DNA of 64,000 nt from Saprospiraceae bacterium. Lineage in GTDB: Bacteria > Bacteroidota > Bacteroidia > Chitinophagales > Saprospiraceae. Positions within the stretch are counted from its first letter, which is position 1. Every line of letters starts with the position of its first letter. The DNA lies in assembly GCA_029212405.1 (NCBI GenBank), contig JARGNR010000001.1, positions 86,151 to 150,150 on the forward strand, in the 5' to 3' direction. The notes beneath the pieces were generated by a model. That model worked only from the letters and a program-made list of their open reading frames with translations, did not search any database and was not told the origin of the DNA. Position numbers and translations under genes: made by a program. Positions 1 through 64,000 of this stretch are shown here, piece after piece.

Positions 1-96
1 AGAGCAAAGAAACCTATAGTTGCACTAAAATCCGAAATGGACTAAATAAACTGTAAATCGAGATCAAATTCTCATTCTGTCGCTTTTCCCGCCATT

Positions 97-142
97 TATA
101 TGTGCCTTAATGACATCACATATAGATAATTTAGTATATTTG
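97..142 (+). promoter_or_regulatory. operator dyad and promoter of the XRE-S24 regulator
   Basis: A perfect 8-bp inverted repeat, TATATGTG at 97-104 and CACATATA at 117-124, is separated by 12 nt. A Bacteroidota -7 element, TATATTTG, follows at 135-142, so the right arm of the dyad falls where the -33 element should be. The start codon of the repressor gene lies 33 nt after the -7 box. Placement suggests autoregulation by the XRE-S24 protein, which is inference; the dyad and -7 box are seen directly. Confidence 0.5.
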
Positions 143-175
143 GAATCAAATTGTTGAATAAATCGTATTGATCAC

Positions 176-934
176 ATGTCAAAGTTAGCTTCCAATCTCA
201 AATATCTCAGAAAAAAAGAAAAACTATCTCAAGGCGAATTAGCAGATGAGTTTGCTGTAGCCAGAACTACAATGGGAGATTATGAAAGAGGAAAAACGGA
301 ACCTAATTTAGAAATGCTTGTAAAAATCTCAACAAAATTTAATGTACCCATCCATGATTTAATTCTTTCTGATTTGAGTTTTGACGAATTAGAAATTACG
401 CGGAACGATGGATTGAGGGTATTAGCAATAAGTGTTGACCAAAATAATAAGGAAAACATTGAACTGGTTGATACCAAAGCTGAAGCGGGATATTTAGACA
501 GTTTTAATGATCCTGAATATATCCGTGAACTACCCAAAATATCTTTCCCTAATATTCCACAAGGTACATTTAGAGGTTTCGAAATACACGGAGACTCTAT
601 GCTTCCTATGGAATCAGGGAGTATTGTAATATGTTCTTTTGTGGAGCACATTCATCAGATAAAAGATAATAAAACCTACATATTGGTAAGTAAGGAAAGT
701 GGATTGGTATATAAACGAATCAAAAACATTCCTGAACAGCAAAAACTATTTCTAACTTCAGATAATGAAGCCTACCTCCCTTATGAAATAGAATACTCTG
801 ACATTGCTGAAATATGGCAATATTATGCGCATCTAAGTTTCTCAGATGCCAAATCGACATTTAACTATATACTGGAGGAAAAACTTGCTGATATTCAGAA
901 AAAAGTAACAGACCTTCACAATTCTATGGTCTAA
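176..934 (+). CDS. XRE-family HTH regulator with S24/LexA-like C-terminal domain
   Basis: A 252-aa cI/LexA-type repressor. Residues about 5-62 form an XRE helix-turn-helix (LRKKEKLSQGELADEF, then TTMGDYERGKTEP). Residues about 128-200 form an S24 peptidase-like fold with the GDSM motif, Ser141, and the matching Lys180 in VYKRIK, so the Ser/Lys dyad of the self-cleaving family is intact. No clear Ala-Gly cleavage site is visible between the domains. Such proteins in Bacteroidota are usually cytoplasmic DNA-binding repressors, sometimes damage-responsive; the targets cannot be read here. The ATG lies 33 nt after a TATATTTG -7 box and just downstream of a perfect dyad, suggesting self-control. 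The next gene is convergent with an 11-nt gap. Confidence 0.88.
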   Translation: MSKLASNLKYLRKKEKLSQGELADEFAVARTTMGDYERGKTEPNLEMLVKISTKFNVPIHDLILSDLSFDELEITRNDGLRVLAISVDQNNKENIELVDTKAEAGYLDSFNDPEYIRELPKISFPNIPQGTFRGFEIHGDSMLPMESGSIVICSFVEHIHQIKDNKTYILVSKESGLVYKRIKNIPEQQKLFLTSDNEAYLPYEIEYSDIAEIWQYYAHLSFSDAKSTFNYILEEKLADIQKKVTDLHNSMV

Positions 935-945
935 AATGATCTAGA

Positions 946-1563
946 TTATGGCATATCTTTAATTGCCCAAAGATACAAACAAGCTAGAGAACGGTATGGT
1001 TTCCATGGCTTAGCCACCGTCTCCATCTTTTCAATTAATTCCTTTTTATCTGCTTGTATAGCATACAACTGTTGTATTCCTTGTTGAATTCCTAAATCGT
1101 TGACGGGTAAGACATCCGTTCGTTTGAGCACAAACATAAGAATCATTTCAACTGTCCACTTACCCACTCCTTTAATTTGTGTGAGCAAGGCAATGATTTC
1201 TTCGTTCGTTTTTTTTGACCAATTGTATTCAAATAGATTTTTGTCAGTAAAAAAGGCAGCAACATTTTTTACATATTGTGTTTTCTGTCCAGACAATCCA
1301 ACAGAGCGTAACTTGTTAGTTTCCAGCAAGAGTAAGTACTCAGGATCAGGGTATTGATTTTCAAATAAATTTAAAAATCTTCCTGTAATGGTATTGGCAG
1401 CTTTAACTGATAATTGTTGAGATATGATAGATTTTACAAGGCCTAGATAGACATCCTCGTCATAATGCCTAGGAGGTAAATCAATGGCATCAATCACAGG
1501 TTTCAAAATAGGATCTTTTGATAAATGAAGTAGTGCCGTTTTTAATCGATCTCCTTCTAGCAT
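946..1563 (-). CDS. DNA-3-methyladenine glycosylase II family (HhH-GPD) base-excision enzyme
   Basis: A predicted 205-aa alkylation-repair glycosylase of the AlkA/yeast MAG type, which removes 3-methyladenine and related lesions. The fold markers are the SIISQQLS segment, the helix-hairpin-helix (QIKGVGKWTVEMILMF) and the catalytic Asp in LPVNDLGI. It lacks the N-terminal beta domain of E. coli AlkA and matches the short class. The open frame extends upstream to 1641, but that would overlap the osmC-like gene by 70 nt and adds non-conserved sequence. The ATG at 1563 (MLEGDRLKT) sits 8 nt after the upstream stop and is preferred. It is probably co-transcribed with the OsmC gene. Confidence 0.85.
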   Translation of the reverse strand: MLEGDRLKTALLHLSKDPILKPVIDAIDLPPRHYDEDVYLGLVKSIISQQLSVKAANTITGRFLNLFENQYPDPEYLLLLETNKLRSVGLSGQKTQYVKNVAAFFTDKNLFEYNWSKKTNEEIIALLTQIKGVGKWTVEMILMFVLKRTDVLPVNDLGIQQGIQQLYAIQADKKELIEKMETVAKPWKPYRSLACLYLWAIKDMP

Positions 1564-1571
1564 TCTAGTTT

Positions 1572-1970
1572 TTATGAATTTATTATCTCGTGACTGTGTG
1601 TCATTTTGACTGCTTCTTGTAGCATTATGGAAACAGAACAATACTTTTCCATAGACATTTCTACCGCTTTTTTAGCTTTTTCAGGTTTCACATCACCATA
1701 TATAGTATAGTGCAAATGAATATCGCTAAAAACAGCCGGAACTGCGTCTACCCTATCACCTTGTACATCCACCTCAATACGATCGAAGGGCTGTCTCATT
1801 TTATTTAGAAAGATCTCAACATCAATTGAACTGCATGCTGCTGCAGCCATTAATACAGCTTCCATTGGAGAAACAGACTCTTTACTGCCACTAAATTGAA
1901 GACTTTGTCCTCTATCATTTGTGCCTTTAAAGTTCAATTCACCGTGCGTAGATTCTACCCTTATCTTCAA
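1572..1970 (-). CDS. OsmC family peroxide reductase-like protein
   Basis: A 132-aa cytoplasmic protein of the OsmC/Ohr superfamily, nearest the YhfA-like subgroup. The two family cysteines are present: Cys46 in AAAACSSIDV on the central helix and Cys111 in MEKYCSVSIML. Ohr/OsmC enzymes reduce organic hydroperoxides through this cysteine pair; for this subgroup the substrate is not established. It lies 17 nt downstream of a secreted-protein gene and 8 nt upstream of the glycosylase gene, forming the tail of a leftward run. Confidence 0.85.
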   Translation of the reverse strand: MKIRVESTHGELNFKGTNDRGQSLQFSGSKESVSPMEAVLMAAAACSSIDVEIFLNKMRQPFDRIEVDVQGDRVDAVPAVFSDIHLHYTIYGDVKPEKAKKAVEMSMEKYCSVSIMLQEAVKMTHSHEIINS

Positions 1971-1987
1971 TTTTATTTCAGTTTTAA

Positions 1988-2500
1988 TTATTTTATCTTT
2001 TGTGCATATTCAACAGGAGGAATCTCAAGATCTCCTGTAAATGAAGGTACAAATATTTTAATAGATTCGGCATCATAAGGATCTAAGTCAACAAAAGTCC
2101 ATGTTTCACCCTCATCATTAGAATTAGCAAGGTAATATGCGATTCTTGCGAATTTATCTTCCCCAATCTTAGTTATTACATGTTGAGGAATAATCGCATG
2201 TAGGTCTTCTCCTCCTAGCATGATTTTACTCGGCTTTTTAGGTGTAATAGAAATATATTTCATTCCATTAGCCGTCATAGTATGGTAGTGTTCTTTTGAT
2301 ATTTTAACCATTCTTTCTTTACCACCTGCGAGTTTTACTACAGAAGGTATAATCATATCGGTAAACAATTCAAAATCATTAGCTAGATACGCGGCATTGT
2401 ACTTTTTGGCATCTCTAATCATATTTTCAACCTGAGATTGGGCATGAACATGAAGAGAGAGTATCCCAAAAATAAAGACCATATATAATTTTCTTCTCAT
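1988..2500 (-). CDS. secreted protein of unknown function, possibly NTF2/SnoaL-like
   Basis: A 170-aa protein with a cleavable signal peptide (hydrophobic residues about 5-18, then HVHAQSQ). The mature part starts with helices (RDAKKYNAAYLANDFELFTDMIIPSVV) followed by alternating beta strands and ends in a Pro-rich tail. This layout resembles the NTF2-like fold seen in many small secreted Bacteroidota proteins, but no diagnostic motif is visible, so the function is not assigned. It lies 45 nt after murI on the same strand and 17 nt before osmC. Confidence 0.7.
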   Translation of the reverse strand: MRRKLYMVFIFGILSLHVHAQSQVENMIRDAKKYNAAYLANDFELFTDMIIPSVVKLAGGKERMVKISKEHYHTMTANGMKYISITPKKPSKIMLGGEDLHAIIPQHVITKIGEDKFARIAYYLANSNDEGETWTFVDLDPYDAESIKIFVPSFTGDLEIPPVEYAQKIK

Positions 2501-2545
2501 TTTTATTTTGTCTATTGTTTAATCATGATCTCATATGAGCAGTGA

Positions 2546-3361
2546 TCACCAAATATTAATAGTGTTGAGTTCGATACTTTTTCCGTAAAACATTTTTGCT
2601 GTATCTTCAAAAGATGATGTATAGTCAGAGACATAAAATTCATTTTCTTTCTCTTTTCCATTAGACAACAATCCTTCTTTCTCTAACATGTTTTTGACGA
2701 AATTTGCAACCACATCTGTACTATCCAACACTTGGACTTTATGATTAAAGAATTCTTGAATTTCCTTTTTTATCAATGGATAATGTGTACATGCCAATAA
2801 GAGAGCATCAATCGACTTAAATTGATCTTGTCCCAAATAGGTTTCGATTACAGACTGACTAATTTCGCCTCTAAAGAAGCCTTCTTCTATCATGGGAGCA
2901 AGAAGTGGCGTTGCTAATGAATGTACTTTAGAACTTTGAAGTTTGTGTTTAATCTTGTCTCTATAAATATTGGATCGAATTGTGGCTTTAGTTGCTATTA
3001 CTCCGATTTCGCTATATCCTCTATCCACTACAGCAGAAACCAATGGATCCACAACATTCACAAAAAGCACATTACCGTCAAAAAATTCTAAGAGTGTATT
3101 ATAAGCAGCAGAGGAAGCACTATTACAGGCAATCACGATCATTTTGCATTGCTGCTCTAATAAAAATTTACTAATCTTGAGCGCATAAAATCTTATAGCA
3201 TCTGCTGATTTATCACCATAGGGAAGATGGGCTGTATCCCCAAAATATATTAGATGTTCATTAGGAAGTACATTTTGAATGGCATTGGCAACCGTCAAGC
3301 CACCAATACCAGAGTCAAATATTCCTATAGATTTATTTTGAGCATCAAGATGTTGTATCAT
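2546..3361 (-). CDS. murI: glutamate racemase
   Basis: A 271-aa cytoplasmic enzyme converting L- to D-glutamate for peptidoglycan. Diagnostic motifs are the N-terminal IGIFDSGIGGLTV, YFGDTAHLPYG, and the two catalytic cysteines: Cys79 in VIACNSAS and Cys191 in LLACTHYPL. The length is normal. It lies 19 nt downstream of two OmpH/Skp genes on the same strand. This is the usual Bacteroidota order bamA-ompH-ompH-murI, but bamA is missing upstream here. Confidence 0.96.
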   Translation of the reverse strand: MIQHLDAQNKSIGIFDSGIGGLTVANAIQNVLPNEHLIYFGDTAHLPYGDKSADAIRFYALKISKFLLEQQCKMIVIACNSASSAAYNTLLEFFDGNVLFVNVVDPLVSAVVDRGYSEIGVIATKATIRSNIYRDKIKHKLQSSKVHSLATPLLAPMIEEGFFRGEISQSVIETYLGQDQFKSIDALLLACTHYPLIKKEIQEFFNHKVQVLDSTDVVANFVKNMLEKEGLLSNGKEKENEFYVSDYTSSFEDTAKMFYGKSIELNTINIW

Positions 3362-3380
3362 ACGTTTGATAACAACAATG

Positions 3381-3896
3381 TTATATTCCTAGTTTCGCTT
3401 TTACTAAAGCACTTACGTCTGTTCCTGGATCTGCATATAAAACTAATCCAAGACTAATATCAAAAATATACGTGTACCCATTATCCGTGGCTACTTCCTT
3501 TATCGCGTTATTTATTTTTAATTGAATTGGAGATAACAACTCGTCACTCTTCTCCATAATCTTTTGCTGGCTAGTTTGTTCAAAAGTAGCTAATTTCGAT
3601 TCTTCTTCTTTCAATAAAGCAGCTTCCGCCTCAAACTCTTTTGGTGCAACTGTTCCATCAGTTTGCTTCTTTTGAAGAGCTGTATATTTTGCTTGAAGCG
3701 TTGTTATCATATCTTGCCCCTTTTTCTGCAATTGTTTCTTCAGTGTTTCGATTTTTGCATTCGCTTCTTTAACTTCTGCCATTTGACCGATCAACTCTTG
3801 TGAGTTAATGTATCCAAACTTTTGAGCTTGAACAGACACAGTGAATGCTGCAAAGGCAACAAAAAATAGGAGTGATTTAATTATCTTATTCATCAT
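3381..3896 (-). CDS. OmpH/Skp family periplasmic chaperone (second copy)
   Basis: A 171-aa periplasmic chaperone for outer-membrane proteins. The signal peptide ends at VSVQAQKF. The mature protein opens with FGYINSQELIGQM, typical of the family, then a long charged coiled coil (residues about 40-125) that forms the Skp tentacles, and a C-terminal beta strand (YTYIFDISLGLVLYAD). It is a paralogue of the gene immediately upstream (45 nt gap) and precedes murI. The two copies differ throughout, so the duplication is old. Confidence 0.9.
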   Translation of the reverse strand: MMNKIIKSLLFFVAFAAFTVSVQAQKFGYINSQELIGQMAEVKEANAKIETLKKQLQKKGQDMITTLQAKYTALQKKQTDGTVAPKEFEAEAALLKEEESKLATFEQTSQQKIMEKSDELLSPIQLKINNAIKEVATDNGYTYIFDISLGLVLYADPGTDVSALVKAKLGI

Positions 3897-3941
3897 ATAA
3901 AAATTTAAGTAAGTGTTCTGATTTAAGTTGATTTTATTCTT

Positions 3942-4457
3942 TTATTTTATTCCTAATCGCTTTTTAACTTCGGACGTTTTATCGTATTCATCGGTCACAA
4001 AAAGTAATCCAGCAGCTCCTCCTTTATCAAATATTAAGTCATACCCTCGATCTGAAGCAAAGTCCTCAATTGCGGCAAATACTTTATCTTGTATAGGTGA
4101 AACTAATTCTTGACGTTTTACAAATAGATCACCTTCTGGTCCAAATCTATTTTTTTGCATTTCTCTTACCATCTTCTCAGCCTCCATTATTTCATCCTCA
4201 CGTTCTTTTTTCTGCTCTTCATTTAACAGCACTTGCTCCGCTTGATATTTATTATAGAGCGCTTTAATTTTATCATATTCTTGCGCAATATCTTGTCTCC
4301 ACTCTGAAGCTACTTTGTCAATCTCCTTTTCTGCATTCTGATAATCAATAAAACTACCCAACACTTCATTTATGTCCACAATTGCAATTCTTTGAGCAGA
4401 GATGGTGCTGGCCATAAATGCCATCATGGTGAATGCTACTAATAATCTCTTAATCAT
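3942..4457 (-). CDS. OmpH/Skp family periplasmic chaperone (first copy)
   Basis: A 171-aa Skp-like chaperone with signal peptide (MAFMASTISAQRI) and the family opening RIAIVDINEVLGSF. The coiled coil spans about residues 40-120 and the end (YDLIFDKGGAAGLLFV) gives the closing strand. This is the promoter-proximal gene of the leftward run ompH-ompH-murI-secreted-osmC-glycosylase. In most Bacteroidota bamA and uppS precede it; here a 437-bp divergent intergenic region does instead. Confidence 0.9.
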   Translation of the reverse strand: MIKRLLVAFTMMAFMASTISAQRIAIVDINEVLGSFIDYQNAEKEIDKVASEWRQDIAQEYDKIKALYNKYQAEQVLLNEEQKKEREDEIMEAEKMVREMQKNRFGPEGDLFVKRQELVSPIQDKVFAAIEDFASDRGYDLIFDKGGAAGLLFVTDEYDKTSEVKKRLGIK

Positions 4458-4894
4458 AGGTCAAATTTTTTATTTTTTACACACATTTGAAAATTAGTCA
4501 TTCTCAAACTGTTCTAATAATATGGATATCAAGGAATAAACGATGAAAACCCAGTTTTTTGGACGACAAATTTAATATTTCTATCCGTCCTTCATATGTT
4601 ATGACTGCGAAGATGAATTAAAAGTTTCTATTGTTAATATCAGAAATACCTCGTCTCAAACATAACTAATTGATATTCTGTTATTTACATATTAATACAG
4701 TCAAAATTTTCAAATTTTATTAACCTTTTTTTAACCGACCTTTTTTTACACATTCCTCTAAAACAGGTCAAAAATGTGTTATTTCTTATTTTAAATCAGA
4801 ATCATATTCAATAAAATCACCCAGAAAGGCACATTTTTTTTATTCAACGTATTTTTTAGTTGCATAACTTATTTATTCGTTTTACATTTGCCCT
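4458..4894. other. divergent intergenic region with rightward promoter at 4860-4890
   Basis: A 437-bp AT-rich spacer between the leftward ompH gene and the rightward TPR gene. On the plus strand TTG at 4860-4862 and TACATTTG at 4883-4890, 20 nt apart, match the Bacteroidota -33/-7 consensus. The -7 box ends 4 nt before the ATG at 4895, so the transcript would start at or next to the start codon. No convincing leftward promoter or small gene was seen. Confidence 0.45.
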
Positions 4895-6043
4895 ATGGCA
4901 AAGAACCTCTATATCATTCTACTATTTTTACAAATAATGTCTCTCAGGGCTCAATCACCTGAAACAAATGCATTTGAGCACTTTACTACTGGAGACTATT
5001 TGGAAGCCATAACAGATGCAGAAACCTGTTTTCAAGAAGACACAACAAATGTTTCCTGCATTGAGATTTTGGCTAATTCATTCAATAGACTTGGAGATCA
5101 AGCTGCCGCAAAAACATATTACCATAAAATAGAAAAAATAGACTCAACGAACAGGAATGCATTTGCACAATTAGCTTCCATTTACGAACAACAACAACGC
5201 ATACCTCGGGCTATAAAGTATTATACCTTACTCAACAAACTAGACCCTGAAAATCCAATTTATTTTAGAAAAAATGCAAAGTTATACAAGTCTGTAAATG
5301 ACAAAAAAGAAGCTTTTCGATTATATGCAAAAGCCAACAAATTAAATCCCAAAGATGTCATTTCTCTTAAAGGGTTAGCTGAGTTATGTGTTGAGAATAA
5401 TCAAACACTCCTTGCTGATAGTCTTTTAAGAAAAGGGTTACGAATAGATACAGACAATGTAGGTCTCTATTATTTATTTTCCAGATCAAAGTACAAACAA
5501 AAACAACATGATTCTGTCACGTTGATCCTTCAAAAAGTAGCAGGAAAAGTGGATTTAAATAGTTATTACAATAAATTACTTGGTTTTTCCTATTTACAAA
5601 TAGATTCTGTGGATTTGGCCATTCAAAAACTAAGTATGGCATTGGTTGGCGAAGAGCAATCAGAAAAGTTACACTTCTATTTAGCAACCGCCTTTGAAAA
5701 AAAAGGAGAAATTAAAGGGGCATTGGATCATTATGAAAAAGCAGTAAAATTTGGTCGAAGTCCAGACTTAGACATGTATCACAGAAATACGGCAAGGATA
5801 GCGAATAATGAAAAACAATACAAAAAAGCCATTTCTCATTATAAAGATGCGTACAAATATGGCAATGATCCTGTTGTACTATACTATTTGGCTAGTATTT
5901 GTGACATCTATTACAAAGACAAATCGATAGCGATTAACTATTATAAAAAATACATAAAATCTAAGCATAGAAATAAGGAATATCAAGCATATGCAAAAAA
6001 TAGATCCCGGTATCTAAAAGAAATTCAACATCAATCAAATTAA
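4895..6043 (+). CDS. exported TPR-repeat protein
   Basis: A 382-aa protein with an N-terminal signal peptide (residues about 1-20, ending SLRAQ) followed by tandem tetratricopeptide repeats covering almost the whole mature protein. Recognisable repeats include AAKTYYHKIEKIDSTNRNAFAQLA, split by regular 34-residue spacing, and ALDHYEKAVKFGRSP near residue 280. TPR solenoids bind partner proteins; the partner is unknown. The stop codon overlaps the next start as TAATG, so it is translationally coupled to the BlaI-type regulator and the M56 gene. This makes it a likely third part of that sensor unit. Confidence 0.85.
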   Translation: MAKNLYIILLFLQIMSLRAQSPETNAFEHFTTGDYLEAITDAETCFQEDTTNVSCIEILANSFNRLGDQAAAKTYYHKIEKIDSTNRNAFAQLASIYEQQQRIPRAIKYYTLLNKLDPENPIYFRKNAKLYKSVNDKKEAFRLYAKANKLNPKDVISLKGLAELCVENNQTLLADSLLRKGLRIDTDNVGLYYLFSRSKYKQKQHDSVTLILQKVAGKVDLNSYYNKLLGFSYLQIDSVDLAIQKLSMALVGEEQSEKLHFYLATAFEKKGEIKGALDHYEKAVKFGRSPDLDMYHRNTARIANNEKQYKKAISHYKDAYKYGNDPVVLYYLASICDIYYKDKSIAINYYKKYIKSKHRNKEYQAYAKNRSRYLKEIQHQSN

Positions 6044-6432
6044 TGCCCATGAAAAGACTAACAAAAGCAGAAGAAGAAATCATGCAATTGTTCTGGGATC
6101 ACGGACCCAGTACTGTCAGCGCCCTGATACAACATATGGGAAGCCCAAAACCTCCGCATAGCAGTATTTCCTCCATTGTCAGAATATTAGAAAAGAAAGA
6201 ATTCGTGGATCATAAAGCATATGGTCGTACCTATGAATATTTTCCAATAGTCGAGAAGTCCACCTATTCCAAATTTTCTCTTAGAAGATTAGTAAGTCAC
6301 TATTTTGAAGGGAGTATGAACGAGCTTGTATCATTTTTAGTAAAAGAAGACGACATATCTCTTAATGATTTAAAAGAGTTGACCAAAAAATTTGATGGTC
6401 AAGAAATTGACGCACCATCCCCTAAAAATTAA
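6043..6432 (+). CDS. BlaI/MecI/CopY family transcriptional repressor
   Basis: A 129-aa winged-helix repressor. The N-terminal half (LTKAEEEIMQLFWDHGPSTV, then SSISSIVRILEKKEFVDHK) is the BlaI DNA-binding domain and the C-terminal part is the dimerisation helix pair. Family members are released from DNA when a BlaR1-type M56 peptidase cuts them. The gene starts inside the upstream stop (TAATG) and ends 8 nt before an M56 gene, the standard repressor-sensor pair. A second ATG lies two codons in (6049). Confidence 0.93.
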   Translation: MPMKRLTKAEEEIMQLFWDHGPSTVSALIQHMGSPKPPHSSISSIVRILEKKEFVDHKAYGRTYEYFPIVEKSTYSKFSLRRLVSHYFEGSMNELVSFLVKEDDISLNDLKELTKKFDGQEIDAPSPKN

Positions 6433-6440
6433 ACGAAGCT

Positions 6441-9236
6441 ATGATGACTTATTTATTACAAGTAAGTACATGTTGGATTCTATTCTACGGTATTTACATT
6501 CTATTTCTTCAAAAGGAAACCTTCTTTAACATAAACCGATTCTATTTGCTAGGATCACTAATTCTTGGACTATTTATTCCTCACCTTGGAGGCTTTCTAC
6601 CTGAAAATCAAACATCTACGGAAGTCATATACGCAATGAATCAGGTCAGTGCTGTGGAAATAATCTCTCATCCAGAAACCGTCACATTTCCATTTACACT
6701 AATTGATGTGCTCTATGTGGTTTATCTACTTGGAGCCCTATTGGTTCTATCCCGATTTCTCTATGGTCTCTCAAAGATTTATTTCATATTTAAGGGCTCA
6801 AGCAAAACTACCTACGCGAATTATACACTGATAGAATCTGATAAAATTCACTTGCCTTTTTCATTTTTTCACTTTGTTTTTATCAGTAAAAAACTTCCAT
6901 TACGCAAGGATATAGAAAAAATTATACAGCATGAAGAATTGCATGCAAGTCAGTGGCATTCTATAGATATCATAATCTTAGAGCTACTGCAAATCTTTTT
7001 TTGGTTCAACCCAATACTCATTTTTTATAAAGCTGCATTAAGACAGTCACATGAATATCTTGCTGATTCTTATGTCACGAAAAATCACTCAAGAAATAGC
7101 TATGGCCAGCTATTGCTAAGGCAGTCTACATCCGGACTTGAGATTGCCTTAGCTAATCATTTTTTTCATTCACAAATTAAAAAACGTATTACAATGATGT
7201 ACAAAGAAAAATCTAGACGCTCGGCTATGGTCAAGTATTTAACAGCAATCCCAGTTTTGATTGGCTTACTTGTTTTATTTGCTTCAAACAGATCTACCGA
7301 AGAGAATTCAAACGAACTCATTACAGAAATTTCTACTGATTTAAATCTTAATAAAAACACCAATCCTTTTAATGGTAGAAAAATTATCCAGAGAAGTATA
7401 CCCAAAAATATTACAGGAACAGGGACTATAACCGTAAATGCTTCTGCGAATAACAAAGGGGACATTACGTATGCCCAAATAGATGTATCAGAAACTACAA
7501 TTGAAGATCGAGTAGACCAGAAAAAGGTCTTAAAAGCGGTCAAGTCCTACAAGATTGAAGCTGGAACATCTACTACCGAAGGTAAACTGATATTTAATTT
7601 TGGTGATTCAGATACAAAACTATCTCTTTCGACTGCTTCCCAAGATTTATTTGGTCTTAAAGATCAGCTTTCTCAATTGCAAAATGCCCAATCGGACCCA
7701 ATATTTAAAGTGGTAGAAGAAATGCCTAGATTCCCAGGTTGTGAAGAAAGTTCTGGGACTGCAAAGGAAAAGGAGAAATGTGCTAAAAGTAAAATGCTCA
7801 CTTTTATTTATGAAAACTTAAAGTACCCTAAAAAGGCAATAGAAGAAAACATTGAGGGCATGACAGTAGTACAATTTGTAGTAGAAAAAAATGGTGAAAT
7901 TTCGTTAGGTGAAGTTCTTCGTAAAATCGGAGGCGGATGTGATGAAGAAGCATTACGAGTAGTGAATTCCATGCCAAAATGGATACCTGGGAAACAAAAA
8001 GGCGAAACAGTAAGAGTAAAATATACATTACCCATCAAGTACAAACTTGAAGGACCAATCACACCAAATCCAATAACAAAACCGACTGCCAAAGTTATTG
8101 CACTTGGTGAACGATCAACAGAAGTAAAAAAGGAAGAATTTAACCTTACTCAAAAAGTATTAAATGATATTTATAGTCAAAATAAAGAAGTGTATTCGGA
8201 GGTGGACAATATGCCTCTTTTCTCTGGCTGTAATGCTAAAGGGTTGAGTTCTGATCAGCAAAAGCAATGTTCCGATCAAAAAATGCTTGAATATATTTAT
8301 ACACACATAAAATACCCAGCAGAAGCTCGAAAAAAAGGAATTGATGGTAAAGCAGTAGTGTCAATGATCATTGAGAAAGATGGTTCTGTTTCATCAACAA
8401 AAATCATAAGAGACCCAGGAGCAGGTACTGGAGCAGAAGCAAAGAGAGTGATAGACAATATGCCGAAATGGACACCTGGAGTACATTTAGGCAAAAATGT
8501 AAAGGTGCAACTAGTAATTCCAATACAATATAAACTGGAAGGAGAGAAAGAAATACCGGTCAAAGCAAAGGAAAATAATAAACTAGAGAATAGCAATGTG
8601 GTTGAAGTAGAAACTGTGGTCAAAGTAGATCAACTTCCACTTTTTCCAAACACATCAGATGAAAAAGAATCAATCAGTGAACTATTAAATTTTGTATTCA
8701 GTAAAGTCAAATACCCAAAGAAAGCTAAAATGAATAAAATAGAAGGGATGGCCGTTGTGAAATTTGTCGTTAATGCAGAAGGGGGAATTCAAAATGTAAG
8801 ACTTGTAAAATCGCCAGGTTGGGGAATTGATGAAGTTGTATTGGATCTTATGGAAAAAATGAAAGACATCGATACTCCTTGGACACCTGCGGTCAAAGAC
8901 AAACAAACCGTAAATTACGAATATACTTTTCCTGTAAAGTTTAAGCTACAAGATGAAGAATTGGCAAAGGTTCAATCTAGAAACTTAGAGATTCAAGAAA
9001 TTAGTATTCGTCCAAATCCTTCAAATGGAATTTTCAGTTTATCCTTCCAACTTAGTGAAGAACATCCAGTCGACATACTATTTTATTCAGTAAATGGCCA
9101 AACCATTAAAAAAATAACAAAAGTGGACCCAAATTTTGCCAGAACAATTGATCTATCCGAATTTAGAGGTCAAAATATTTTCATGAATATTATTCAAAAC
9201 GACAAAGTATTTAGTGATCAAATAAGTATCAAATAA
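6441..9236 (+). CDS. BlaR1-like M56 membrane peptidase with three TonB-C repeats and a Por-type C-terminus
   Basis: A 931-aa protein. Residues 1-280 are the M56 membrane domain: several hydrophobic helices, the zinc motif HEELH at 164-168 and a last helix at about 263-283. It is followed by a weak TonB-like domain (about 320-400, ending GKLIFNFG) and three clear TonB-C copies at about 420-537, 580-700 and 723-837, each with a YPxxA...G.VVV.F.V..G pattern and an xxWTPxxxxG-type end. The last 80 residues (about 851-931, starting SIRPNPSNGIFSLSF) look like a T9SS sorting domain. It probably senses an envelope signal and cleaves the BlaI-type repressor encoded just upstream. The combination with a T9SS-like tail is odd for an inner-membrane protein without a cleavable signal. 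Confidence 0.85.
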   Translation: MMTYLLQVSTCWILFYGIYILFLQKETFFNINRFYLLGSLILGLFIPHLGGFLPENQTSTEVIYAMNQVSAVEIISHPETVTFPFTLIDVLYVVYLLGALLVLSRFLYGLSKIYFIFKGSSKTTYANYTLIESDKIHLPFSFFHFVFISKKLPLRKDIEKIIQHEELHASQWHSIDIIILELLQIFFWFNPILIFYKAALRQSHEYLADSYVTKNHSRNSYGQLLLRQSTSGLEIALANHFFHSQIKKRITMMYKEKSRRSAMVKYLTAIPVLIGLLVLFASNRSTEENSNELITEISTDLNLNKNTNPFNGRKIIQRSIPKNITGTGTITVNASANNKGDITYAQIDVSETTIEDRVDQKKVLKAVKSYKIEAGTSTTEGKLIFNFGDSDTKLSLSTASQDLFGLKDQLSQLQNAQSDPIFKVVEEMPRFPGCEESSGTAKEKEKCAKSKMLTFIYENLKYPKKAIEENIEGMTVVQFVVEKNGEISLGEVLRKIGGGCDEEALRVVNSMPKWIPGKQKGETVRVKYTLPIKYKLEGPITPNPITKPTAKVIALGERSTEVKKEEFNLTQKVLNDIYSQNKEVYSEVDNMPLFSGCNAKGLSSDQQKQCSDQKMLEYIYTHIKYPAEARKKGIDGKAVVSMIIEKDGSVSSTKIIRDPGAGTGAEAKRVIDNMPKWTPGVHLGKNVKVQLVIPIQYKLEGEKEIPVKAKENNKLENSNVVEVETVVKVDQLPLFPNTSDEKESISELLNFVFSKVKYPKKAKMNKIEGMAVVKFVVNAEGGIQNVRLVKSPGWGIDEVVLDLMEKMKDIDTPWTPAVKDKQTVNYEYTFPVKFKLQDEELAKVQSRNLEIQEISIRPNPSNGIFSLSFQLSEEHPVDILFYSVNGQTIKKITKVDPNFARTIDLSEFRGQNIFMNIIQNDKVFSDQISIK

Positions 9237-9265
9237 GAACCAAATACGTAATTCCATTTAATTCA

Positions 9266-9299
9266 AAAGTCCAATAAATCACACAATTTATTGGACTTT
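9266..9299 (+). terminator. intrinsic terminator hairpin after the M56 gene
   Basis: A perfect 14-bp stem (arms 9266-9279 and 9286-9299) around a CACACA loop, 30 nt after the M56 stop. The right arm ends in CTTTCTCATT, so the T tract is short, but the position at the end of the TPR-BlaI-M56 operon fits. Confidence 0.7.
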
Positions 9300-9441
9300 C
9301 TCATTAAAATAAGTTAACTTTTATAAAAGGATATTACATTTATTTGGAATAGTAAAATTAAATTCTCTATTTTACACATTATACTATTACATAATATGTA
9401 TCAATCTTATTTATAATTTTTTAACTCTAATTTTCGCTCTT

Positions 9442-10101
9442 TTGAAAGACAGTTATATCCATCAAGGCCTACGATCAAAGTTGATAACAACTTTAAGAAG
9501 TAAAGGAATTAAAGATGAGAGAATATTAAGTGCCTTTATGCATATCCCTAGACATTTATTTTTAGATAGTGCATTTGCAAAATGGGCCTATACCGATGTT
9601 GCATTTCCGATTGACTCTGATCAAACGATATCGCAGCCTTATACGGTGGCTGTTCAAACAAGTTTATTGAAAATTAAGGGGGTAGAAAAGGTGTTAGAAA
9701 TAGGAACGGGAAGTGGATTTCAAGCATGTGTATTGTCCTACCTAGGAGCTAAAGTCTACACAATAGAAAGGCAAGAAAAATTATTTCACAAAACAGTTCG
9801 ACTACTCGACAAATTAGGCTTTGGTAGGATCAGGACTTTATTAGGAGATGGATACAAAGGAGCTCCCCGATTTGCTCCATTTGACCGAATTCTAATCACT
9901 TGTGGAGCCCCTTTTGTTCCACAGGATCTATTGGATCAATTAAAAATTGGTGGTATTATGGTCGTTCCTTTAGGAGAAGGAGACGTTCAGAGAATGATTC
10001 GAATTACCAAAGTATCTCCTACTAAATTTGAGCAAGAAGACTTTGGAGCTTTTAAATTCGTACCCTTTTTAGAAGGAGTGAACAGGTCAAAAAAAATATA
10101 G
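9442..10101 (+). CDS. pcm: protein-L-isoaspartate O-methyltransferase
   Basis: A 219-aa SAM-dependent repair enzyme that methylates isoaspartyl residues in aged proteins. Seen: RILSAFMHIPRHLFLD, the PIMT signature DQTISQPYTVA, SAM motif I VLEIGTGSGFQACVL, and ILITCGAP. The start is a TTG (LKDSYIHQGLRSKL); the first in-frame ATG falls after the conserved N-terminal helix, so TTG is the best choice. It is monocistronic, between the terminator at 9266 and a secreted-protein gene. Confidence 0.93.
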   Translation: MKDSYIHQGLRSKLITTLRSKGIKDERILSAFMHIPRHLFLDSAFAKWAYTDVAFPIDSDQTISQPYTVAVQTSLLKIKGVEKVLEIGTGSGFQACVLSYLGAKVYTIERQEKLFHKTVRLLDKLGFGRIRTLLGDGYKGAPRFAPFDRILITCGAPFVPQDLLDQLKIGGIMVVPLGEGDVQRMIRITKVSPTKFEQEDFGAFKFVPFLEGVNRSKKI

Positions 10102-10199
10102 CTTAAAAGGATATATAATTGTATGTATACAATTTCTCTATTTTATTCGTTTATCTTGAGTTGAATCATTGCAATTATCCGACAAGCTGATCACCAATT

Positions 10200-11042
10200 A
10201 TGAAGTATTTCGTTCTCTTCTCATTATTCTTTCTATACCTCCAACAGAAAAGTATAGCTCAAAATGTTGATGAAAATAAAGTCGTTACGGTAGAAACCTT
10301 CGATTATAATTACGCTAATGGTATACTTAAGGAAATCACTGAAGATTCAGTCATCATTGAAACTATAAACTTTGGCAGACTTGCTTTTACCAAAAAAAAT
10401 GTAAGAGCAGTTCACGATGGAGTAATTTCTAGATATTTTAATCATATTCCAAATTCTAGTGTACCCTACTTTGTACAAACTGGAATATCAAATGGTGAGG
10501 CGAATCACTATTACAAAAACTACTATATTTTTGGAAATGAATTTAATTTTGGACTGACGGAGAAGTTAAATCTTACAGCTGGATTTGAAACAGCCTCATT
10601 AGTCTTTGATTCTGGTAATTCATTTCCAATATTACAATTTGGAACAAAGTTGAACCTGTTATCAGAAAGAAACTTTCACGTTGCACTTTCATCAAAATAT
10701 TACTTCAATAGTGAAGGAGGTATATTTATGCTGAGTTCCCCAGTCACTTTTGGAAATAAGCGCACCAACTTCACTCTATCACCGAATTATTTAAACTACG
10801 ATGGTTCAACAGAATATACAATATTTTTAAATGCAAGTATTGGACTATTAAATAAATCAAGATTCGTTGTTGATTACATTCGGATTGATGATGAAACAAT
10901 AGTCACCCCAGTAATCGAAGTTTTATTTAGAAGTGGTTTTTCTTTATCTCTCGGAGCAATATTAGCAGAAGATGGATCTGTACCCAATATCTCTTTTAGC
11001 ATCCCTTTTGGTAGATGGAAAAAAGGATTTAGAAAATTTTAA
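10200..11042 (+). CDS. secreted protein, probably an outer-membrane beta-barrel
   Basis: A 280-aa protein with signal peptide (MKYFVLFSLFFLYLQQ, cleavage near SIAQ). Residues about 25-75 are a small soluble stretch (ILKEITEDSVIIETINFGRLAF). The rest is alternating aromatic and polar strands (for example NFGLTEKLNLTAGFETASL and NFHVALSSKYYF) separated by short turns, as expected for a transmembrane barrel, although it does not end in the usual terminal Phe strand. No family was recognised. It is flanked by long spacers, so it is probably transcribed alone. Confidence 0.6.
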   Translation: MKYFVLFSLFFLYLQQKSIAQNVDENKVVTVETFDYNYANGILKEITEDSVIIETINFGRLAFTKKNVRAVHDGVISRYFNHIPNSSVPYFVQTGISNGEANHYYKNYYIFGNEFNFGLTEKLNLTAGFETASLVFDSGNSFPILQFGTKLNLLSERNFHVALSSKYYFNSEGGIFMLSSPVTFGNKRTNFTLSPNYLNYDGSTEYTIFLNASIGLLNKSRFVVDYIRIDDETIVTPVIEVLFRSGFSLSLGAILAEDGSVPNISFSIPFGRWKKGFRKF

Positions 11043-11451
11043 ACACTAAAAAGTTATCGTAACTCACATCTTATCCTATCTCCTATCTTTTTGATTTCCA
11101 GAGCATTTTGACTATCTTTACTTTTGATATTGGGGCTTTTTTTATTTATGGATTAGATGATTATTTTTTGTTATACGTATATCGTTGATGCGTATTGACT
11201 TCTCTCATTTCGTCGTCTTATTCCAAATAATTTAATTTTTAGTTCAAAACATGTAGATCTAAATAAGTCCTCGATACAGTAATAAATAACCTGAATGGCA
11301 CACCTTCAAAAATATTTTAAAAAATATTTTTCGTTGAAAAAACCTATAACAAATAAACATTCAAGGGTTTATAAAATTTATTTACTATAAGAATACTAAG
11401 TAAGAGTGAAAATTTAAGAAATAGGCATAATTTTTTCTCGATTCTAAAGAT
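11043..11451. other. intergenic region without recognised gene
   Basis: A 409-bp AT-rich spacer between two rightward genes. It contains an 11-bp perfect AT-only inverted repeat (arms 11308-11318 and 11321-11331, 2-nt gap). This could be a weak terminator or chance in AT-rich DNA. No RNA gene or small coding frame with support was found. Confidence 0.4.
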
Positions 11452-12495
11452 ATGGAACAGGAATTTACAAAGATTTATTTTAAGACAATTATTCAAGGCA
11501 GATTAGAATTTGGTACTGCAAAAAGTTATGAAAAAGTAAGCAAGATGTTCATCTTGAGGGCTGAAACATATTTTAAGAACCAAATAATATTCACTGCAGA
11601 AGAATTATTTGATGAAGACAAGTTGACACTAGAAATACCTAGATATGTAGGTCAAATTTCTGAAAAAGTATATAAAAATACAATTAGTCTATTGGATTAC
11701 TGTTCTCAGTTTGCTGTTGCAGGTTCTATTCGAGCTTGGATGTCTGAAGGTGGTAAAATCATGCATTATAACTTGATGGAACCTACCAGTGATAAAGCAG
11801 CAGTACGATCCTTTTTAAAAGGAAGAAAACTTGTTAAAGAAAAAGGGAGAGAAGAAGAAGCAATTGCAGCACTGAGCAAAGCGATAGAAAAGTACGATCG
11901 ACATGCTCAAGCATACGAAAGAAGGGCTAAAGTCTGTTTTAGAATGAAAAATTATCATGATGCAAAACGTGATTATACGAAAGCAATAAATATTGACCCA
12001 ACTATCCCTACCGCTTATTTTGGAAGGGCTAGAGTACATGTGCTAAACAAAGATTGGGAGCTTGCAATAGATGATTTCAACAATACTTTAAAAAAATCGA
12101 TTGCACTTCAACCCATTTACTGGAAATCAAGAAAATTAAAAGCGGAGTGTCATATTAAATTAAAACAATGGGATCTTGCTGAATTTGACTTAAAACTGTA
12201 TTCAAACAGAAAATTTGGCCCTGATGATATCAATAATAATTATGTAAGATGGGCCTTGTATCAATATGGACTTATACTCAATAGAAAAGGAGAATATAAT
12301 GATGCACTAATACAGTTCAATAAAGCATTGGATATTCCTCCACATAGTAAATCAGATGTAAAAGATGCTGAAATTTTATTAGTAAGAGGGTTAGCAAAAA
12401 AAGAGGCAGGTAAAAATGGATATATTAAAGATATCAAAGATGCTGCTAAACTAGGAGATAAAAAAGCCAAAACACTGTTAGGTGAAATGGCATAA
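11452..12495 (+). CDS. cytoplasmic TPR-repeat protein
   Basis: A 347-aa protein with no signal peptide. Residues 1-120 are a non-repeat N-terminal domain of unknown family. From about 125 on there are TPR units: AIAALSKAIEKYDRHAQAYERRA, continued by a second repeat AKRDYTKAINIDPTIPTAYFGRA at the expected 34-residue step, and later ALIQFNKALDIPP. The C-terminal 35 residues (IKDIKDAAKLGDKKAK) look like a Sel1-type half repeat. Probably a protein-interaction factor; no partner is indicated, as the neighbours are 409 and 109 nt away. Confidence 0.8.
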   Translation: MEQEFTKIYFKTIIQGRLEFGTAKSYEKVSKMFILRAETYFKNQIIFTAEELFDEDKLTLEIPRYVGQISEKVYKNTISLLDYCSQFAVAGSIRAWMSEGGKIMHYNLMEPTSDKAAVRSFLKGRKLVKEKGREEEAIAALSKAIEKYDRHAQAYERRAKVCFRMKNYHDAKRDYTKAINIDPTIPTAYFGRARVHVLNKDWELAIDDFNNTLKKSIALQPIYWKSRKLKAECHIKLKQWDLAEFDLKLYSNRKFGPDDINNNYVRWALYQYGLILNRKGEYNDALIQFNKALDIPPHSKSDVKDAEILLVRGLAKKEAGKNGYIKDIKDAAKLGDKKAKTLLGEMA

Positions 12496-12604
12496 TACTT
12501 TATGTTTTCAAATCCAATGTCTTGCAAAGTGCAACTTTCTGAAGTGTTGCCATGTTCACTTTCGTATAAATAATAATTATTGAATCTGTACATTGTTTTA
12601 AGGT

Positions 12605-13189
12605 ATGCATGACATAGAACCCTATTATAAGTGGCGAGAATATTATATTGCGTCGGAAGATAGCGACTCTCCTTTTCATGGAAAGGCGTACGATGAATTT
12701 ACATTCACCAACAAAATTTATAATTATTTCATCCATCCTCAATGGGATGACTTTGGTTCTCAGACTTTATACATGAAAATCCTTTTCGTAGATTACGCAG
12801 AGGGTTTTGCAATGATTGAAATGATAGGAGAATGGAATGATTGCATCAACAACGATATTATGTTCCTCAAAAGAGAAATTGTTGACCATCTTTTGAGAAA
12901 AGGAATTGATAAATTCATTATCTTTTGTGACAATATCCTAAATTTTCATGGAGATGATGACAGTTATTATGAAGAATGGTACGAAGACATCAATGAAACT
13001 GGAGGCTGGATATCCTTTATTAATTTGCAAGACCATGTACTTCAAGAAATGGAAAACTTCAGATTACAATACTACATTAATCTTGGTCCAAACTTAAGTA
13101 ATATCCATTGGAGGTATAAAACACCAGCCATGGCAATTCGACACGTTATTGAAATAATGAATTCATCCGTAAAACAATTAAGGTATTGA
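12605..13189 (+). CDS. conserved protein of unknown function coupled to era
   Basis: A 194-aa acidic, aromatic-rich protein with no signal peptide or membrane helix. It contains WDDFGSQTLYMKILFVDY, an acidic cluster GDDDSYYEEWYEDINE at about 118-133, and a C-terminal helix. I believe related proteins occur widely in Bacteroidota, but no function is known to me. The stop overlaps the TTG start of era in a 4-nt TTGA overlap, so the two are translationally coupled and may both serve ribosome assembly or cell-cycle roles (inference). Confidence 0.75.
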   Translation: MHDIEPYYKWREYYIASEDSDSPFHGKAYDEFTFTNKIYNYFIHPQWDDFGSQTLYMKILFVDYAEGFAMIEMIGEWNDCINNDIMFLKREIVDHLLRKGIDKFIIFCDNILNFHGDDDSYYEEWYEDINETGGWISFINLQDHVLQEMENFRLQYYINLGPNLSNIHWRYKTPAMAIRHVIEIMNSSVKQLRY

Positions 13190-14076
13190 TACATAAATCA
13201 GGATTTGTAAACATAATTGGTAAGCCTAACGTAGGGAAATCTACACTTATGAACGCTCTTTTGGGCGAAAAGATGTCTATCATTACAAGTAAGCCGCAGA
13301 CAACTAGACACCGAATTCTGGGGATTTATAATGACGAAAACCATCAGATAATTTTTTCAGATAGTCCAGGTTTAATCGAAGATCCTTCTTATGGAATGCA
13401 TCAATCAATGAATAAATTTGCCTATTCAAGTTTTGAAGATGCTGACATTCTATTGTTTGTTTTAGACTTATTTGAAGACTACACTGGTGAAGAAAAGGTA
13501 TTTAATTTACTTAAGAAAAGTGAAGTCCCTAAATATCTGGTTATCAATAAAATTGATTTGGATAAAGATGATCGTCTAAAGCTCTTGAAAAAAAGATGGG
13601 ATAATAGAGTCCAATTTGATAAAATTTTTGAAATATCTGCCCTAGAAAAAATTGGATTAGAAGAGTTAAAAGAAGCAATTTTCGAAGAGCTTAAAGAAGG
13701 ACCTGCTTACTACCCAAAGGATCAGTTAAGTGATAAAAATACGAGGTTTTTTGTGAGCGAAATCGTTCGTGAGACAATCCTTCAATTATATAAACAAGAA
13801 GTACCCTACTCTTGTGAGGTGATCATTGATCAATACAAGGAATCAGAAAAAAATGGCAAACCTTTCGCGCACATTTATGGGACCATTTATGTATCTAGAA
13901 AAACTCAAAAATCAATCGTTATTGGGAAAGGAGGATCAGCAATAAAAAAGCTAAGTACGGAGGCAAGAAAAAAAATTGAAGCTTTTGTAGACCATCCAAT
14001 TTTCATTCAAATGAATGTTAAGGTTAGAGAAAACTGGAGGGACGATGAAAGACAATTAAAGCATTTTGGATACTAA
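13186..14076 (+). CDS. era: GTPase Era, 16S rRNA-binding ribosome assembly factor
   Basis: A 296-aa GTPase for 30S subunit maturation. The G-motifs are GKPNVGKST (12-20), DSPG, and NKID, followed by a C-terminal KH domain with the GKGG loop (VIGKGGSAIKKLS). Length and order are normal. Translation starts at a TTG that overlaps the preceding stop (TTGA); no ATG exists before the G1 motif, so this start is forced. A terminator-like hairpin follows. Confidence 0.96.
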   Translation: MIHKSGFVNIIGKPNVGKSTLMNALLGEKMSIITSKPQTTRHRILGIYNDENHQIIFSDSPGLIEDPSYGMHQSMNKFAYSSFEDADILLFVLDLFEDYTGEEKVFNLLKKSEVPKYLVINKIDLDKDDRLKLLKKRWDNRVQFDKIFEISALEKIGLEELKEAIFEELKEGPAYYPKDQLSDKNTRFFVSEIVRETILQLYKQEVPYSCEVIIDQYKESEKNGKPFAHIYGTIYVSRKTQKSIVIGKGGSAIKKLSTEARKKIEAFVDHPIFIQMNVKVRENWRDDERQLKHFGY

Positions 14077-14088
14077 ATACTTATAAAA

Positions 14089-14122
14089 AAGGTATGACAA
14101 GAACATCATCTTGTCACACCTT
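14089..14122. terminator. hairpin between convergent era and GIN-domain genes
   Basis: A 14-bp stem with one mismatch (arms 14089-14102 and 14109-14122, loop ACATCA). On the minus strand the stem is followed by TTTTTATAAG, giving a short U-tract; it may serve both genes. Confidence 0.55.
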
Positions 14123-14184
14123 AAGCAATATGGGGATTTGATTCCCCAGAACCAATCTATAAGTCGTCTATTCTTATATTTTAT

Positions 14185-15663
14185 TTATTGTTGTGTTGTT
14201 TTTGACTTTTCTACTAATTCAGCATCTCCATACAAGGTTACACTATGTCTTTCATGTGGAGGGCATATAAATGATTCGGAAGCGTAAAATGAACTGTTAT
14301 TATAAATATTACCCTTCACTTCTACGTTATTTGCTTTGTATTGTTCTGCTGTCACAACCGACCCATCTAATACATTTATAGTCAAATTACTTCCAGATCC
14401 TAAAAGCACCACATCATTTGCTCCTCCTATATTACAATTCAAATTCTCCACATCCACATAAATTTTGATATCTGTCATATACCTTTCACCGCTAAAGTTT
14501 AATTCCATACTTTCTTGTTTGAACCCTTCAATTTTCAAAGACCTAACTTCTTTAGCTTGTAAAAAATTTAATTTTGGTGTTACGATTTCAAGTTGAACTC
14601 GATTGCTTAACCAACCATTCACGATCAAACTGGTTGTGCCATCTGTTTCTACTTTCTCAATTTTTTCTATTTCTGTTTTAGGGCCCTTTAGTAGAATTTG
14701 TGGCTTATTACCATAGGTGATCATAGTTGCAATTCTCCCATCAATATTTAGATTTTCTAATGATTTGACATCGATAAAACGTTCCGCTCTATACTCTTTG
14801 TCCCACCCTACAGATGCTAATCCTTTATCCGTCATTGTCCACACATACTTTTCTAAATTCTTTGGTCTTATTCCATCTCTAAAATCAATACTTCTCCAAA
14901 CTATATCCGCAATAGATTCATCAAATTCAATATTTTTGCCTTCAGGAACATGCACAACAAACTCCACGCGTTGCCCTCTGAATTTACTACCCCTTTTGAT
15001 TTTAAAACTTTTAGGGATCTTAAGAGAGTTTTCATTAAAGTTATGATCTATCTCCATGGACTTTGTCAAATTTTGTGCATCAACAAATGTCTTCCCATGA
15101 GAATGCATCCTTGTCTCTAATATTATCTTATCCGTAGTACTTTTTACAATATCAAAACTCACATTTTGATTCACTAACCCCCCTCGCGTATAAATTAAAT
15201 CTGGTAGTTGGACCAAACCTAAAGGCTTGTTATACTTTGTAGCTAATTCTGAAATCTTCAATATTTCCCCACTATCAACATACTCGACTCTTTCATTCAA
15301 GTCCGCTTCACTATTAAAACTTATTGCTGTCCCGAATCCTGATAGAACAGCTATTAAAAAGGATGCCAACCACCCGAGCCGCAAGTTTGTTCGCCACTTT
15401 GCAGGAATTCTATATGATGAAAACCAACGAGTAATCAACAACATTAACCCTAAAATCGGAATTGCTACTGTGCTAAATACAGCCAGTCCACCAATGGTAG
15501 AAAAAATAAACGGCGATGGCCCTAGATAATTAAAAAATGGAAATAGGTTTATGTAAGAAATTATCCAAGCTGCCCAAAGGACTCCTAAAACCAAGAGCAT
15601 AATGCCTAAGAATAAGGAGAAAAATGGTTTTATTATGGCTTTGAGTAGTTTTACTATACTCAA
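14185..15663 (-). CDS. membrane protein with GIN (adhesin-head-like) beta-helix domain
   Basis: A 492-aa protein. The first 125 residues hold three hydrophobic helices (about 13-38, 50-77 and 94-113). The rest is periplasmic-type beta-rich sequence, with a C-terminal repeat region resembling the GIN domain (DUF2807) found beside PspC genes in Bacteroidota: MELNFSGERYMTDI, then GGANDVVLLGSGSN and NNVEVKGN. It lies 14 nt after the PspC-domain gene. The gene set PadR-PspC-GIN is recurrent in the phylum and is thought to act in envelope stress; the molecular role is unknown. Confidence 0.78.
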   Translation of the reverse strand: MSIVKLLKAIIKPFFSLFLGIMLLVLGVLWAAWIISYINLFPFFNYLGPSPFIFSTIGGLAVFSTVAIPILGLMLLITRWFSSYRIPAKWRTNLRLGWLASFLIAVLSGFGTAISFNSEADLNERVEYVDSGEILKISELATKYNKPLGLVQLPDLIYTRGGLVNQNVSFDIVKSTTDKIILETRMHSHGKTFVDAQNLTKSMEIDHNFNENSLKIPKSFKIKRGSKFRGQRVEFVVHVPEGKNIEFDESIADIVWRSIDFRDGIRPKNLEKYVWTMTDKGLASVGWDKEYRAERFIDVKSLENLNIDGRIATMITYGNKPQILLKGPKTEIEKIEKVETDGTTSLIVNGWLSNRVQLEIVTPKLNFLQAKEVRSLKIEGFKQESMELNFSGERYMTDIKIYVDVENLNCNIGGANDVVLLGSGSNLTINVLDGSVVTAEQYKANNVEVKGNIYNNSSFYASESFICPPHERHSVTLYGDAELVEKSKTTQQ

Positions 15664-15677
15664 TACTAATTTACCTA

Positions 15678-16394
15678 TTAAAGAAATCCCTTTCGATATG
15701 GCTCTTCCCGGCGAAAAGGATCTCGATCTAAACTTTTTTTTTTAGATCCCAAGTCCTTACTAATTTCTGTGATCTTATCAGATAACTCGTTCAATTCCTC
15801 TTCAACAGTTCTAGCAATATTTGTTACAGTAGCTGGTTCTCCTCTCATTTTCAATTTATCTCCAGCTGTTTTTGCTTCTGGAACTATAGCCCACAGTATT
15901 GGATATATTAAAATTGGAATACCTGCAAAAAATATTAGTGCTAAGAATATCAAACGAATCCACATAGGGTTTTCTATTCCAAAATAAGCCGCAATTCCAC
16001 CACACACTCCACCAATCACTTTCTCTTCAGGATCTCTAAAAAATCTCTTGCCTGTTTTAATATGGCGATATCTATCTTTGAATGAAGAAGATCTACTTTC
16101 TTGATATTCCTCTTCATACTCATCGTCATAAGGTTCTGCACCAAAATCCTCTGGCCTTCCCATGACTTTTATTACAGCATCCAATTCTTTCATAGATATT
16201 ATCCCTTTACCTTGCAAAAACTCCATGAACAATTCTGCCATTCTTGCTTCGATATCATCTAGTATTTCATCACAGCCATCGGAATCAGCAAATCGTCTTT
16301 CAATAGCTTTTAAATACCTCTTAATTTGTTCGTGAGCATCAATATCTATAGTGAATGGATACCCTCCTAGATTTACATTTCTGATCTCATTCAT
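15678..16394 (-). CDS. PspC domain-containing protein
   Basis: A 238-aa protein. The N-terminal part (about 1-80) is a soluble helical domain (MNEIRNVNLGGYPFTIDIDA...). A PspC domain spans about 115-175 with its marker RDPEEKVIGGVCGGIAAYFG and two hydrophobic segments (LIFLALIFFAGIPILIYPI). A C-terminal amphipathic coil ends in a Lys/Arg-rich tail. PspC proteins anchor phage-shock-type responses at the inner membrane. It overlaps padR by 8 nt and precedes the GIN gene by 14 nt, so all three form an operon. Confidence 0.88.
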   Translation of the reverse strand: MNEIRNVNLGGYPFTIDIDAHEQIKRYLKAIERRFADSDGCDEILDDIEARMAELFMEFLQGKGIISMKELDAVIKVMGRPEDFGAEPYDDEYEEEYQESRSSSFKDRYRHIKTGKRFFRDPEEKVIGGVCGGIAAYFGIENPMWIRLIFLALIFFAGIPILIYPILWAIVPEAKTAGDKLKMRGEPATVTNIARTVEEELNELSDKITEISKDLGSKKKSLDRDPFRREEPYRKGFL

Positions 16395-16728
16395 TTGTTG
16401 TTAGTTTTATAGTTGACTGATTAACGGCATGATTTAACTCATTCCAAGTATCCAACAGGCCATCCAGGAATTGCTTTCCTTCGTCTGTTATTCTGTAATA
16501 TTTTCTTGGTGGACCCGCATTTGACTCTTTCCAGGTATAATGGAGAAGGTTGGCATTTTTTAGCCGGTTTAGCAGTGGATATAATGTACCTTCTACTACT
16601 ATCAATTTAGACTCTTTCAGCTTTCCAATAATATCTGATGGATACGCTTCTTTCTCTGAAATGATAGATAATACACACAACTCCAATACCCCTTTCCGCA
16701 TTTGTGCCCTCGTGTTTTCTATTTTCAT
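16387..16728 (-). CDS. PadR family transcriptional regulator
   Basis: A 113-aa winged-helix repressor: AQMRKGVLELCVLSIISEKEAYPSDI, EGTLYPLLNRLKNANL, and the wing AGPPRKYYRITDEGKQFL. It lacks the long C-terminal dimerisation domain, as in subfamily-2 PadR proteins. It overlaps the PspC gene by 8 nt. A small lipoprotein-like frame lies upstream on the same strand, and three AGTAC-containing sites sit around the predicted promoter at 17040-17104, which are candidate binding sites for this repressor. Confidence 0.92.
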   Translation of the reverse strand: MKIENTRAQMRKGVLELCVLSIISEKEAYPSDIIGKLKESKLIVVEGTLYPLLNRLKNANLLHYTWKESNAGPPRKYYRITDEGKQFLDGLLDTWNELNHAVNQSTIKLTTNE

Positions 16729-16821
16729 AATTATAATTTAAACATTTACCATTAACTATGATTGGTCCTGCTCAATGTTAGATAAACATGTTTTATTGCT
16801 TATTTAATTACAAACAACATT

Positions 16822-16995
16822 TCAAATTATGCTCAAATCAATTTCTTTGTCCAAATAACCTACTAAGTTCACCTCCTTAGAGTTAGAATCTAGTGTTTTA
16901 TTTGTCTTTTGAATACTAAAAGAATGTATATAATTTGTCACTGCACAGCTTATCAAGGCAAGTAAAAAAATCAATAAATATCTTTTGAATATCAC
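16822..16995 (-). CDS. candidate small lipoprotein (57 aa) at the head of the PadR operon
   Basis: An open frame of 57 codons starting with GTG at 16995. The N-terminus is a lipoprotein signal: Lys/Arg, then LLIFLLALISC, with the lipobox LISC and Cys17. The mature part is about 40 polar residues (NYIHSFSIQKTNKTLDS, then EVNLVGYLDKEIDL). It lies 93 nt upstream of padR on the same strand and about 45 nt after a TATATTTG -7 element. No homologue is known to me. The frame, signal and promoter position are seen; expression is inferred. Confidence 0.5.
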   Translation of the reverse strand: MIFKRYLLIFLLALISCAVTNYIHSFSIQKTNKTLDSNSKEVNLVGYLDKEIDLSII

Positions 16996-17039
16996 GACTT
17001 GTTAATTTGAAATGTAGTTAATTAATCAAAATCACAATA

Positions 17040-17104
17040 CAAATATAAAGAAAATATATAGTACCATGCAATACATAGTACTAAATTTTAACACAGTACT
17101 ATAT
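17040..17104 (-). promoter_or_regulatory. promoter of the PadR-PspC-GIN operon with three AGTAC operator sites
   Basis: On the minus strand a -7 box TATATTTG lies at 17047-17040, with a TTG at 17071-17069 as a possible -33 element (21-nt spacer). Around them are ATATAGTAC (17056-17064), the 8-bp palindrome TAGTACTA (17076-17083) and GTACTATAT (17096-17104). The outer two are perfect inverted copies, and the three are spaced 20 nt apart. Autoregulation by the PadR protein is inferred. Confidence 0.55.
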
Positions 17105-17264
17105 GAAACAATAAAAGTCATCGATAAACGGCACTGAAAATTCAATAAAGGAAAAACCATATTTTAGAAGCAAACACTTCATCGTTGTCTTGTATGTACA
17201 TTATCTATTGCCTCTCACTGAAAATTCATTCAGGCTTGTTGTTGTGGGTATTGATGTCGACTTA

Positions 17265-18140
17265 CTATTGATCTTGATATAAAATAAATGCCAATAACTT
17301 GGACAACCACTCCTCTTCCTTCTCTATCATAGGATAATGTCCACATTCTTCAATTATGGTTAAGTGTGAATTCTCGATAATACTATCTAATTTGAATGCC
17401 ATGCCTTTTACGGCCACAGGATCATTTGCAGCCCAAAGTATATGGACAGGTAAATTAGATCCCTGAAGTGCGCCTATCCATTTATCATAATTTTCATATC
17501 GCTGATCTATATAGCGTGTAATTTTGGATAATACTTGTTTTCCATTCTTAGATATTAATAGTTCCCAATGTTTATCAAGAAGGTGCTTATTATATCTTTT
17601 TCTATCGAACCAAATATTCTTCATATTTCTATGAAATGTTTTTGAAGAACTCATCCTCGCCACTAAGGGTCCAATCCATTTATTCTTTAATAGTCTTTGA
17701 ATTAGTCTCAGCTTAGCCATATCGATGAGCATTGATCCATTACATAAGGTAAGAGAGTTTATCTGAAAAGATAGTGATTTCGAATTATACCGCGACAAAA
17801 CTTCAGTAGCCACACTAGTTCCATAATCATGAGCAACAATATGGACATTTTTTATATTCAAAAATTCATACAATCCAATTGCAATATCTGCTTGTATGGT
17901 AAGTAAGTAATCGTTTTCAATTGGTTTATCTGAATGACCAAAGCCTAAATGGTCATGTGCAATAACATTGTATGTGTCTGGAATTTTTGATAGAATAGCA
18001 CTATAGTCCAATGAACTTGTAGGATATCCATGAAGAAAAGAGATCCACTTGTCGGATTTTCCACTTACTATTTTATAATGAATATCTCCAAAAATAGAAC
18101 TATTAGTACATTCTTTATATCCTTTAGATTGTATCGTCAA
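17265..18140 (-). CDS. alpha/beta hydrolase, MEST/haloalkane dehalogenase-like
   Basis: A 291-aa alpha/beta-hydrolase. The oxyanion motif is HGYP (38-41). The nucleophile elbow reads VAHDYGTS with Asp105, as in haloalkane dehalogenases, epoxide hydrolases and the MEST family, rather than Ser. The acidic residue is probably in WAANDPVA and the catalytic His in EECGHYPMIE. The overall sequence resembles MEST-type proteins, whose substrate is unknown. It stands alone on its strand, divergent from the molybdenum hydroxylase genes 97 nt away. Confidence 0.85.
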   Translation of the reverse strand: MTIQSKGYKECTNSSIFGDIHYKIVSGKSDKWISFLHGYPTSSLDYSAILSKIPDTYNVIAHDHLGFGHSDKPIENDYLLTIQADIAIGLYEFLNIKNVHIVAHDYGTSVATEVLSRYNSKSLSFQINSLTLCNGSMLIDMAKLRLIQRLLKNKWIGPLVARMSSSKTFHRNMKNIWFDRKRYNKHLLDKHWELLISKNGKQVLSKITRYIDQRYENYDKWIGALQGSNLPVHILWAANDPVAVKGMAFKLDSIIENSHLTIIEECGHYPMIEKEEEWLSKLLAFILYQDQ

Positions 18141-18237
18141 AACATAAATTTTATTTAATTTTCCAAAAGTTGTTCAATTTATAGCATCAAATTAATTATC
18201 TTTTGCAAAATTTTCTTCACCCATACTAATTAATTTT

Positions 18238-18690
18238 ATGGCACAATATACAATCAATGTAAACGGCACATCGCAGACAGTGGAAGTAGATGCAGATACT
18301 CCATTACTTTGGGTTCTTAGAGACAATCTCAATTTGGTAGGAACTAAATATGGATGTGGGATAGCACAATGTGGAGCATGTACAGTGCATGTAGATGGTG
18401 TGGCCACAAGATCCTGTGCCACTCCAATATCAAAAGTAGAAGGCAAAATCACAACCATTGAAGGCTTATCAGAAAACGGAACACACCCTGTTCAAAAAGC
18501 CTGGAAACAAGTTGATGTACCTCAATGTGGGTATTGTCAAACTGGTCAAATTATGACTGCTGTTGCCTTGTTAAATGAAAATAAAAACCCATCTGATGAT
18601 GAAATCAAGAATGCCATGCATGGTAATCTTTGTAGATGTGGAACTTATTTAAGAATTAGAGAAGCTGTAAAAACTGCCTCAAAGCTATAA
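18238..18690 (+). CDS. (2Fe-2S)-binding subunit of a xanthine dehydrogenase-family hydroxylase
   Basis: A 150-aa small subunit of the isoquinoline 1-oxidoreductase/aldehyde oxidase type. It carries two [2Fe-2S] centres: the plant-ferredoxin type (Cys40, Cys45, Cys48, Cys60) and the helical type (Cys97, Cys100, Cys132, Cys134 in [10 protein letters not shown]). It passes electrons from the molybdenum site of the partner encoded 2 nt downstream. It has no export signal of its own, so it probably travels with the Tat-exported large subunit. Confidence 0.94.
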
Positions 18691-18692
18691 TT

Positions 18693-20843
18693 ATGGAAAA
18701 CAGAAATAAATTGAATAGACGATCCTTTTTCAAAATTTCTGCTGTTGCAGGAGGTGGAATGGTATTGGGGTTTACATGGTTGACAAGTTGTAAACAACGT
18801 GAAGAAGTCATTAAACAACTGGAACTTCCTTCTGAGTGGTATGATATAAATGCATACCTTAAAATAGGAAATAATGGGGTTGTAACTATATTTTCACCTA
18901 ATCCAGAGATTGGACAAAATGTAAAGACTTCTATGCCTATGATTGTGGCTGAAGAACTGGATATCGACTGGAACAACGTACTTGTTGAACAGGCTGGATT
19001 AAATTCAGATGCATTCAGAAGTCAGGTTGCTGGGGGTAGTAATTCCATCCGAACCAATTGGGAAACATTAAGGAAAGCTGGTGCGACTGCTAGACAAATG
19101 TTGATAAATGCCGCAGCAAAAAACTGGGAAATCGACCCATCAGAATGCACTACTGAAAATGGTGTTATCACAGGACCTGCGGGACAATCGACAGGCTATG
19201 GGGATGTCGCTTCAATTGCTGCAAGCATGGAAATCCCAGAAGAAGTTCCGTTAAAAGACAAAAAGGATTTTAAATTAATTGGGCAGACTACTGGTAAAGG
19301 AAATGTAGATATTGATAAAATTGTAACTGGAAAACCACTCTTTGGAATTGACACCAAGCGAGAAGGGATGCAATATGCAGTTGTGATGAGGCCTCCTGCT
19401 TTTGGTCAAAAACTAGTATCTTTTGATGCAGAAGAAAGTAAAAAGGTAAATGGTGTAAATGATGTTATTCAATTTGGAAATAAGATAGCAGTATTAGCGA
19501 ATGGGACATGGCCTGCCATGAAAGGTAAGTCACTACTATCGGCTGAATGGGAGGAAGAAACAAGTGTGGAAAGTACCAGTGATCATGATGAAAAAATGAT
19601 TGCATTATTTGATACCGATAAAGAACCAATGAGAAATGACGGAGATGTGGACAAAGCATTTTCCGAAGCGGATGAAGTGATAACTAAAGTATATGAATCA
19701 CCATTTCTACCTCATAGCTGCATGGAGCCCATGAATTTTTATGCAGATGTCAGAGAAGATGAAGTGGTAATGCATGGACCCATACAGACCCCCGCTTGGG
19801 CAAGGTCTAGAGCTGCAAAAATATTAGATAGAGATGAAAAGGAGATTAATGTTGGTATGAGTCGAATGGGTGGAGGATTCGGACGAAGACTATATGGTGA
19901 TTTTTCTGATGAGGCGGCAGAAATTTCTTCGTTAGCTAAAACTCCAATTCAATTGGTCTTCACTCGAGAAGATGACATGAAAGCGGGTACCTACCGCCCA
20001 GCAATAAAATACAAGATTGAAGCATCCATCAAGGACAAAAAAATTACAGGATACAAATTATCAGAAGCTGCAATAAATAGCAACATGTATGGTTTAATTC
20101 CTCATTTTTTTCCAGCTGGAGCTATTCCAAACTTAAGAATAAATGGAGATGCTTACCAAAGTAATATAACAACTGGAGCATGGCGGGCTCCATATACTAA
20201 TTTCCTTGCCTTTGCAGAACAAAGCTTTTTTGATGAATTGGCAGAAAAATTAGGAAAAGATGAAGTGGACTTAAGGATGGAATTACTTGAGAAGGCAAAA
20301 CCTGCAGCTGAAGCGGATGAAAATATTAAATATTCCCCACAGCGATTACAAGACTGCATTCAACTCGTCACTGAAAAATCAGGATGGGGTAAACAATCCA
20401 GCGATGTTTATCAAGGAATTAGTGTGTACTATTGTCACAACACTCATGTGGCAGAAGTAGCAGATGTCGTCATGAAGGATGGATACCCTGTAATACAGAA
20501 AGTGACATGTGCTGTAGATTGTGGAATTGTTGTAAATCCATTGGGAGCTAGAAATCAAATTGAGGGAGGAATTATAGATGGTATTGGTCATGCAATGTTT
20601 GGAAATTTAACTTTTGACAAAGGAAAACCATCCATCAAAAATTTTGATTCGTATCGGATGATCCGAAATGCAGAAGCTCCAGAAATTGATGTTCATTTTG
20701 TAGATAGTGGATTTGACCCTACGGGTCTTGGAGAGCCATCTTTGCCGCCAGCTGGTGGAGCAATTGCCAATGCGATATACAAAGCAACTGGAAAACGAAT
20801 GTATAAGCAACCATTTGTTCAACATACAGATATACTTGGATAA
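18693..20843 (+). CDS. molybdopterin-binding large subunit, xanthine dehydrogenase family (IorB-like)
   Basis: A 716-aa catalytic subunit that hydroxylates an unidentified N-heterocycle or aldehyde. The N-terminus has a Tat signal (NRRSFFK, then a hydrophobic stretch) which ends in LTSC, a possible lipobox. Molybdopterin-binding segments are RMGGGFGRRLYGDF and TGAWRAPYTNF, and the catalytic Glu lies in GLGEPSLPPAGG near the C-terminus. It is fused from two lobes, as in IorB. The export signal implies a periplasmic, possibly membrane-anchored enzyme. The MobA-like gene overlaps its end. Confidence 0.93.
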   Translation: MENRNKLNRRSFFKISAVAGGGMVLGFTWLTSCKQREEVIKQLELPSEWYDINAYLKIGNNGVVTIFSPNPEIGQNVKTSMPMIVAEELDIDWNNVLVEQAGLNSDAFRSQVAGGSNSIRTNWETLRKAGATARQMLINAAAKNWEIDPSECTTENGVITGPAGQSTGYGDVASIAASMEIPEEVPLKDKKDFKLIGQTTGKGNVDIDKIVTGKPLFGIDTKREGMQYAVVMRPPAFGQKLVSFDAEESKKVNGVNDVIQFGNKIAVLANGTWPAMKGKSLLSAEWEEETSVESTSDHDEKMIALFDTDKEPMRNDGDVDKAFSEADEVITKVYESPFLPHSCMEPMNFYADVREDEVVMHGPIQTPAWARSRAAKILDRDEKEINVGMSRMGGGFGRRLYGDFSDEAAEISSLAKTPIQLVFTREDDMKAGTYRPAIKYKIEASIKDKKITGYKLSEAAINSNMYGLIPHFFPAGAIPNLRINGDAYQSNITTGAWRAPYTNFLAFAEQSFFDELAEKLGKDEVDLRMELLEKAKPAAEADENIKYSPQRLQDCIQLVTEKSGWGKQSSDVYQGISVYYCHNTHVAEVADVVMKDGYPVIQKVTCAVDCGIVVNPLGARNQIEGGIIDGIGHAMFGNLTFDKGKPSIKNFDSYRMIRNAEAPEIDVHFVDSGFDPTGLGEPSLPPAGGAIANAIYKATGKRMYKQPFVQHTDILG

Positions 20844-21429
20844 GCTTCGCTATGCAATAATTATTCTTGCTGCAGGTGGTTCTAGAAGACTAGGACACCC
20901 TAAACAAATGGTAGGTTGGGAGTCCTCTACCCTACTTAATCATACGATTAAACAAGCAAATCAAGTGTCAAATTCAGATGTTTTTGTAACACTAGGTGAT
21001 TGTTTTGATGAAATACATTCTTCAATCAAAGAAAAAGTACATATCATCTTTCATCCAGAATGGTACCATGGCATGGGGTCAACCATATCCTTTAGTGTCT
21101 CAAAAATACAATTGAAAAAATATAAAGGAGTAATCCTTAGTGTTTGTGACCAACCCTACATTTCGACTGATAATTTTGTGAATCTAATCAATAAATTTGA
21201 ATCAAGCAGTGCTAAAATAGTGGTTTCAGAATATAGAAACGGTCAAGGACCTCCCACATTATTTTCTCAAGAGATTGTAAAAGACTTAATGAAGATTAGT
21301 GGTGACAACGGAGCAAAATCCATTATAAAAAAGTATAAAAATGATGTAGTGTCGACATGTTTTTATGGAGGCGAGATTGACATAGATACAGTAGAGGATT
21401 TAGAAAAACTTAAAGGAAGTAAGGAATAA
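20836..21429 (+). CDS. MobA-like nucleotidyltransferase for the molybdenum cofactor
   Basis: A 197-aa protein of the MobA/MocA (NTP-transferase) family. It shows the N-terminal loop ILAAGGSRRLGHPKQM, the GMGSTISFSV segment and the metal motif VCDQPYIS. These enzymes add CMP or GMP to molybdopterin, here presumably to supply the hydroxylase. The frame is open back to 20707, inside the upstream gene, but homology begins only at LRYAIIIL, so the TTG at 20836 (an 8-nt overlap with the large subunit) is chosen. The ATG at 20773 would add a tail with no family match. Confidence 0.85.
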   Translation: MDKLRYAIIILAAGGSRRLGHPKQMVGWESSTLLNHTIKQANQVSNSDVFVTLGDCFDEIHSSIKEKVHIIFHPEWYHGMGSTISFSVSKIQLKKYKGVILSVCDQPYISTDNFVNLINKFESSSAKIVVSEYRNGQGPPTLFSQEIVKDLMKISGDNGAKSIIKKYKNDVVSTCFYGGEIDIDTVEDLEKLKGSKE

Positions 21430-21435
21430 AAAGTT

Positions 21436-21990
21436 TTAATCCCCTTTTTTCAACTTATTAATAGTTTTATCAAAGTATTCTATACAACTCTCACAAATTT
21501 CGAATGTCACATTTAGTTTCTCAGATATAAGTTTAGAACTCAATGCTTTATCTACTTCAATCCAGCCTACAGTTTCATGAGGATAGACCCTATTGCAATT
21601 GCTACACATTGGAGTTCCGTTTTTTAACCCTAAATAAAAAACTTCTCGCGCAAGAGCTTTTTTCCTAGAAATCTCTCTTAATAAACAAGTACTGATTTTA
21701 AGATAATTATTAGGCTCTGGTTCTATGGACATGTTCATAAACTTCATCACTTGAGCATTGTCACATCTAAAATTTATGTCCACTGCTTTCTGTGTAGCTC
21801 TTACTCCCTCGAACAACTGAAAATATAAGTTCTTTAATTTTTCTGCCCCAATAAAGCTCCAAATAGATTTACCATGTACCGAGTACTCTAGATCCGCTGC
21901 ATCACTTTGTTTCGCAAATGAATCCCACTCTGAGTTTGTGCTGATCACACGATCAGTCTCATCAATGGTATAGGTGAGGATAGGATTCAT
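21436..21990 (-). CDS. PAS-like protein with C-terminal paired cysteines, function unknown
   Basis: A 184-aa cytoplasmic protein. Residues about 5-115 resemble a PAS-type sensor fold (TIDETDRVISTNSEWDSF, then SIWSFIG and a sheet region). The C-terminus has two Cys pairs, CSNC at about 128-131 and CESC about 36 residues later, which could bind zinc. No transmitter domain follows, so it may act by protein contact. It is convergent with the MobA-like gene (6 nt apart) and upstream of asnS in transcription direction reversed, so it is probably a separate unit. The family was not recognised beyond PAS-like. Confidence 0.6.
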   Translation of the reverse strand: MNPILTYTIDETDRVISTNSEWDSFAKQSDAADLEYSVHGKSIWSFIGAEKLKNLYFQLFEGVRATQKAVDINFRCDNAQVMKFMNMSIEPEPNNYLKISTCLLREISRKKALAREVFYLGLKNGTPMCSNCNRVYPHETVGWIEVDKALSSKLISEKLNVTFEICESCIEYFDKTINKLKKGD

Positions 21991-22131
21991 TCAATAAAAT
22001 TACAAGTTTCTAGCTAATAAAAGAACATGTAAAATACAAATAAATCGTACTTAATTCCATTAATTTGAATTGGTTACAATAATTTAACGTTGAAAATGGA
22101 TTAGGCACGACACAATAATATATTGAACTCC

Positions 22132-23568
22132 TTAAAATTCAGCGCTTCCTGGATACCTTGGAAATGGAATCACATCTCTTATATTTGCCATTCCTGTAAC
22201 AAATAGTATCATTCTTTCGAACCCTAATCCATATCCTGCATGAGGACACGTTCCAAACCTACGAGTATCCAAATACCAAGACATTTCTTCCTCAGGAATA
22301 TCCATCTCCTTCATTCGACTTAGCAGCACATCTAATCGTTCTTCTCTTTGAGATCCACCAATTATTTCTCCAATACCAGGAAATAGAATATCCATTGCTC
22401 CAACTGTCTTGCCATCTTCATTCAATCGCATGTAAAACGACTTTATATCTTTAGGATAATCGTAAAGAATCACAGGTTTTTTAAAGTGCTTTTCCACTAG
22501 GAACCTTTCATGTTCAGAATGCAAGTCTGCCCCCCACTCCTCAATTACAAATTGAAATTTCTTCTTTTTGTTAGGCTTACTATTCATTAATATTCTAATG
22601 GCTTCCGTATAGGATACTCTTTCAAAGTCGTTAGCCAAACAAAATTCTAACTTCTCAATTAAAGCCATTGGTGATCGTTGATGTTGTGGCTTTGACTTTT
22701 CTTCTTGTTGTAATCTATTATCTAAAAAATCTAAGTCCTCTCTATTATGGTCCATTACATATTGAATAATATATTTTAGCATATCTTCAGCTAAATTCAT
22801 ATTATCTTCAAGATCGCAAAATGCTACTTCTGGTTCAATCATCCAAAATTCAGCCAAATGTCGAGAGGTATGAGAATTTTCAGCTCTAAATGTTGGTCCA
22901 AATGTATACACTTCACTCAACGCTAATGCCCCTAATTCTGCCTCCAGTTGACCAGATACAGTCAAATTGGTTGCTTTTTCAAAAAAGTCTTGTTTATAAT
23001 CTACTTCTCCATCCTCCGTTTTAGGAACGTCATTTAATGGTAAAGTTGTCACTTGGAACATCTCCCCAGCACCTTCAGCATCACTACCAGTTAAAATAGG
23101 TGAATGCATATAATAGAAACCTCTATCATTAAAAAACTTATGAATGGCAAAAGAAGCACTGTGTCTAATTCTAAAAATTGCACCAAATGTATTCGTTCTG
23201 AATCTTAAGTGAGCTATTTCTCTCAAAAACTCTAAGCCATGTCTTTTAGCTTGTAATGGGTATTTATCTGGATCCGCAAGACCATGGATTTCAATTGTTT
23301 CCGCTTGAATCTCTATTCTTTGACCTCGGCCTTGAGATTCAACAACCTCTCCACTTGCGGAAATTGCTGCACCCGTAGTGATACTTTTAATAATGGATTC
23401 TTCCATATTTTCAAAATCAACTACAATCTGCATATTAGAAAGACATGAACCGTCATTCAGGCTTATAAAACGATTTTGTCTAAAGGTTCTTACCCATCCA
23501 CTAACGGTAACTTTCTCACCAGGTTGCCCTTCCTTGATTAAGTGTTTTATTTTAACTCGCTTTGACAT
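22132..23568 (-). CDS. asnS: asparaginyl-tRNA synthetase
   Basis: A 478-aa class IIb synthetase that charges tRNA-Asn. An N-terminal OB fold ([22 protein letters not shown]) precedes the catalytic core with motif 2 ([21 protein letters not shown]) region and motif 3 ([15 protein letters not shown]). The asparagine-type features and length fit AsnRS rather than AspRS. A TACCTTTG -7 box lies at 23604-23597 on the minus strand, about 28 nt before the ATG. A single-gene unit. Confidence 0.96.
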
Positions 23569-23716
23569 ACGTCGGAATTTTTGATTTTTGAACTCGCAAA
23601 GGTAGTATTCAACACTTAATTTACTACTAGACTATTTAAAAAATTCCTATTCAAATCAATATTTATACTAATCTGTGATCTAATTGTAGAAAAATTTAAA
23701 AATTTTCAATAAAAAA

Positions 23717-23742
23717 TCCCCTCCATAGTATCATGAAGGGGA
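23717..23742 (-). terminator. intrinsic terminator of the M43 protease gene
   Basis: A 10-bp stem with one mismatch (arms 23717-23726 and 23733-23742). Read on the minus strand it is followed by TTTTTTATTG, a good U-tract, 51 nt after the protease stop codon. Confidence 0.8.
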
Positions 23743-23792
23743 CTGCTAGTTAGTTAATTAGCTATTATTTACAAATAGTAATGACAGACATT

Positions 23793-26084
23793 CTATTGTT
23801 TAATAAATTTCTTGGTGACTACTTCATCTTCGGTATGTATAGAAATCAAGTACACCCCTGGCTGGAATGTTGTAACATCCAATTTTGTTTGAGTTGCATT
23901 TACATTTCTACTTGCCACAACTTTTCCTGTAATATCTAGTACTTTCATAGATTGAATAACATCTTCAGACTCAATAGTCAGATCTGTAGAAGCTGGGTTT
24001 GGATAAGCATTAAATCCATCTTCATCCAAGTCTCTTCCAATTTTGGCTTCATTTCCAGATCCTACTTCTCTTATCGTTTGAGTAGGCCCTTCTGCGATTC
24101 TTGCTCCTGATCCAATTCCTGTAATCGTTACAGCATCAATATATACTCTATCCGCATTTCCACTTGCATCACACTGGAATCTAAATTGTGCATTAGAAGG
24201 GAAATTGTAGTTAGCAGAATTTACCGTTACCGTTGCAACATAAAAACTATTATTTGTAAAGCTAGTTCCGCTTGCATAGGTTGCTACTGTACTCCATGAA
24301 CTTCCATCATAATATCTTACAAAAAAGTCTTCACCAGTTTCCATACTATTTGGATAGAAATAAAATTCTATTTCCAGTGAATTATAACTGCTTACATCAT
24401 AAGATGAAGATGTCATTGCTGATGCAGTCCCAGAATTATCTCTAATTCTTATGGAGTAACTACCTTCCCAAGATCTTGTCCCTGAGTATCTGTAACAATC
24501 AGAACCACCGTCTTGCCAGCCGTCCCATCCTGACTCAAAGAAATGTGCTAAAATCACATCATTTCCTCCTCCACCACAAGGTGCACAATCAGGTCCACCA
24601 CAATCTACACCAGTTTCATTTCCATTTTGAATACCATCATCACATGTTGGGCAAGCTGCACAAGGTCCACCGCAGTCAACTCCAGTTTCTCCTTGGTTTT
24701 GAATTCCATCGTCACACGTTGGACATGCTGTACAAGGTCCTCCACAATCGATACCTGTTTCTCCTTGATTCTGAATTCCATCATCACATGTAGGTGTAGT
24801 ACCACCACCAACACAGAAATTAGTTGTTTCTGAAGATGCAAATGATCCTCCACTTGCTACTGAAGTACTTCCATCTGATACATCATATGATCCATTTCCA
24901 TAGGCACAACAAATACCATCTCCATAGGAATCAAAGATGGTGAAATCATAGCACCCATCCACCAAACATTCTTCAATCACTAATGTTGAACCATCAGCCT
25001 GGCCTGCATATGTTCCACCTGAAGCAACTACTGATCCTCCACCGTTGGTAATTTGCCAGCTTGTTTCTTCTGGATAATTGTCAAAATTCAATGTTATCGT
25101 AACTAGGTTATCATCACATCCTGGAGGAGGTGGTGGTGGGTTTCCATCTCCACATCCATTACTACTTAAAAGGCTTGCTCTGAATCCACCTGATCCAAAT
25201 AAAGCTTGCATTCTATTTTTCTGTCCTAAAGTGTACAAATTCATACATCCATCATCGGAATAATCCATATAGTTTTGCACCATATCAGTAGATCCGCAAG
25301 AAACATGTGTTGGTGTACATCCGTAATTTGGTCCATCAGAAGTAGGTGTATCTGATACAAAATCATCTACTCCACAACCTCCATCTCCCCAGATGTGTCT
25401 TAGGTTCAACCAGTGTCCTACCTCATGTGTAGCTGTTCGACCCAAATCAAATGGTGCAGTAGCTGTACCAATTGTTCCAGTATATCTATAATCGCATACT
25501 ACACCATCTGTAGCAGCTGCACCTCCTGGGAATTGTGCATATCCAAGAATCCCTCCTCCGATATTACATACCCAAAAGTTTAAATAATCACCTGCCGGCC
25601 ATGCATCCTTCCCCCCAGAAGAATTAAATTTTACAGCATCATTTGTTCCAAAACCGTTTACAGATGTGCTTGTTCTTGTTATTCCATTGGTCGCATTTCC
25701 ATTTGGATCTACTGTAGCCAAACAAAATTCAATTTCAGTATCAGCTGCTTGAGACCATGTGCCATCAGCATCTGAATTCAGTCTTCTAAAATCATCTGTC
25801 AATACGTCTAATTGGGACTGTAATTGGGCATCCGATATATTTTCAGAAGAAGTACGGTAAACGACATGAAAAACAACAGGTATGGTAACTACAGCTCTCT
25901 CCGAATTATCGGCATTGTGTTTGATCCAATTTGATGTATGATTTTCAATGTCTTGAAGAACTTTTGCCCGCTCAGGGTTTTGTTCAATTTCCTGGTGTAA
26001 GTGGTCCATAGATCCACACTGTCTTTGTCCGTAAATAGACATGCATAGCAAGCTACCTACAAAAACTAGTAAGAGTTTTTTCAT
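23793..26084 (-). CDS. secreted M43-type zinc metalloprotease with T9SS sorting domain
   Basis: A 763-aa pappalysin-like protease. Signal peptide residues about 1-19 (MKKLLLVFVGSLLCMSIYG). The metzincin site is HEVGHWLNLRH at 220-230 with catalytic Glu221; the usual Gly is Asn. The Met-turn is in DDGCMNLYT. After the catalytic domain (to about 310) come a beta domain, three 24-residue Cys repeats (CDDGIQN.GETG.DCGGP) at about 433-503, a carbohydrate-binding-like beta domain, and the T9SS tail (FNAYPNPASTDLTIES...). It is exported through Sec and the Por system to the surface or medium. It is followed by a strong terminator. Confidence 0.92.
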   Translation of the reverse strand: MKKLLLVFVGSLLCMSIYGQRQCGSMDHLHQEIEQNPERAKVLQDIENHTSNWIKHNADNSERAVVTIPVVFHVVYRTSSENISDAQLQSQLDVLTDDFRRLNSDADGTWSQAADTEIEFCLATVDPNGNATNGITRTSTSVNGFGTNDAVKFNSSGGKDAWPAGDYLNFWVCNIGGGILGYAQFPGGAAATDGVVCDYRYTGTIGTATAPFDLGRTATHEVGHWLNLRHIWGDGGCGVDDFVSDTPTSDGPNYGCTPTHVSCGSTDMVQNYMDYSDDGCMNLYTLGQKNRMQALFGSGGFRASLLSSNGCGDGNPPPPPPGCDDNLVTITLNFDNYPEETSWQITNGGGSVVASGGTYAGQADGSTLVIEECLVDGCYDFTIFDSYGDGICCAYGNGSYDVSDGSTSVASGGSFASSETTNFCVGGGTTPTCDDGIQNQGETGIDCGGPCTACPTCDDGIQNQGETGVDCGGPCAACPTCDDGIQNGNETGVDCGGPDCAPCGGGGNDVILAHFFESGWDGWQDGGSDCYRYSGTRSWEGSYSIRIRDNSGTASAMTSSSYDVSSYNSLEIEFYFYPNSMETGEDFFVRYYDGSSWSTVATYASGTSFTNNSFYVATVTVNSANYNFPSNAQFRFQCDASGNADRVYIDAVTITGIGSGARIAEGPTQTIREVGSGNEAKIGRDLDEDGFNAYPNPASTDLTIESEDVIQSMKVLDITGKVVASRNVNATQTKLDVTTFQPGVYLISIHTEDEVVTKKFIKQ
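24576..24788 (-). repeat. three 72-nt coding repeats in the M43 protease
   Basis: Three tandem copies of a 72-nt unit start at 24788, 24716 and 24644 on the minus strand. They encode CDDGIQNQGETGIDCGGP-type modules with four cysteines each, probably disulphide-bonded or calcium-binding linkers. The phase is kept exactly. These are coding repeats, not an array. Confidence 0.85.
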
Positions 26085-26548
26085 AGAAAGATTTAGGTTG
26101 GTTAAAAATAAAATTCTAAGAGGGGGTGTTTCTTAACTTCGATCGCAATGTACTTTAAATATTGCTAATTCATAAAAATTACATAATTTTTTTTACCCAA
26201 AGTAAGAATCAGTCAATTTCATTCTACCCATACGACTATGTGCAAAATTAAATTTCATTCAGAATTAGTTTGGCCATTTGGGATGGCTTCGTGTGGTTAA
26301 ATACCAGTAACATAAGGGTTAGAAAATCTTATAAGAAGGGTTTCTATGCAATGTGTGCAAATAAAATTTTCGATAATTTAAATTTGGCAACAAACATGCC
26401 AATAATTTACTCCTTCTTTTTTTACTCAAAGTATAATTCGTCAAGAAAGGTTAATATGATGTTTATCGCAACATATATTCATTCCATAATTTATAACAGC
26501 TACTCTCTCTAGTAGCATTAATTCTAGAAATTAAGTGGTTTATCTTAA
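26085..26548. other. intergenic region without recognised gene
   Basis: A 464-bp AT-rich spacer upstream of the leftward M43 gene and downstream of the leftward PLP-enzyme gene. A TAAATTTG box occurs on the plus strand at 26379-26386 but no credible gene follows it. No RNA gene or clear hairpin was found. Confidence 0.4.
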
Positions 26549-27688
26549 TTATTTCAGTGCTGTATCCAAATCATCAATAAGATCTTCAACATCTTCTATG
26601 CCCACACTCAATCGTATTAATGAATCAGTAAGTCCTACCTTCAATCTTTCTTCTCTTGGCACACTAGCATGTGTCATTGTAGATGGATGTCCTATCAAAG
26701 ATTCTACTCCTCCCAAAGATTCTGCCAATGAAAAGTATTTCGTTTTAATCATTATTTCATTTGCTGCTTCGATGGTATCATTTTTTAAATCGAAAGAAAC
26801 CATTCCTCCAAAATCTTTCATTTGTTTCTTCGCTATATCATGATTTGGATGAGATTCAAATCCAGGATAATAAACATTTGCTATTTTATCATTCTTACGT
26901 AAAAAATCTGCAATTTTTCTTGCATTTTCACATGCTCTTTGAACTCTAAGGTGCAAAGTCTTTATTCCTCTCAATACCAAAAAACAGTCTTGTGGTCCAG
27001 GTACAGCTCCAGCAGCATTTTGAAAAAAGTGAAGCTTATCTGCCATTTCCTGTGACTTCACCACTACAGCACCATGGACTACATCAGAATGGCCTCCCAA
27101 ATATTTAGTTGCAGAATGAATAACCATATCTGCCCCTAAATCTATAGGGTTTTGTAAGTATGGGGAAGCGAAAGTATTATCAACTACCACATTCAAATCA
27201 AAACCTTCAACCGCTGTACACACCGCTTGTATATCTACAATATTCAACATCGGATTCGTTGGGGTCTCTATCCAAACCAATTTAGTCTTATCAGTAATAT
27301 ACTCTTTAATTGAATTCGCTGTTTCTAATGCAATAAAACTGAATTTAATACCATAATTGGCAAATATTTTAGTCATTAATCGATACGAGCCACCATATAA
27401 ATCATTGGTAGCTATCACTTCATCCCCAGGAGTCAACAATTTCAAAATAGCATCCATCGCTGCCAAACCGCTGCCAAAACATATTGCATCAACCCCATTC
27501 TCTAAATCGGCGAGATTCTTTTCCAATGCGCTTCGAGTAGGGTTCTGAGATCGTGCATATTCAAATCCTTGATGTACCCCTGGGGAAGACTGGACATAGG
27601 TTGAAGTTTGATATATTGGAGTCATAATAGCCCCTGTTGCCGGATCTGGTTCGATTCCTGAGTGAATTACCTTTGTTCCAAATTTCAT
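26549..27688 (-). CDS. trans-sulfuration PLP enzyme (cystathionine gamma-synthase/lyase family)
   Basis: A 379-aa Cys/Met-metabolism PLP-dependent enzyme. Markers are the N-terminal ATGAIMTPIYQTSTY, the cofactor loop FGSGLAAMDAI, VVVDNTFASPYLQNP and the PLP-binding Lys in HSATKYLGGHSD. The C-terminal SLGGVESLIGHPSTMTHAS is typical. Cystathionine gamma-synthase (methionine synthesis) and gamma-lyase (cysteine synthesis) cannot be separated from sequence alone. A TATCTTTG -7 box lies 21 nt upstream (27717-27710). Confidence 0.9.
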   Translation of the reverse strand: MKFGTKVIHSGIEPDPATGAIMTPIYQTSTYVQSSPGVHQGFEYARSQNPTRSALEKNLADLENGVDAICFGSGLAAMDAILKLLTPGDEVIATNDLYGGSYRLMTKIFANYGIKFSFIALETANSIKEYITDKTKLVWIETPTNPMLNIVDIQAVCTAVEGFDLNVVVDNTFASPYLQNPIDLGADMVIHSATKYLGGHSDVVHGAVVVKSQEMADKLHFFQNAAGAVPGPQDCFLVLRGIKTLHLRVQRACENARKIADFLRKNDKIANVYYPGFESHPNHDIAKKQMKDFGGMVSFDLKNDTIEAANEIMIKTKYFSLAESLGGVESLIGHPSTMTHASVPREERLKVGLTDSLIRLSVGIEDVEDLIDDLDTALK

Positions 27689-27787
27689 AAAATCAATTTA
27701 GTTGATTTCCAAAGATATAGTAATGATAGAATTTTGGTTAATGTTATTAATATTTACTCTCAACACTTCTTCAAAGCAGGCACTTCC

Positions 27788-28360
27788 TTATTTTAACCAT
27801 TCTATTTTATCCTGAATCGGTTTGCGTTGTCCAGGAATCAAAGTTGCATTTGTATATCCCATGTAAAACAGGCCCAAGCATCTTTCATTTTCAGACAGTC
27901 CAAGAAAATCCTTTGCATTGGTTATGGATGCTGGACTACTCCAATAGCATCCTATATTTAATGTGGTGCAAGACAGCCACATGTTTTGAACTGCACATGA
28001 GACAGCAGCAATTTCTTCCCATTCTGGAATGGTTACATTTGGGTCATTATACATACATATCGCTATCACACACCCAGACTGAAGTGGTTTTCGAAGCGTT
28101 TTCTTGAGTTTTATTTCAGAAAATTTTTCTTTGGGAGTGTGTTTTGAGTAATAGTCACCTAAATAAGAACTCAATTTATGAAGACTCTCCCCTTTAAATA
28201 TTTTAAATCTCCACGGTTCTGTCTTTTTATGTGTAGGTGCCCAATTTGCATTTTCTAAAATCTGGACAATCAATAGATCAGCAATTGGCTTATCAATATA
28301 CATATTCGGATAAATCGCTCTTCTTGCTTTGATTAGACTTGATAATTCTTTAAAACTCAT
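27788..28360 (-). CDS. nitroreductase family flavoprotein
   Basis: A 190-aa FMN-dependent oxidoreductase. Seen: the N-terminal IKARRAIYPNMYIDKP (Arg residues that bind FMN phosphate), NANWAPTHKKTEPWRF and AVSCAVQNMWL, and the C-terminal MGYTNATLIPGQRKP. It probably reduces nitro or quinone compounds with NAD(P)H; the true substrate is unknown. It lies 99 nt from the PLP-enzyme gene on the same strand and is divergent from the MntR-like gene. Confidence 0.9.
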   Translation of the reverse strand: MSFKELSSLIKARRAIYPNMYIDKPIADLLIVQILENANWAPTHKKTEPWRFKIFKGESLHKLSSYLGDYYSKHTPKEKFSEIKLKKTLRKPLQSGCVIAICMYNDPNVTIPEWEEIAAVSCAVQNMWLSCTTLNIGCYWSSPASITNAKDFLGLSENERCLGLFYMGYTNATLIPGQRKPIQDKIEWLK

Positions 28361-28481
28361 TTCTTCAATTGTTCGTTATTTAAGTAAACGTCAAAATCCA
28401 AGTACAGTTTTGAATCATGCTATTTCATTTAACAAGATTTAAGATGGGCCTGAAGTAGGTTTTTATATCGCCACACCAACA

Positions 28482-28533
28482 TTTAGACTATCATAAAACA
28501 ATTTTTAGACTAATCTAAATTTTAATATATTTG
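28482..28533 (+). promoter_or_regulatory. tandem DtxR/MntR-type operators and promoter of the metal operon
   Basis: A perfect inverted repeat TTTAGA-N4-TCTAAA lies at 28504-28519. A second, weaker copy (TTTAGACTATCATAAA) lies at 28482-28497, exactly 22 bp upstream, two helical turns. The -7 box TATATTTG is at 28526-28533, so the main site fills the -33/-7 spacer where a metal-loaded repressor would block RNA polymerase. The regulator encoded next is the likely ligand (inference). Confidence 0.7.
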
Positions 28534-28545
28534 CACAAAACCTGC

Positions 28546-29214
28546 ATGATTATGCATTTATCCACAGCAGAAGAAAATTATTTAAAAGCCATCTTTAAAA
28601 TTTCCGAACGATCGGAGAAAAGTGCTAGCACAAATGCAATTGCCAAACAATTGAATACAAGTCCAGCATCTGTCACTGACATGTTAAAGAGACTATCCGA
28701 AAAAAAATTCATTAATTATGAAAAGTATAAAGGGGTCACCTTAACAAGTGAAGGCAGTAAAAGCGCAACACAATTGATACGAAAACATCGGTTATGGGAG
28801 GTGTTTTTAGTTAAGAAGCTTCGATTTACCTGGGACCAAGTGCATGAAATTGCAGAACAACTGGAGCACATCCAATCTAAAGAATTAATTATGCGCTTGG
28901 ATGCATTTCTCGACTATCCAAAATTTGATCCGCATGGTGATCCTATACCAAATGCAGATGGCAAGTTTACCATTCGAAATCAGTCCCCTCTCACGGATAT
29001 GTTTAAAGGTCAGACAGGCAGCTTAGTGGGAGTTAAAGAACATCAATCTGATTTTTTACAATACTTAAATTCACAAAACATTCGCCTCGGAAGTGAAATC
29101 TTAATTCTAGAAATTATGGCATACGACAAATCAATGCGAATAAAATTAGATCAAAAAAGAGAGATTGTAATCACCAACATGGTAGCTCAAAACCTATTGG
29201 TTAAGAAACTTTAA
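28546..29214 (+). CDS. DtxR/MntR family metal-dependent transcriptional regulator
   Basis: A 222-aa repressor. The N-terminal winged helix (AEENYLKAIFKIS, then NTSPASVTDMLKRLSEKKFI) is followed by the metal-binding dimerisation domain (LIRKHRLWEVFLVKKL, EHIQSKELIMRLDAFL, DPHGDPIPN) and a C-terminal SH3-like FeoA domain. Such proteins bind DNA when loaded with Mn or Fe. The open frame begins at a TTG at 28531 that lies inside the -7 box, so the ATG at 28546 is chosen; 28552 is an alternative. The next gene, 5 nt downstream, encodes a metal transporter fusion. Confidence 0.92.
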   Translation: MIMHLSTAEENYLKAIFKISERSEKSASTNAIAKQLNTSPASVTDMLKRLSEKKFINYEKYKGVTLTSEGSKSATQLIRKHRLWEVFLVKKLRFTWDQVHEIAEQLEHIQSKELIMRLDAFLDYPKFDPHGDPIPNADGKFTIRNQSPLTDMFKGQTGSLVGVKEHQSDFLQYLNSQNIRLGSEILILEIMAYDKSMRIKLDQKREIVITNMVAQNLLVKKL

Positions 29215-29219
29215 AAACT

Positions 29220-30995
29220 ATGAAAACGCAACTTCTTATTCTCTTAGCCTTCCTTTTTACATCTGTTTCCTCTGCACAGAATAGAATCAAAGTGGTTACT
29301 TCTGCCTCTATATTTAAAGATATGACAGAGAATATCGGAGGAGACAAAGTAGATGTCTATTCTATTGTTCCAATTGGAGGCGATCCTCATTTATATGAAC
29401 CAAAACCATCGGATGCACAACTTATAAAATCAGCTGAATTAATATTGGTCAATGGCCTAACGTTTGAAGGATGGATTGCCAAACTAATTGATAATTCCAA
29501 CACCAAAGCACCAACAGTAACAATTACGGAGGGAGTCGATGTGATTAAAAGTGACACCTATGAAAATGCAGCTGATCCACATGCATGGATGGATGCCAAC
29601 AATGGATTGGTATATATTAAAAACATAAAAAATGCACTCATCAAAGCAGACCCTGCAAATAGTGCGATCTACCTTAAAAACTACCAAACATATTTAGAAA
29701 AAATAAAAGCATTAGATGCGTACATACTAAAATCCATTCAGAAAATTCCACGAGAAAAGCGAATTCTGGTTACTTCTCACGATGCATTTGCTTATTTCGG
29801 TAAACGATATGGATTAGAATTAAATGCACTGAAAGGGATCAGCACAGAAGCCGAAATTCAAACCTCTGACATGGTCCGAGTCAAAAATAGAATCAAAGAT
29901 TCTGGTGTTCCAGCCATTTTTGTAGAAAGTACTATAGACCCTAAAGTCATCCAACAAATTGCATTAGATAATGGCGTAAAGGTAGGAGGAGAACTTTATG
30001 CAGATTCTCTTGGTGAAGAAGATTCTGAAGGAGCCACTTATATTACTATGTTAACATATAATACGGATGTAATTGTAAATGCGTTAAGTAGAGAGGTTTT
30101 TGCTAAAAATAAAGGAAGCAATACCGCTGAAGACACCAACTTCTTTGTTTATTTTTTATTAGCTCTTATTATGCTCGGTGGCTTAGGTTTATTGATCTCA
30201 AGATTTAATGGACCTCGAGTAACCACGGATAAATTAAACTCAATTGCTATTGGCGAAACGATAATAAGTGTAAAAGGTGTTTCTGTCAGTTATGAACGAA
30301 AAAGAGTACTAACCAATATTTTCTTAAAAATAAGCAAAGGTGGATTATACGGGGTGGTAGGTCCAAATGGTGCTGGTAAATCAACACTATTCAAATCTAT
30401 TTTAGGTTTGATTGAAACTAATTCAGGAGAAATTGAAATTATGAATCATCCTATTGAGGAGGTCCGTCAAAAAGTGGCATATGTACCTCAAAAAGATGAT
30501 GTTGATTGGTCTTTCCCAGCTACGGTATTTGATGTGGTATTACAAGGTAGATACCCCTACAAAGGGCTTATTCAAGGGACTAATCAAAATGATAGAGAAA
30601 AGGCGATGAATGCTCTTGAAGAACTTGGAATTTCCGAATTAGCAAATCGACAAATAGGCCAACTTTCTGGAGGACAGCAACAGCGAGTATTTATTGCCAG
30701 AGCTCTTTGTCAAGAAGCTGAAATCATCTTTTTAGACGAACCGTTTGTAGGAGTTGATAATTTAACTGAAGAAAAAATTATTCAGATATTAAAAAGACTT
30801 GCTTCGGAAGGAAAAACATTATTGGTGGTCCACCATGATCTTTCAACCGTTGAGCAATATTTTGACAAAGTCATTCTACTCAACCAACGGCTAATAGCGT
30901 ATGGAGATACAGATACAACTTTTACATCAGAAAACATGTCAAAATGTTATGGACCTCAATTATCAATTTTACATAAAACTGGGATGTTTGAGTAA
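29220..30995 (+). CDS. fused periplasmic metal-binding protein, TM helix and ABC ATPase (Mn/Fe-type importer)
   Basis: A 591-aa single chain. Residues 1-19 are a signal peptide ending SSAQ. Residues about 21-300 are a cluster-9 (TroA/PsaA-like) binding protein with likely ligands His57, His121, a Glu in STEAEIQ (about 210) and Asp262; the H-H-E-D set and absence of a His-rich loop favour Mn or Fe over Zn. A TM helix follows at 308-329. Residues about 345-591 are a complete ATPase: Walker A GPNGAGKST at 381-389, LSGGQQQR at 482, and Walker B IIFLDEP (Asp506, Glu507). The topology places the binding protein outside and the ATPase inside. No permease gene follows. It lies 5 nt after the MntR-like gene and shares its operon. 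Confidence 0.9.
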   Translation: MKTQLLILLAFLFTSVSSAQNRIKVVTSASIFKDMTENIGGDKVDVYSIVPIGGDPHLYEPKPSDAQLIKSAELILVNGLTFEGWIAKLIDNSNTKAPTVTITEGVDVIKSDTYENAADPHAWMDANNGLVYIKNIKNALIKADPANSAIYLKNYQTYLEKIKALDAYILKSIQKIPREKRILVTSHDAFAYFGKRYGLELNALKGISTEAEIQTSDMVRVKNRIKDSGVPAIFVESTIDPKVIQQIALDNGVKVGGELYADSLGEEDSEGATYITMLTYNTDVIVNALSREVFAKNKGSNTAEDTNFFVYFLLALIMLGGLGLLISRFNGPRVTTDKLNSIAIGETIISVKGVSVSYERKRVLTNIFLKISKGGLYGVVGPNGAGKSTLFKSILGLIETNSGEIEIMNHPIEEVRQKVAYVPQKDDVDWSFPATVFDVVLQGRYPYKGLIQGTNQNDREKAMNALEELGISELANRQIGQLSGGQQQRVFIARALCQEAEIIFLDEPFVGVDNLTEEKIIQILKRLASEGKTLLVVHHDLSTVEQYFDKVILLNQRLIAYGDTDTTFTSENMSKCYGPQLSILHKTGMFE

Positions 30996-31115
30996 TTAAA
31001 TCAAGATATATTTTGTTAAAAATATCATAGAACTAGAATATACAAGTTTCTACTTATTTGTGCTGTTCCAATTTACAATTTCTATGTCAACTGACCAAGA
31101 TTATGCGAATGATGA

Positions 31116-31355
31116 AGTAGCATCTTAAAACCGAAAGGAGTGGGGCTATTAAAATATGAACTTAATATTTATTCACCATGGGGAGATCATCTAAAAACGT
31201 TGAATCCAGTAATAGATGGAGAACCTGTTGATCACTGGGATGGGATTTATCAAGGCAGCCCCGTTCCTATGGGAGCTTATCCTTGGTAAGCTATTGTTTA
31301 TTTTAGCGAAAATGACAAAAGGGCCTTTTCAGGTACTATTACCATAATATGTTAA
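31116..31355 (+). pseudogene. decayed T9SS type-B (CHU_C-like) C-terminal domain
   Basis: One frame reads as the end of a gliding-motility-type sorting domain: PKGVGLLKYELNIYSPWGDH, then HWDGIYQGSPVPMGAY and YFSENDKRAFSGTITII. A TAA at 31287-31289 interrupts it right after the conserved Trp where the family usually has Lys, and a stop at 31113 cuts it from anything upstream. No start codon or signal remains. It is a relic of a large secreted or adhesin protein, and may mark an old rearrangement between the metal operon and the exbD genes. Confidence 0.6.
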
Positions 31356-31520
31356 TCAAAAAATATATCGAACACCATCCCTTTTATGAAATGTAGATAG
31401 CCCACCAAAAGTATACTAGGTCGCATCTAAGAAATCAAAGACGCGCTGCAGTTCATCTTTTTTGAATTGAAACCAAGAGCAATTAACGCTCTATTATCAC
31501 ATTTTCAAAAAGGATATTTT

Positions 31521-32063
31521 ATGAGAAAGAGAAGAAAAATGCCTGAGCTCAATGCAGGTTCGATGGCAGATATTGCATTCCTATTGTTAATATTTTTCCT
31601 TGTTGTTACCACAATTGCAGAAGATAAAGGGATACCAGTCATCCTTCCTGAATACTATGAAGGTGAACCTGGACCGATGGCTGCTCGAAACGTTCTAAAA
31701 ATTCTAATTAATGGAAATGATGATGTTTTGGTAGAATCTATATTAACAGAAAAGGATGAAATTAAAGATATTGTAATAGACTTTGTTACAAATCCCAACT
31801 TGGATGAAACCAAACCTTTACAAACCAACAAAGCAATAATATCTATTCAGAATGATGTACATACATCCTACGAGACATATGTTCAAATTTACAGTAATAT
31901 TCATGAAGCATATGCCTTTCTGAGAAATTCTATGGCGCATGAAATCTTTCAAAAAGAGTATGCACAACTTCCTGTAAGTGAAAAGAATACGGTCTTAGAA
32001 AAATACCCTCTAAAACTATCAGAGGCAGATCCATTTTTAAACGCAACAACTACCGACCTATGA
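31521..32063 (+). CDS. exbD: ExbD/TolR family biopolymer transport protein (first copy)
   Basis: A 180-aa inner-membrane protein, part of the proton-driven motor that energises TonB. A short cytoplasmic tail (MRKRRKMPELNAGSMAD) precedes one TM helix (IAFLLLIFFLVVTT) with the essential Asp in SMADIAF, then a periplasmic domain. The frame is open back to a TTG at 31467, but that segment is not conserved, so the ATG at 31521 is preferred. It overlaps the second exbD by 4 nt. No exbB is adjacent. Confidence 0.9.
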   Translation: MRKRRKMPELNAGSMADIAFLLLIFFLVVTTIAEDKGIPVILPEYYEGEPGPMAARNVLKILINGNDDVLVESILTEKDEIKDIVIDFVTNPNLDETKPLQTNKAIISIQNDVHTSYETYVQIYSNIHEAYAFLRNSMAHEIFQKEYAQLPVSEKNTVLEKYPLKLSEADPFLNATTTDL

Positions 32064-32503
32064 GATGGAAGAAGAAAAAAAGAGAAAGTCCTGAAGTATC
32101 TACAGCTTCTCTTCCAGACATCATTTTCATGCTTTTATTTTTCTTTATGACAGTAACAGTATTAAAAACAGCATCCGCTAAAATGACAATAGAACTACCT
32201 GCTACTGAACAGTCTGTCAAAGTAAATCATGAGGCTTCAGAATATAACATTTATGTGAGTTCGAATAAAAAGGAAGAGGACCATAAAATTCAAATCAACG
32301 AATACCTTGTTACTATGCATCAATTGGACGATATACTAAAGAATATTGCCAGTCCTCTCTTGGATTTTGAGAAATTAAAAGTTCCAATTTATCTAAGGGT
32401 AGATAAAGAAGTGCAAATGGACTTAGTGTATGACGTAAAACTTCTTTTAAGAAAACACGGTCTTCGAAAAATAAACTACATCGTTAAAAAGCAAAGCAAT
32501 TAA
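32060..32503 (+). CDS. exbD: ExbD/TolR family biopolymer transport protein (second copy)
   Basis: A 147-aa protein with one TM helix (IIFMLLFFFMTVTVL), the conserved Asp in SLPDIIFML and a periplasmic domain. It starts at an ATGA overlap with the preceding exbD. Two unlike exbD genes in a row are usual for Bacteroidota, but they normally follow exbB. A strong terminator follows. Confidence 0.92.
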   Translation: MRWKKKKRESPEVSTASLPDIIFMLLFFFMTVTVLKTASAKMTIELPATEQSVKVNHEASEYNIYVSSNKKEEDHKIQINEYLVTMHQLDDILKNIASPLLDFEKLKVPIYLRVDKEVQMDLVYDVKLLLRKHGLRKINYIVKKQSN

Positions 32504-32509
32504 AAATGA

Positions 32510-32538
32510 ACGGGTATAGTCTTTGACACTATACCCGT
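32510..32538. terminator. bidirectional terminator between exbD and TonB receptor genes
   Basis: A perfect 11-bp stem (arms 32510-32520 and 32528-32538, loop CTTTGAC). It lies 7 nt after the exbD stop and 26 nt from the end of the convergent receptor gene. The T tracts are short on both sides. Confidence 0.75.
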
Positions 32539-32564
32539 CCTTAAATATTACTTAAGCATCTCTA

Positions 32565-35147
32565 CTAAATAAATTTATATCGCAATCCAATATAAACTAT
32601 CCGTCCCTGTACGGGGCCCCATATCAAAGAACTATCAAAGTATTCATTGAATGGATTTTCATTATCGAGTATCGCATTTTCTTGTCTATAATCCAATATA
32701 TTCTCGCCACCTAAATAAATATCGAAACCCGTTCTAATGGTTTTAGTAATCTGAGAATTAAAGGTCATGAAAGAAGGACTCTCCGTATCAAATCTAAATT
32801 CCTCAGGATTTTCATTGGTATATGGAATACGCTTGGTACTTTGCCAATTCGCAGTGATGTCATATACCCATCCTTTTCCGATTTCCCAACCTACATTCGC
32901 AAACGCACGTTGTTTTGAGATTAAAGGACGAATTTCTCTACCGCCTTTAAAATCAGTTTTCGGATTATTGTATCTATAGGCAACTCTTAAATCAAAACCT
33001 TCATACAATTCAGCATCAACTTGTGCTTGAATACTGTGAGAATAAGATTTCCCCTCCAAATTATAGAAATGTACTTCTTGTGGATTTATATCATAATCCA
33101 CAATCACTTGATTGGTAAATGTTGTATAATAATAATCAACACCAAAGACCGTAGATCTTCCATTCACTAGAAACTCTTTTGTATAATTTGCACCAAAATT
33201 CCATCCAGTTTCCTTTCCCAATCCATAAGGAGTATCAGGATCATTTCCTTCAATAACTATTGTCCTATTGCTAGCAAAAAGTCCAATATTTTCAGCAAAA
33301 ATTGAGGCAGTTCTTTGACCTCTTCCTGCAATAAATCGAATCGAGGCATTTTCTTGTGGATTGTATCTCATATGAACTCTTGGTGTGAAAAACGCACCGA
33401 ATAAATTATGATAATCTGCTCTAGCACCCAAAACCAACGTCCATTTATCATTGGGCACGTATTGATATTCAGAAAAGACACCTATTAAGCCTTCATTTCG
33501 TTGAAAAAGGTCTTGTCCAACTTCCTCATCAAAATCATCGTATTGATAACTTCCTCCGAATTTAATATTGTGTTTTGTATCCTTTATTATTGTTTGGTAG
33601 ATCAAATTCGCATAGAGGCTAGTTTGTGTGCCATTGTACACCCTGTTTCCAAACATTGCATCTTGGTCATGATAACTTGCACTCAATTGTAGCCCAATAC
33701 TTGCATATGGTCTATCCGTAAAAATCTTACCTATCTTGGACCAAGCTTCAATACGTTGGGTTTTAACATCGGCTCTCCATCGCTGCCCATCAAATGGACC
33801 TTCAGAAACGGGTTCAATTTGACCAGATGATTTATCAATGGAGGTACCTTTCACTCCAAACTGCGCAAATTTTCCATCTTCTGATCTATATTTCCATCTA
33901 TTCATTGCAATCAAATCAAGACTTTTAGGCATATCCTGAAAGTTATCTTGATTTCTGTCTTGCACATTTTCAATAACTTTCCCATGAAGTAATAAAGCTG
34001 TTGACCACCTGTCATTAATTTTTGACGCATGATTCAAATTTGCTTCGAACCTTCCCGCTCTATTTGCAAAAAGATTCAAATTGAGTTTTTCACTCAGCTC
34101 AGGCTTTTTTACTTCAACATTAATTTGTCCCGTCATACTTTCAGGTCCATTCACAACAGATCCAGCACCCATATTTAATTGAATACTTTCAATCCAAGTA
34201 CCAGGAGTAAACGAAAATCCATATAGTGCAGCTAGCCCTCGTATATAGGGCATATTTTCCCTAGTCACTTGAACATATGGTCCAGCAAGACCTAACATTT
34301 CAATTTTTTTAGTCCCTGTAACCGCATCCGTAGCTCCAGCGTCTACTGAAGGATTCGTTTCAAAACTTTCTGAGAGATTACAACATGCAGCTTTGCACAA
34401 TTCTTTTTCTCCTATCGATAAAACTTTAATTGGATCAATAAAAGACACCTCAGTCGATTTTCGTTTATGAACAATCTCCACTTCATCCATTATGAAGTTG
34501 GTCTTCATAATAACAGAGACCACGGACTGACCTGCCATATCTATGGTATCATTTGAATATCCAGTATAGCTTATTACAATTAGTTCAGAAGTAAGATTTT
34601 TCGGTTTGTCAAAAGTAAAATACCCCTCTAGGTCTGTTGATGTACCCTCAAGTGTTTCAGCCAAATATACATTTGCACCAATGAGAGGTTGTAACTTTCC
34701 TGAAGCATTCTGCTCATAAATCATACCTGACAGTTTCGATTTTGTATCATCCACTGTTCCTCCCATCTTTTCAAAGTCAACTTTAAACTTTTCGACAATT
34801 TCATTCTCCAACTCACTATTTTCATCTATCCTATACTTACAACATCCATGCAAATTGTTATAGACTTCATCCGAACTTTTCATTTGATCGGTATCATGAC
34901 CAATAGAAATCATTTTTTGGTGTAATTCAGATTCTTGAAAAAGGCCGTTTGCGTAAGTTATGGTCAATTGGTTTTCTACCATGTCCCAGTTTGCAGACGT
35001 TACTCCTATTACTTGTTTTGCATTGGACTCAATTCTTTCTTGACACATGCCACAAGCTCCATATACTTTGATTGACATTTCTTGTCCAAAACCAATGAAG
35101 CAAAGAAATACAAACCCAATGCTCAATATAATTCTTAAATGTTTCAT
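32565..35147 (-). CDS. TonB-dependent receptor with N-terminal heavy-metal-associated (HMA) domain
   Basis: An 860-aa outer-membrane receptor. After a signal peptide (ending GFGQ) comes an HMA-like domain with the motif GACGMC (Cys32, Cys35) and a further GCC (Cys102, Cys103). A carboxypeptidase-like beta domain follows (about 138-215), then the plug, which begins with an unusual Cys cluster CKAACC (251-256) and NLSESFETNPSVDAG, and a C-terminal 22-strand barrel ending in LRYKFI. The metal motifs suggest copper or another soft metal as ligand (inference). It lies beside a Cys-rich small protein gene and is convergent with exbD. Confidence 0.9.
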   Translation of the reverse strand: MKHLRIILSIGFVFLCFIGFGQEMSIKVYGACGMCQERIESNAKQVIGVTSANWDMVENQLTITYANGLFQESELHQKMISIGHDTDQMKSSDEVYNNLHGCCKYRIDENSELENEIVEKFKVDFEKMGGTVDDTKSKLSGMIYEQNASGKLQPLIGANVYLAETLEGTSTDLEGYFTFDKPKNLTSELIVISYTGYSNDTIDMAGQSVVSVIMKTNFIMDEVEIVHKRKSTEVSFIDPIKVLSIGEKELCKAACCNLSESFETNPSVDAGATDAVTGTKKIEMLGLAGPYVQVTRENMPYIRGLAALYGFSFTPGTWIESIQLNMGAGSVVNGPESMTGQINVEVKKPELSEKLNLNLFANRAGRFEANLNHASKINDRWSTALLLHGKVIENVQDRNQDNFQDMPKSLDLIAMNRWKYRSEDGKFAQFGVKGTSIDKSSGQIEPVSEGPFDGQRWRADVKTQRIEAWSKIGKIFTDRPYASIGLQLSASYHDQDAMFGNRVYNGTQTSLYANLIYQTIIKDTKHNIKFGGSYQYDDFDEEVGQDLFQRNEGLIGVFSEYQYVPNDKWTLVLGARADYHNLFGAFFTPRVHMRYNPQENASIRFIAGRGQRTASIFAENIGLFASNRTIVIEGNDPDTPYGLGKETGWNFGANYTKEFLVNGRSTVFGVDYYYTTFTNQVIVDYDINPQEVHFYNLEGKSYSHSIQAQVDAELYEGFDLRVAYRYNNPKTDFKGGREIRPLISKQRAFANVGWEIGKGWVYDITANWQSTKRIPYTNENPEEFRFDTESPSFMTFNSQITKTIRTGFDIYLGGENILDYRQENAILDNENPFNEYFDSSLIWGPVQGRIVYIGLRYKFI

Positions 35148-35232
35148 TTTTCATACTCTATTGCACCTCTAACAGAGGATGCTTTTTAACAAAATGGCAT
35201 CACCCCTACTTATTGGGTGTACCTATCCACTA

Positions 35233-35601
35233 CTATGCGTATAAAAAAATGGCTGGAGGGTGAAAAACAGAAGCTAAATAATCAGCTCGATAGAAGAAAG
35301 AATAGTCAAATTTGATATCAGAAAAGTCACCAATACTTACTTTCTGCGTAGAGAATTGTTGCAGATATGCAATATGTAGACAACAGGTACAATCACAATT
35401 GCCACTTTTACAGCATCCTTCCTCTTGCTCTTCTTCATTAGAAGATTCACATTCTTTTGTTTCTTCATCTAGGCTCGGAGAACAACATGAATGTGAAGAT
35501 GTTACTCCATTTATAGCTCCAACTGCACCTACAAAAAAGGCGGAGGCCTTCAGTGAAGTCGAAAAAATGATTAGAGATAATATGAGAGCAATACTTTTCA
35601 C
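35233..35601 (-). CDS. Cys-rich small exported protein next to the metal receptor
   Basis: A predicted 122-aa protein, starting at GTG 35601. The N-terminus is a signal or membrane helix (KSIALILSLIIFSTSL). Residues 39-74 hold nine cysteines in a Glu/Asp-rich stretch (HSCC, GCCKSGNCDCTCC), suited to binding soft metals. The end FHPPAIFLYA resembles a short motif at the end of small proteins found upstream of TonB receptors in Bacteroidota. The frame continues to an ATG at 35673, but that start lies next to the cyclophilin terminator, and a TATATTTG box sits at 35614-35607, 5 nt before the GTG, so a near-leaderless GTG start is preferred. It lies 85 nt before the receptor gene. Confidence 0.7.
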   Translation of the reverse strand: MKSIALILSLIIFSTSLKASAFFVGAVGAINGVTSSHSCCSPSLDEETKECESSNEEEQEEGCCKSGNCDCTCCLHIAYLQQFSTQKVSIGDFSDIKFDYSFFYRADYLASVFHPPAIFLYA

Positions 35602-35676
35602 AAATGCAAATATACAGTATTCTATGGATTGATAAACTAAAGATATGTTAATACACGGTTGGGGATAACTCAAAAA

Positions 35677-35708
35677 AATGCAGTTCCCTTTTAGTTGGAA
35701 ACTGCATT
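35677..35708 (-). terminator. terminator hairpin of the cyclophilin gene
   Basis: An 11-bp stem (left arm 35677-35687, right arm 35697-35708) with a single bulged A on the right side. On the minus strand it is followed by a run of T. It lies 30 nt after the stop of the cyclophilin gene. Confidence 0.7.
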
Positions 35709-35737
35709 ATTCTTTATACTTATTAATTAAATGAGAT

Positions 35738-36241
35738 TTATTCCTTTATGTCAATAGAAATAATCTCATCGCCCATACCGATACTGTTAACAACAGCTTG
35801 ATCTGCATCACTTTGTACTTTTCCAAAAACAGTATGTTTTCCATCTAACCATGCGGTAGGAACATGAGTTATAAAAAACTGACTTCCATTTGTGCCAGGA
35901 CCAGCATTGGCCATTGAAAGTACACCTGGAGTATCATGTCTTAATTCAGGGTGAAATTCGTCACCAAATCTGTATCCTGGACTGCCCGTTCCCGTCCCCA
36001 GCGGGCATCCACCTTGAATCATAAAGTCAGGAATAACTCTATGGAATTTTAAATTATCATAAAAACCAGCCTTTGCCAATCCTAAAAAATTAGCAACGGT
36101 ATGTGGAGTTTTAGTTGCAAACATATCCAAATTGATATCTCCTTTGCTCGTCTTAATGGTAATCTCTACATCCTTGGTATAATGTGCATCCCCAATCAAG
36201 TTGATCATTTCTTCTGGGACTATTTTGTCTAATGCTGACAT
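35738..36241 (-). CDS. peptidyl-prolyl cis-trans isomerase, cyclophilin type
   Basis: A 167-aa cyclophilin: [41 protein letters not shown], and [22 protein letters not shown] cover the active site (Arg in FHR, Gln in GSQFFI). No signal peptide, so it is cytoplasmic. The frame extends 21 codons upstream to 36304, but that part is not conserved; the ATG at 36241 ([12 protein letters not shown]) is preferred. Confidence 0.92.
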
Positions 36242-36367
36242 AATGTTATTGTATTTTATTTTGTAAGGTGCAAATTTGGTGAAAATCAAGGAATATTTAG
36301 TCATAGAAAATCAAAGATCTTCCAGATTTACATGTAATTTCCTAAATGAGAGTTGATCGTTTTGGAT

Positions 36368-36805
36368 TTATACGTCACTCCGATTTTCGAAAGGCACTAT
36401 TGTACCCACCTCTAAATAATCTCTAAGATTATTTAAAAGCAAAGCCCAGCAATAGCTTGTTCGTCTATAATGATGGTTCGTTTCTTTCCAATCTTTATGA
36501 TAAAACTTTAGACGTGTGGTCTCCTTGTCAATACTTTCAACTTCAAATCCAAAAGTGGTATAATCCCAATCTGCATCACTTTTAGTCATGGTAATGGCAA
36601 AGGATTTATCAGACACACAATGGGTCACTTCTCCGTACCAGTCAAACTCGTCAGTGAAATATAAATTGTACTTTGAACCTTTCTTGGCAACACCAGAGCA
36701 TTTGTTTGTCCACCAATTATTTAAGTGTTTAGGTTCGGATATGGATTCAAAAACAGACGAAACGTCGGCTTTTATGTGCACGTCATGTAAAATGGTATGG
36801 GGCAT
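36368..36805 (-). CDS. SRPBCC/AHSA1-like domain protein
   Basis: A 145-aa START-like lipid/hydrophobic ligand-binding fold: VHIKADVSSVFESISEPKHLNNWW at the N-terminus and a C-terminal helix (RRTSYCWALLLNNLRDYLEVG). This arrangement is the AHSA1-type SRPBCC family. Ligand and role are unknown. It lies 20 nt downstream of pheS on the same strand. Confidence 0.82.
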   Translation of the reverse strand: MPHTILHDVHIKADVSSVFESISEPKHLNNWWTNKCSGVAKKGSKYNLYFTDEFDWYGEVTHCVSDKSFAITMTKSDADWDYTTFGFEVESIDKETTRLKFYHKDWKETNHHYRRTSYCWALLLNNLRDYLEVGTIVPFENRSDV

Positions 36806-36825
36806 AATTATAGGAGTTTGAGTTG

Positions 36826-37863
36826 TTAAATTACACTGCTAAATTGTTTTAAAAACCTACTGTCGTTTTCAAACAATAACCGAATATCGCTGATATCATA
36901 CTTCTGCATTGCAGATCGTTCTATACCAATTCCAAAAGCAAATCCAGAATACTTTTCTGAATCAATTCCGCAATTTTCCAAAACATTAGGATCTACCATT
37001 CCGCATCCTAAAACTTCTAACCAGCCGGTTCCTTTAGTAAGTTTTTTAGCGGTTTCAGTATCTGTCCCCATCCACACATCCATTTCTGCACTTGGTTCTG
37101 TAAAAGGAAAATAACTAGGTCTCAATCGTATATCAGTTTGCGGCCCATAGACTTCTTTTGCAAAATACAATAGTGTTTGTTTCATGTCCGCAAAAGAAAC
37201 ATTTTCATCAATGTACAGTCCTTCAATTTGATGAAATTGACAATGGGATCTTGCAGAAATGGTTTCATTTCTATATACTCGTCCAGGCGCAATAATTCGT
37301 ATGGGCGGTTTTTGAGTTGTCATTACCCTTGCCTGTACAGAAGAGGTATGCGTTCTTAATAAATTGGTAACTGAATTCTTCAAATAAAAGGTATCCTGCA
37401 TATCTCGAGCAGGATGATCTTCCGGAGTATTCATTGCAGAAAAATTGTGCCAGTCGTCTTCAATTTCCCTTTCTTCAGCCACGGTAAATCCAATTCTTTC
37501 AAATACCTCAATCAAACGATTCATAACAATTGAAACAGGATGTCTACTTCCTACAAATTCATTCCCAGCAGGTGCAGACATATCTAGATCATTTACAGCT
37601 TTCTTACTTTCTTCTCTTTCGATCTCTGACTTGGCTTGATTAAACTTCAATTCAGCTTCAAGTTTAATACTATTTACCTGTTGACCAAATTCTTTTTTTC
37701 TTTCGTTAGGAACATTTCTAATCTCTTTGAACAATACATTCACTTGGTTCTTAGTCCCTAAATACTTTCTCCTAAACTGTTCGAGAGAATCTGAATCAGA
37801 AAGATCTGCTGATTTAATATCTGCCAGCATTTCTTCTATTATTCCAAATACATCTGTTGTCAT
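36826..37863 (-). CDS. pheS: phenylalanyl-tRNA synthetase alpha subunit
   Basis: A 345-aa class II synthetase subunit, partner of PheT (not in the window). After an N-terminal coiled coil come HPVSIVMNRLIEVFERIGF, the motif-2 region RNETISARSHCQFHQIEGL and motif 3 GFAFGIGIERSAMQKY. The leader has a TAACTTTG -7 box at 37958-37951 on the minus strand, 88 nt before the ATG. pheT is not adjacent, as is common in Bacteroidota. Confidence 0.97.
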   Translation of the reverse strand: MTTDVFGIIEEMLADIKSADLSDSDSLEQFRRKYLGTKNQVNVLFKEIRNVPNERKKEFGQQVNSIKLEAELKFNQAKSEIEREESKKAVNDLDMSAPAGNEFVGSRHPVSIVMNRLIEVFERIGFTVAEEREIEDDWHNFSAMNTPEDHPARDMQDTFYLKNSVTNLLRTHTSSVQARVMTTQKPPIRIIAPGRVYRNETISARSHCQFHQIEGLYIDENVSFADMKQTLLYFAKEVYGPQTDIRLRPSYFPFTEPSAEMDVWMGTDTETAKKLTKGTGWLEVLGCGMVDPNVLENCGIDSEKYSGFAFGIGIERSAMQKYDISDIRLLFENDSRFLKQFSSVI

Positions 37864-38113
37864 TGTTCTTTATTTTCTAAAAATCCAATCCTTATCTTCC
37901 TAACTCTTCACTACGATTGAGAATCTTGTCTACATCAATTTATTCGAGCGCAAAGTTATTAAAAAGCATTATCAAAAAATCAATGATTTTCCAAATTCGT
38001 ATAAAATTAACACAAACGTCATTTTCGGACATTTAAATCAATGAAAAAACACAGGACTATTATATTTATATCTAACTCGTTATCAATCCTATACAAGTCT
38101 ATAATGTCTAGAA

Positions 38114-38884
38114 TTATTTGATTTTCTTATCATTAAGAAACTTATATTTCTCACGATATGATGTCATTTCGGGTTTTGAAAGAGAAATTCGCATAAATTC
38201 TGACTCTTTAACTTCAAAAAGTATTGCACCATCAAAACGTAACAAAATGGAGTGACCAGGATAAATCCAATCGTTCTCATCCTTCCCAATTCTATTACAA
38301 CCAATGGTATAACACTGATTTTCAATAGCTCTTGCTTTCAACATTACATCCCAATGATTGATTCTTGCTGCGGGCCAATTGGCCATATAAATGATTACAT
38401 CTGGAGGGGGTAATGGTCTTACATTTTCTGGAAAACGCAAATCATAACATACTTGAGGGAGTAATTTCCAGCCTTTAAATTCGATGAGTTGGGTAGAATA
38501 TTTGATGCTAAATGCTACATTTTCTCCACTAGGGCTATACAAAAATTGTTTATCATACCTTCCTATAATCCCATTTGGAGAAATGAGTAAAACACGATTA
38601 TAAAACCTCCCATCTTCCTCGATCGCCAATGACCCAATTATTGAAACATCATTCGATTTTGAGATTTCAATAAGCTCATTTACTTCGATTCCATCTTCAC
38701 GGATACCTGACAATACGGGATTCATACAAAAGCCAGTAAGAAACATTTCTGGTAAAACCACCAAATCTGGTTTTTCATCCAAGGAGATGATGTGATTATG
38801 GATTATCGAAATATTTTTTTGAGGCTTTAACCATTGGATATCAAATTGAAAAACATTGACAGAGAGTTCGTATAAATTTTCCAT
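38114..38884 (-). CDS. nitrilase-superfamily amidohydrolase (omega-amidase/YafV-like)
   Basis: A 256-aa carbon-nitrogen hydrolase. The catalytic triad is Glu46 (VLPEMFLTGF), Lys112 (YDKQFLY) and Cys146 (PQVCYDLRFPE). The sequence is closest to the Nit2/YafV omega-amidase group, which hydrolyses alpha-ketoglutaramate and related amides. It lies 37 nt downstream of rsgA on the same strand. Confidence 0.9.
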   Translation of the reverse strand: MENLYELSVNVFQFDIQWLKPQKNISIIHNHIISLDEKPDLVVLPEMFLTGFCMNPVLSGIREDGIEVNELIEISKSNDVSIIGSLAIEEDGRFYNRVLLISPNGIIGRYDKQFLYSPSGENVAFSIKYSTQLIEFKGWKLLPQVCYDLRFPENVRPLPPPDVIIYMANWPAARINHWDVMLKARAIENQCYTIGCNRIGKDENDWIYPGHSILLRFDGAILFEVKESEFMRISLSKPEMTSYREKYKFLNDKKIK

Positions 38885-38921
38885 TTTTCAATTAGATCTT
38901 TGTTACAAAATTATTAATTCC

Positions 38922-39875
38922 CTATACATCTTTTTGGATCTCCCAATAGTTTTGATTTTCAATTTCATCAAGAATAGCAAGATAATTTTCATATCTAAAT
39001 GGAGAGATTTCTTCTTTTTCCAAGGCCTCTTTTACTGCACAATTAGGTTCATTCCGATGCATACAATCTCCAAATTTACAATCCTTCGAAAGTTCAAAAA
39101 ACTCCCTAAAATTGTGGGCTACATCCATCTCTTCTAAATAATTAAAGCCCAACGTTTTAATTCCTGGAGAATCAATTATTTGCCCTCCAAATGGCAATTC
39201 AAATATCTCTGCAAATGTGGTTGTATGTTGTCCTTTTCCGGAATAATCTGATATTTCTTGTGTTTTTAAATCCAGTGTTGGCGTAAGACTATTAATTAGT
39301 GTTGTTTTCCCAACTCCGGACTGTCCTGATATTAGACTTAATTTTCCTTTTAATGCTTCACTAAGATCATCTAATCCTTCTCCAGTAACTGTTGAAGTAA
39401 GAATAGTATTATATCCAATATTCTCATATACTATTCTCAAGTATTCAAGAAATCTTGTATCCTCTTCATTATTTAAATCTGCCTTATTAAATACAATGGT
39501 CACAGGAATATTAAAGGGCTCAGTCATTAATAAAAATCGATCTATAAATCCCACTTTCACACTAGGTTGCCTCATAGAAACGATAACTATAGCCTGATCA
39601 ATATTACTCGCTAATATGTGTAAAAAATGCTTTTTCCTTGGAGATTGACGCAGGACGTAGTTTCTTCTTGGTTCAATCTTTCTGATTGTCCCTACCGTTT
39701 CCTCTTCACTTTCGATATTCACTGTAACTCGATCTCCAACTGCAACTGGATTCGTAAGCTTCATTTTACCTAATCGAAATTTTCCTTGTATCCGACAGGC
39801 AACCACTTCTTTGGAATCTAACAGTACATCGTACCAGCTTCCCGTAGATTTTATAACTATACCTTTAACAATCAT
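38922..39875 (-). CDS. rsgA: small-subunit ribosome-dependent GTPase RsgA
   Basis: A 317-aa circularly permuted GTPase for late 30S maturation. An N-terminal OB fold is followed by NKAD (G4) before the G1 loop SGQSGVGKTTL and the G3 motif DSPG, the permuted order of the family. The C-terminal zinc site is CKFGDCMHRNEPNC. It lies 8 nt from the GGGP-synthase gene and is probably co-transcribed with it. Confidence 0.96.
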   Translation of the reverse strand: MIVKGIVIKSTGSWYDVLLDSKEVVACRIQGKFRLGKMKLTNPVAVGDRVTVNIESEEETVGTIRKIEPRRNYVLRQSPRKKHFLHILASNIDQAIVIVSMRQPSVKVGFIDRFLLMTEPFNIPVTIVFNKADLNNEEDTRFLEYLRIVYENIGYNTILTSTVTGEGLDDLSEALKGKLSLISGQSGVGKTTLINSLTPTLDLKTQEISDYSGKGQHTTTFAEIFELPFGGQIIDSPGIKTLGFNYLEEMDVAHNFREFFELSKDCKFGDCMHRNEPNCAVKEALEKEEISPFRYENYLAILDEIENQNYWEIQKDV

Positions 39876-39883
39876 AGTTGCGC

Positions 39884-40651
39884 TTATGATAGGTCAGATG
39901 AAAATTCCGCTTCGTGGACTGCAGAAGCCATGTCAATGATAAGTTGTGGATCCTTTTCGATGGCATTACCTACCACAATAACATCTGCCCCAGCTTTTAC
40001 ATTATCATATGCTTTTTGAGGTGTCCGAATTCCTCCCCCTACAATCAATGGAATATCGATAGCACTGCTCACTGCATCTATCATAGAAGTGGTTATCGGA
40101 TTCTCTGCCCCTGATCCAGCATCCATATACATCAGTTTAAGTCCGAGCATTTCACCTGCCATTGCAGTACAAAGTGCAATATCATTTTTATTAGATGGAA
40201 TTGGTGTGGTATTACTCATATATTGGACGGTAGTAGATATCCCTCCATCTATGAGCATATAACCAGTACTCATAATTTCAAGTGGACTAATTTTCAAAAA
40301 AGGCGCAGTAATTACATGCTTACCTATTAAAAGGTCTGCATTCCTACCACTTATTAAGGAAAGAAATAACAATCCATCTGCTTTATAGCTCAGTTGAAAT
40401 GAATTACCCGGAAAAAGAATCATAGGAATATCCGACGTTTTCTTGATGTTTCCCAACACCATGTCCAGCATATCATTCACCACAAGGCTACCACCAATGA
40501 AAAAATAATCAACGTTGGCTTGATTAGATAATTCCAGTACTTTCTCAAGTTTCTGCAAACGCATATTATCAGGGTCAATAAGGACCACAAATTTTTTTTT
40601 GCCTGTTTGCTTTGCCTTTAGAAAGCTTGCATAAAGTTTATTATCCATCAA
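39884..40651 (-). CDS. geranylgeranylglyceryl/heptaprenylglyceryl phosphate synthase (PcrB family)
   Basis: A 255-aa TIM-barrel prenyltransferase joining a polyprenyl chain to sn-glycerol-1-phosphate. Seen: VVLIDPDN, YFFIGGSLV, MILFPGNSFQLS, YMDAGSGAENPI and the phosphate loop VGGGIRTPQKA. Bacteroidota have the group II enzyme; its lipid product there is less well understood than the archaeal ether lipid. It is flanked by parC (82 nt) and rsgA (8 nt). A second Met follows directly, so the start could be 40648. Confidence 0.93.
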   Translation of the reverse strand: MMDNKLYASFLKAKQTGKKKFVVLIDPDNMRLQKLEKVLELSNQANVDYFFIGGSLVVNDMLDMVLGNIKKTSDIPMILFPGNSFQLSYKADGLLFLSLISGRNADLLIGKHVITAPFLKISPLEIMSTGYMLIDGGISTTVQYMSNTTPIPSNKNDIALCTAMAGEMLGLKLMYMDAGSGAENPITTSMIDAVSSAIDIPLIVGGGIRTPQKAYDNVKAGADVIVVGNAIEKDPQLIIDMASAVHEAEFSSDLS

Positions 40652-40733
40652 CGGCTTGTTCTCTGATCTATTAAAGCATCAAAAATAAAACAATAAACAA
40701 GAACATCATCTACATATCTCAAAAGGATTCTAT

Positions 40734-43424
40734 TTAGATGTCTAAGTCAATAATATCTCCAGCCTTCAATTCGTCATTGTTGTCATCTGGTTTCTTCGAA
40801 GTACCGATTGAAGTGTTTATTTGAGCAGACTGGTTAAACAAATCTCCTTCTGGCTTCACCTCTTCCTTTTTATCTTCCTTTTCTTCTTCCACTTCTAATT
40901 TTGGTGGGTTTAAATGCTGAATCTTCAAAATTTTGTATTCCCCTACTTTGTTCCCCATTGCTTTCCATCCCTTCACATCAATGAAAGAAGACAAATTTAC
41001 TTCTTCTTCTTGTTTTACTCCTCCTGACTTGTGAGAGTACTTTACAATTGGGTTCGGTGAGGTAGTCGCAAAATATAGTTTACTTCCAGAGCTCTCTGAG
41101 ATGAATGGATATTTTGTGTCCATTTTTTGAGTTTCAATCTCAAATCGTTTGATCATGGTCCATTCTTTTTCTCCTTCAAAATAGACCACACTGATTACTG
41201 TTTCACTATTGGATCTTGCTACTTCTACTACTCGACCAACATCATATTTTTTGTTGAGATCCAATTCATTAATCTCATAGGTGCCATCCTTATACAAGGC
41301 AATTACATTATCTCCAGTATCAAAAGCTCCTAAAAAGATACCTCTTTCCGCTGTATTTAACCTACCACTGACCTCATCCATCCAGACTTTAATTGCCCCT
41401 AATGATGACTTTCCAATAGAAATTTGCGTAATCTTTCTTACTGGATATTTAGTTACAATGTTTCCTCCTGCTCCTCTTCCTTTTATACCAATTTCTCCAA
41501 AATCAAATTCAAACACTTTCTTTTTTGCAGAACAACCTGGAGACAGTTGCACATTTACAATTTCGGATTCTCCATTTGGATTTACCGTAAAATAATGCAA
41601 CTTAGACCCTTTGGCTCCTTTAGTAAGGTCATATGTTTTGTCCCTAGTAATGGACTTTACGTTGAATCGTTTTGCCATGGACCGACCTGTAGTTGCATCG
41701 ACGTAAATCATGTTATATGTGGTTCTTTCATCTCCTTTTTTCCAAACACTAGCGTGAATGATATTCTTTCCCACAAACACTTTATCAGAAATTCGGACGA
41801 CCTTGAATGACCCATCTTTCATAAATGCAATAACGTCACTTATGTCTGAGCAATCCATTACAAATTCATCCTTCTTCATTCCCGTACCTATAAACCCTTC
41901 TTTATAGTTGACGTACAACTTGGCATTGTTAGCTACCACTTGTCTTACTCTGATGGTTTCAAAACTTGCAATTTCAGTTCTTCGTTCTCTCCCCTTCCCG
42001 TACTTGGTTAATAAATTATCAAAGAATGCAATAGCGAACTCTGTCAAATGGTCCAGATCATATTGCACTTGCTTTAATTCTTCTTCAATAGAAGCAATAT
42101 TTTCATCCGCTTTAAATGAATTATACTTAGATATCCGCTTGATTTTAATCTCTGTTAACTTGGTAATATCCTCTGTAGTAATATCCCGCATCATCTTCAA
42201 TCTGGCATCCCCCGGCTTTGTATCTGAAGGAGTAGCAACAAACTTTTTCAAACCAAGATCAATAGCCTCTAATACCTCTTCCCAACTTTCACATTCTTCT
42301 ATATCTCGATAGATTCGATTTTCGATAAAGACCTTTTCGAGACTGGCCATGTGCCATTTCTCCTCCAACTCTCCCTTTTTGATTTCCAATTCCATCTTCA
42401 AGAGCTGCTTGGTCTGCTCTGTTGATATTTCGAGGATATCACTTACCGTTAGGAACTTCGGTTTATTATCAACAATGACACAAGCATTTGGGGAGATACT
42501 TACTTCACAATTGGTAAAAGCATACAACGCATCTGTTGTTACATCAGGAGATATTCCTGATGCCAAATCAATTCTCACTTCTACATCTGCAGCTGTATTG
42601 TCAACTACCTTTTTAACTTTGATTTGCCCTTTATCATTGGCTTTTAGAATACTATCAATGAGCGAGTTTGTTGTTACACCATAAGGCAACTCAGTGATGG
42701 CTATCGTATTCTTATCAATAGATTCAATTTTAGCTCGAACTTTTATTTTGCCGCCCCGTTTGCCATCATTGTACTCCGAAACATCTACCGAGCCACCCGT
42801 TTGAAAATCAGGATAAATCTTTACTTTTTTTCCTTCCAATATTTTTATGGAAGCCTTGATTATTTCAATAAAATTGTGCGGCATTATTTTCGTAGAAAGA
42901 CCTACTGCAATCCCTTCAACTCCTTGAGCTAAGACCAGAGGGAATTTTGCCGGAAGTGTGATCGGTTCCTTGTTCCTTCCATCGTAGGACAATTGCCAAT
43001 CTGTTGTTTGCGGATTAAATAAAACCTCTAAGGCAAATTTAGTCAATCGCGCCTCGATGTATCTGGCTGCCGCGGCTGAATCTCCTGTACGAATATCACC
43101 CCAGTTTCCCTGACAATCGATCAGTAAATCCTTTTGCCCTAAGTTCACCAAGGCTGCACCAATAGCTGCATCACCATGAGGATGAAAGGCCATTGTTTGT
43201 CCAATAATATTTGCCACTTTATGGAATCGTCCATCATCCATTTTTTTCATGGAATGAAGAATCCGACGTTGTACAGGTTTTAGACCATCATCAATGTCTG
43301 GAACAGCACGCTCCAGTATAACATAGGATGCATAATCGAGAAAGTACTCTTTGTACATTCCTGTTAACGTAGTTGTTGAATCGTCTGATCCATTCTCATT
43401 TTCTAAAGTCACATCAATAGCCAT
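40734..43424 (-). CDS. parC: DNA topoisomerase IV subunit A (gyrA/parC family)
   Basis: An 896-aa type IIA topoisomerase A subunit. The catalytic Tyr is Tyr122 in AAAARYIEARL; other core signatures are DGLKPVQRRIL and FHPHGDAAIG. The C-terminal wrapping region is divergent, without a clear GyrA box, and ends in an acidic tail (DDNNDELKAGDIIDLDI). This and the length favour ParC over GyrA. parE is not adjacent; the next gene upstream is divergent. Confidence 0.9.
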   Translation of the reverse strand: MAIDVTLENENGSDDSTTTLTGMYKEYFLDYASYVILERAVPDIDDGLKPVQRRILHSMKKMDDGRFHKVANIIGQTMAFHPHGDAAIGAALVNLGQKDLLIDCQGNWGDIRTGDSAAAARYIEARLTKFALEVLFNPQTTDWQLSYDGRNKEPITLPAKFPLVLAQGVEGIAVGLSTKIMPHNFIEIIKASIKILEGKKVKIYPDFQTGGSVDVSEYNDGKRGGKIKVRAKIESIDKNTIAITELPYGVTTNSLIDSILKANDKGQIKVKKVVDNTAADVEVRIDLASGISPDVTTDALYAFTNCEVSISPNACVIVDNKPKFLTVSDILEISTEQTKQLLKMELEIKKGELEEKWHMASLEKVFIENRIYRDIEECESWEEVLEAIDLGLKKFVATPSDTKPGDARLKMMRDITTEDITKLTEIKIKRISKYNSFKADENIASIEEELKQVQYDLDHLTEFAIAFFDNLLTKYGKGRERRTEIASFETIRVRQVVANNAKLYVNYKEGFIGTGMKKDEFVMDCSDISDVIAFMKDGSFKVVRISDKVFVGKNIIHASVWKKGDERTTYNMIYVDATTGRSMAKRFNVKSITRDKTYDLTKGAKGSKLHYFTVNPNGESEIVNVQLSPGCSAKKKVFEFDFGEIGIKGRGAGGNIVTKYPVRKITQISIGKSSLGAIKVWMDEVSGRLNTAERGIFLGAFDTGDNVIALYKDGTYEINELDLNKKYDVGRVVEVARSNSETVISVVYFEGEKEWTMIKRFEIETQKMDTKYPFISESSGSKLYFATTSPNPIVKYSHKSGGVKQEEEVNLSSFIDVKGWKAMGNKVGEYKILKIQHLNPPKLEVEEEKEDKKEEVKPEGDLFNQSAQINTSIGTSKKPDDNNDELKAGDIIDLDI

Positions 43425-43713
43425 CTTACGCTCTGCTTTATTTAATTAGGGGTAAAAATACATAAAAGAAATTTATAATATGAATATCGCACTACTGGAT
43501 ATTTGAACAATTTAGATAGCTTGCCTTCCCACATCAATTCTTATCTTCATGTCAATGAACATCGTAATTGTGAGCCACGATATTTTGAAATAACTATTTA
43601 ATAGTGTAATACACTTGAAATTGGATTTCCTAGGAATTCAAAAACATTGGAAGCATTCATTCCAAAACCCAATACTATTTTATATTTTCGGCAATCATAT
43701 TAAAAGTCAACAT

Positions 43714-44871
43714 ATGCCTAGAAAAATCAGAATGGGAATGGTAGGTGGAGGTAGAGGTGCCTTTATCGGAGCAGTACACAGAATGGCTGCCGCATTAGAT
43801 GGACAAATTGAATTGGTTTGTGGCGCATTTAGCAGTAATCCTGAAAAATCAAAGTTATCAGGAGAAGATTTCTATTTAGATGCTTCACGTGTATACGGGA
43901 CGTATCAGGAAATGATAGAAAAAGAAAAGCAATTGCCAGCTGATGTTCGGATGGACATGGTGAGCATTGTCACTCCAAATCACATGCATTATGGACCTGC
44001 AAAAATGGCATTAGAAAATGGGTTTCATGTTGTCTGTGACAAGCCTCTTGCATTTGACATGAAGGAAGCGTTGGACTTAGAAAAAACAGTTCAACAAACA
44101 AGTTTAGTCTTTGCATTGACCCACAATTATACTGGCTACCCGATGGTCAAACAAGCCAAGCAAATGATCAAGCATGGAGAATTTGGTTCCATCAGAAAAG
44201 TTGTAGTTGAATATCCACAAGGTTGGTTATCTACCTTACTTGAAAGTACAGATCAAAAACAAGCAGCTTGGAGGACAGATCCTACAAAATCTGGTAAAGC
44301 AGGAGCTATGGGTGACATTGGAACGCACGCTGAAAACCTAGCAGAGTACATTACTGGATTAAAAATTTCATCTCTTTGTGCAGACATCAGCACCTTAGTT
44401 GAAGGCCGACAATTAGACGATGATGGAAGTGTTTTATTGAGATTTGATAATGGTGCAAGAGGAATACTATTTGCCAGTCAGATATGTGCAGGAGAAGAAA
44501 ATGCACTTACGATCAGAGTTTATGGTGAAAAAGGAGGACTGCATTGGTCACAAATGGAACCCAATTCGTTGATTGTTCGATGGTTGGATAAACCTACTGA
44601 AATCCGAAGAACTGGAGTTGGGCCGCTTTACCCTGAATCAGAAGCGCATACGAGAATTCCAGCTGGTCACCCAGAAGGATATTTAGAAGCATTTGCAAAT
44701 ATTTATAAAAATGTAGCCAAGTGTATTCAAGCGCGAATTGCCAATACAGAAGTGGATCCGATTCATAATGATTTCCCTACGGTTTCTGATGGAGTTAGAG
44801 GAATGTTATTTATCGACAAGGTGATTGAGAGTGGAAAAAGTGATAAGAAGTGGATATCAATGGAGGATTGA
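43714..44871 (+). CDS. Gfo/Idh/MocA family oxidoreductase
   Basis: A 385-aa NAD(P)-dependent sugar or inositol-type dehydrogenase. The Rossmann motif MGMVGGGRGAFIGAVH is at the N-terminus, followed by SIVTPNHMHYGPAKMALENG, the CDKPLAFD motif with the catalytic Lys, and MGDIGTHAENL. An upstream TTG (43615) opens a longer frame but its sequence is not conserved, so the ATG at 43714 is used. It is paired with a TIM-barrel isomerase gene 75 nt downstream, as in sugar-catabolism pairs; the substrate is unknown. Confidence 0.92.
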   Translation: MPRKIRMGMVGGGRGAFIGAVHRMAAALDGQIELVCGAFSSNPEKSKLSGEDFYLDASRVYGTYQEMIEKEKQLPADVRMDMVSIVTPNHMHYGPAKMALENGFHVVCDKPLAFDMKEALDLEKTVQQTSLVFALTHNYTGYPMVKQAKQMIKHGEFGSIRKVVVEYPQGWLSTLLESTDQKQAAWRTDPTKSGKAGAMGDIGTHAENLAEYITGLKISSLCADISTLVEGRQLDDDGSVLLRFDNGARGILFASQICAGEENALTIRVYGEKGGLHWSQMEPNSLIVRWLDKPTEIRRTGVGPLYPESEAHTRIPAGHPEGYLEAFANIYKNVAKCIQARIANTEVDPIHNDFPTVSDGVRGMLFIDKVIESGKSDKKWISMED

Positions 44872-44946
44872 TAGGTTATCGTTAAATTGAATTGATTGGA
44901 ATCAGAATACGAGTTAAAGTTATTCCAATTCAGAAAAAAATAAAAC

Positions 44947-46002
44947 ATGAAGACAATTAAAGGACCAGCTATATTTTTAGCACAATTTATGGGAGATGAA
45001 GCACCTTTTAATACTCTTGAATCCATATGTAAGTGGGTATCAGATTTGGGATATAAAGGAATTCAGATTCCAACTTGGGATAGTCGTTGTATAGATTTAA
45101 AAACTGCTGCTGAAAGCAAAACCTATTGTGATGAATTAGCTGGTAAAATCGGTGAATACGGATTAGAAATTACCGAGCTAAGTACGCATCTTCAAGGACA
45201 ATTGGTTGCTGTCAATCCAGCTTACGATAAAATGTTTGATGCGTTTGCCCCAGCGGAAGTTCATGGAAAACCAAAAGAACGGACTGAATGGGCGAAACAA
45301 CAGGTAAAATATGCAGCTACAGCTAGTAAACATCTCGGAATTTCAGGTCATGCTACGTTTAGTGGATCTCTACTATGGCATACGATGTACCCTTGGCCAC
45401 AAAGACCTAATGGTCTTGTAGAACGCGGCTTCAAGGAGTTGGCAGATCGATGGCTACCTATTTTGAATCATTTTGATGAATGTGGAGTAGATGCATGTTA
45501 TGAAGTTCATCCAGGTGAAGACTTACATGATGGCATCAGTTACGAAATGTTTTTGGAAGAAGTAAACAATCACCCAAGAGCTTGTCTTCTGTATGATCCC
45601 AGTCATTTTGTGCTTCAACAATTGGACTACTTGGAATATATAGACATCTACCATGAACGAATTAAGGCTTTTCATGTAAAAGATGCAGAATTCAACCCTA
45701 CTGGAAGAAGTGGGGTCTATGGGGGATATCAAGGATGGGCGAATAGAGCAGGTAGATTTAGAAGTCCAGGAGACGGTCAAGTGGACTTTACTGGAATCTT
45801 CAGTAGGTTATCCCAATATGGATTTGATGGTTGGGCAGTCATGGAATGGGAGTGTTGTATCAAATCTCCAGAACAAGGCGCCCAAGAGGGGGCCCCGTTC
45901 ATTTCGAATCACATCATCGAAGTCACGGATAAAGCATTTGATGATTTTGCTGGAGCGGATGTGGACAATGATTACTTAGACAAACTGTTAGGGTTATCAT
46001 AA
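44947..46002 (+). CDS. sugar phosphate isomerase/epimerase (xylose isomerase-like TIM barrel)
   Basis: A 351-aa AP2EC/IolE-type TIM barrel. Metal-binding segments are CYEVHPGEDLHDG, LYDPSHFVLQ, AFHVKDAEF and WAVMEWECC. The family includes inosose dehydratases and hexulose 3-epimerases. With the Gfo/Idh gene upstream it forms a typical two-gene oxidoreductase-isomerase pair. Exact reaction not determined. Confidence 0.9.
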   Translation: MKTIKGPAIFLAQFMGDEAPFNTLESICKWVSDLGYKGIQIPTWDSRCIDLKTAAESKTYCDELAGKIGEYGLEITELSTHLQGQLVAVNPAYDKMFDAFAPAEVHGKPKERTEWAKQQVKYAATASKHLGISGHATFSGSLLWHTMYPWPQRPNGLVERGFKELADRWLPILNHFDECGVDACYEVHPGEDLHDGISYEMFLEEVNNHPRACLLYDPSHFVLQQLDYLEYIDIYHERIKAFHVKDAEFNPTGRSGVYGGYQGWANRAGRFRSPGDGQVDFTGIFSRLSQYGFDGWAVMEWECCIKSPEQGAQEGAPFISNHIIEVTDKAFDDFAGADVDNDYLDKLLGLS

Positions 46003-46072
46003 ACCGCATCAATTCTGTTGTATATAGAACTATTTAGTCCGTCTTTGGCTTAGTATTGAGTGAATAAATAAT

Positions 46073-46585
46073 ATGATTGGACAACATCTTTTAGTATTAC
46101 TTACTTTATTTTTAACTAGTGTAATCCGTCCGGAGGCGCACGAGTTTCATATGAGCAGAACTACTGTCAATTATGATACTGAGGAACGTGCAATTCAAAT
46201 CTCTACATCTATTTTTATCGATGATCTTGAATTGAGTTTAAAAGAACTGGGACATGATTCGTTGTTGATCTGTACTCGAAAGGAAAAAGAGAATGCAGAG
46301 CATTATATCCATACTTATTTAAAGGAAAATTTGGTTATTCAAGCAGATGGAAAAGATTTAGCCTTTACATTTTTGGGTAAGGAGCAATCCGATGACCTCA
46401 GCGCTGTTTGGTGTTATTTAGAGGCATACGATGTAGGCTCATTCAATACATTATCCATCACCAACACCATTCTTACCGCACAATTTGAGGATCAGAAAAA
46501 TATAACAATGGTACAAGTTGATAAAGAACGAATTGCTCATCTTTTATTTACTGTAGATAATACTGCTGAGACTGTAGAAAAGTAG
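46073..46585 (+). CDS. exported DUF6702-like protein
   Basis: A 170-aa protein with signal peptide (LLVLLTLFLTSV, cleavage near PEAHEF). The mature start HEFHMSRTTVNYDTEERAIQIS and the segment IFIDDLELSLKELG resemble the DUF6702 family common in Bacteroidota; its function is unknown. It lies 6 nt before yidD and may be co-transcribed with it. Confidence 0.72.
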   Translation: MIGQHLLVLLTLFLTSVIRPEAHEFHMSRTTVNYDTEERAIQISTSIFIDDLELSLKELGHDSLLICTRKEKENAEHYIHTYLKENLVIQADGKDLAFTFLGKEQSDDLSAVWCYLEAYDVGSFNTLSITNTILTAQFEDQKNITMVQVDKERIAHLLFTVDNTAETVEK

Positions 46586-46591
46586 CTTATC

Positions 46592-46825
46592 ATGGATTTT
46601 TTAAAAAAGATATATATATTTCCAATTCGATTATACCAATGGTTTATCTCACCCCTTCTTGGCCCTAGTTGTCGATATACCCCAACTTGTTCGCATTACA
46701 TGATCGAAGCAATTTTCGAGTGGGGAATATTTAAAGGCACATGGCTTGGACTCAAGAGAATCAGTAGATGTCATCCTTGGGGAGGGCATGGAGAGGATCC
46801 GGTGCCACCAAAAGGTAAATCATAA
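46592..46825 (+). CDS. yidD: membrane protein insertion efficiency factor YidD
   Basis: A 77-aa peripheral inner-membrane protein assisting YidC-dependent insertion. The family core is complete: [29 protein letters not shown], and the end [14 protein letters not shown]. Length is normal. It sits 6 nt after the DUF6702-like gene. Confidence 0.94.
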
Positions 46826-46866
46826 AAATAGATTATTCATTTTTTCACAAAAGTTGAGCATAAAAA

Positions 46867-46896
46867 AAGCTTGTCATTCTAAAGTATGACAAGCTT
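46867..46896. terminator. bidirectional terminator between yidD and purA
   Basis: A perfect 11-bp stem (arms 46867-46877 and 46886-46896, loop TCTAAAGT) preceded by A7 and followed by TTGTATTTTAATT. The flank and left arm (GCATAAAAAAAGCTTG) are identical for 16 nt to the terminator at 48480. Confidence 0.85.
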
Positions 46897-46928
46897 GTAT
46901 TTTAATTATTTTAGGTATCAGTTCACAG

Positions 46929-48200
46929 TTATTTTCTGCTTAATAGCTTTCTTCTTTCAGGACCCGTAGAAACCATAGAAATTGGTACCCCTAGGTACTT
47001 CTCTAATGCATCTAGATAATCCTTAGCATTAGAAGGAAGCTGATCAATAGAGGTCACCTGATCTAAACTTTCTTTCCATCCTTTATGCGAAATATATTCT
47101 GGAACCAACCCATCTATATTAATATCAAAAGGCAGTTCATTTGTTATCTCACCATGAACATTATAATTTAAACCTACACCAATATTTTCAAAATCATCCA
47201 ACACATCCAGTTTGGTAATTACGACCTGTGTCACACCACTCAACATAATGGTGTACAATAATTGAGGAATATCAATCCATCCACATCTTCTTGGCCTACC
47301 AGTGGTCGCACCAAATTCATGTCCAACAGCTCTTAATTTTTCACCATCAGCATCATCCAATTGAGTTGGGAAAGGTCCAGAACCTACTCTTGTGCAATAC
47401 GCTTTCACAATACCAATAACTTCTCCAATTTGAGATGGTGCGATTCCCAATCCATTACAGACACCTGCTGAAATTGTATTGGAGGAGGTCACAAATGGAT
47501 ATGTACCAAAATCAATATCCAACATCGAACCTTGCGCACCTTCTGCCAATATTTTCTTTCCCTCTTTTATGGCTTTGTTTACAAGATACTCTCCATTAGT
47601 AAAATTCAATTGCTTGATTATTTCGATGGATTCAAACCACTTTTGTTCTTCTTGCTCTAGATCAAAGTCTATTTCTGGATATAATTTGATAAATTCCATG
47701 TGCTTCACTTTGAGCGCATCATATTTTGCTCTGAAGTCTGGTGTTTCAATATCTCCTACTCTCAACCCATTTCGACCGGTTTTATCCATATATGTAGGGC
47801 CGATTCCTTTTAATGTACTTCCTATCTTTTCTTTACCTTTTGCAGATTCAGATGCTGCATCGATATATCTATGTGTAGGAAGAATCAAATGTGCTTTTCT
47901 AGAAACAAATAGCCTGCTTCTATATTCGATGCCCTCCTTATCCAAGTTATTTAATTCTCTGACCATCGTGGTAGGGTCAATGACAACACCATTTCCAATA
48001 ACGTTGGTTATGTTTTGCCTAAAAATACCAGAGGGGATTGTATGAAGTACATACTTATTTTCTCCAATTATGATGGTATGACCTGCGTTTGGTCCGCCTT
48101 GAAATCTACAAACCAAATCATATTTGTCGGCTAGATAATCCACTATTTTACCTTTGCCTTCGTCGCCCCATTGGAGACCTAAAATTACATCAACTGCCAT
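46929..48200 (-). CDS. purA: adenylosuccinate synthase
   Basis: A 423-aa GTP-dependent enzyme for the first step from IMP to AMP. The family markers are the N-terminal VILGLQWGDEGKGKIVD (phosphate loop with the catalytic Asp), GPNAGHTI, GIGPTYMDK, and EGAQGSMLDIDFGTYPFVTSS with the TGRPRRCGW loop. Length is normal. It is a single-gene leftward unit. Confidence 0.98.
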   Translation of the reverse strand: MAVDVILGLQWGDEGKGKIVDYLADKYDLVCRFQGGPNAGHTIIIGENKYVLHTIPSGIFRQNITNVIGNGVVIDPTTMVRELNNLDKEGIEYRSRLFVSRKAHLILPTHRYIDAASESAKGKEKIGSTLKGIGPTYMDKTGRNGLRVGDIETPDFRAKYDALKVKHMEFIKLYPEIDFDLEQEEQKWFESIEIIKQLNFTNGEYLVNKAIKEGKKILAEGAQGSMLDIDFGTYPFVTSSNTISAGVCNGLGIAPSQIGEVIGIVKAYCTRVGSGPFPTQLDDADGEKLRAVGHEFGATTGRPRRCGWIDIPQLLYTIMLSGVTQVVITKLDVLDDFENIGVGLNYNVHGEITNELPFDINIDGLVPEYISHKGWKESLDQVTSIDQLPSNAKDYLDALEKYLGVPISMVSTGPERRKLLSRK

Positions 48201-48487
48201 TTTTGCTTTTTGCAGAGTTATTCCTCAAGTCCAATAAACTAGCTTTCTTAATATCTAAAACTTGTTATTGATGGTCTTTGCAATTCTACAAAAAACCCTG
48301 TGTGGAATTTAAAGATCAAAATTATAGAATTGTACAGATATATCAGAACATAACAGTCGATATATTTATATTTTTTAATATGTTTTGATGAATTTTAAGT
48401 TCTGGTGCAGAAAAACTCAAAATATCCTTGATTTGAACGTAGAATTCTCAGCGTATGGGCCCTCTAAGTTTTGTAAAGGGCATAAAA

Positions 48488-48519
48488 AAAGCTTGACCAA
48501 AATAAATTGATCAAGCTTT
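48488..48519 (-). terminator. terminator of the PpiD gene, in the purA upstream spacer
   Basis: Arms 48488-48496 and 48511-48519 form a 9-bp stem around a 14-nt loop that can extend partly. On the minus strand it is followed by TTTTTTATG, 28 nt after the ppiD stop. The surrounding 347-bp spacer (48201-48547) shows no other gene; a clear purA promoter was not found. Confidence 0.75.
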
Positions 48520-48547
48520 ATACCTGGTTTATAAGGTTTTTGGATTC

Positions 48548-50677
48548 TTAAAAATATGTATATCTGTTATCTGTAGGTTTAAATTGTTCTTTAAGAGCAT
48601 TCATTAAGCTGAATCCAACTCTTCCTCTATTTGAACTACTAATTGATCTCTTTTGAGCGATTACATTTGCTGGAACAGTCCCTTCAACTTTAGTATTTGT
48701 CTTTACAACATATACCCCGTTGTTTCCAACAATTGGACTTGAAACACTACCTTCTGCCATGGAAAAGGCATTGGAAAGCACCTCTGGCTCATTTCCTAAT
48801 CCTGTAACGGAAGATGCAGTAAAAGCAACATCAGTAGCTGATTCTACAGTAGCATTAAATGCACTTGCGATAGAATTCAAATCAGATCCACTTACTTGAG
48901 AAGCAATCTTATCTCCCTTCAGCTTATTCATAACCAATATTTCTACATCATCTCTCACATCTTCTACTGCAGCAAGACCTGCATCATTTATTTTTGCTAA
49001 TCCTACAAGCACATACTTGTTATCATAGTAATTTATAGGATCTGAATACTCATATATTACTGGAGACACCTCTCCCACTTCTGTATCATTATCAAAGGCC
49101 CATTTGATGGCTTCTCTTGAAGACTCACCGCTTCCTAGCGCACCTAATTGATAATCATTCATTTTTAATGGAGAAGTTTTCTCAATGGTCACATTTGCCA
49201 TCCCCTCTACTGCTTTCTTTACTGCATCAAACGTACTGTTGGAAGAAATCACCTCATCCACTTTATCATATACCATATTTTGCGTTGTAGCTGAAGGAAC
49301 AATCGCTGATCTTATGATGGCTAATTTATATTTTGGATCTCTTGAATCAAAAATTTGTTTTCCTACTTTTATTAAATGAATTCCATACTGTGTTTGAACA
49401 GTATACAAGCCACCTTCTTTTCCGTATACAAAACAAGCATCATTAAATTCAGGAACCATCTTTCCTTGCGTAAATCTGTCCAATTCTCCTCCTCTTGCAG
49501 CAGATCCAGGATCTTGACTGTTATTGGTAGCAAGATCAGCAAACTTGGCATTTCCAGATTCAAATTCATTTCTTAAACTATCAATATACGCCCTTGCTGC
49601 AGCAAATTCAGTTGCGTTTCCTGGCGTGGCAGTTCTCAAGATATGACTCGCATCCACTGAATCAGGAATTACTTTTTTATCTGTCAATTTAGCAATGAAA
49701 TACGCTCCATTATCTAAATATGGACCAAATACTTCACCTACTTCCATTTGCGTAACTCCTTCTTTCAAATCTCCAGTTAAGTCATCAGCCTTGGAAAAGA
49801 ATGGACTATAAAACCCTTCGTTACTTACGGTAAACAATGAATCTTCTGTAGTCCCGTTTCTACTTTCAAATTTCTCAGCAATATTTGCTAATTCACTGCT
49901 AATATCAGTAGAGTCCTCAGTAGTAGCTACCACTTCAAAAGAAGCATACTCCATAACTCTAGTTTCAACATCATTTGTATATTGAAATGCATTTTCGGTC
50001 AAGTAAGCTTTAATAGCTTCATCCGTAACCTCAACATCACCATCTTCAATAAAATCAAACGGTATTTTTACAAAATCAAAACTCGCTTTTTGGGATGTTC
50101 TCAAACCGGTGTTTTCGGCAAAGAAATTAGGCGTGTAGATTGACTTTGAAACTAATGCATTGATTTTATCTTGTTTTGCGGTCTTTATTATTTGTTTTTG
50201 AAGGTATTCCCACTTCATCGCAAAATCGGGATTTAATTCGGTACCTGCCTCTAAAGCCTGTTTTACACCTAATAGATTTTGCATGTCAATTTGACCCGTT
50301 TGTGGGTTTCTGTAGACTTGCTGTATTACTGGACTCAAGTTCGTACCAAACTGCAAGTCTTTCAACTCATCAATACTAACACTCACACCAAGGTCCTCTG
50401 CTTGTTTATCAACTATTCCTTTTTCTATCAAATAATTCCATGCTCCATTTTTACCAGCATAAGAATCTGTACTTCCACTAAACAACGCTTGTTCTGTTTT
50501 TTGAAAATCTTGATAATTGATTTCACTTCCTGCAATTTCACCTATAATTTGTTTGGGACCCATTCCCCCTTGATTTCCTGCATTTACCATGTCCATAATA
50601 ACAAATGCTGCCAAGGCAAGACCTAAAACAAGCAACACAAACCAAAAGTTATTCCTAATTTTTCCTATTAACGCCAT
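48548..50677 (-). CDS. PpiD-like SurA N-terminal/parvulin peptidyl-prolyl isomerase
   Basis: A 709-aa membrane-anchored periplasmic chaperone. One N-terminal TM helix (FWFVLLVLGLALAAFVIMDM), then a SurA/PpiD-type helical domain, a parvulin domain at about 340-450 (DASHILRTATPG, FADLATNNSQDPGSAARGGELDRF, YGIHLIKV) and a second degenerate one toward the end. It helps fold secreted and outer-membrane proteins. Its promoter, divergent from tRNA-Phe, matches the Bacteroidota consensus. Confidence 0.92.
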   Translation of the reverse strand: MALIGKIRNNFWFVLLVLGLALAAFVIMDMVNAGNQGGMGPKQIIGEIAGSEINYQDFQKTEQALFSGSTDSYAGKNGAWNYLIEKGIVDKQAEDLGVSVSIDELKDLQFGTNLSPVIQQVYRNPQTGQIDMQNLLGVKQALEAGTELNPDFAMKWEYLQKQIIKTAKQDKINALVSKSIYTPNFFAENTGLRTSQKASFDFVKIPFDFIEDGDVEVTDEAIKAYLTENAFQYTNDVETRVMEYASFEVVATTEDSTDISSELANIAEKFESRNGTTEDSLFTVSNEGFYSPFFSKADDLTGDLKEGVTQMEVGEVFGPYLDNGAYFIAKLTDKKVIPDSVDASHILRTATPGNATEFAAARAYIDSLRNEFESGNAKFADLATNNSQDPGSAARGGELDRFTQGKMVPEFNDACFVYGKEGGLYTVQTQYGIHLIKVGKQIFDSRDPKYKLAIIRSAIVPSATTQNMVYDKVDEVISSNSTFDAVKKAVEGMANVTIEKTSPLKMNDYQLGALGSGESSREAIKWAFDNDTEVGEVSPVIYEYSDPINYYDNKYVLVGLAKINDAGLAAVEDVRDDVEILVMNKLKGDKIASQVSGSDLNSIASAFNATVESATDVAFTASSVTGLGNEPEVLSNAFSMAEGSVSSPIVGNNGVYVVKTNTKVEGTVPANVIAQKRSISSSNRGRVGFSLMNALKEQFKPTDNRYTYF

Positions 50678-50772
50678 TAGTTAGATTATTTCATTAAAAC
50701 TCAACTAGCTAAATACCAACTAGTTACGAATATTTTTAGATTTTTTTTCTTCAATTATTATCAAAAGAAGGG

Positions 50773-50803
50773 CAAAGGTAATGTATTTCAGGCTATTTTC
50801 AAA
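50773..50803 (-). promoter_or_regulatory. promoter of the PpiD gene
   Basis: On the minus strand TTTG (50803-50800) and TACCTTTG (50780-50773) are separated by exactly 19 nt, the textbook Bacteroidota sigma-ABfr pattern. The start codon lies 95 nt downstream. Confidence 0.75.
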
Positions 50804-50834
50804 TGAAAGACAATTACTAAAATTTGCAATTTTA

Positions 50835-50865
50835 TTTGGAGATACGAAAAAAGGGTATAAATTTG
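50835..50865 (+). promoter_or_regulatory. promoter of tRNA-Phe
   Basis: TTTG at 50835-50838 and TAAATTTG at 50858-50865, separated by 19 nt, match the Bacteroidota consensus exactly. The tRNA begins 23 nt after the -7 box. Confidence 0.78.
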
Positions 50866-50888
50866 CACTCGCTTCCGAAAGCATGGAA

Positions 50889-50961
50889 GGTGCCTTAGCT
50901 CAGTTGGTAGAGCAATGGACTGAAAATCCATGTGTCCCCAGTTCAAATCTGGGAGGCACCA
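50889..50961 (+). tRNA. tRNA-Phe (GAA)
   Basis: A 73-nt cloverleaf: acceptor GGTGCCT pairs with AGGCACC, D arm GCTC/GAGC, anticodon stem ATGGA/TCCAT around loop CTGAAAA (anticodon GAA), T arm CCCAG/CTGGG around TTCAAAT. The 3' CCA is not encoded (A is followed by CAA). A promoter and a terminator flank it, so it is a single-gene unit. Confidence 0.98.
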
Positions 50962-50963
50962 CA

Positions 50964-50995
50964 AAAAGCCTCAGCGTTAATTCGCTGGGGCTTTT
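50964..50995 (+). terminator. intrinsic terminator of tRNA-Phe
   Basis: A 13-bp stem with one T-G pair (arms 50964-50976 and 50983-50995) around TTAATT, starting 3 nt after the tRNA and ending in CTTTT. Strong fit. Confidence 0.88.
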
Positions 50996-51089
50996 CCATT
51001 TCATACACAACCTCATTAAAAACTTTTTAGCCAATCTTTCACTTAATTAAATAGTACTTTTGAAATATTGAATCCAAAATAGTTACTTT

Positions 51090-51713
51090 ATGATTTTAGA
51101 AGCCTGCGTCGGAAACTTAAAAGAGGCAACCAATGCTCAACAACTGGGCGCTCACCAAATTGAGTTATGCGATCGATTAGATTTGGATGGCACAAGTCCA
51201 TCTTTATCTACAATTGGCGAAGTATGTGAACATTTAGATATTCCTATTAAAATAATTGTAAACCCCAATCCTTACAATTATGTATATACACCTACGGATA
51301 TTGAAAAAATACTTTTATATATTAATCAAGTCAATAAATATTCTGTTGAGGGTATCGTATTTGGTGCATTAACTTCTGATGGTCACCCCGATTTGAGTGC
51401 AATTGAACAAATATACAATAACACCTCCCTTCCTATCACTTTCCACAAGGCTATCGATACATCTAAAAACTTACAACAAAGCACAAAAATGTTGTTGGAT
51501 CAAGGTCTGATTAAATTTATTCTTACCTCTGGAGGCAAAAAAACTGCCGAAGAAGGAATTGACGAACTATTGAAATTGAAAAACATCGTAGAAAAATCTT
51601 CCATTTCTTTGATTGCTGCTGGAAGTATCACATCGCATAATTTACCACTATTGCATTCAAAATTGAATTTATCTCACTATCATGGCAAAAAAGTAGTTGG
51701 AAACTTGAATTGA
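51090..51713 (+). CDS. cutC: copper homeostasis protein CutC family
   Basis: A 207-aa TIM-barrel protein: EACVGNLKEATNAQQLGAHQIELCDRL at the N-terminus, then GIVFGALTSDG, TFHKAIDTS and ILTSGGKKTAEEG are CutC signatures. The true activity of CutC is uncertain. A TACTTTTG box lies at 51055-51062, 27 nt before the start. It is convergent with the sensor gene (6 nt apart). Confidence 0.9.
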   Translation: MILEACVGNLKEATNAQQLGAHQIELCDRLDLDGTSPSLSTIGEVCEHLDIPIKIIVNPNPYNYVYTPTDIEKILLYINQVNKYSVEGIVFGALTSDGHPDLSAIEQIYNNTSLPITFHKAIDTSKNLQQSTKMLLDQGLIKFILTSGGKKTAEEGIDELLKLKNIVEKSSISLIAAGSITSHNLPLLHSKLNLSHYHGKKVVGNLN

Positions 51714-51719
51714 CTCAGT

Positions 51720-53561
51720 TTAGATTAAATCAATCCAACTTTCGACCAGTTTTCCAGATTGTTCCAATTCTGCTTTCTTGGCCTTGATCTTTTTACTAAA
51801 TTTCCAACATGTGGCCAATCGTAAGTCTACAATTTCAGATAGGTCTTTTGAGACAAGACTTTCACCATGTTTATTCACCAAAAAAAGTATATAAAATCCT
51901 TTTAATATCGGAAAATGAATCCTGTGAAATATCGTATTGGAAGTGACAGACTCGTTTGTTCCACATTTTGTGCATCTTCTAGCTTTCTCTCCTTTTCCAT
52001 TTCCGTACTTTGAATTATCACATTTGATACAATTAAAGCCATCTCGCCATTTCAACTCTTCCAACAACGTATAACAAACTTCATCAGAATCAAAATATTT
52101 TTTGAAATCATAGAAGGGGATCGTATTTTGCATGATCCTCAATTCATTTATTTTCTCAACATCACTCTTCAATTCCTGGTTCTCCTGATTCAATTGTAAA
52201 TTCAAGTTCACAATCTCATCCGTTTGCTCTTTCAACTTATCATTTGCAGCAAGCAATTCAGCATTTTGAAGATGGATGATTGAATTTTTTCGCTCCAGCT
52301 CTTCCGTTTGCTGGGCTACTTTCTCTGCAATTTCTTCATTGACACGATCTTTAATACTATTTAATTGCTCCAACTGAGCAATGGACCTTTTACGTTCCGA
52401 TTTTCTGGATTCGTTCAAGTAAAATATTTTCCTGAATTGTGAATAGGTCAATGAAAGCGTAAGAGCAACTACGCCAATATGAGGGGCAAATTGAATAATA
52501 TGATTTGCATAAGAAGCTGTCAAAAATGGAAGCAAGGTATAGGTAAGGTTGGATAATATTACAAATGCGAATCCTATTATAAACGCAAATACCGACTTAT
52601 TTCCATTTCGATATGTATCTACACAACAATAAATCATCATAAGGAAAGGAAATAAGTAGAAAAAATTATGAATAAATAACTCTGGAACAAAAACAACAAA
52701 GCCATACCCCAAAAAACTCACAAATACACTAACAGAAATAATCCTAAAATAGCGATTATTGGTATCCCAAGCCTCGATTACCGACAAAACCAATGCCCCT
52801 GTGGCTAAAATCAAAGCGACAGGTAACAAGAGCAGTAAATAAAAATTCACTCGAGGACTCTCCCCCCAAAAGTATTGAAACCCACCACCATCTATATATA
52901 AAAACACCAAAAGTGAGGTAAAGGCAAAAACACTATAGGTCAAATAAATACTTTCAGAAAAACGAAGCCTCATCACCAAACTAAAAAACAAGGCCAAGAT
53001 AATCACCCCATATGCTGCACCAAACAGACCTGCCTCCACATATGAAGCTTTCAAAAATTGATACTCCGTCTTTACTTCAAATGAAAAAAAAGAAGAATGA
53101 GTTGATCTTATTTTAACAACTATTTCCACTATACCTTCCTGAGGGAGCCTAAAGGTTGGTTTTCTGTAACTCACTTCTCTGTTGTTAAAAGCGTGATTGG
53201 TACCAACTGGAGTCTTTGTTTTTAGGACCCCATCCATCCATAATTCCAAGTGATCAATTCTATTATCAGTACAGGTTAGATATAAGTTTTTAGGACTATT
53301 AGATAAATCAAGAGAAAACTTCAGCCAATAGGTGAATCTCCTTGCTCTTGTTCCTTGCAAATAATAATCTGGCTTATGGAACAATTCCCGTCTAATGATA
53401 AAATCATCATATTTCAACTGTGATGAAGAATCAAGAAATTGCTCCATTTCAGAAACATGTATCTTCCTGTAATCGCTTACAACGGCAATCGGATCAGAAG
53501 CAAATAAATGCACTGAATACAAAATAAACACTAGTATTTGCGCTCCCAATTTCAGAGACAT
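51720..53561 (-). CDS. 7TM-DISM membrane sensor fused to an IS1595-type transposase zinc ribbon
   Basis: A 613-aa protein from ATG 53561. Signal segment about 1-22 (LGAQILVFILYSVHLFAS), then an extracellular 7TMR-DISMED2-type beta domain (about 30-165), seven TM helices (about 180-390), a cytoplasmic coiled coil (about 395-480), and a C-terminal module like the N-terminal zinc ribbon of IS1595/ISXO2 transposases. The zinc Cys are Cys511, Cys514, Cys530 and Cys533, with FNCIKC, RRCTKCGTNESVTSNTIFHR and the helix LSEIVDLRLATCWKFSKKIK after it. No transposase catalytic domain follows. It probably binds DNA from the membrane (inference). The frame is open to 53645, but the signal favours the later ATG. 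Confidence 0.85.
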   Translation of the reverse strand: MSLKLGAQILVFILYSVHLFASDPIAVVSDYRKIHVSEMEQFLDSSSQLKYDDFIIRRELFHKPDYYLQGTRARRFTYWLKFSLDLSNSPKNLYLTCTDNRIDHLELWMDGVLKTKTPVGTNHAFNNREVSYRKPTFRLPQEGIVEIVVKIRSTHSSFFSFEVKTEYQFLKASYVEAGLFGAAYGVIILALFFSLVMRLRFSESIYLTYSVFAFTSLLVFLYIDGGGFQYFWGESPRVNFYLLLLLPVALILATGALVLSVIEAWDTNNRYFRIISVSVFVSFLGYGFVVFVPELFIHNFFYLFPFLMMIYCCVDTYRNGNKSVFAFIIGFAFVILSNLTYTLLPFLTASYANHIIQFAPHIGVVALTLSLTYSQFRKIFYLNESRKSERKRSIAQLEQLNSIKDRVNEEIAEKVAQQTEELERKNSIIHLQNAELLAANDKLKEQTDEIVNLNLQLNQENQELKSDVEKINELRIMQNTIPFYDFKKYFDSDEVCYTLLEELKWRDGFNCIKCDNSKYGNGKGEKARRCTKCGTNESVTSNTIFHRIHFPILKGFYILFLVNKHGESLVSKDLSEIVDLRLATCWKFSKKIKAKKAELEQSGKLVESWIDLI

Positions 53562-53783
53562 AATTAACCGTGACTTGTCTACTAAACGGTTACAATATAC
53601 TTTGATCTGTGCACAATACCCGTCTGAAGATCCATAAAAGTACATTTATTTACTCCTAGTACACATTCAAAACACTTTAAATATGCTATATTTCAGTGTT
53701 TTACAAGCAGATTTTGTAAACGACTTGAATTTATCAATTATAAAATTTAACTTAGAGTTTAATTTTTAATAAAAACACTACCC

Positions 53784-55589
53784 ATGGCTGTTAGTACAGA
53801 AACAGAAAATATACTAAATGGAGGAGAATTTATAATCCGCTCTTCTAAAACAACAGATACATTTTGCCCTGAAGACTTTACAGAAGAGCAAAACATGATT
53901 CAAGAAACTGTTGAAGACTTTAATGCTTCTGAAGTTTTTCCGAATATTGAAAAAATAGAGAAACAAGAGAATAACATTGCTGCAAGTTTGCTTGAAAAAT
54001 TTGGAGATTTGGGTCTATTAGGAACACATATGCCAGAAACATATGGTGGTATGGACATGGATTTCAACACGAATACTATAATCGGAGAAGCAGTAGGACC
54101 ATCTGGTTCTTTTTCCGTGGCATACAATGCGCATACAGGAATTGGAATGTTGCCCATCCTATATTTTGGAACACAGGAGCAAAAGGATAAATATCTCCCC
54201 AAATTGGTTACAGGTGAATTCAAAGCATCCTATTGTTTAACTGAACCATCTAGTGGTTCTGATGCTTTGTCTGCGAAAACCTCCGCGGTTCTTTCTGAGG
54301 ACGGATCAGAGTATGTTTTAAATGGACAAAAAATGTGGATAACCAATGCTGGATTCGCAGATATATTTACAATTTTTGCTCAGGTAGACGGTGATAAATT
54401 CACAGGATTCATCGTAGAAAGAGAGACTGAAGGATTGACATTTGGAGCGGAAGAAAAAAAATTGGGAATAAAAGGATCCTCTACACGAATGGTCTTCATG
54501 GAAAATGTTAGAATACCCGCATCGAACTTACTGGGTGAAATTGGAAAAGGACACCATATTGCTTTCAATGTACTCAATACTGGAAGATTCAAATTAGGGG
54601 CTTCCGTTTTAGGTGGATCAAAAAAAGTACTCGAACAAAGTATCATTTATGCCAATGAACGGGTACAATTTAAGCAGCCCATCAGTAGTTTTGGAGCCAT
54701 ACAGCACAAAATAGCGGAGATGGGAATTCAAAACTTCTTATCTGAAAGTGCCTTGTATAGAACTTCTCATTTAATAAACGAGAAAATCAAGTCGTTGAAA
54801 GAAAATGGAGAAACCTACAGTGATGCCAAACTAAAGGCCGCAGAAGAATATGCGCTTGAGTGCAGTATCATAAAAATATTGGGTTCAGAAGTATTAGATT
54901 ATTGTGTAGATGAAGGAGTACAAATTCATGGAGGAATGGGCTATTCTGAAGAAGGGCATATTGCTCGTGCGTATAGAGACAGCAGAATCAATCGAATATT
55001 TGAAGGCACCAATGAAATCAATCGAATGGTTATTATCAACACCATTCTAAAAAAAGCAATGAAAGGTCAACTTGACATTGTCACCCCAGCTTTAGCGGTA
55101 CAAAGCGAACTTCAGAATCAAACTACAGACACTTCTTTATTCAAGGAACCCTTTGAACTGGAAAAACAAGCAGTCCACAACTTCAAAAAGGTTTTATTGA
55201 TGATCTTGGGGAGTGCAGCTAAACTTGCGATGGAAGGAAAGCTGGATCTCAAAAAAGAACAGGAACTTTTGATGAATATGGCCGACATCGTGATTCACAT
55301 TTTTAGTGCCGAATCCGCGCTATTAAGAATACTGAAAATTGAACAATCCGGTAATCACCGAATAGATATTGAGGTGTACTCCAAATTAATAAAGACTGTT
55401 TTTTATGAAACCAGCCACAAAATATATAAATCAGCTTTAGATGCAATTGCTGGATTCATAGCTGAAGAACAACAAGAAGGCTACATTCAGGGGTTTAGGA
55501 AATTTACAAAATATCCTCTTCAAAATGTAAAATCAAACAGAAGAGCAATAGCAGAGTTGATGATTGAAGCAGGCGAATATTGCTATTAA
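53784..55589 (+). CDS. acyl-CoA dehydrogenase
   Basis: A 601-aa flavoenzyme for the first step of fatty acid beta-oxidation. Seen: LGLLGTHMPETYGG, the FAD/substrate loop YCLTEPSSGSDA, WITNAGFADIF, FGAIQHKIAEM, and QIHGGMGYSEEGHIARAYRD with the Glu in RIFEGTNEINR. The C-terminal extension of about 190 residues is that of the long (ACAD9/VLCAD-like) class. It stands alone, followed by a terminator. Chain-length preference cannot be read. Confidence 0.93.
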   Translation: MAVSTETENILNGGEFIIRSSKTTDTFCPEDFTEEQNMIQETVEDFNASEVFPNIEKIEKQENNIAASLLEKFGDLGLLGTHMPETYGGMDMDFNTNTIIGEAVGPSGSFSVAYNAHTGIGMLPILYFGTQEQKDKYLPKLVTGEFKASYCLTEPSSGSDALSAKTSAVLSEDGSEYVLNGQKMWITNAGFADIFTIFAQVDGDKFTGFIVERETEGLTFGAEEKKLGIKGSSTRMVFMENVRIPASNLLGEIGKGHHIAFNVLNTGRFKLGASVLGGSKKVLEQSIIYANERVQFKQPISSFGAIQHKIAEMGIQNFLSESALYRTSHLINEKIKSLKENGETYSDAKLKAAEEYALECSIIKILGSEVLDYCVDEGVQIHGGMGYSEEGHIARAYRDSRINRIFEGTNEINRMVIINTILKKAMKGQLDIVTPALAVQSELQNQTTDTSLFKEPFELEKQAVHNFKKVLLMILGSAAKLAMEGKLDLKKEQELLMNMADIVIHIFSAESALLRILKIEQSGNHRIDIEVYSKLIKTVFYETSHKIYKSALDAIAGFIAEEQQEGYIQGFRKFTKYPLQNVKSNRRAIAELMIEAGEYCY

Positions 55590-55622
55590 TTTAATCTTAA
55601 GATTTGTAATTCGATTCAAAAT

Positions 55623-55656
55623 AAATGCGAAAGTCATGAGAGTGGCTTTCGCATTT
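55623..55656 (+). terminator. intrinsic terminator of the acyl-CoA dehydrogenase gene
   Basis: A 13-bp stem with one T-G pair (arms 55623-55635 and 55644-55656, 8-nt loop) followed by TTTGTTTTC. It begins 34 nt after the stop codon. Confidence 0.9.
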
Positions 55657-55674
55657 TTGTTTTCACTTAAACAA

Positions 55675-55710
55675 AAAAATCCTCTTTCCGATTAAGAAAA
55701 GAGGATTTTT
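55675..55710 (-). terminator. intrinsic terminator of the leftward zinc-ribbon/polA operon
   Basis: A perfect 13-bp stem (arms 55675-55687 and 55698-55710, 10-nt loop). On the minus strand it ends in TTTTTTTG, 22 nt after the stop of the last gene of the polA-rfaE2-Nif3-zinc ribbon run. Confidence 0.88.
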
Positions 55711-55732
55711 AAATATGTTTTACTTCGTTCTT

Positions 55733-56473
55733 TTAATCTTCTGCGAATGATTCATCAACCATTACTCTTCCACAATGCTCACATGCAATGATATTTTTCA
55801 TTACACCTATTTCGATAATTTGTTGAGGAGGTATTCTATTAAAACACCCACCACAAGAACCTCTATTGACTGTTACTACTCCTAATCCATTTCTATAGCT
55901 ATTGCTAATTTTGATATACGATTTAAGCAATCTATCTTCAATGTTCTTTTTTGCTTTTTCAGAAGCTTTCTTCAATTTGTTTTCCTCTTTCTCAGTTTTG
56001 CTTATGATTTTCTCAAGCTCTACCTTCTTAGTATCCAAATCACTTTTCTTGCCATCTAATCTCTCCTCAGCTTTGGCTAATGCTTCATCCTTAAGCGTTT
56101 TGCCATTCTTTGTATCATTTATCTTCTTCTCAGATAATTGAATTTCAAGTTTCTGAAGTTCAATTTCCTTTGTTAATGCATCGTATTCTCTATTGTTTTT
56201 TACATTATCCAATTGAGAGTTATATCTTTCGATCAATGCTTCCGATTCTGCTATATTGGCCTTATGATTGCTTACTTCTGCATCAATGGCTTCGATGCTT
56301 TCTTTCAACTTTGAAATTCTTGTTTCTAGACCAACTATCTCATCTTCCAAGTCGCTCACTTCGATAGGTAATTCTCCTTTCAAAATTTCTATCTCCGCCA
56401 ACTTAGAATCAATTTGTTGTAAGGCATATAATCCTTCTAATTTCTCTTTTACAGACAGTTCTTGTGTCGCCAT
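55733..56473 (-). CDS. coiled-coil protein with C4-type zinc ribbon
   Basis: A 246-aa cytoplasmic protein. Residues about 1-170 are a long coiled coil (LEGLYALQQIDSKLAEI at the start). The C-terminus has a zinc ribbon with pairs CGGC (in RGSCGGCFNRIPPQQI) and CEHC (ACEHCGRVMV), matching the C4 zinc-ribbon family (zf-RING_7, DUF164-like). It is proposed to bind nucleic acid; the role is unknown. It lies 14 nt after the Nif3-like gene. Confidence 0.85.
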   Translation of the reverse strand: MATQELSVKEKLEGLYALQQIDSKLAEIEILKGELPIEVSDLEDEIVGLETRISKLKESIEAIDAEVSNHKANIAESEALIERYNSQLDNVKNNREYDALTKEIELQKLEIQLSEKKINDTKNGKTLKDEALAKAEERLDGKKSDLDTKKVELEKIISKTEKEENKLKKASEKAKKNIEDRLLKSYIKISNSYRNGLGVVTVNRGSCGGCFNRIPPQQIIEIGVMKNIIACEHCGRVMVDESFAED

Positions 56474-56487
56474 ATATCTTCTAATTG

Positions 56488-57291
56488 TTATAAATAATTA
56501 ACAGGATTTGTATTTATTTCCGTGCAATGGGCTGCAAAGGTACTAAATTTTCTACTTATTAGTTCCTGTAACAAGTTGATTGTGAATTGTTCACTTTCAT
56601 AATGTCCAATATCTACGATTACAATCTTGCCATTCGCATCAAAAAATTCATGATACTTGTAATCAGATGTCACAAAAACCTGCGCTCCAGCTCGAATGGC
56701 ATCCTTTAGCAAAAAGCCCCCTACACCCCCACAAACAGCTACTTTAGACACTTTTTGTTCTAATAATTGGGTATGCTTCAAAACGGATACATTCATTTTT
56801 TCTTTTAATGCATGTAAAAAATCTGTTTCGTTTATTGACGTTGGTAATTCTCCGATTACTCCAGATCCAACAGCTCCTTTCGATTGATCAATTTCGTTTT
56901 TTATTACAATGGGCGTAATTGCTTCCAATCCTATCCGATTCGCTATTCTTTCATTTACACCATTTGTAATTACATTATCCAAATTTGTATGTATCGCTAA
57001 AATGGCAACATCATTTTTAATTGCCTTAATTATTGCTTTTTCTACATAATTGGCCCCATTAAATCGTTTCAGCCCACGAAAAACAATCGGGTGATGTGCT
57101 ACCACTAAATTTGCCCCTTTTTCGATGGCCTCATCAATCACTTCCTCTGTGCTATCCAAGCACGTAATTACCCCAGTACACCTACTCTGTGGATCTCCTA
57201 CAATAAGTCCAGCATTGTCATACCCTTCTTGATATTGAAATGGCGCTATGACATGAAGAAAATCATAAATTTCTTGAATAGTATTCGCCAT
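56488..57291 (-). CDS. Nif3-like dinuclear metal-centre protein
   Basis: A 267-aa protein of the NIF3/YbgI family, toroidal hexamers with a two-metal site. Ligand-bearing motifs are VVAHHPIVFRGL, LAIHTNLDN and DIGHYESEQFTINLL. It is the short form, without the PII-like insertion many homologues carry (about 365 aa). Often annotated as GTP cyclohydrolase 1 type 2, but activity is unproven. It sits between rfaE2 (12 nt) and the zinc-ribbon gene. Confidence 0.9.
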   Translation of the reverse strand: MANTIQEIYDFLHVIAPFQYQEGYDNAGLIVGDPQSRCTGVITCLDSTEEVIDEAIEKGANLVVAHHPIVFRGLKRFNGANYVEKAIIKAIKNDVAILAIHTNLDNVITNGVNERIANRIGLEAITPIVIKNEIDQSKGAVGSGVIGELPTSINETDFLHALKEKMNVSVLKHTQLLEQKVSKVAVCGGVGGFLLKDAIRAGAQVFVTSDYKYHEFFDANGKIVIVDIGHYESEQFTINLLQELISRKFSTFAAHCTEINTNPVNYL

Positions 57292-57303
57292 GGTTTTTGT
57301 TTT

Positions 57304-57783
57304 TTAATGAAGTGATTTATTAATAATTGCACTACTAGAATATCCTTCTACAAAATCAATCGTTTTTACCTCCCCATTGTTCTGCAATACAAAATCAGCT
57401 CCAACTATCTTATCAATTGTGTAATCGCCCCCTTTTACTAAAATATCTGGATTTACCAATTCTATCAATTTTCTGGGCGTATCTTCTTCAAACACTATCA
57501 CTACATCTACTGCAGCCAATCCAGCCAATACCGCTCTTCTACTTTCAATATTCTTTACAGGTCTCCCTTCCCCTTTTAATCTACGTACTGAATCATCTGA
57601 ATTCAATCCAACTACTAGAACATCTCCTAGATTACGCGCTTCTTCCAAATAAGATATGTGCCCCAAATGCAATAGATCAAAACATCCATTGGTAAAGACA
57701 ACCTTTCCTTTTCCTTGTCTTAGACGATCTATATGCTCTACTGCATCCTTTACATCAACTATCTTATTCTTAAAATTAACCAT
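57304..57783 (-). CDS. rfaE2: D-glycero-beta-D-manno-heptose 1-phosphate adenylyltransferase
   Basis: A 159-aa nucleotidyltransferase making ADP-heptose for the LPS core. The HxGH motif appears in [19 protein letters not shown], with [15 protein letters not shown] and [12 protein letters not shown]. It is the stand-alone adenylyltransferase half of HldE; the kinase half is not nearby. The frame opens at TTG 57798, but the ATG at 57783 ([10 protein letters not shown]) gives a normal length. It lies 15 nt after polA. Confidence 0.88.
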
Positions 57784-57798
57784 TCTCTTCTTTTTCAA

Positions 57799-60594
57799 TC
57801 AATGCGCCTCTAACCAATTTTCGCCTGTATCCATTCCTACAAGAATAGGTACCGTTAACCCTGGAATCGCATTTTTCATTTCTTCCTCTACCATCGCTTT
57901 TAGCTTTTCCAATTCCGGCTTATATACATCAAACACCAATTCATCATGTACTTGGAGGATCATCTTTGAACTATAGTTTTCTTCTTCCAGCTTTTTCTGG
58001 ATATTGATCATAGCTATTTTGATCATGTCTGCTGCTGTACCTTGAATCGGTGTATTGATTGCCATCCGCTCTGCATTACTTCGGGACAAGCCATTCTTAC
58101 TGTTGATATCCCGCAAATTCCTTCTTCTACCAAGCAAGGTTTTGACATATCCATTTTCTCTTGCAAATTCAATTGTCTCATCCATATAGCGCTTCAACCC
58201 TTGAAATTGTTTGAAATATTCAGCAATCAATTCTGTAGCTTCCGTCCGCTTAATATTCAACTGCCTCGATAAATTTGTTGCCCCAGCACCATAGGTAATT
58301 GAAAAATTAACAGTTTTTGCATTCCTTCGTTGGTCCGCAGTTACTTCATCATAAGGCACATCATACACTTTTGCCGCAGTAGCTCGATGAAAATCATTGC
58401 CTTGCAAGAAAGCTTCCATCATTGCTTCGTCTTTACTTATTTCGGCGATCAATCTTAATTCAATTTGAGAATAATCTGCCGCTAACAAAATATGGTCCTT
58501 ATCTCTCGGCTCAAATGCTTTACGAATTTCTCTTCCTGCTTCATCACGGATGGGTATATTTTGCAAATTGGGATTGTCTGAACTCAACCTCCCCGTTGCT
58601 GCTCTTGCCTGATTAAAATTACTGTGCACCCGATTTGTCTTTGGGTTGATCATCAAGGGCAGTGCATCTACATACGTAGACTTCAATTTCGAATATTTCC
58701 GATAGGTCAATATTTTATTTACTATCTCATGATTCGGTGCGAGCTCTGTCAACTTTGCCACATCTGTAGAGTATTGACCCGAACTTGTTTTTCGCCATCG
58801 ATATGGAATTTCCATACGCTCAAATAATACTTGCCCTACTTGTTTAGGAGAACCGATATTAAATTCAACTCCCGCATCGGTGTATATTTCCTTTTTGATG
58901 TCAAGAATTAAATTCCCCAAGGTCACTGAGTATTCATTCAAAAAGTCCTTATTGATACGTACTCCTTCAAACTCTACAGCAGTCAATACTTTGATCAATG
59001 GAGCCTCCAAAGTATTGTACAAATCATAGATTTCATTCTCCTTCAACATTTCTGTAAAGGGAGCTTTTAATCGCAATGTCATATCGGCATCTTCCCCAGC
59101 ATATTCTTTCACCTTTTCCACATCAATATCCCGCATATTCAATTGATTCTTTCCTGCTTTGCCTATCACATCGGTAATCGGCACCATTTTATAGTCCAAA
59201 TATGATTCTGCGAGATAATCCAACTTATGTCGTAAATCTGGTTCGCACAAATAATGTGCAATCATGGTATCAAAGAACTTTCCTCCTAAGATAACTCCAT
59301 ACCATCTCATCACTAAAGCATCGTACTTTATATTTTGCCCTATGATTTCAATATTTTCATCTTCCAGTACTCCTTTAAATTCTGCACAAATTGATTTCGC
59401 CACATTTTGATCCTCAGGAATAGGTACATAATAAGCTATTCCTTCTTCAAACGAAAATACCAACCCAACCAATTCTGCAAGATTTGCATCTATATTTGTT
59501 GTCTCTGTATCAAAGGAAAATGCATCCAATTGTTCCAACTTTTTCACCAGCTCAGCTCTATCCTCTTGGGTATCGATTAACTTATAGTCATGCTCCAATG
59601 TCGTAATATCTTTTTTAGCGACGGAATACGACTTTTTCGTTTCTGCAATCTCCTTGGATGTCGCATTGGAATAGGACGCAAATAAATCTCCTTGTTGACT
59701 TTTGGGCTTTGACTCTTCCCCTTGACCCAAAATTTGATGCGCCAATGTTCGGAATTCAAGCTCCTTAAACAATTCTTCTAGGGCTTCTTTATTGAATGAT
59801 TCTACGACATACTTTTCAGCATCAAACTGGATTGGAACATTAAGATCGATTGTGGCCAATCGATAGGACAATCGAGCCTGTTCTGCAAAATTCTCTAAAT
59901 TCTCTTTCTGCTTTCCTTTGAGTTGGTCAGTACTCGACAAAATTCCTTCTAAAGAATTGAACTGCTTTAATAACTTCACAGCCGTTTTAGGACCAATTCC
60001 AGGCACTCCAGGAATGTTATCTACACTATCGCCCTGTAATCCTAACACATCAATCACCTGCAGCACATTTTCAATATCCCATTTCTCTAAAACTTCTTTC
60101 TCACCTAAAATGTCTACGCCATTCCCTTGTCTTGAGGGCTTATACATAAATATTTTTTCAGATACGAGCTGCGCATAATCCTTATCAGGGGTTACCATAT
60201 ATACATCAAAGCCTTCTTTTTCAGCTTGTTTTGCCAAAGTTCCTATAGTATCATCCGCTTCATAGTTGGGAACTTCTACTACGGGGATATTAAACGCCTC
60301 TACAATTTGTCGAATGTAAGGCAAGGCAATAACAATATCTTCTGGAGTAGCATCTCGATTGGCTTTATACTCTGGAAAGTATTCGTGTCTAAATGTTCCT
60401 CCTTTTGGATCAAAAGCCACCGCGATATGTGTTGGGTTTTGATTCACCAACAAGTCCCACAACGTTCTCACAAATCCCGTAATTGCGGAAGTATTCACGC
60501 CTTTAGAATTAATCAACGGCCTGGTAATAAATGCAAAATGGGCCCGGTAAACTAATGCATGTCCATCTAATAAAAAAAGCTTCTTATCCGCCAT
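57799..60594 (-). CDS. polA: DNA polymerase I
   Basis: A 931-aa polymerase for repair and Okazaki-fragment processing. The N-terminal 5'-3' nuclease domain (KLFLLDGHALVYRAHFAF, YEADDTIGTLA, TPDKDYAQLV) and the 3'-5' exonuclease (FSFDTETTNID retains the Asp/Glu pair) are both present. The polymerase has motif A LLAADYSQIELRLIA, NFSITYGAGATNLSR and motif C QVHDELVFDV. All three activities look intact. It heads a leftward run with rfaE2. Confidence 0.97.
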   Translation of the reverse strand: MADKKLFLLDGHALVYRAHFAFITRPLINSKGVNTSAITGFVRTLWDLLVNQNPTHIAVAFDPKGGTFRHEYFPEYKANRDATPEDIVIALPYIRQIVEAFNIPVVEVPNYEADDTIGTLAKQAEKEGFDVYMVTPDKDYAQLVSEKIFMYKPSRQGNGVDILGEKEVLEKWDIENVLQVIDVLGLQGDSVDNIPGVPGIGPKTAVKLLKQFNSLEGILSSTDQLKGKQKENLENFAEQARLSYRLATIDLNVPIQFDAEKYVVESFNKEALEELFKELEFRTLAHQILGQGEESKPKSQQGDLFASYSNATSKEIAETKKSYSVAKKDITTLEHDYKLIDTQEDRAELVKKLEQLDAFSFDTETTNIDANLAELVGLVFSFEEGIAYYVPIPEDQNVAKSICAEFKGVLEDENIEIIGQNIKYDALVMRWYGVILGGKFFDTMIAHYLCEPDLRHKLDYLAESYLDYKMVPITDVIGKAGKNQLNMRDIDVEKVKEYAGEDADMTLRLKAPFTEMLKENEIYDLYNTLEAPLIKVLTAVEFEGVRINKDFLNEYSVTLGNLILDIKKEIYTDAGVEFNIGSPKQVGQVLFERMEIPYRWRKTSSGQYSTDVAKLTELAPNHEIVNKILTYRKYSKLKSTYVDALPLMINPKTNRVHSNFNQARAATGRLSSDNPNLQNIPIRDEAGREIRKAFEPRDKDHILLAADYSQIELRLIAEISKDEAMMEAFLQGNDFHRATAAKVYDVPYDEVTADQRRNAKTVNFSITYGAGATNLSRQLNIKRTEATELIAEYFKQFQGLKRYMDETIEFARENGYVKTLLGRRRNLRDINSKNGLSRSNAERMAINTPIQGTAADMIKIAMINIQKKLEEENYSSKMILQVHDELVFDVYKPELEKLKAMVEEEMKNAIPGLTVPILVGMDTGENWLEAH

Positions 60595-60923
60595 AAAATG
60601 TATAATCGTTTGTACAAAAAGCTAATGTACGATTGATAATTAATAAGGTTTAATTAATATTGAAAAATTAATAAGACATAATTTGATTCCATGTGCTTCT
60701 ATCGCTTTTCTAAATACTATCACCGTTTCTTTTATCTGCCCGTTTCAACCTTGACTACTTTTATTTATTAGAGTCTTAGTTATTCTGACAACTACTCATT
60801 ATTGGTACTGGATTCATCTCACACAATTTTCATAACAGATTGAAATTCCTGATTTAATAACTAGGCAAAACATAAATAGCAATATTTAATGAAATAATAA
60901 ACAAGTTGAAAATCAAAACAAAA

Positions 60924-60957
60924 AAAACCGAAAACTAAATTCATAGCCTTCGGTTTT
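60924..60957 (-). terminator. terminator after the 34-aa membrane peptide gene
   Basis: A 9-bp stem (arms 60924-60932 and 60949-60957, 16-nt loop) rich in GC at its centre; on the minus strand it ends in GGTTTTTTTTG. It lies 26 nt after the small gene's stop and about 330 nt before polA, so it is not polA's own terminator. Confidence 0.65.
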
Positions 60958-60982
60958 CCTTTCAAAGTTGTTTTCTCTTTAC

Positions 60983-61087
60983 CTATCTAAAGGAAGAAAA
61001 CATAAAAAAGAGTAATACCACTAACATTGAGCACGCCAACATCAACCTAGCATCTAGTTGACGACTCTCGTCTTCATGTCGAATCAT
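60983..61087 (-). CDS. candidate 34-aa single-pass membrane peptide
   Basis: A frame from ATG 61087: a charged N-terminus (MIRHEDESRQLDARL) then a hydrophobic segment (MLACSMLVVLLFFMF) and a short end SSFR. The split into a charged half and a membrane half is typical of real small membrane proteins. A strong U-tract hairpin follows 26 nt after its stop, which a chance frame would not need. No Shine-Dalgarno or consensus promoter was seen. Family unknown to me. Confidence 0.5.
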   Translation of the reverse strand: MIRHEDESRQLDARLMLACSMLVVLLFFMFSSFR

Positions 61088-61570
61088 TGAGTTTTGGTTT
61101 TAATTTGGTCAGAAAGCTTGAGTTCGATCCTTCCAAAAATTTATTATTGCTGTTGAATTGATTCCTTGAAAATCTATTTGAATTAATTGAGTGAATTCAT
61201 GTACATAGAAAATTCAAGTTCAAATCAACATCCACTCAAATGCCAATATGATGCCATCAGAAATTTTTATAATGTGTTATTTATACCATTTTTACCCATC
61301 AAAAATGGGGTAGGATATATGTATAGTTTATGATAAGATATTAAGGGTTAACAATGAGTTCTTTTTGTATATACATTCTTTTTAATGTGAATCATAGTAG
61401 CTTTTTTTATCATTTGAAAATTACCTAAAATACCGTTTTATAACTTTTTCTATTAAAGATTCGATGTATAGGTACATAGTTAATTAGGAGTCAACACCCG
61501 TCCTTCTAAACAAATTAGCCAAAAATCTGTTTAACAATAGCGTTTATTAAGCTAAACAATAATTAAGAAG

Positions 61571-62056
61571 ATGTCAAATACAAATACACAAGTGGAAAAG
61601 TTAAAAGTCGGTGATGCAGTTCCTCATTTTTCTTTACCGAATGAAAAAGGCGAAATCGTATCAAGAGAGTCTCTACTAGGCAAAAAATATATTTTGTTTT
61701 TCTATCCAAAAGATGATTCACCTGGATGTACAAAAGAAGCTTGCAGTCTAAGAGATAATTTTAAAATTTTCAAGAAACATGGATATGAAATCTATGGTGT
61801 AAGTCCAGATAAAGAAAAAAAGCACCAAAAATTCATTGACAAATATGAATTCCAATTTTCATTGTTGGCAGATACCGAAAAGGAAATGATCAATACATTT
61901 GGTTATTGGGGACCAAAAAAATTCATGGGAAGGGAGATTGTTGGGGTGTACCGTACCACCACTGTTATTGATGAAAAAGGAGAAATTATAGCCATCATTG
62001 ATAAGGTAAAAACAAAAGAACACGCACAACAATTGATTGACGCATTAGGCCTTTAA
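61571..62056 (+). CDS. bcp: thiol peroxidase, Bcp/PrxQ-type peroxiredoxin
   Basis: A 161-aa cytoplasmic peroxidase. The peroxidatic Cys53 and resolving Cys58 lie in SPGCTKEACSLRDNF, the atypical 2-Cys PrxQ arrangement. Further marks are the start VGDAVPHFSLPNEKG, YGVSPDKEKKHQKF and FGYWGPKKFMGREIVGVYRTT. It is preceded by a 976-bp spacer and is convergent with a secreted repeat protein. Confidence 0.94.
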   Translation: MSNTNTQVEKLKVGDAVPHFSLPNEKGEIVSRESLLGKKYILFFYPKDDSPGCTKEACSLRDNFKIFKKHGYEIYGVSPDKEKKHQKFIDKYEFQFSLLADTEKEMINTFGYWGPKKFMGREIVGVYRTTTVIDEKGEIIAIIDKVKTKEHAQQLIDALGL

Positions 62057-62064
62057 CACATTCA

Positions 62065-62616
62065 TCACAGGCGCGGTGTACTTGAATATAAAGCGATAAA
62101 GATAGCAGCCATTCTCTCCTCGAGTGTAATGGTTTCTATCATATAATCCGTAATTATCCAATCTCTTGGATCTGTAGGATGTTCAGAATACAAAACCAGT
62201 TCTCCATATTCTCTTTCTTTCAATATCCATTCATCTAATCGATTACCATACAAGGTCTTTATGGTAAATGACCGTTCTTTGGTTGAAATTTTCCACTCGG
62301 TAGGATCACCAGGCCAAACCTGTTTTATGCTTACCGACAACTCATCGGACCGCAGCTCCCAAAACGATGGATTATTTTTATACGTTTGTTTGATTGTGCC
62401 TTCAAAATCCTCAATCTGGTATCGCCACTCTGTAAAATCATTACCTATACCCCACACCAATTCCAATTCTCCATCTATTTCGAGAGAGTCCATTTCCATT
62501 AGTATTTCCCACGATCGAAAGGAATCATTAAATTCCGTATGTAATTCCAAGAAGTACTGACCTGGTAAAGTTATCGGTAAACTGTACAATAGAAGTATAA
62601 AGAAAATTACTCTCAT
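62065..62616 (-). CDS. exported protein with about 22-residue W-containing repeats
   Basis: A 183-aa protein with signal peptide (FFILLLYSLPITL, cleavage near GQYF). The mature region repeats a short beta motif about five times, each with a conserved Trp after an acidic or Ser/Thr residue: SWEILM, EWRYQI, FWELRS, EWKIST, EWILKE, DWIITD, spaced 19-27 residues. It ends with a helix (LEERMAAIFIAL). No family recognised; a small beta-sheet or solenoid is likely. Confidence 0.65.
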   Translation of the reverse strand: MRVIFFILLLYSLPITLPGQYFLELHTEFNDSFRSWEILMEMDSLEIDGELELVWGIGNDFTEWRYQIEDFEGTIKQTYKNNPSFWELRSDELSVSIKQVWPGDPTEWKISTKERSFTIKTLYGNRLDEWILKEREYGELVLYSEHPTDPRDWIITDYMIETITLEERMAAIFIALYSSTPRL

Positions 62617-62799
62617 CTAAGTATAAAACGTTATCAGACTCTAAATGTCACTTTTCATGAAACAAACTGTCAAGATATAACGTTTTGCAAACGAATGGCT
62701 TATTTCAAGCAGAATTTGAGTCATTTTAGTACTTTTAGCATTGCAAATTCTATTTCTATGAATTTAGTCAACTCAACTAATACGATTCAATATATCTAT

Positions 62800-64000
62800 A
62801 TGAGAATATTTCTTATTCTTTTCATTGCTGTAATTTCTTTTGGCTTGACCGCTCAAGACTCCAGACTCGCTCATCAATATTATCAATCTGGTGAGTATGA
62901 AAAAGCAGCCAGTATGTATTTGAAGCTGTTTAATAAAACAGGTAAAAACGATTATTATTTCAATCGCTATATTGAGTCTTTGATTGCTATTGAAGAATAT
63001 GAAGAAGCGGAAAAGGGGATTAAAAATCAAATCAAAAACAGACCCAATGATGTTCAGTTGTATGTTACGTATGGCAATTTGTACGAAAAACAATTTGACA
63101 CTGAGAACGCAGAAAAACAATACAAAAGAGCGATTGAGAATATGGAGCCTGATGTAGGCCTCATTAGTAGAATTGGAAGTTCTTTCACAACGCTAGCCAA
63201 ATACGATTTGGCCATCGAAGTATTTGAAAAAGGAGAAAAGTTAATCGATCGACCCAATACCTTTTCTTATAATCTTGCTGGTCTTTACCATAGAAAGGGA
63301 GATACAGAAAAGATGATCGAAGCCTACCTCAATAGTGTAGCTCGATTTAGAAACAACATCAATAATTTGATCAATACATTTCAACGTTATTTAGAGGATG
63401 AAGGCTATGTTGAATTGCAGAAGCAATTGTATGAACGTATTCAGGAAGATGACACGGAAGATCTTTATAATGAGATATTAGCTTGGACTTTCATCCATCG
63501 GAAAGAGTATAAAAAAGCATTCAGACAAGCCAGAAGTGTAGATCGAAGAAATGATGAGAATGGAGGAAGAGTTTTTGAAATTGCCGACATAGCTTATAAT
63601 GACAAAGCATATGATGTAGCCATCCAAGCCTATCAATATGTAACCGATACTAAAGGAGAAAACTCCAGTTATTATCTAGATGCAAAACGAGGCTTATTGA
63701 ATTCAAAGAAGAAAAAAATAACAGGAAATTACGATTACACGAAAGAAGACTTAGTGAGTCTGAAATCGGAGTACAATTCTTTCCTTGATGAATTTGGTCG
63801 CAATCGTCAAACTGCCTTATTGATGTCTGAATTGGCCGATTTTGAAGCATTGTACCTCAATGATCTGGATACCGCCATATTTATCCTCCAAGAATTGATT
63901 GGATTTGCTGGTGTAGACAAATACATTGTAGCCAATGCAAAATTGAACTTGGCCGATTATCTCTTGATGCAAGGAGATGTTTGGGAGTCTACCTTATTGT
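62800..64000 (+). CDS. exported TPR-repeat protein, cut by the window end
   Basis: An open frame of at least 400 codons with no stop before 64000. The signal peptide (MRIFLILFIAVISFGLTAQ) is followed by TPR units (AHQYYQSGEYEKAASMYLKL, then NAEKQYKRAIENMEPD and AIEVFEKGEKLI). Start 62800 is chosen because the upstream in-frame ATG (62758) adds a polar leader that would spoil the signal. It is probably a large periplasmic TPR protein as found in many Bacteroidota; role unknown. Confidence 0.88.
   Translation, partial: MRIFLILFIAVISFGLTAQDSRLAHQYYQSGEYEKAASMYLKLFNKTGKNDYYFNRYIESLIAIEEYEEAEKGIKNQIKNRPNDVQLYVTYGNLYEKQFDTENAEKQYKRAIENMEPDVGLISRIGSSFTTLAKYDLAIEVFEKGEKLIDRPNTFSYNLAGLYHRKGDTEKMIEAYLNSVARFRNNINNLINTFQRYLEDEGYVELQKQLYERIQEDDTEDLYNEILAWTFIHRKEYKKAFRQARSVDRRNDENGGRVFEIADIAYNDKAYDVAIQAYQYVTDTKGENSSYYLDAKRGLLNSKKKKITGNYDYTKEDLVSLKSEYNSFLDEFGRNRQTALLMSELADFEALYLNDLDTAIFILQELIGFAGVDKYIVANAKLNLADYLLMQGDVWESTLL

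Follow-up and report, generated by a model that had tools for sequence, protein, structure and literature searches.

Receptors of the 7TMR-DISM type normally have a kinase, cyclase, GGDEF or LytTR domain as their output. A gene on the minus strand of a 64-kb stretch of Saprospiraceae DNA (64,000 nucleotides, hereafter the window) raises the question of what such a receptor does with the zinc ribbon of a transposase at its C-terminus. The first-pass annotation had read the gene as a DISM receptor followed by a coiled coil and by the zinc ribbon and helices of IS1595-type transposases without their catalytic domain, and had suggested a membrane-bound, one-component DNA-binding sensor. The analysis of the protein, its relatives and their genomic surroundings is given here, with the proteins of this architecture referred to as the DISM-ZnR family.

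Domain structure and the transposase-type output

The fusion gene is an intact ORF, the features of which are collected in Table 1. It has a second in-frame ATG at 53645, which would give a protein of 641 aa; the start at 53561 is preferred, as a signal-peptide-like helix then sits at the N-terminus.

Table 1. Features of the fusion gene and its protein in the window (residues counted from the ATG at 53561)
Feature	Coordinates	Strand	Basis or remark
7TMR-DISM / IS1595 zinc-ribbon fusion gene	51720..53561	-	intact ORF; 613 aa from ATG 53561
Signal-peptide-like N-terminus, residues 1-20	53502..53561	-	model helix 2-19; read by eye
7TMR-DISMED2 periplasmic sensor, residues 38-162	53076..53450	-	Pfam PF07696, E 8.5e-11; RetS-like model
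7TMR-DISM seven-helix membrane domain, residues 178-372	52446..53030	-	Pfam PF07695, E 6.6e-17; long model helices
Long cytoplasmic helix / coiled coil, residues ~373-461	52179..52445	-	model helix 359-461; alignment
Low-confidence stretch, residues 453-479	52125..52205	-	pLDDT <50
IS1595-type zinc ribbon, residues 492-535 (C511, C514, C530, C533)	51957..52088	-	Pfam PF12760, E 5.6e-7; invariant cysteines
Three-helix HTH-like unit, residues 552-601	51759..51908	-	models; VIA-align Z scores
C-terminal tail (G/S)-W-x-x-(L/I), residues 608-613 = SWIDLI	51723..51740	-	alignments

All three domains of the fusion score over their curated Pfam cut-offs, namely the seven-helix domain (62.6 bits against 29), DISMED2 (42.4 against 22) and Zn_ribbon_IS1595 (29.9 against 25.4). 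The catalytic domain DDE_Tnp_IS1595 gave no Pfam match in the window protein, even at E 1, and no histidine kinase, receiver or AraC-type HTH was found by Pfam scans of it or of its relatives. The model of the DISMED2 domain matches the periplasmic domain of RetS (3jyb, Foldseek E 2.6e-5). AlphaFold gave a mean pLDDT of 86.6 for the whole protein and of 92.1 for the C-terminal 137 residues modelled alone, where the ribbon is followed by helices at 552-568, 571-578 and 582-601 in the HTH-like arrangement; the range of about residues 490-613 first assigned to the C-terminal domain was correct.

Among 11 aligned relatives the coiled coil differs in length by 7 or 14 residues. The four cysteines of the ribbon are invariant in both the 11-sequence and the 75-sequence alignments, and the tail motif is common in the family, with a nearly invariant W that some relatives, L052 and L063 among them, lack. 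Alignment A4 omits 8 of the 82 ORFs, which were presumed to be close relatives. Pfam scans of 75 members detected 7TMR-DISM_7TM in 74, DISMED2 in 74 and Zn_ribbon_IS1595 in 72. DDE_Tnp_IS1595 (PF12762) was detected in none of the 75, as against all three full-length comparison transposases (one match being below cut-off), and histidine kinase, receiver and AraC domains were likewise found in none at E 0.01.

The kinship with transposases is apparent when a profile of 24 C-terminal domains is aligned with one built from 17 IS1595-type transposases (probability 100, E 4.4e-43, 124 columns). The homology takes in the zinc ribbon together with the helices behind it and ends ahead of the catalytic DDE domain. 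When the HTH-like helices of the model were superposed with VIA-align, the best scores were to the ALX4 homeodomain (Z 5.6), engrailed (5.0), TrpR (4.6) and an Lrp-type regulator (4.4), middling values which, for a predicted structure, show a shared helix arrangement rather than kinship with these HTH proteins.

Distribution and descent of the family

With the C-terminal domain as query, matches at E 1e-5 were obtained in 46 of the 198 genomes of the window's order. These are mostly transposase-length or shorter frames, with receptor-length frames besides the window's own in G101 and G177. Two further frames were considered and set aside; in the 869-aa frame of G152 the N-terminus of a transposase runs on into a protein unrelated to it, and the 389-aa frame of G078 looks like a transposase.

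A search of genomes from 84,980 species, with an alignment of full-length proteins as query, gave at least 545 stretches that match the query in one part or another, and the fusion is present in all of the best 80 of these loci, a count that is partly due to selection, these being the top matches to a full-length query. Less biased frequencies come from the surveys of the order (198 genomes), the phylum (392) and one family (121). A receptor-length match was found in 12 of the 392 genomes drawn evenly over Bacteroidota, the window's included and with 10 candidates scored per genome, and in 35 of the 121 genomes of the one family; in both surveys the fusion was told by frame length, without domain scans. 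Genera with the fusion include Pedobacter, Hymenobacter, Mucilaginibacter, Chitinophaga, Cyclobacterium, Fulvivirga and Roseivirga, and some genomes have several copies. The architecture recurs well beyond this genome, as a large Bacteroidota family spread over many genera. A phage origin of the fusion was also considered, and phage records gave no match.

In a tree of 73 rows, a single clade (99/92) takes in the output domains of 43 DISM fusions, one Reg_prop fusion and two stand-alone proteins; the transposases of G057, from the window's family, and G012, from its order, stand nearest to it (90/87, not starred). Since the output domains form a single clade beside the transposases, one old capture from an IS1595-type transposase is suggested. 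The captured transposase domain of the first-pass annotation is upheld by this clade, by the homology over 124 columns and by the absence of the DDE domain from all 75 members scanned.

The receptor half of that reading applies to 74 of the 75 members, the exception being a Desertivirga arenae protein of 1078 aa (L049:1684-4920, plus strand), which has seven Reg_prop stretches and Y_Y_Y in place of the DISM sensor, joined to the same coiled coil and zinc-ribbon output. It is sister to a DISM protein encoded five kilobases away (99/95), from which it appears that the output domain was probably swapped locally onto a Reg_prop/Y_Y_Y sensor.

The two stand-alone zinc-ribbon/HTH proteins within the clade are of 137 and 138 aa (L134:1194-1607, minus strand, and L010:1498-1914, plus strand), and from their position there, joining and separation of the domains did not happen as one event in all lines. 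That of L134 bears the fusion-type W tail at its end, a hint that the regulator may also exist in soluble form.

The window's genome has no further PF12760 match at E 0.001. It has a second 7TMR-DISM_7TM match (G000:C187:37561-38046, L287), which lies in a frame of 295 aa. The related genome G057 has 19 IS1595-type matches, nearly all of them in transposase-length frames. Eight of these copies (L244-L251) were read, and with unlike flanks and no convincing terminal repeats or ends they may be old or domesticated.

Glycan loci and paired sites upstream of susC

Of 81 DISM fusions (L041-L120; 79 of them have any downstream gene), 50 are followed directly by a susC-cluster gene in the same orientation. 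Such a gene lies within the next five genes in 61 and upstream in 2, while 20 relatives have no such gene within five genes downstream, some of these being at contig ends. When the neighbours of 125 fusions were clustered, the two largest clusters were susC-like and susD-like. At 20 hand-chosen loci Pfam identified SusD_RagB in 18 of 78 downstream proteins as against 2 of 77 upstream ones, and the same downstream proteins include GH30 (7), a putative glucoamylase (6) and GH3 (5). Annotated plasmid copies in Persicobacter, Flammeovirga and Aureibacter lie among glycoside hydrolases, TonB receptor, SusD or sugar-transport genes. Eight Pedobacter-type loci (L060, L064, L070, L078, L090, L097, L114 and L120) also have a histidine kinase/response regulator gene pair no more than three genes upstream of the DISM-ZnR gene.

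In one clade the gaps between fusion gene and susC possess a candidate operator. Fifty copies of GGT(A/G)-N6-CGTAT(C/T) were identified in 26 of 61 gaps, and in 24 of these gaps, all at Sphingobacteriia-type loci, two direct copies of GGTA-N6-CGTATC stand 90-92 bp apart. A promoter match of the form TTG-N18..23-TAnnTTT follows the paired sites in 20 of the 24 gaps, four being without one. In 17 of these 20, site 2 stands 75-76 bp before the -33 element, the distances of the others being 72 (L111), 64 (L071) and 23 bp (L047). The 24 two-site loci are related, their fusion proteins being 58-97% identical in pairs and falling into 10 clusters at 80% identity, and the fixed spacings are for this reason partly shared ancestry; some of the 61 gaps are also the same genome counted twice. 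Scored with a matrix trained on the same gaps, 53 sites in 547 kb reach 14 bits; 52 of them are in the gaps, one is elsewhere and the 500 bp ahead of the fusion genes have none.

The site pair occurs 26 times in 24 of 34 fusion-bearing genomes, with 2 occurrences of the reversed control. Many of these 26 are gaps already used, and the genomes of both pair searches overlap those gaps, so that the new information is that the pair hardly occurs elsewhere. Among the 121 genomes of one family, some of which belong to the 34 as well, the pair was found in 18 of the 35 with a receptor-length match as against 5 of the 86 without (Fisher p 5e-8), and at 15 of its 24 places the C-terminal domain of a fusion is no more than about 450 bp away; the reversed control gave 7 matches. 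At two loci where the fusion is some 8.5 and 14.1 kb away, the pair stands just before a SusC-type TonB-receptor gene, the product of which shares TonB plug and CarbopepD_reg_2 domains with SusC. The pair also lies upstream of GH30 genes in two Mucilaginibacter genomes (L221, L222), away from the fusions found there, and these genes are possible distant members of the regulon. Such places before distant receptor and GH30 genes indicate that it is promoters, rather than the regulator gene, that the sites accompany. The pair of L218, which is inside an ORF, is probably due to chance, and the same may hold for the site of G698 and the five pairs in genomes without a fusion.

A single operator for all clades was considered and rejected, as matrix scores in the gaps of other clades are not clearly over those of shuffled sequences, save at further Sphingobacteriia loci. 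Repeats of another kind were picked out by eye in the gaps of Fulvivirga and Roseivirga (TTAAGCGCAA-like) and of another group (a AATCAATGTTTTTT block); these repeats of the other clades are less certain. An RNA element was also sought in the gap of a single locus (L060), where one Rfam match fell below the gathering score (E 0.27).

In the window itself the fusion gene is divergent and stands as an orphan next to housekeeping genes. It lies between genes for CutC and an acyl-CoA dehydrogenase, with a SurA-like isomerase and adenylosuccinate synthetase nearby, and neither susC nor susD is among the five genes on either side. The protein is 27-31% identical to those of the best 80 of the at least 545 loci. 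We take the copy, from its sequence and setting, for a working but unlinked regulator or else a stranded one. The latter reading, in which it is a stranded or decaying paralogue that lost its operon and is perhaps non-functional or acting on an unrelated target, while the family itself regulates glycan loci, is possible, if on the unlikely side. It is favoured by the neighbouring genes, by an end branch of 1.2 in the tree against a median of 0.45 and by the lack of any GGT(A/G)-N6-CGTAT(C/T) site in the 64-kb window. Against it, the frame of 613 codons has been kept open, the four cysteines, the HTH region and the tail motif are all conserved, and regulators of the SusR type without linked susC/susD are also described (PMC3878776).

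Two other features of the window are worth recording. A tRNA gene (50889-50961, plus strand) and the end of the fusion gene are separated by about 760 bp, in which the CutC gene lies. Further away, a 591-aa ORF (29220-30995, plus strand) has a ZnuA metal-binding protein at residues 25-288 (E 2e-84) and an ABC transporter ATPase at 364-509 (E 4.5e-32), an unusual joining of periplasmic and cytoplasmic transporter parts in a single chain.

Proposed regulation and comparison with known systems

We consider it quite likely that the DISM-ZnR proteins are membrane-bound, one-component regulators, acting as activators of glycan-utilisation loci and binding paired repeats by means of their transposase-derived domain. 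The DNA-binding sensor initially suggested for the window protein gains support from its predicted domains, the absent DDE domain, the HTH-like model, the susC/susD position of its relatives and their paired sites. The DISMED2 domain would bind a carbohydrate or similar ligand, probably an oligosaccharide freed by the hydrolases of the locus itself, and this would shift the seven-helix bundle. In a dimer, the coiled coil would pass the signal on to a pair of zinc-ribbon/HTH domains held at the membrane, which would occupy both direct repeats and so activate the promoter 75 bp downstream, the target in many relatives being the susC/susD operon directly downstream. Activation is suggested by the position of the sites upstream of the -33 element, and the proteins are probably activators rather than repressors. 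DNA binding, the binding of these paired sites by the DISM-ZnR protein, the ligand and dimerisation are what we infer for the family, and the orphan of the window may work in the same way as its susC-linked relatives.

The paired sites could instead be bound by another regulator, be it a two-component system, an unlinked HTCS or SusR-like protein or a global factor, with the DISM-ZnR protein a mere neighbour whose ribbon does something else. Histidine kinase and response regulator genes do lie within three genes upstream at 8 of the 24 two-site loci, 17 of the 35 fusion genomes of the one family are without the pair as written, and other glycan loci are described as being served by ECF-sigma factors or HTCS (PMC10449523, PMC10766802). 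The two-component pair is, however, absent from the other 16 two-site loci, and the site pair tracks the fusion both in its occurrence across the 121 genomes and in its closeness to the C-terminal domain, which makes another regulator an improbable explanation.

Zinc ribbons have varied roles, and the output domain might accordingly bind protein or RNA rather than DNA; a Foldseek search with the C-terminal domain gave weak matches, with nothing under E 0.001 and ribosomal proteins in the top rows, although a lack of strong matches is no proof of anything. This reading appears very unlikely, given that the homology with transposase N-termini extends over ribbon and HTH region alike, that the helices align with those of homeodomains, TrpR and Lrp-type HTHs, and that paired DNA sites are linked to the fusion genes; nor did the search for a match to a known non-DNA-binding zinc ribbon find one. 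That the protein still serves transposition, for instance as a membrane-tethered partner of IS1595 elements, is scarcely credible even with fusion and elements together in some genomes (Persicobacter JZB09, Sporocytophaga), as the linkage is to susC/susD, PF12760 has no second match at E 0.001 in the window's genome and 21 of 22 genomes show receptor-length frames only at E 1e-25 (a threshold that weaker transposases would escape).

The ends of IS1595 elements were compared with the operator. The right end of a Persicobacter element (GGTACCTAAGTGCA) scores 7.5 bits against the operator matrix (operator GGTATTTAAGCGTA), with p 5e-5 per window of the scan; some 650 distinct windows were viewed over three elements, both ends and both strands, so that the corrected p, itself post hoc, is about 0.03. 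Nearly as high a score (5.2 bits, p 8e-5) was obtained in a Sporocytophaga copy (L258) by a window that is oppositely oriented and lies beyond the terminal repeat. The left Persicobacter end (-15.8) and the other Sporocytophaga ends gave no match to the matrix. For the descent of the operators from transposon ends these sequence scores are suggestive only. A fuller scenario, which we offer tentatively and which may well prove wrong, is that Bacteroidota acquired the end-binding module of a transposase on one occasion and put it to use as the output of an entire class of glycan-locus regulators, that it was later swapped to Reg_prop/Y_Y_Y in Desertivirga, and that the operators still resemble transposon ends.

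In their proposed way of working the nearest known system is SusR. Like the SusR-like proteins (SusR BT3705, SusR2 BT3091 and SusR3 BT3309), the DISM-ZnR proteins have a place in the membrane, a periplasmic sensor and a cytoplasmic C-terminal DNA-binding domain (putative in the latter), and are often encoded by susC/susD; they differ in their sensor and in the transposase-derived origin of the DNA-binding domain. Among the proteins annotated as DUF6377, presumably the SusR family, seven were compared with the DISM-ZnR domain and scarcely match it (hhalign probability 14, E 0.002, 25 columns), the alignment taking in 7 of the 8 loci over cut-off. Read by eye, the DUF6377 proteins have TPR-like repeats and a single membrane helix, lack the zinc cysteine pairs of the DISM-ZnR proteins, and are encoded by genes that also lie beside susC-like and glycoside hydrolase genes. 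As described in PMC3878776, SusR has predicted direct-repeat sites with long spacing and a DNA-binding domain which its describers did not match to known ones; the 90-92 bp between the DISM-ZnR-linked sites differs from the SusR spacing. The 1,6-beta-glucan locus of B. thetaiotaomicron, according to PMC5481569, has the regulator BT3309 with SusCD, GH30_3 and GH3, and GH30 and GH3 similarly follow several of the DISM-ZnR genes at the 20 loci mentioned above.

With IS1595 transposases the family shares the zinc ribbon and the HTH-like helices, and differs from them in having a receptor in front and no DDE domain. With the other 7TMR-DISM receptors (RetS, LadS, SagS and others) it shares DISMED2 and the seven-helix domain, the difference being its transposase-type zinc-ribbon/HTH output. 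A GGDEF output behind 7TMR-DISM is described in PMC5342196, and in proteobacteria the DNA-binding domain of the ChiS family, a tri-helical cryptic HTH, is reported behind 7TMR-DISM (PMC8092284). The ChiS-type receptors likewise have a C-terminal DNA-binding output, although the domain is another than the DISM-ZnR zinc ribbon. HTCS also unite glycan sensor and regulator in one polypeptide (PMC3243724); the Desertivirga protein has an HTCS-type sensor, with the zinc-ribbon output in place of the HTCS kinase, receiver and AraC domains. In the open-licence literature no description was found of a DISM or Reg_prop receptor with a transposase zinc ribbon.

If the proposed function is true, the DISM-ZnR family would be a widespread regulator with a predicted operator, and would provide a named candidate switch for the loci of Pedobacter, Hymenobacter, Mucilaginibacter, Fulvivirga and their relatives. 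It would also be a bacterial case of the DNA-binding module of a transposase turned into the output of a membrane receptor.
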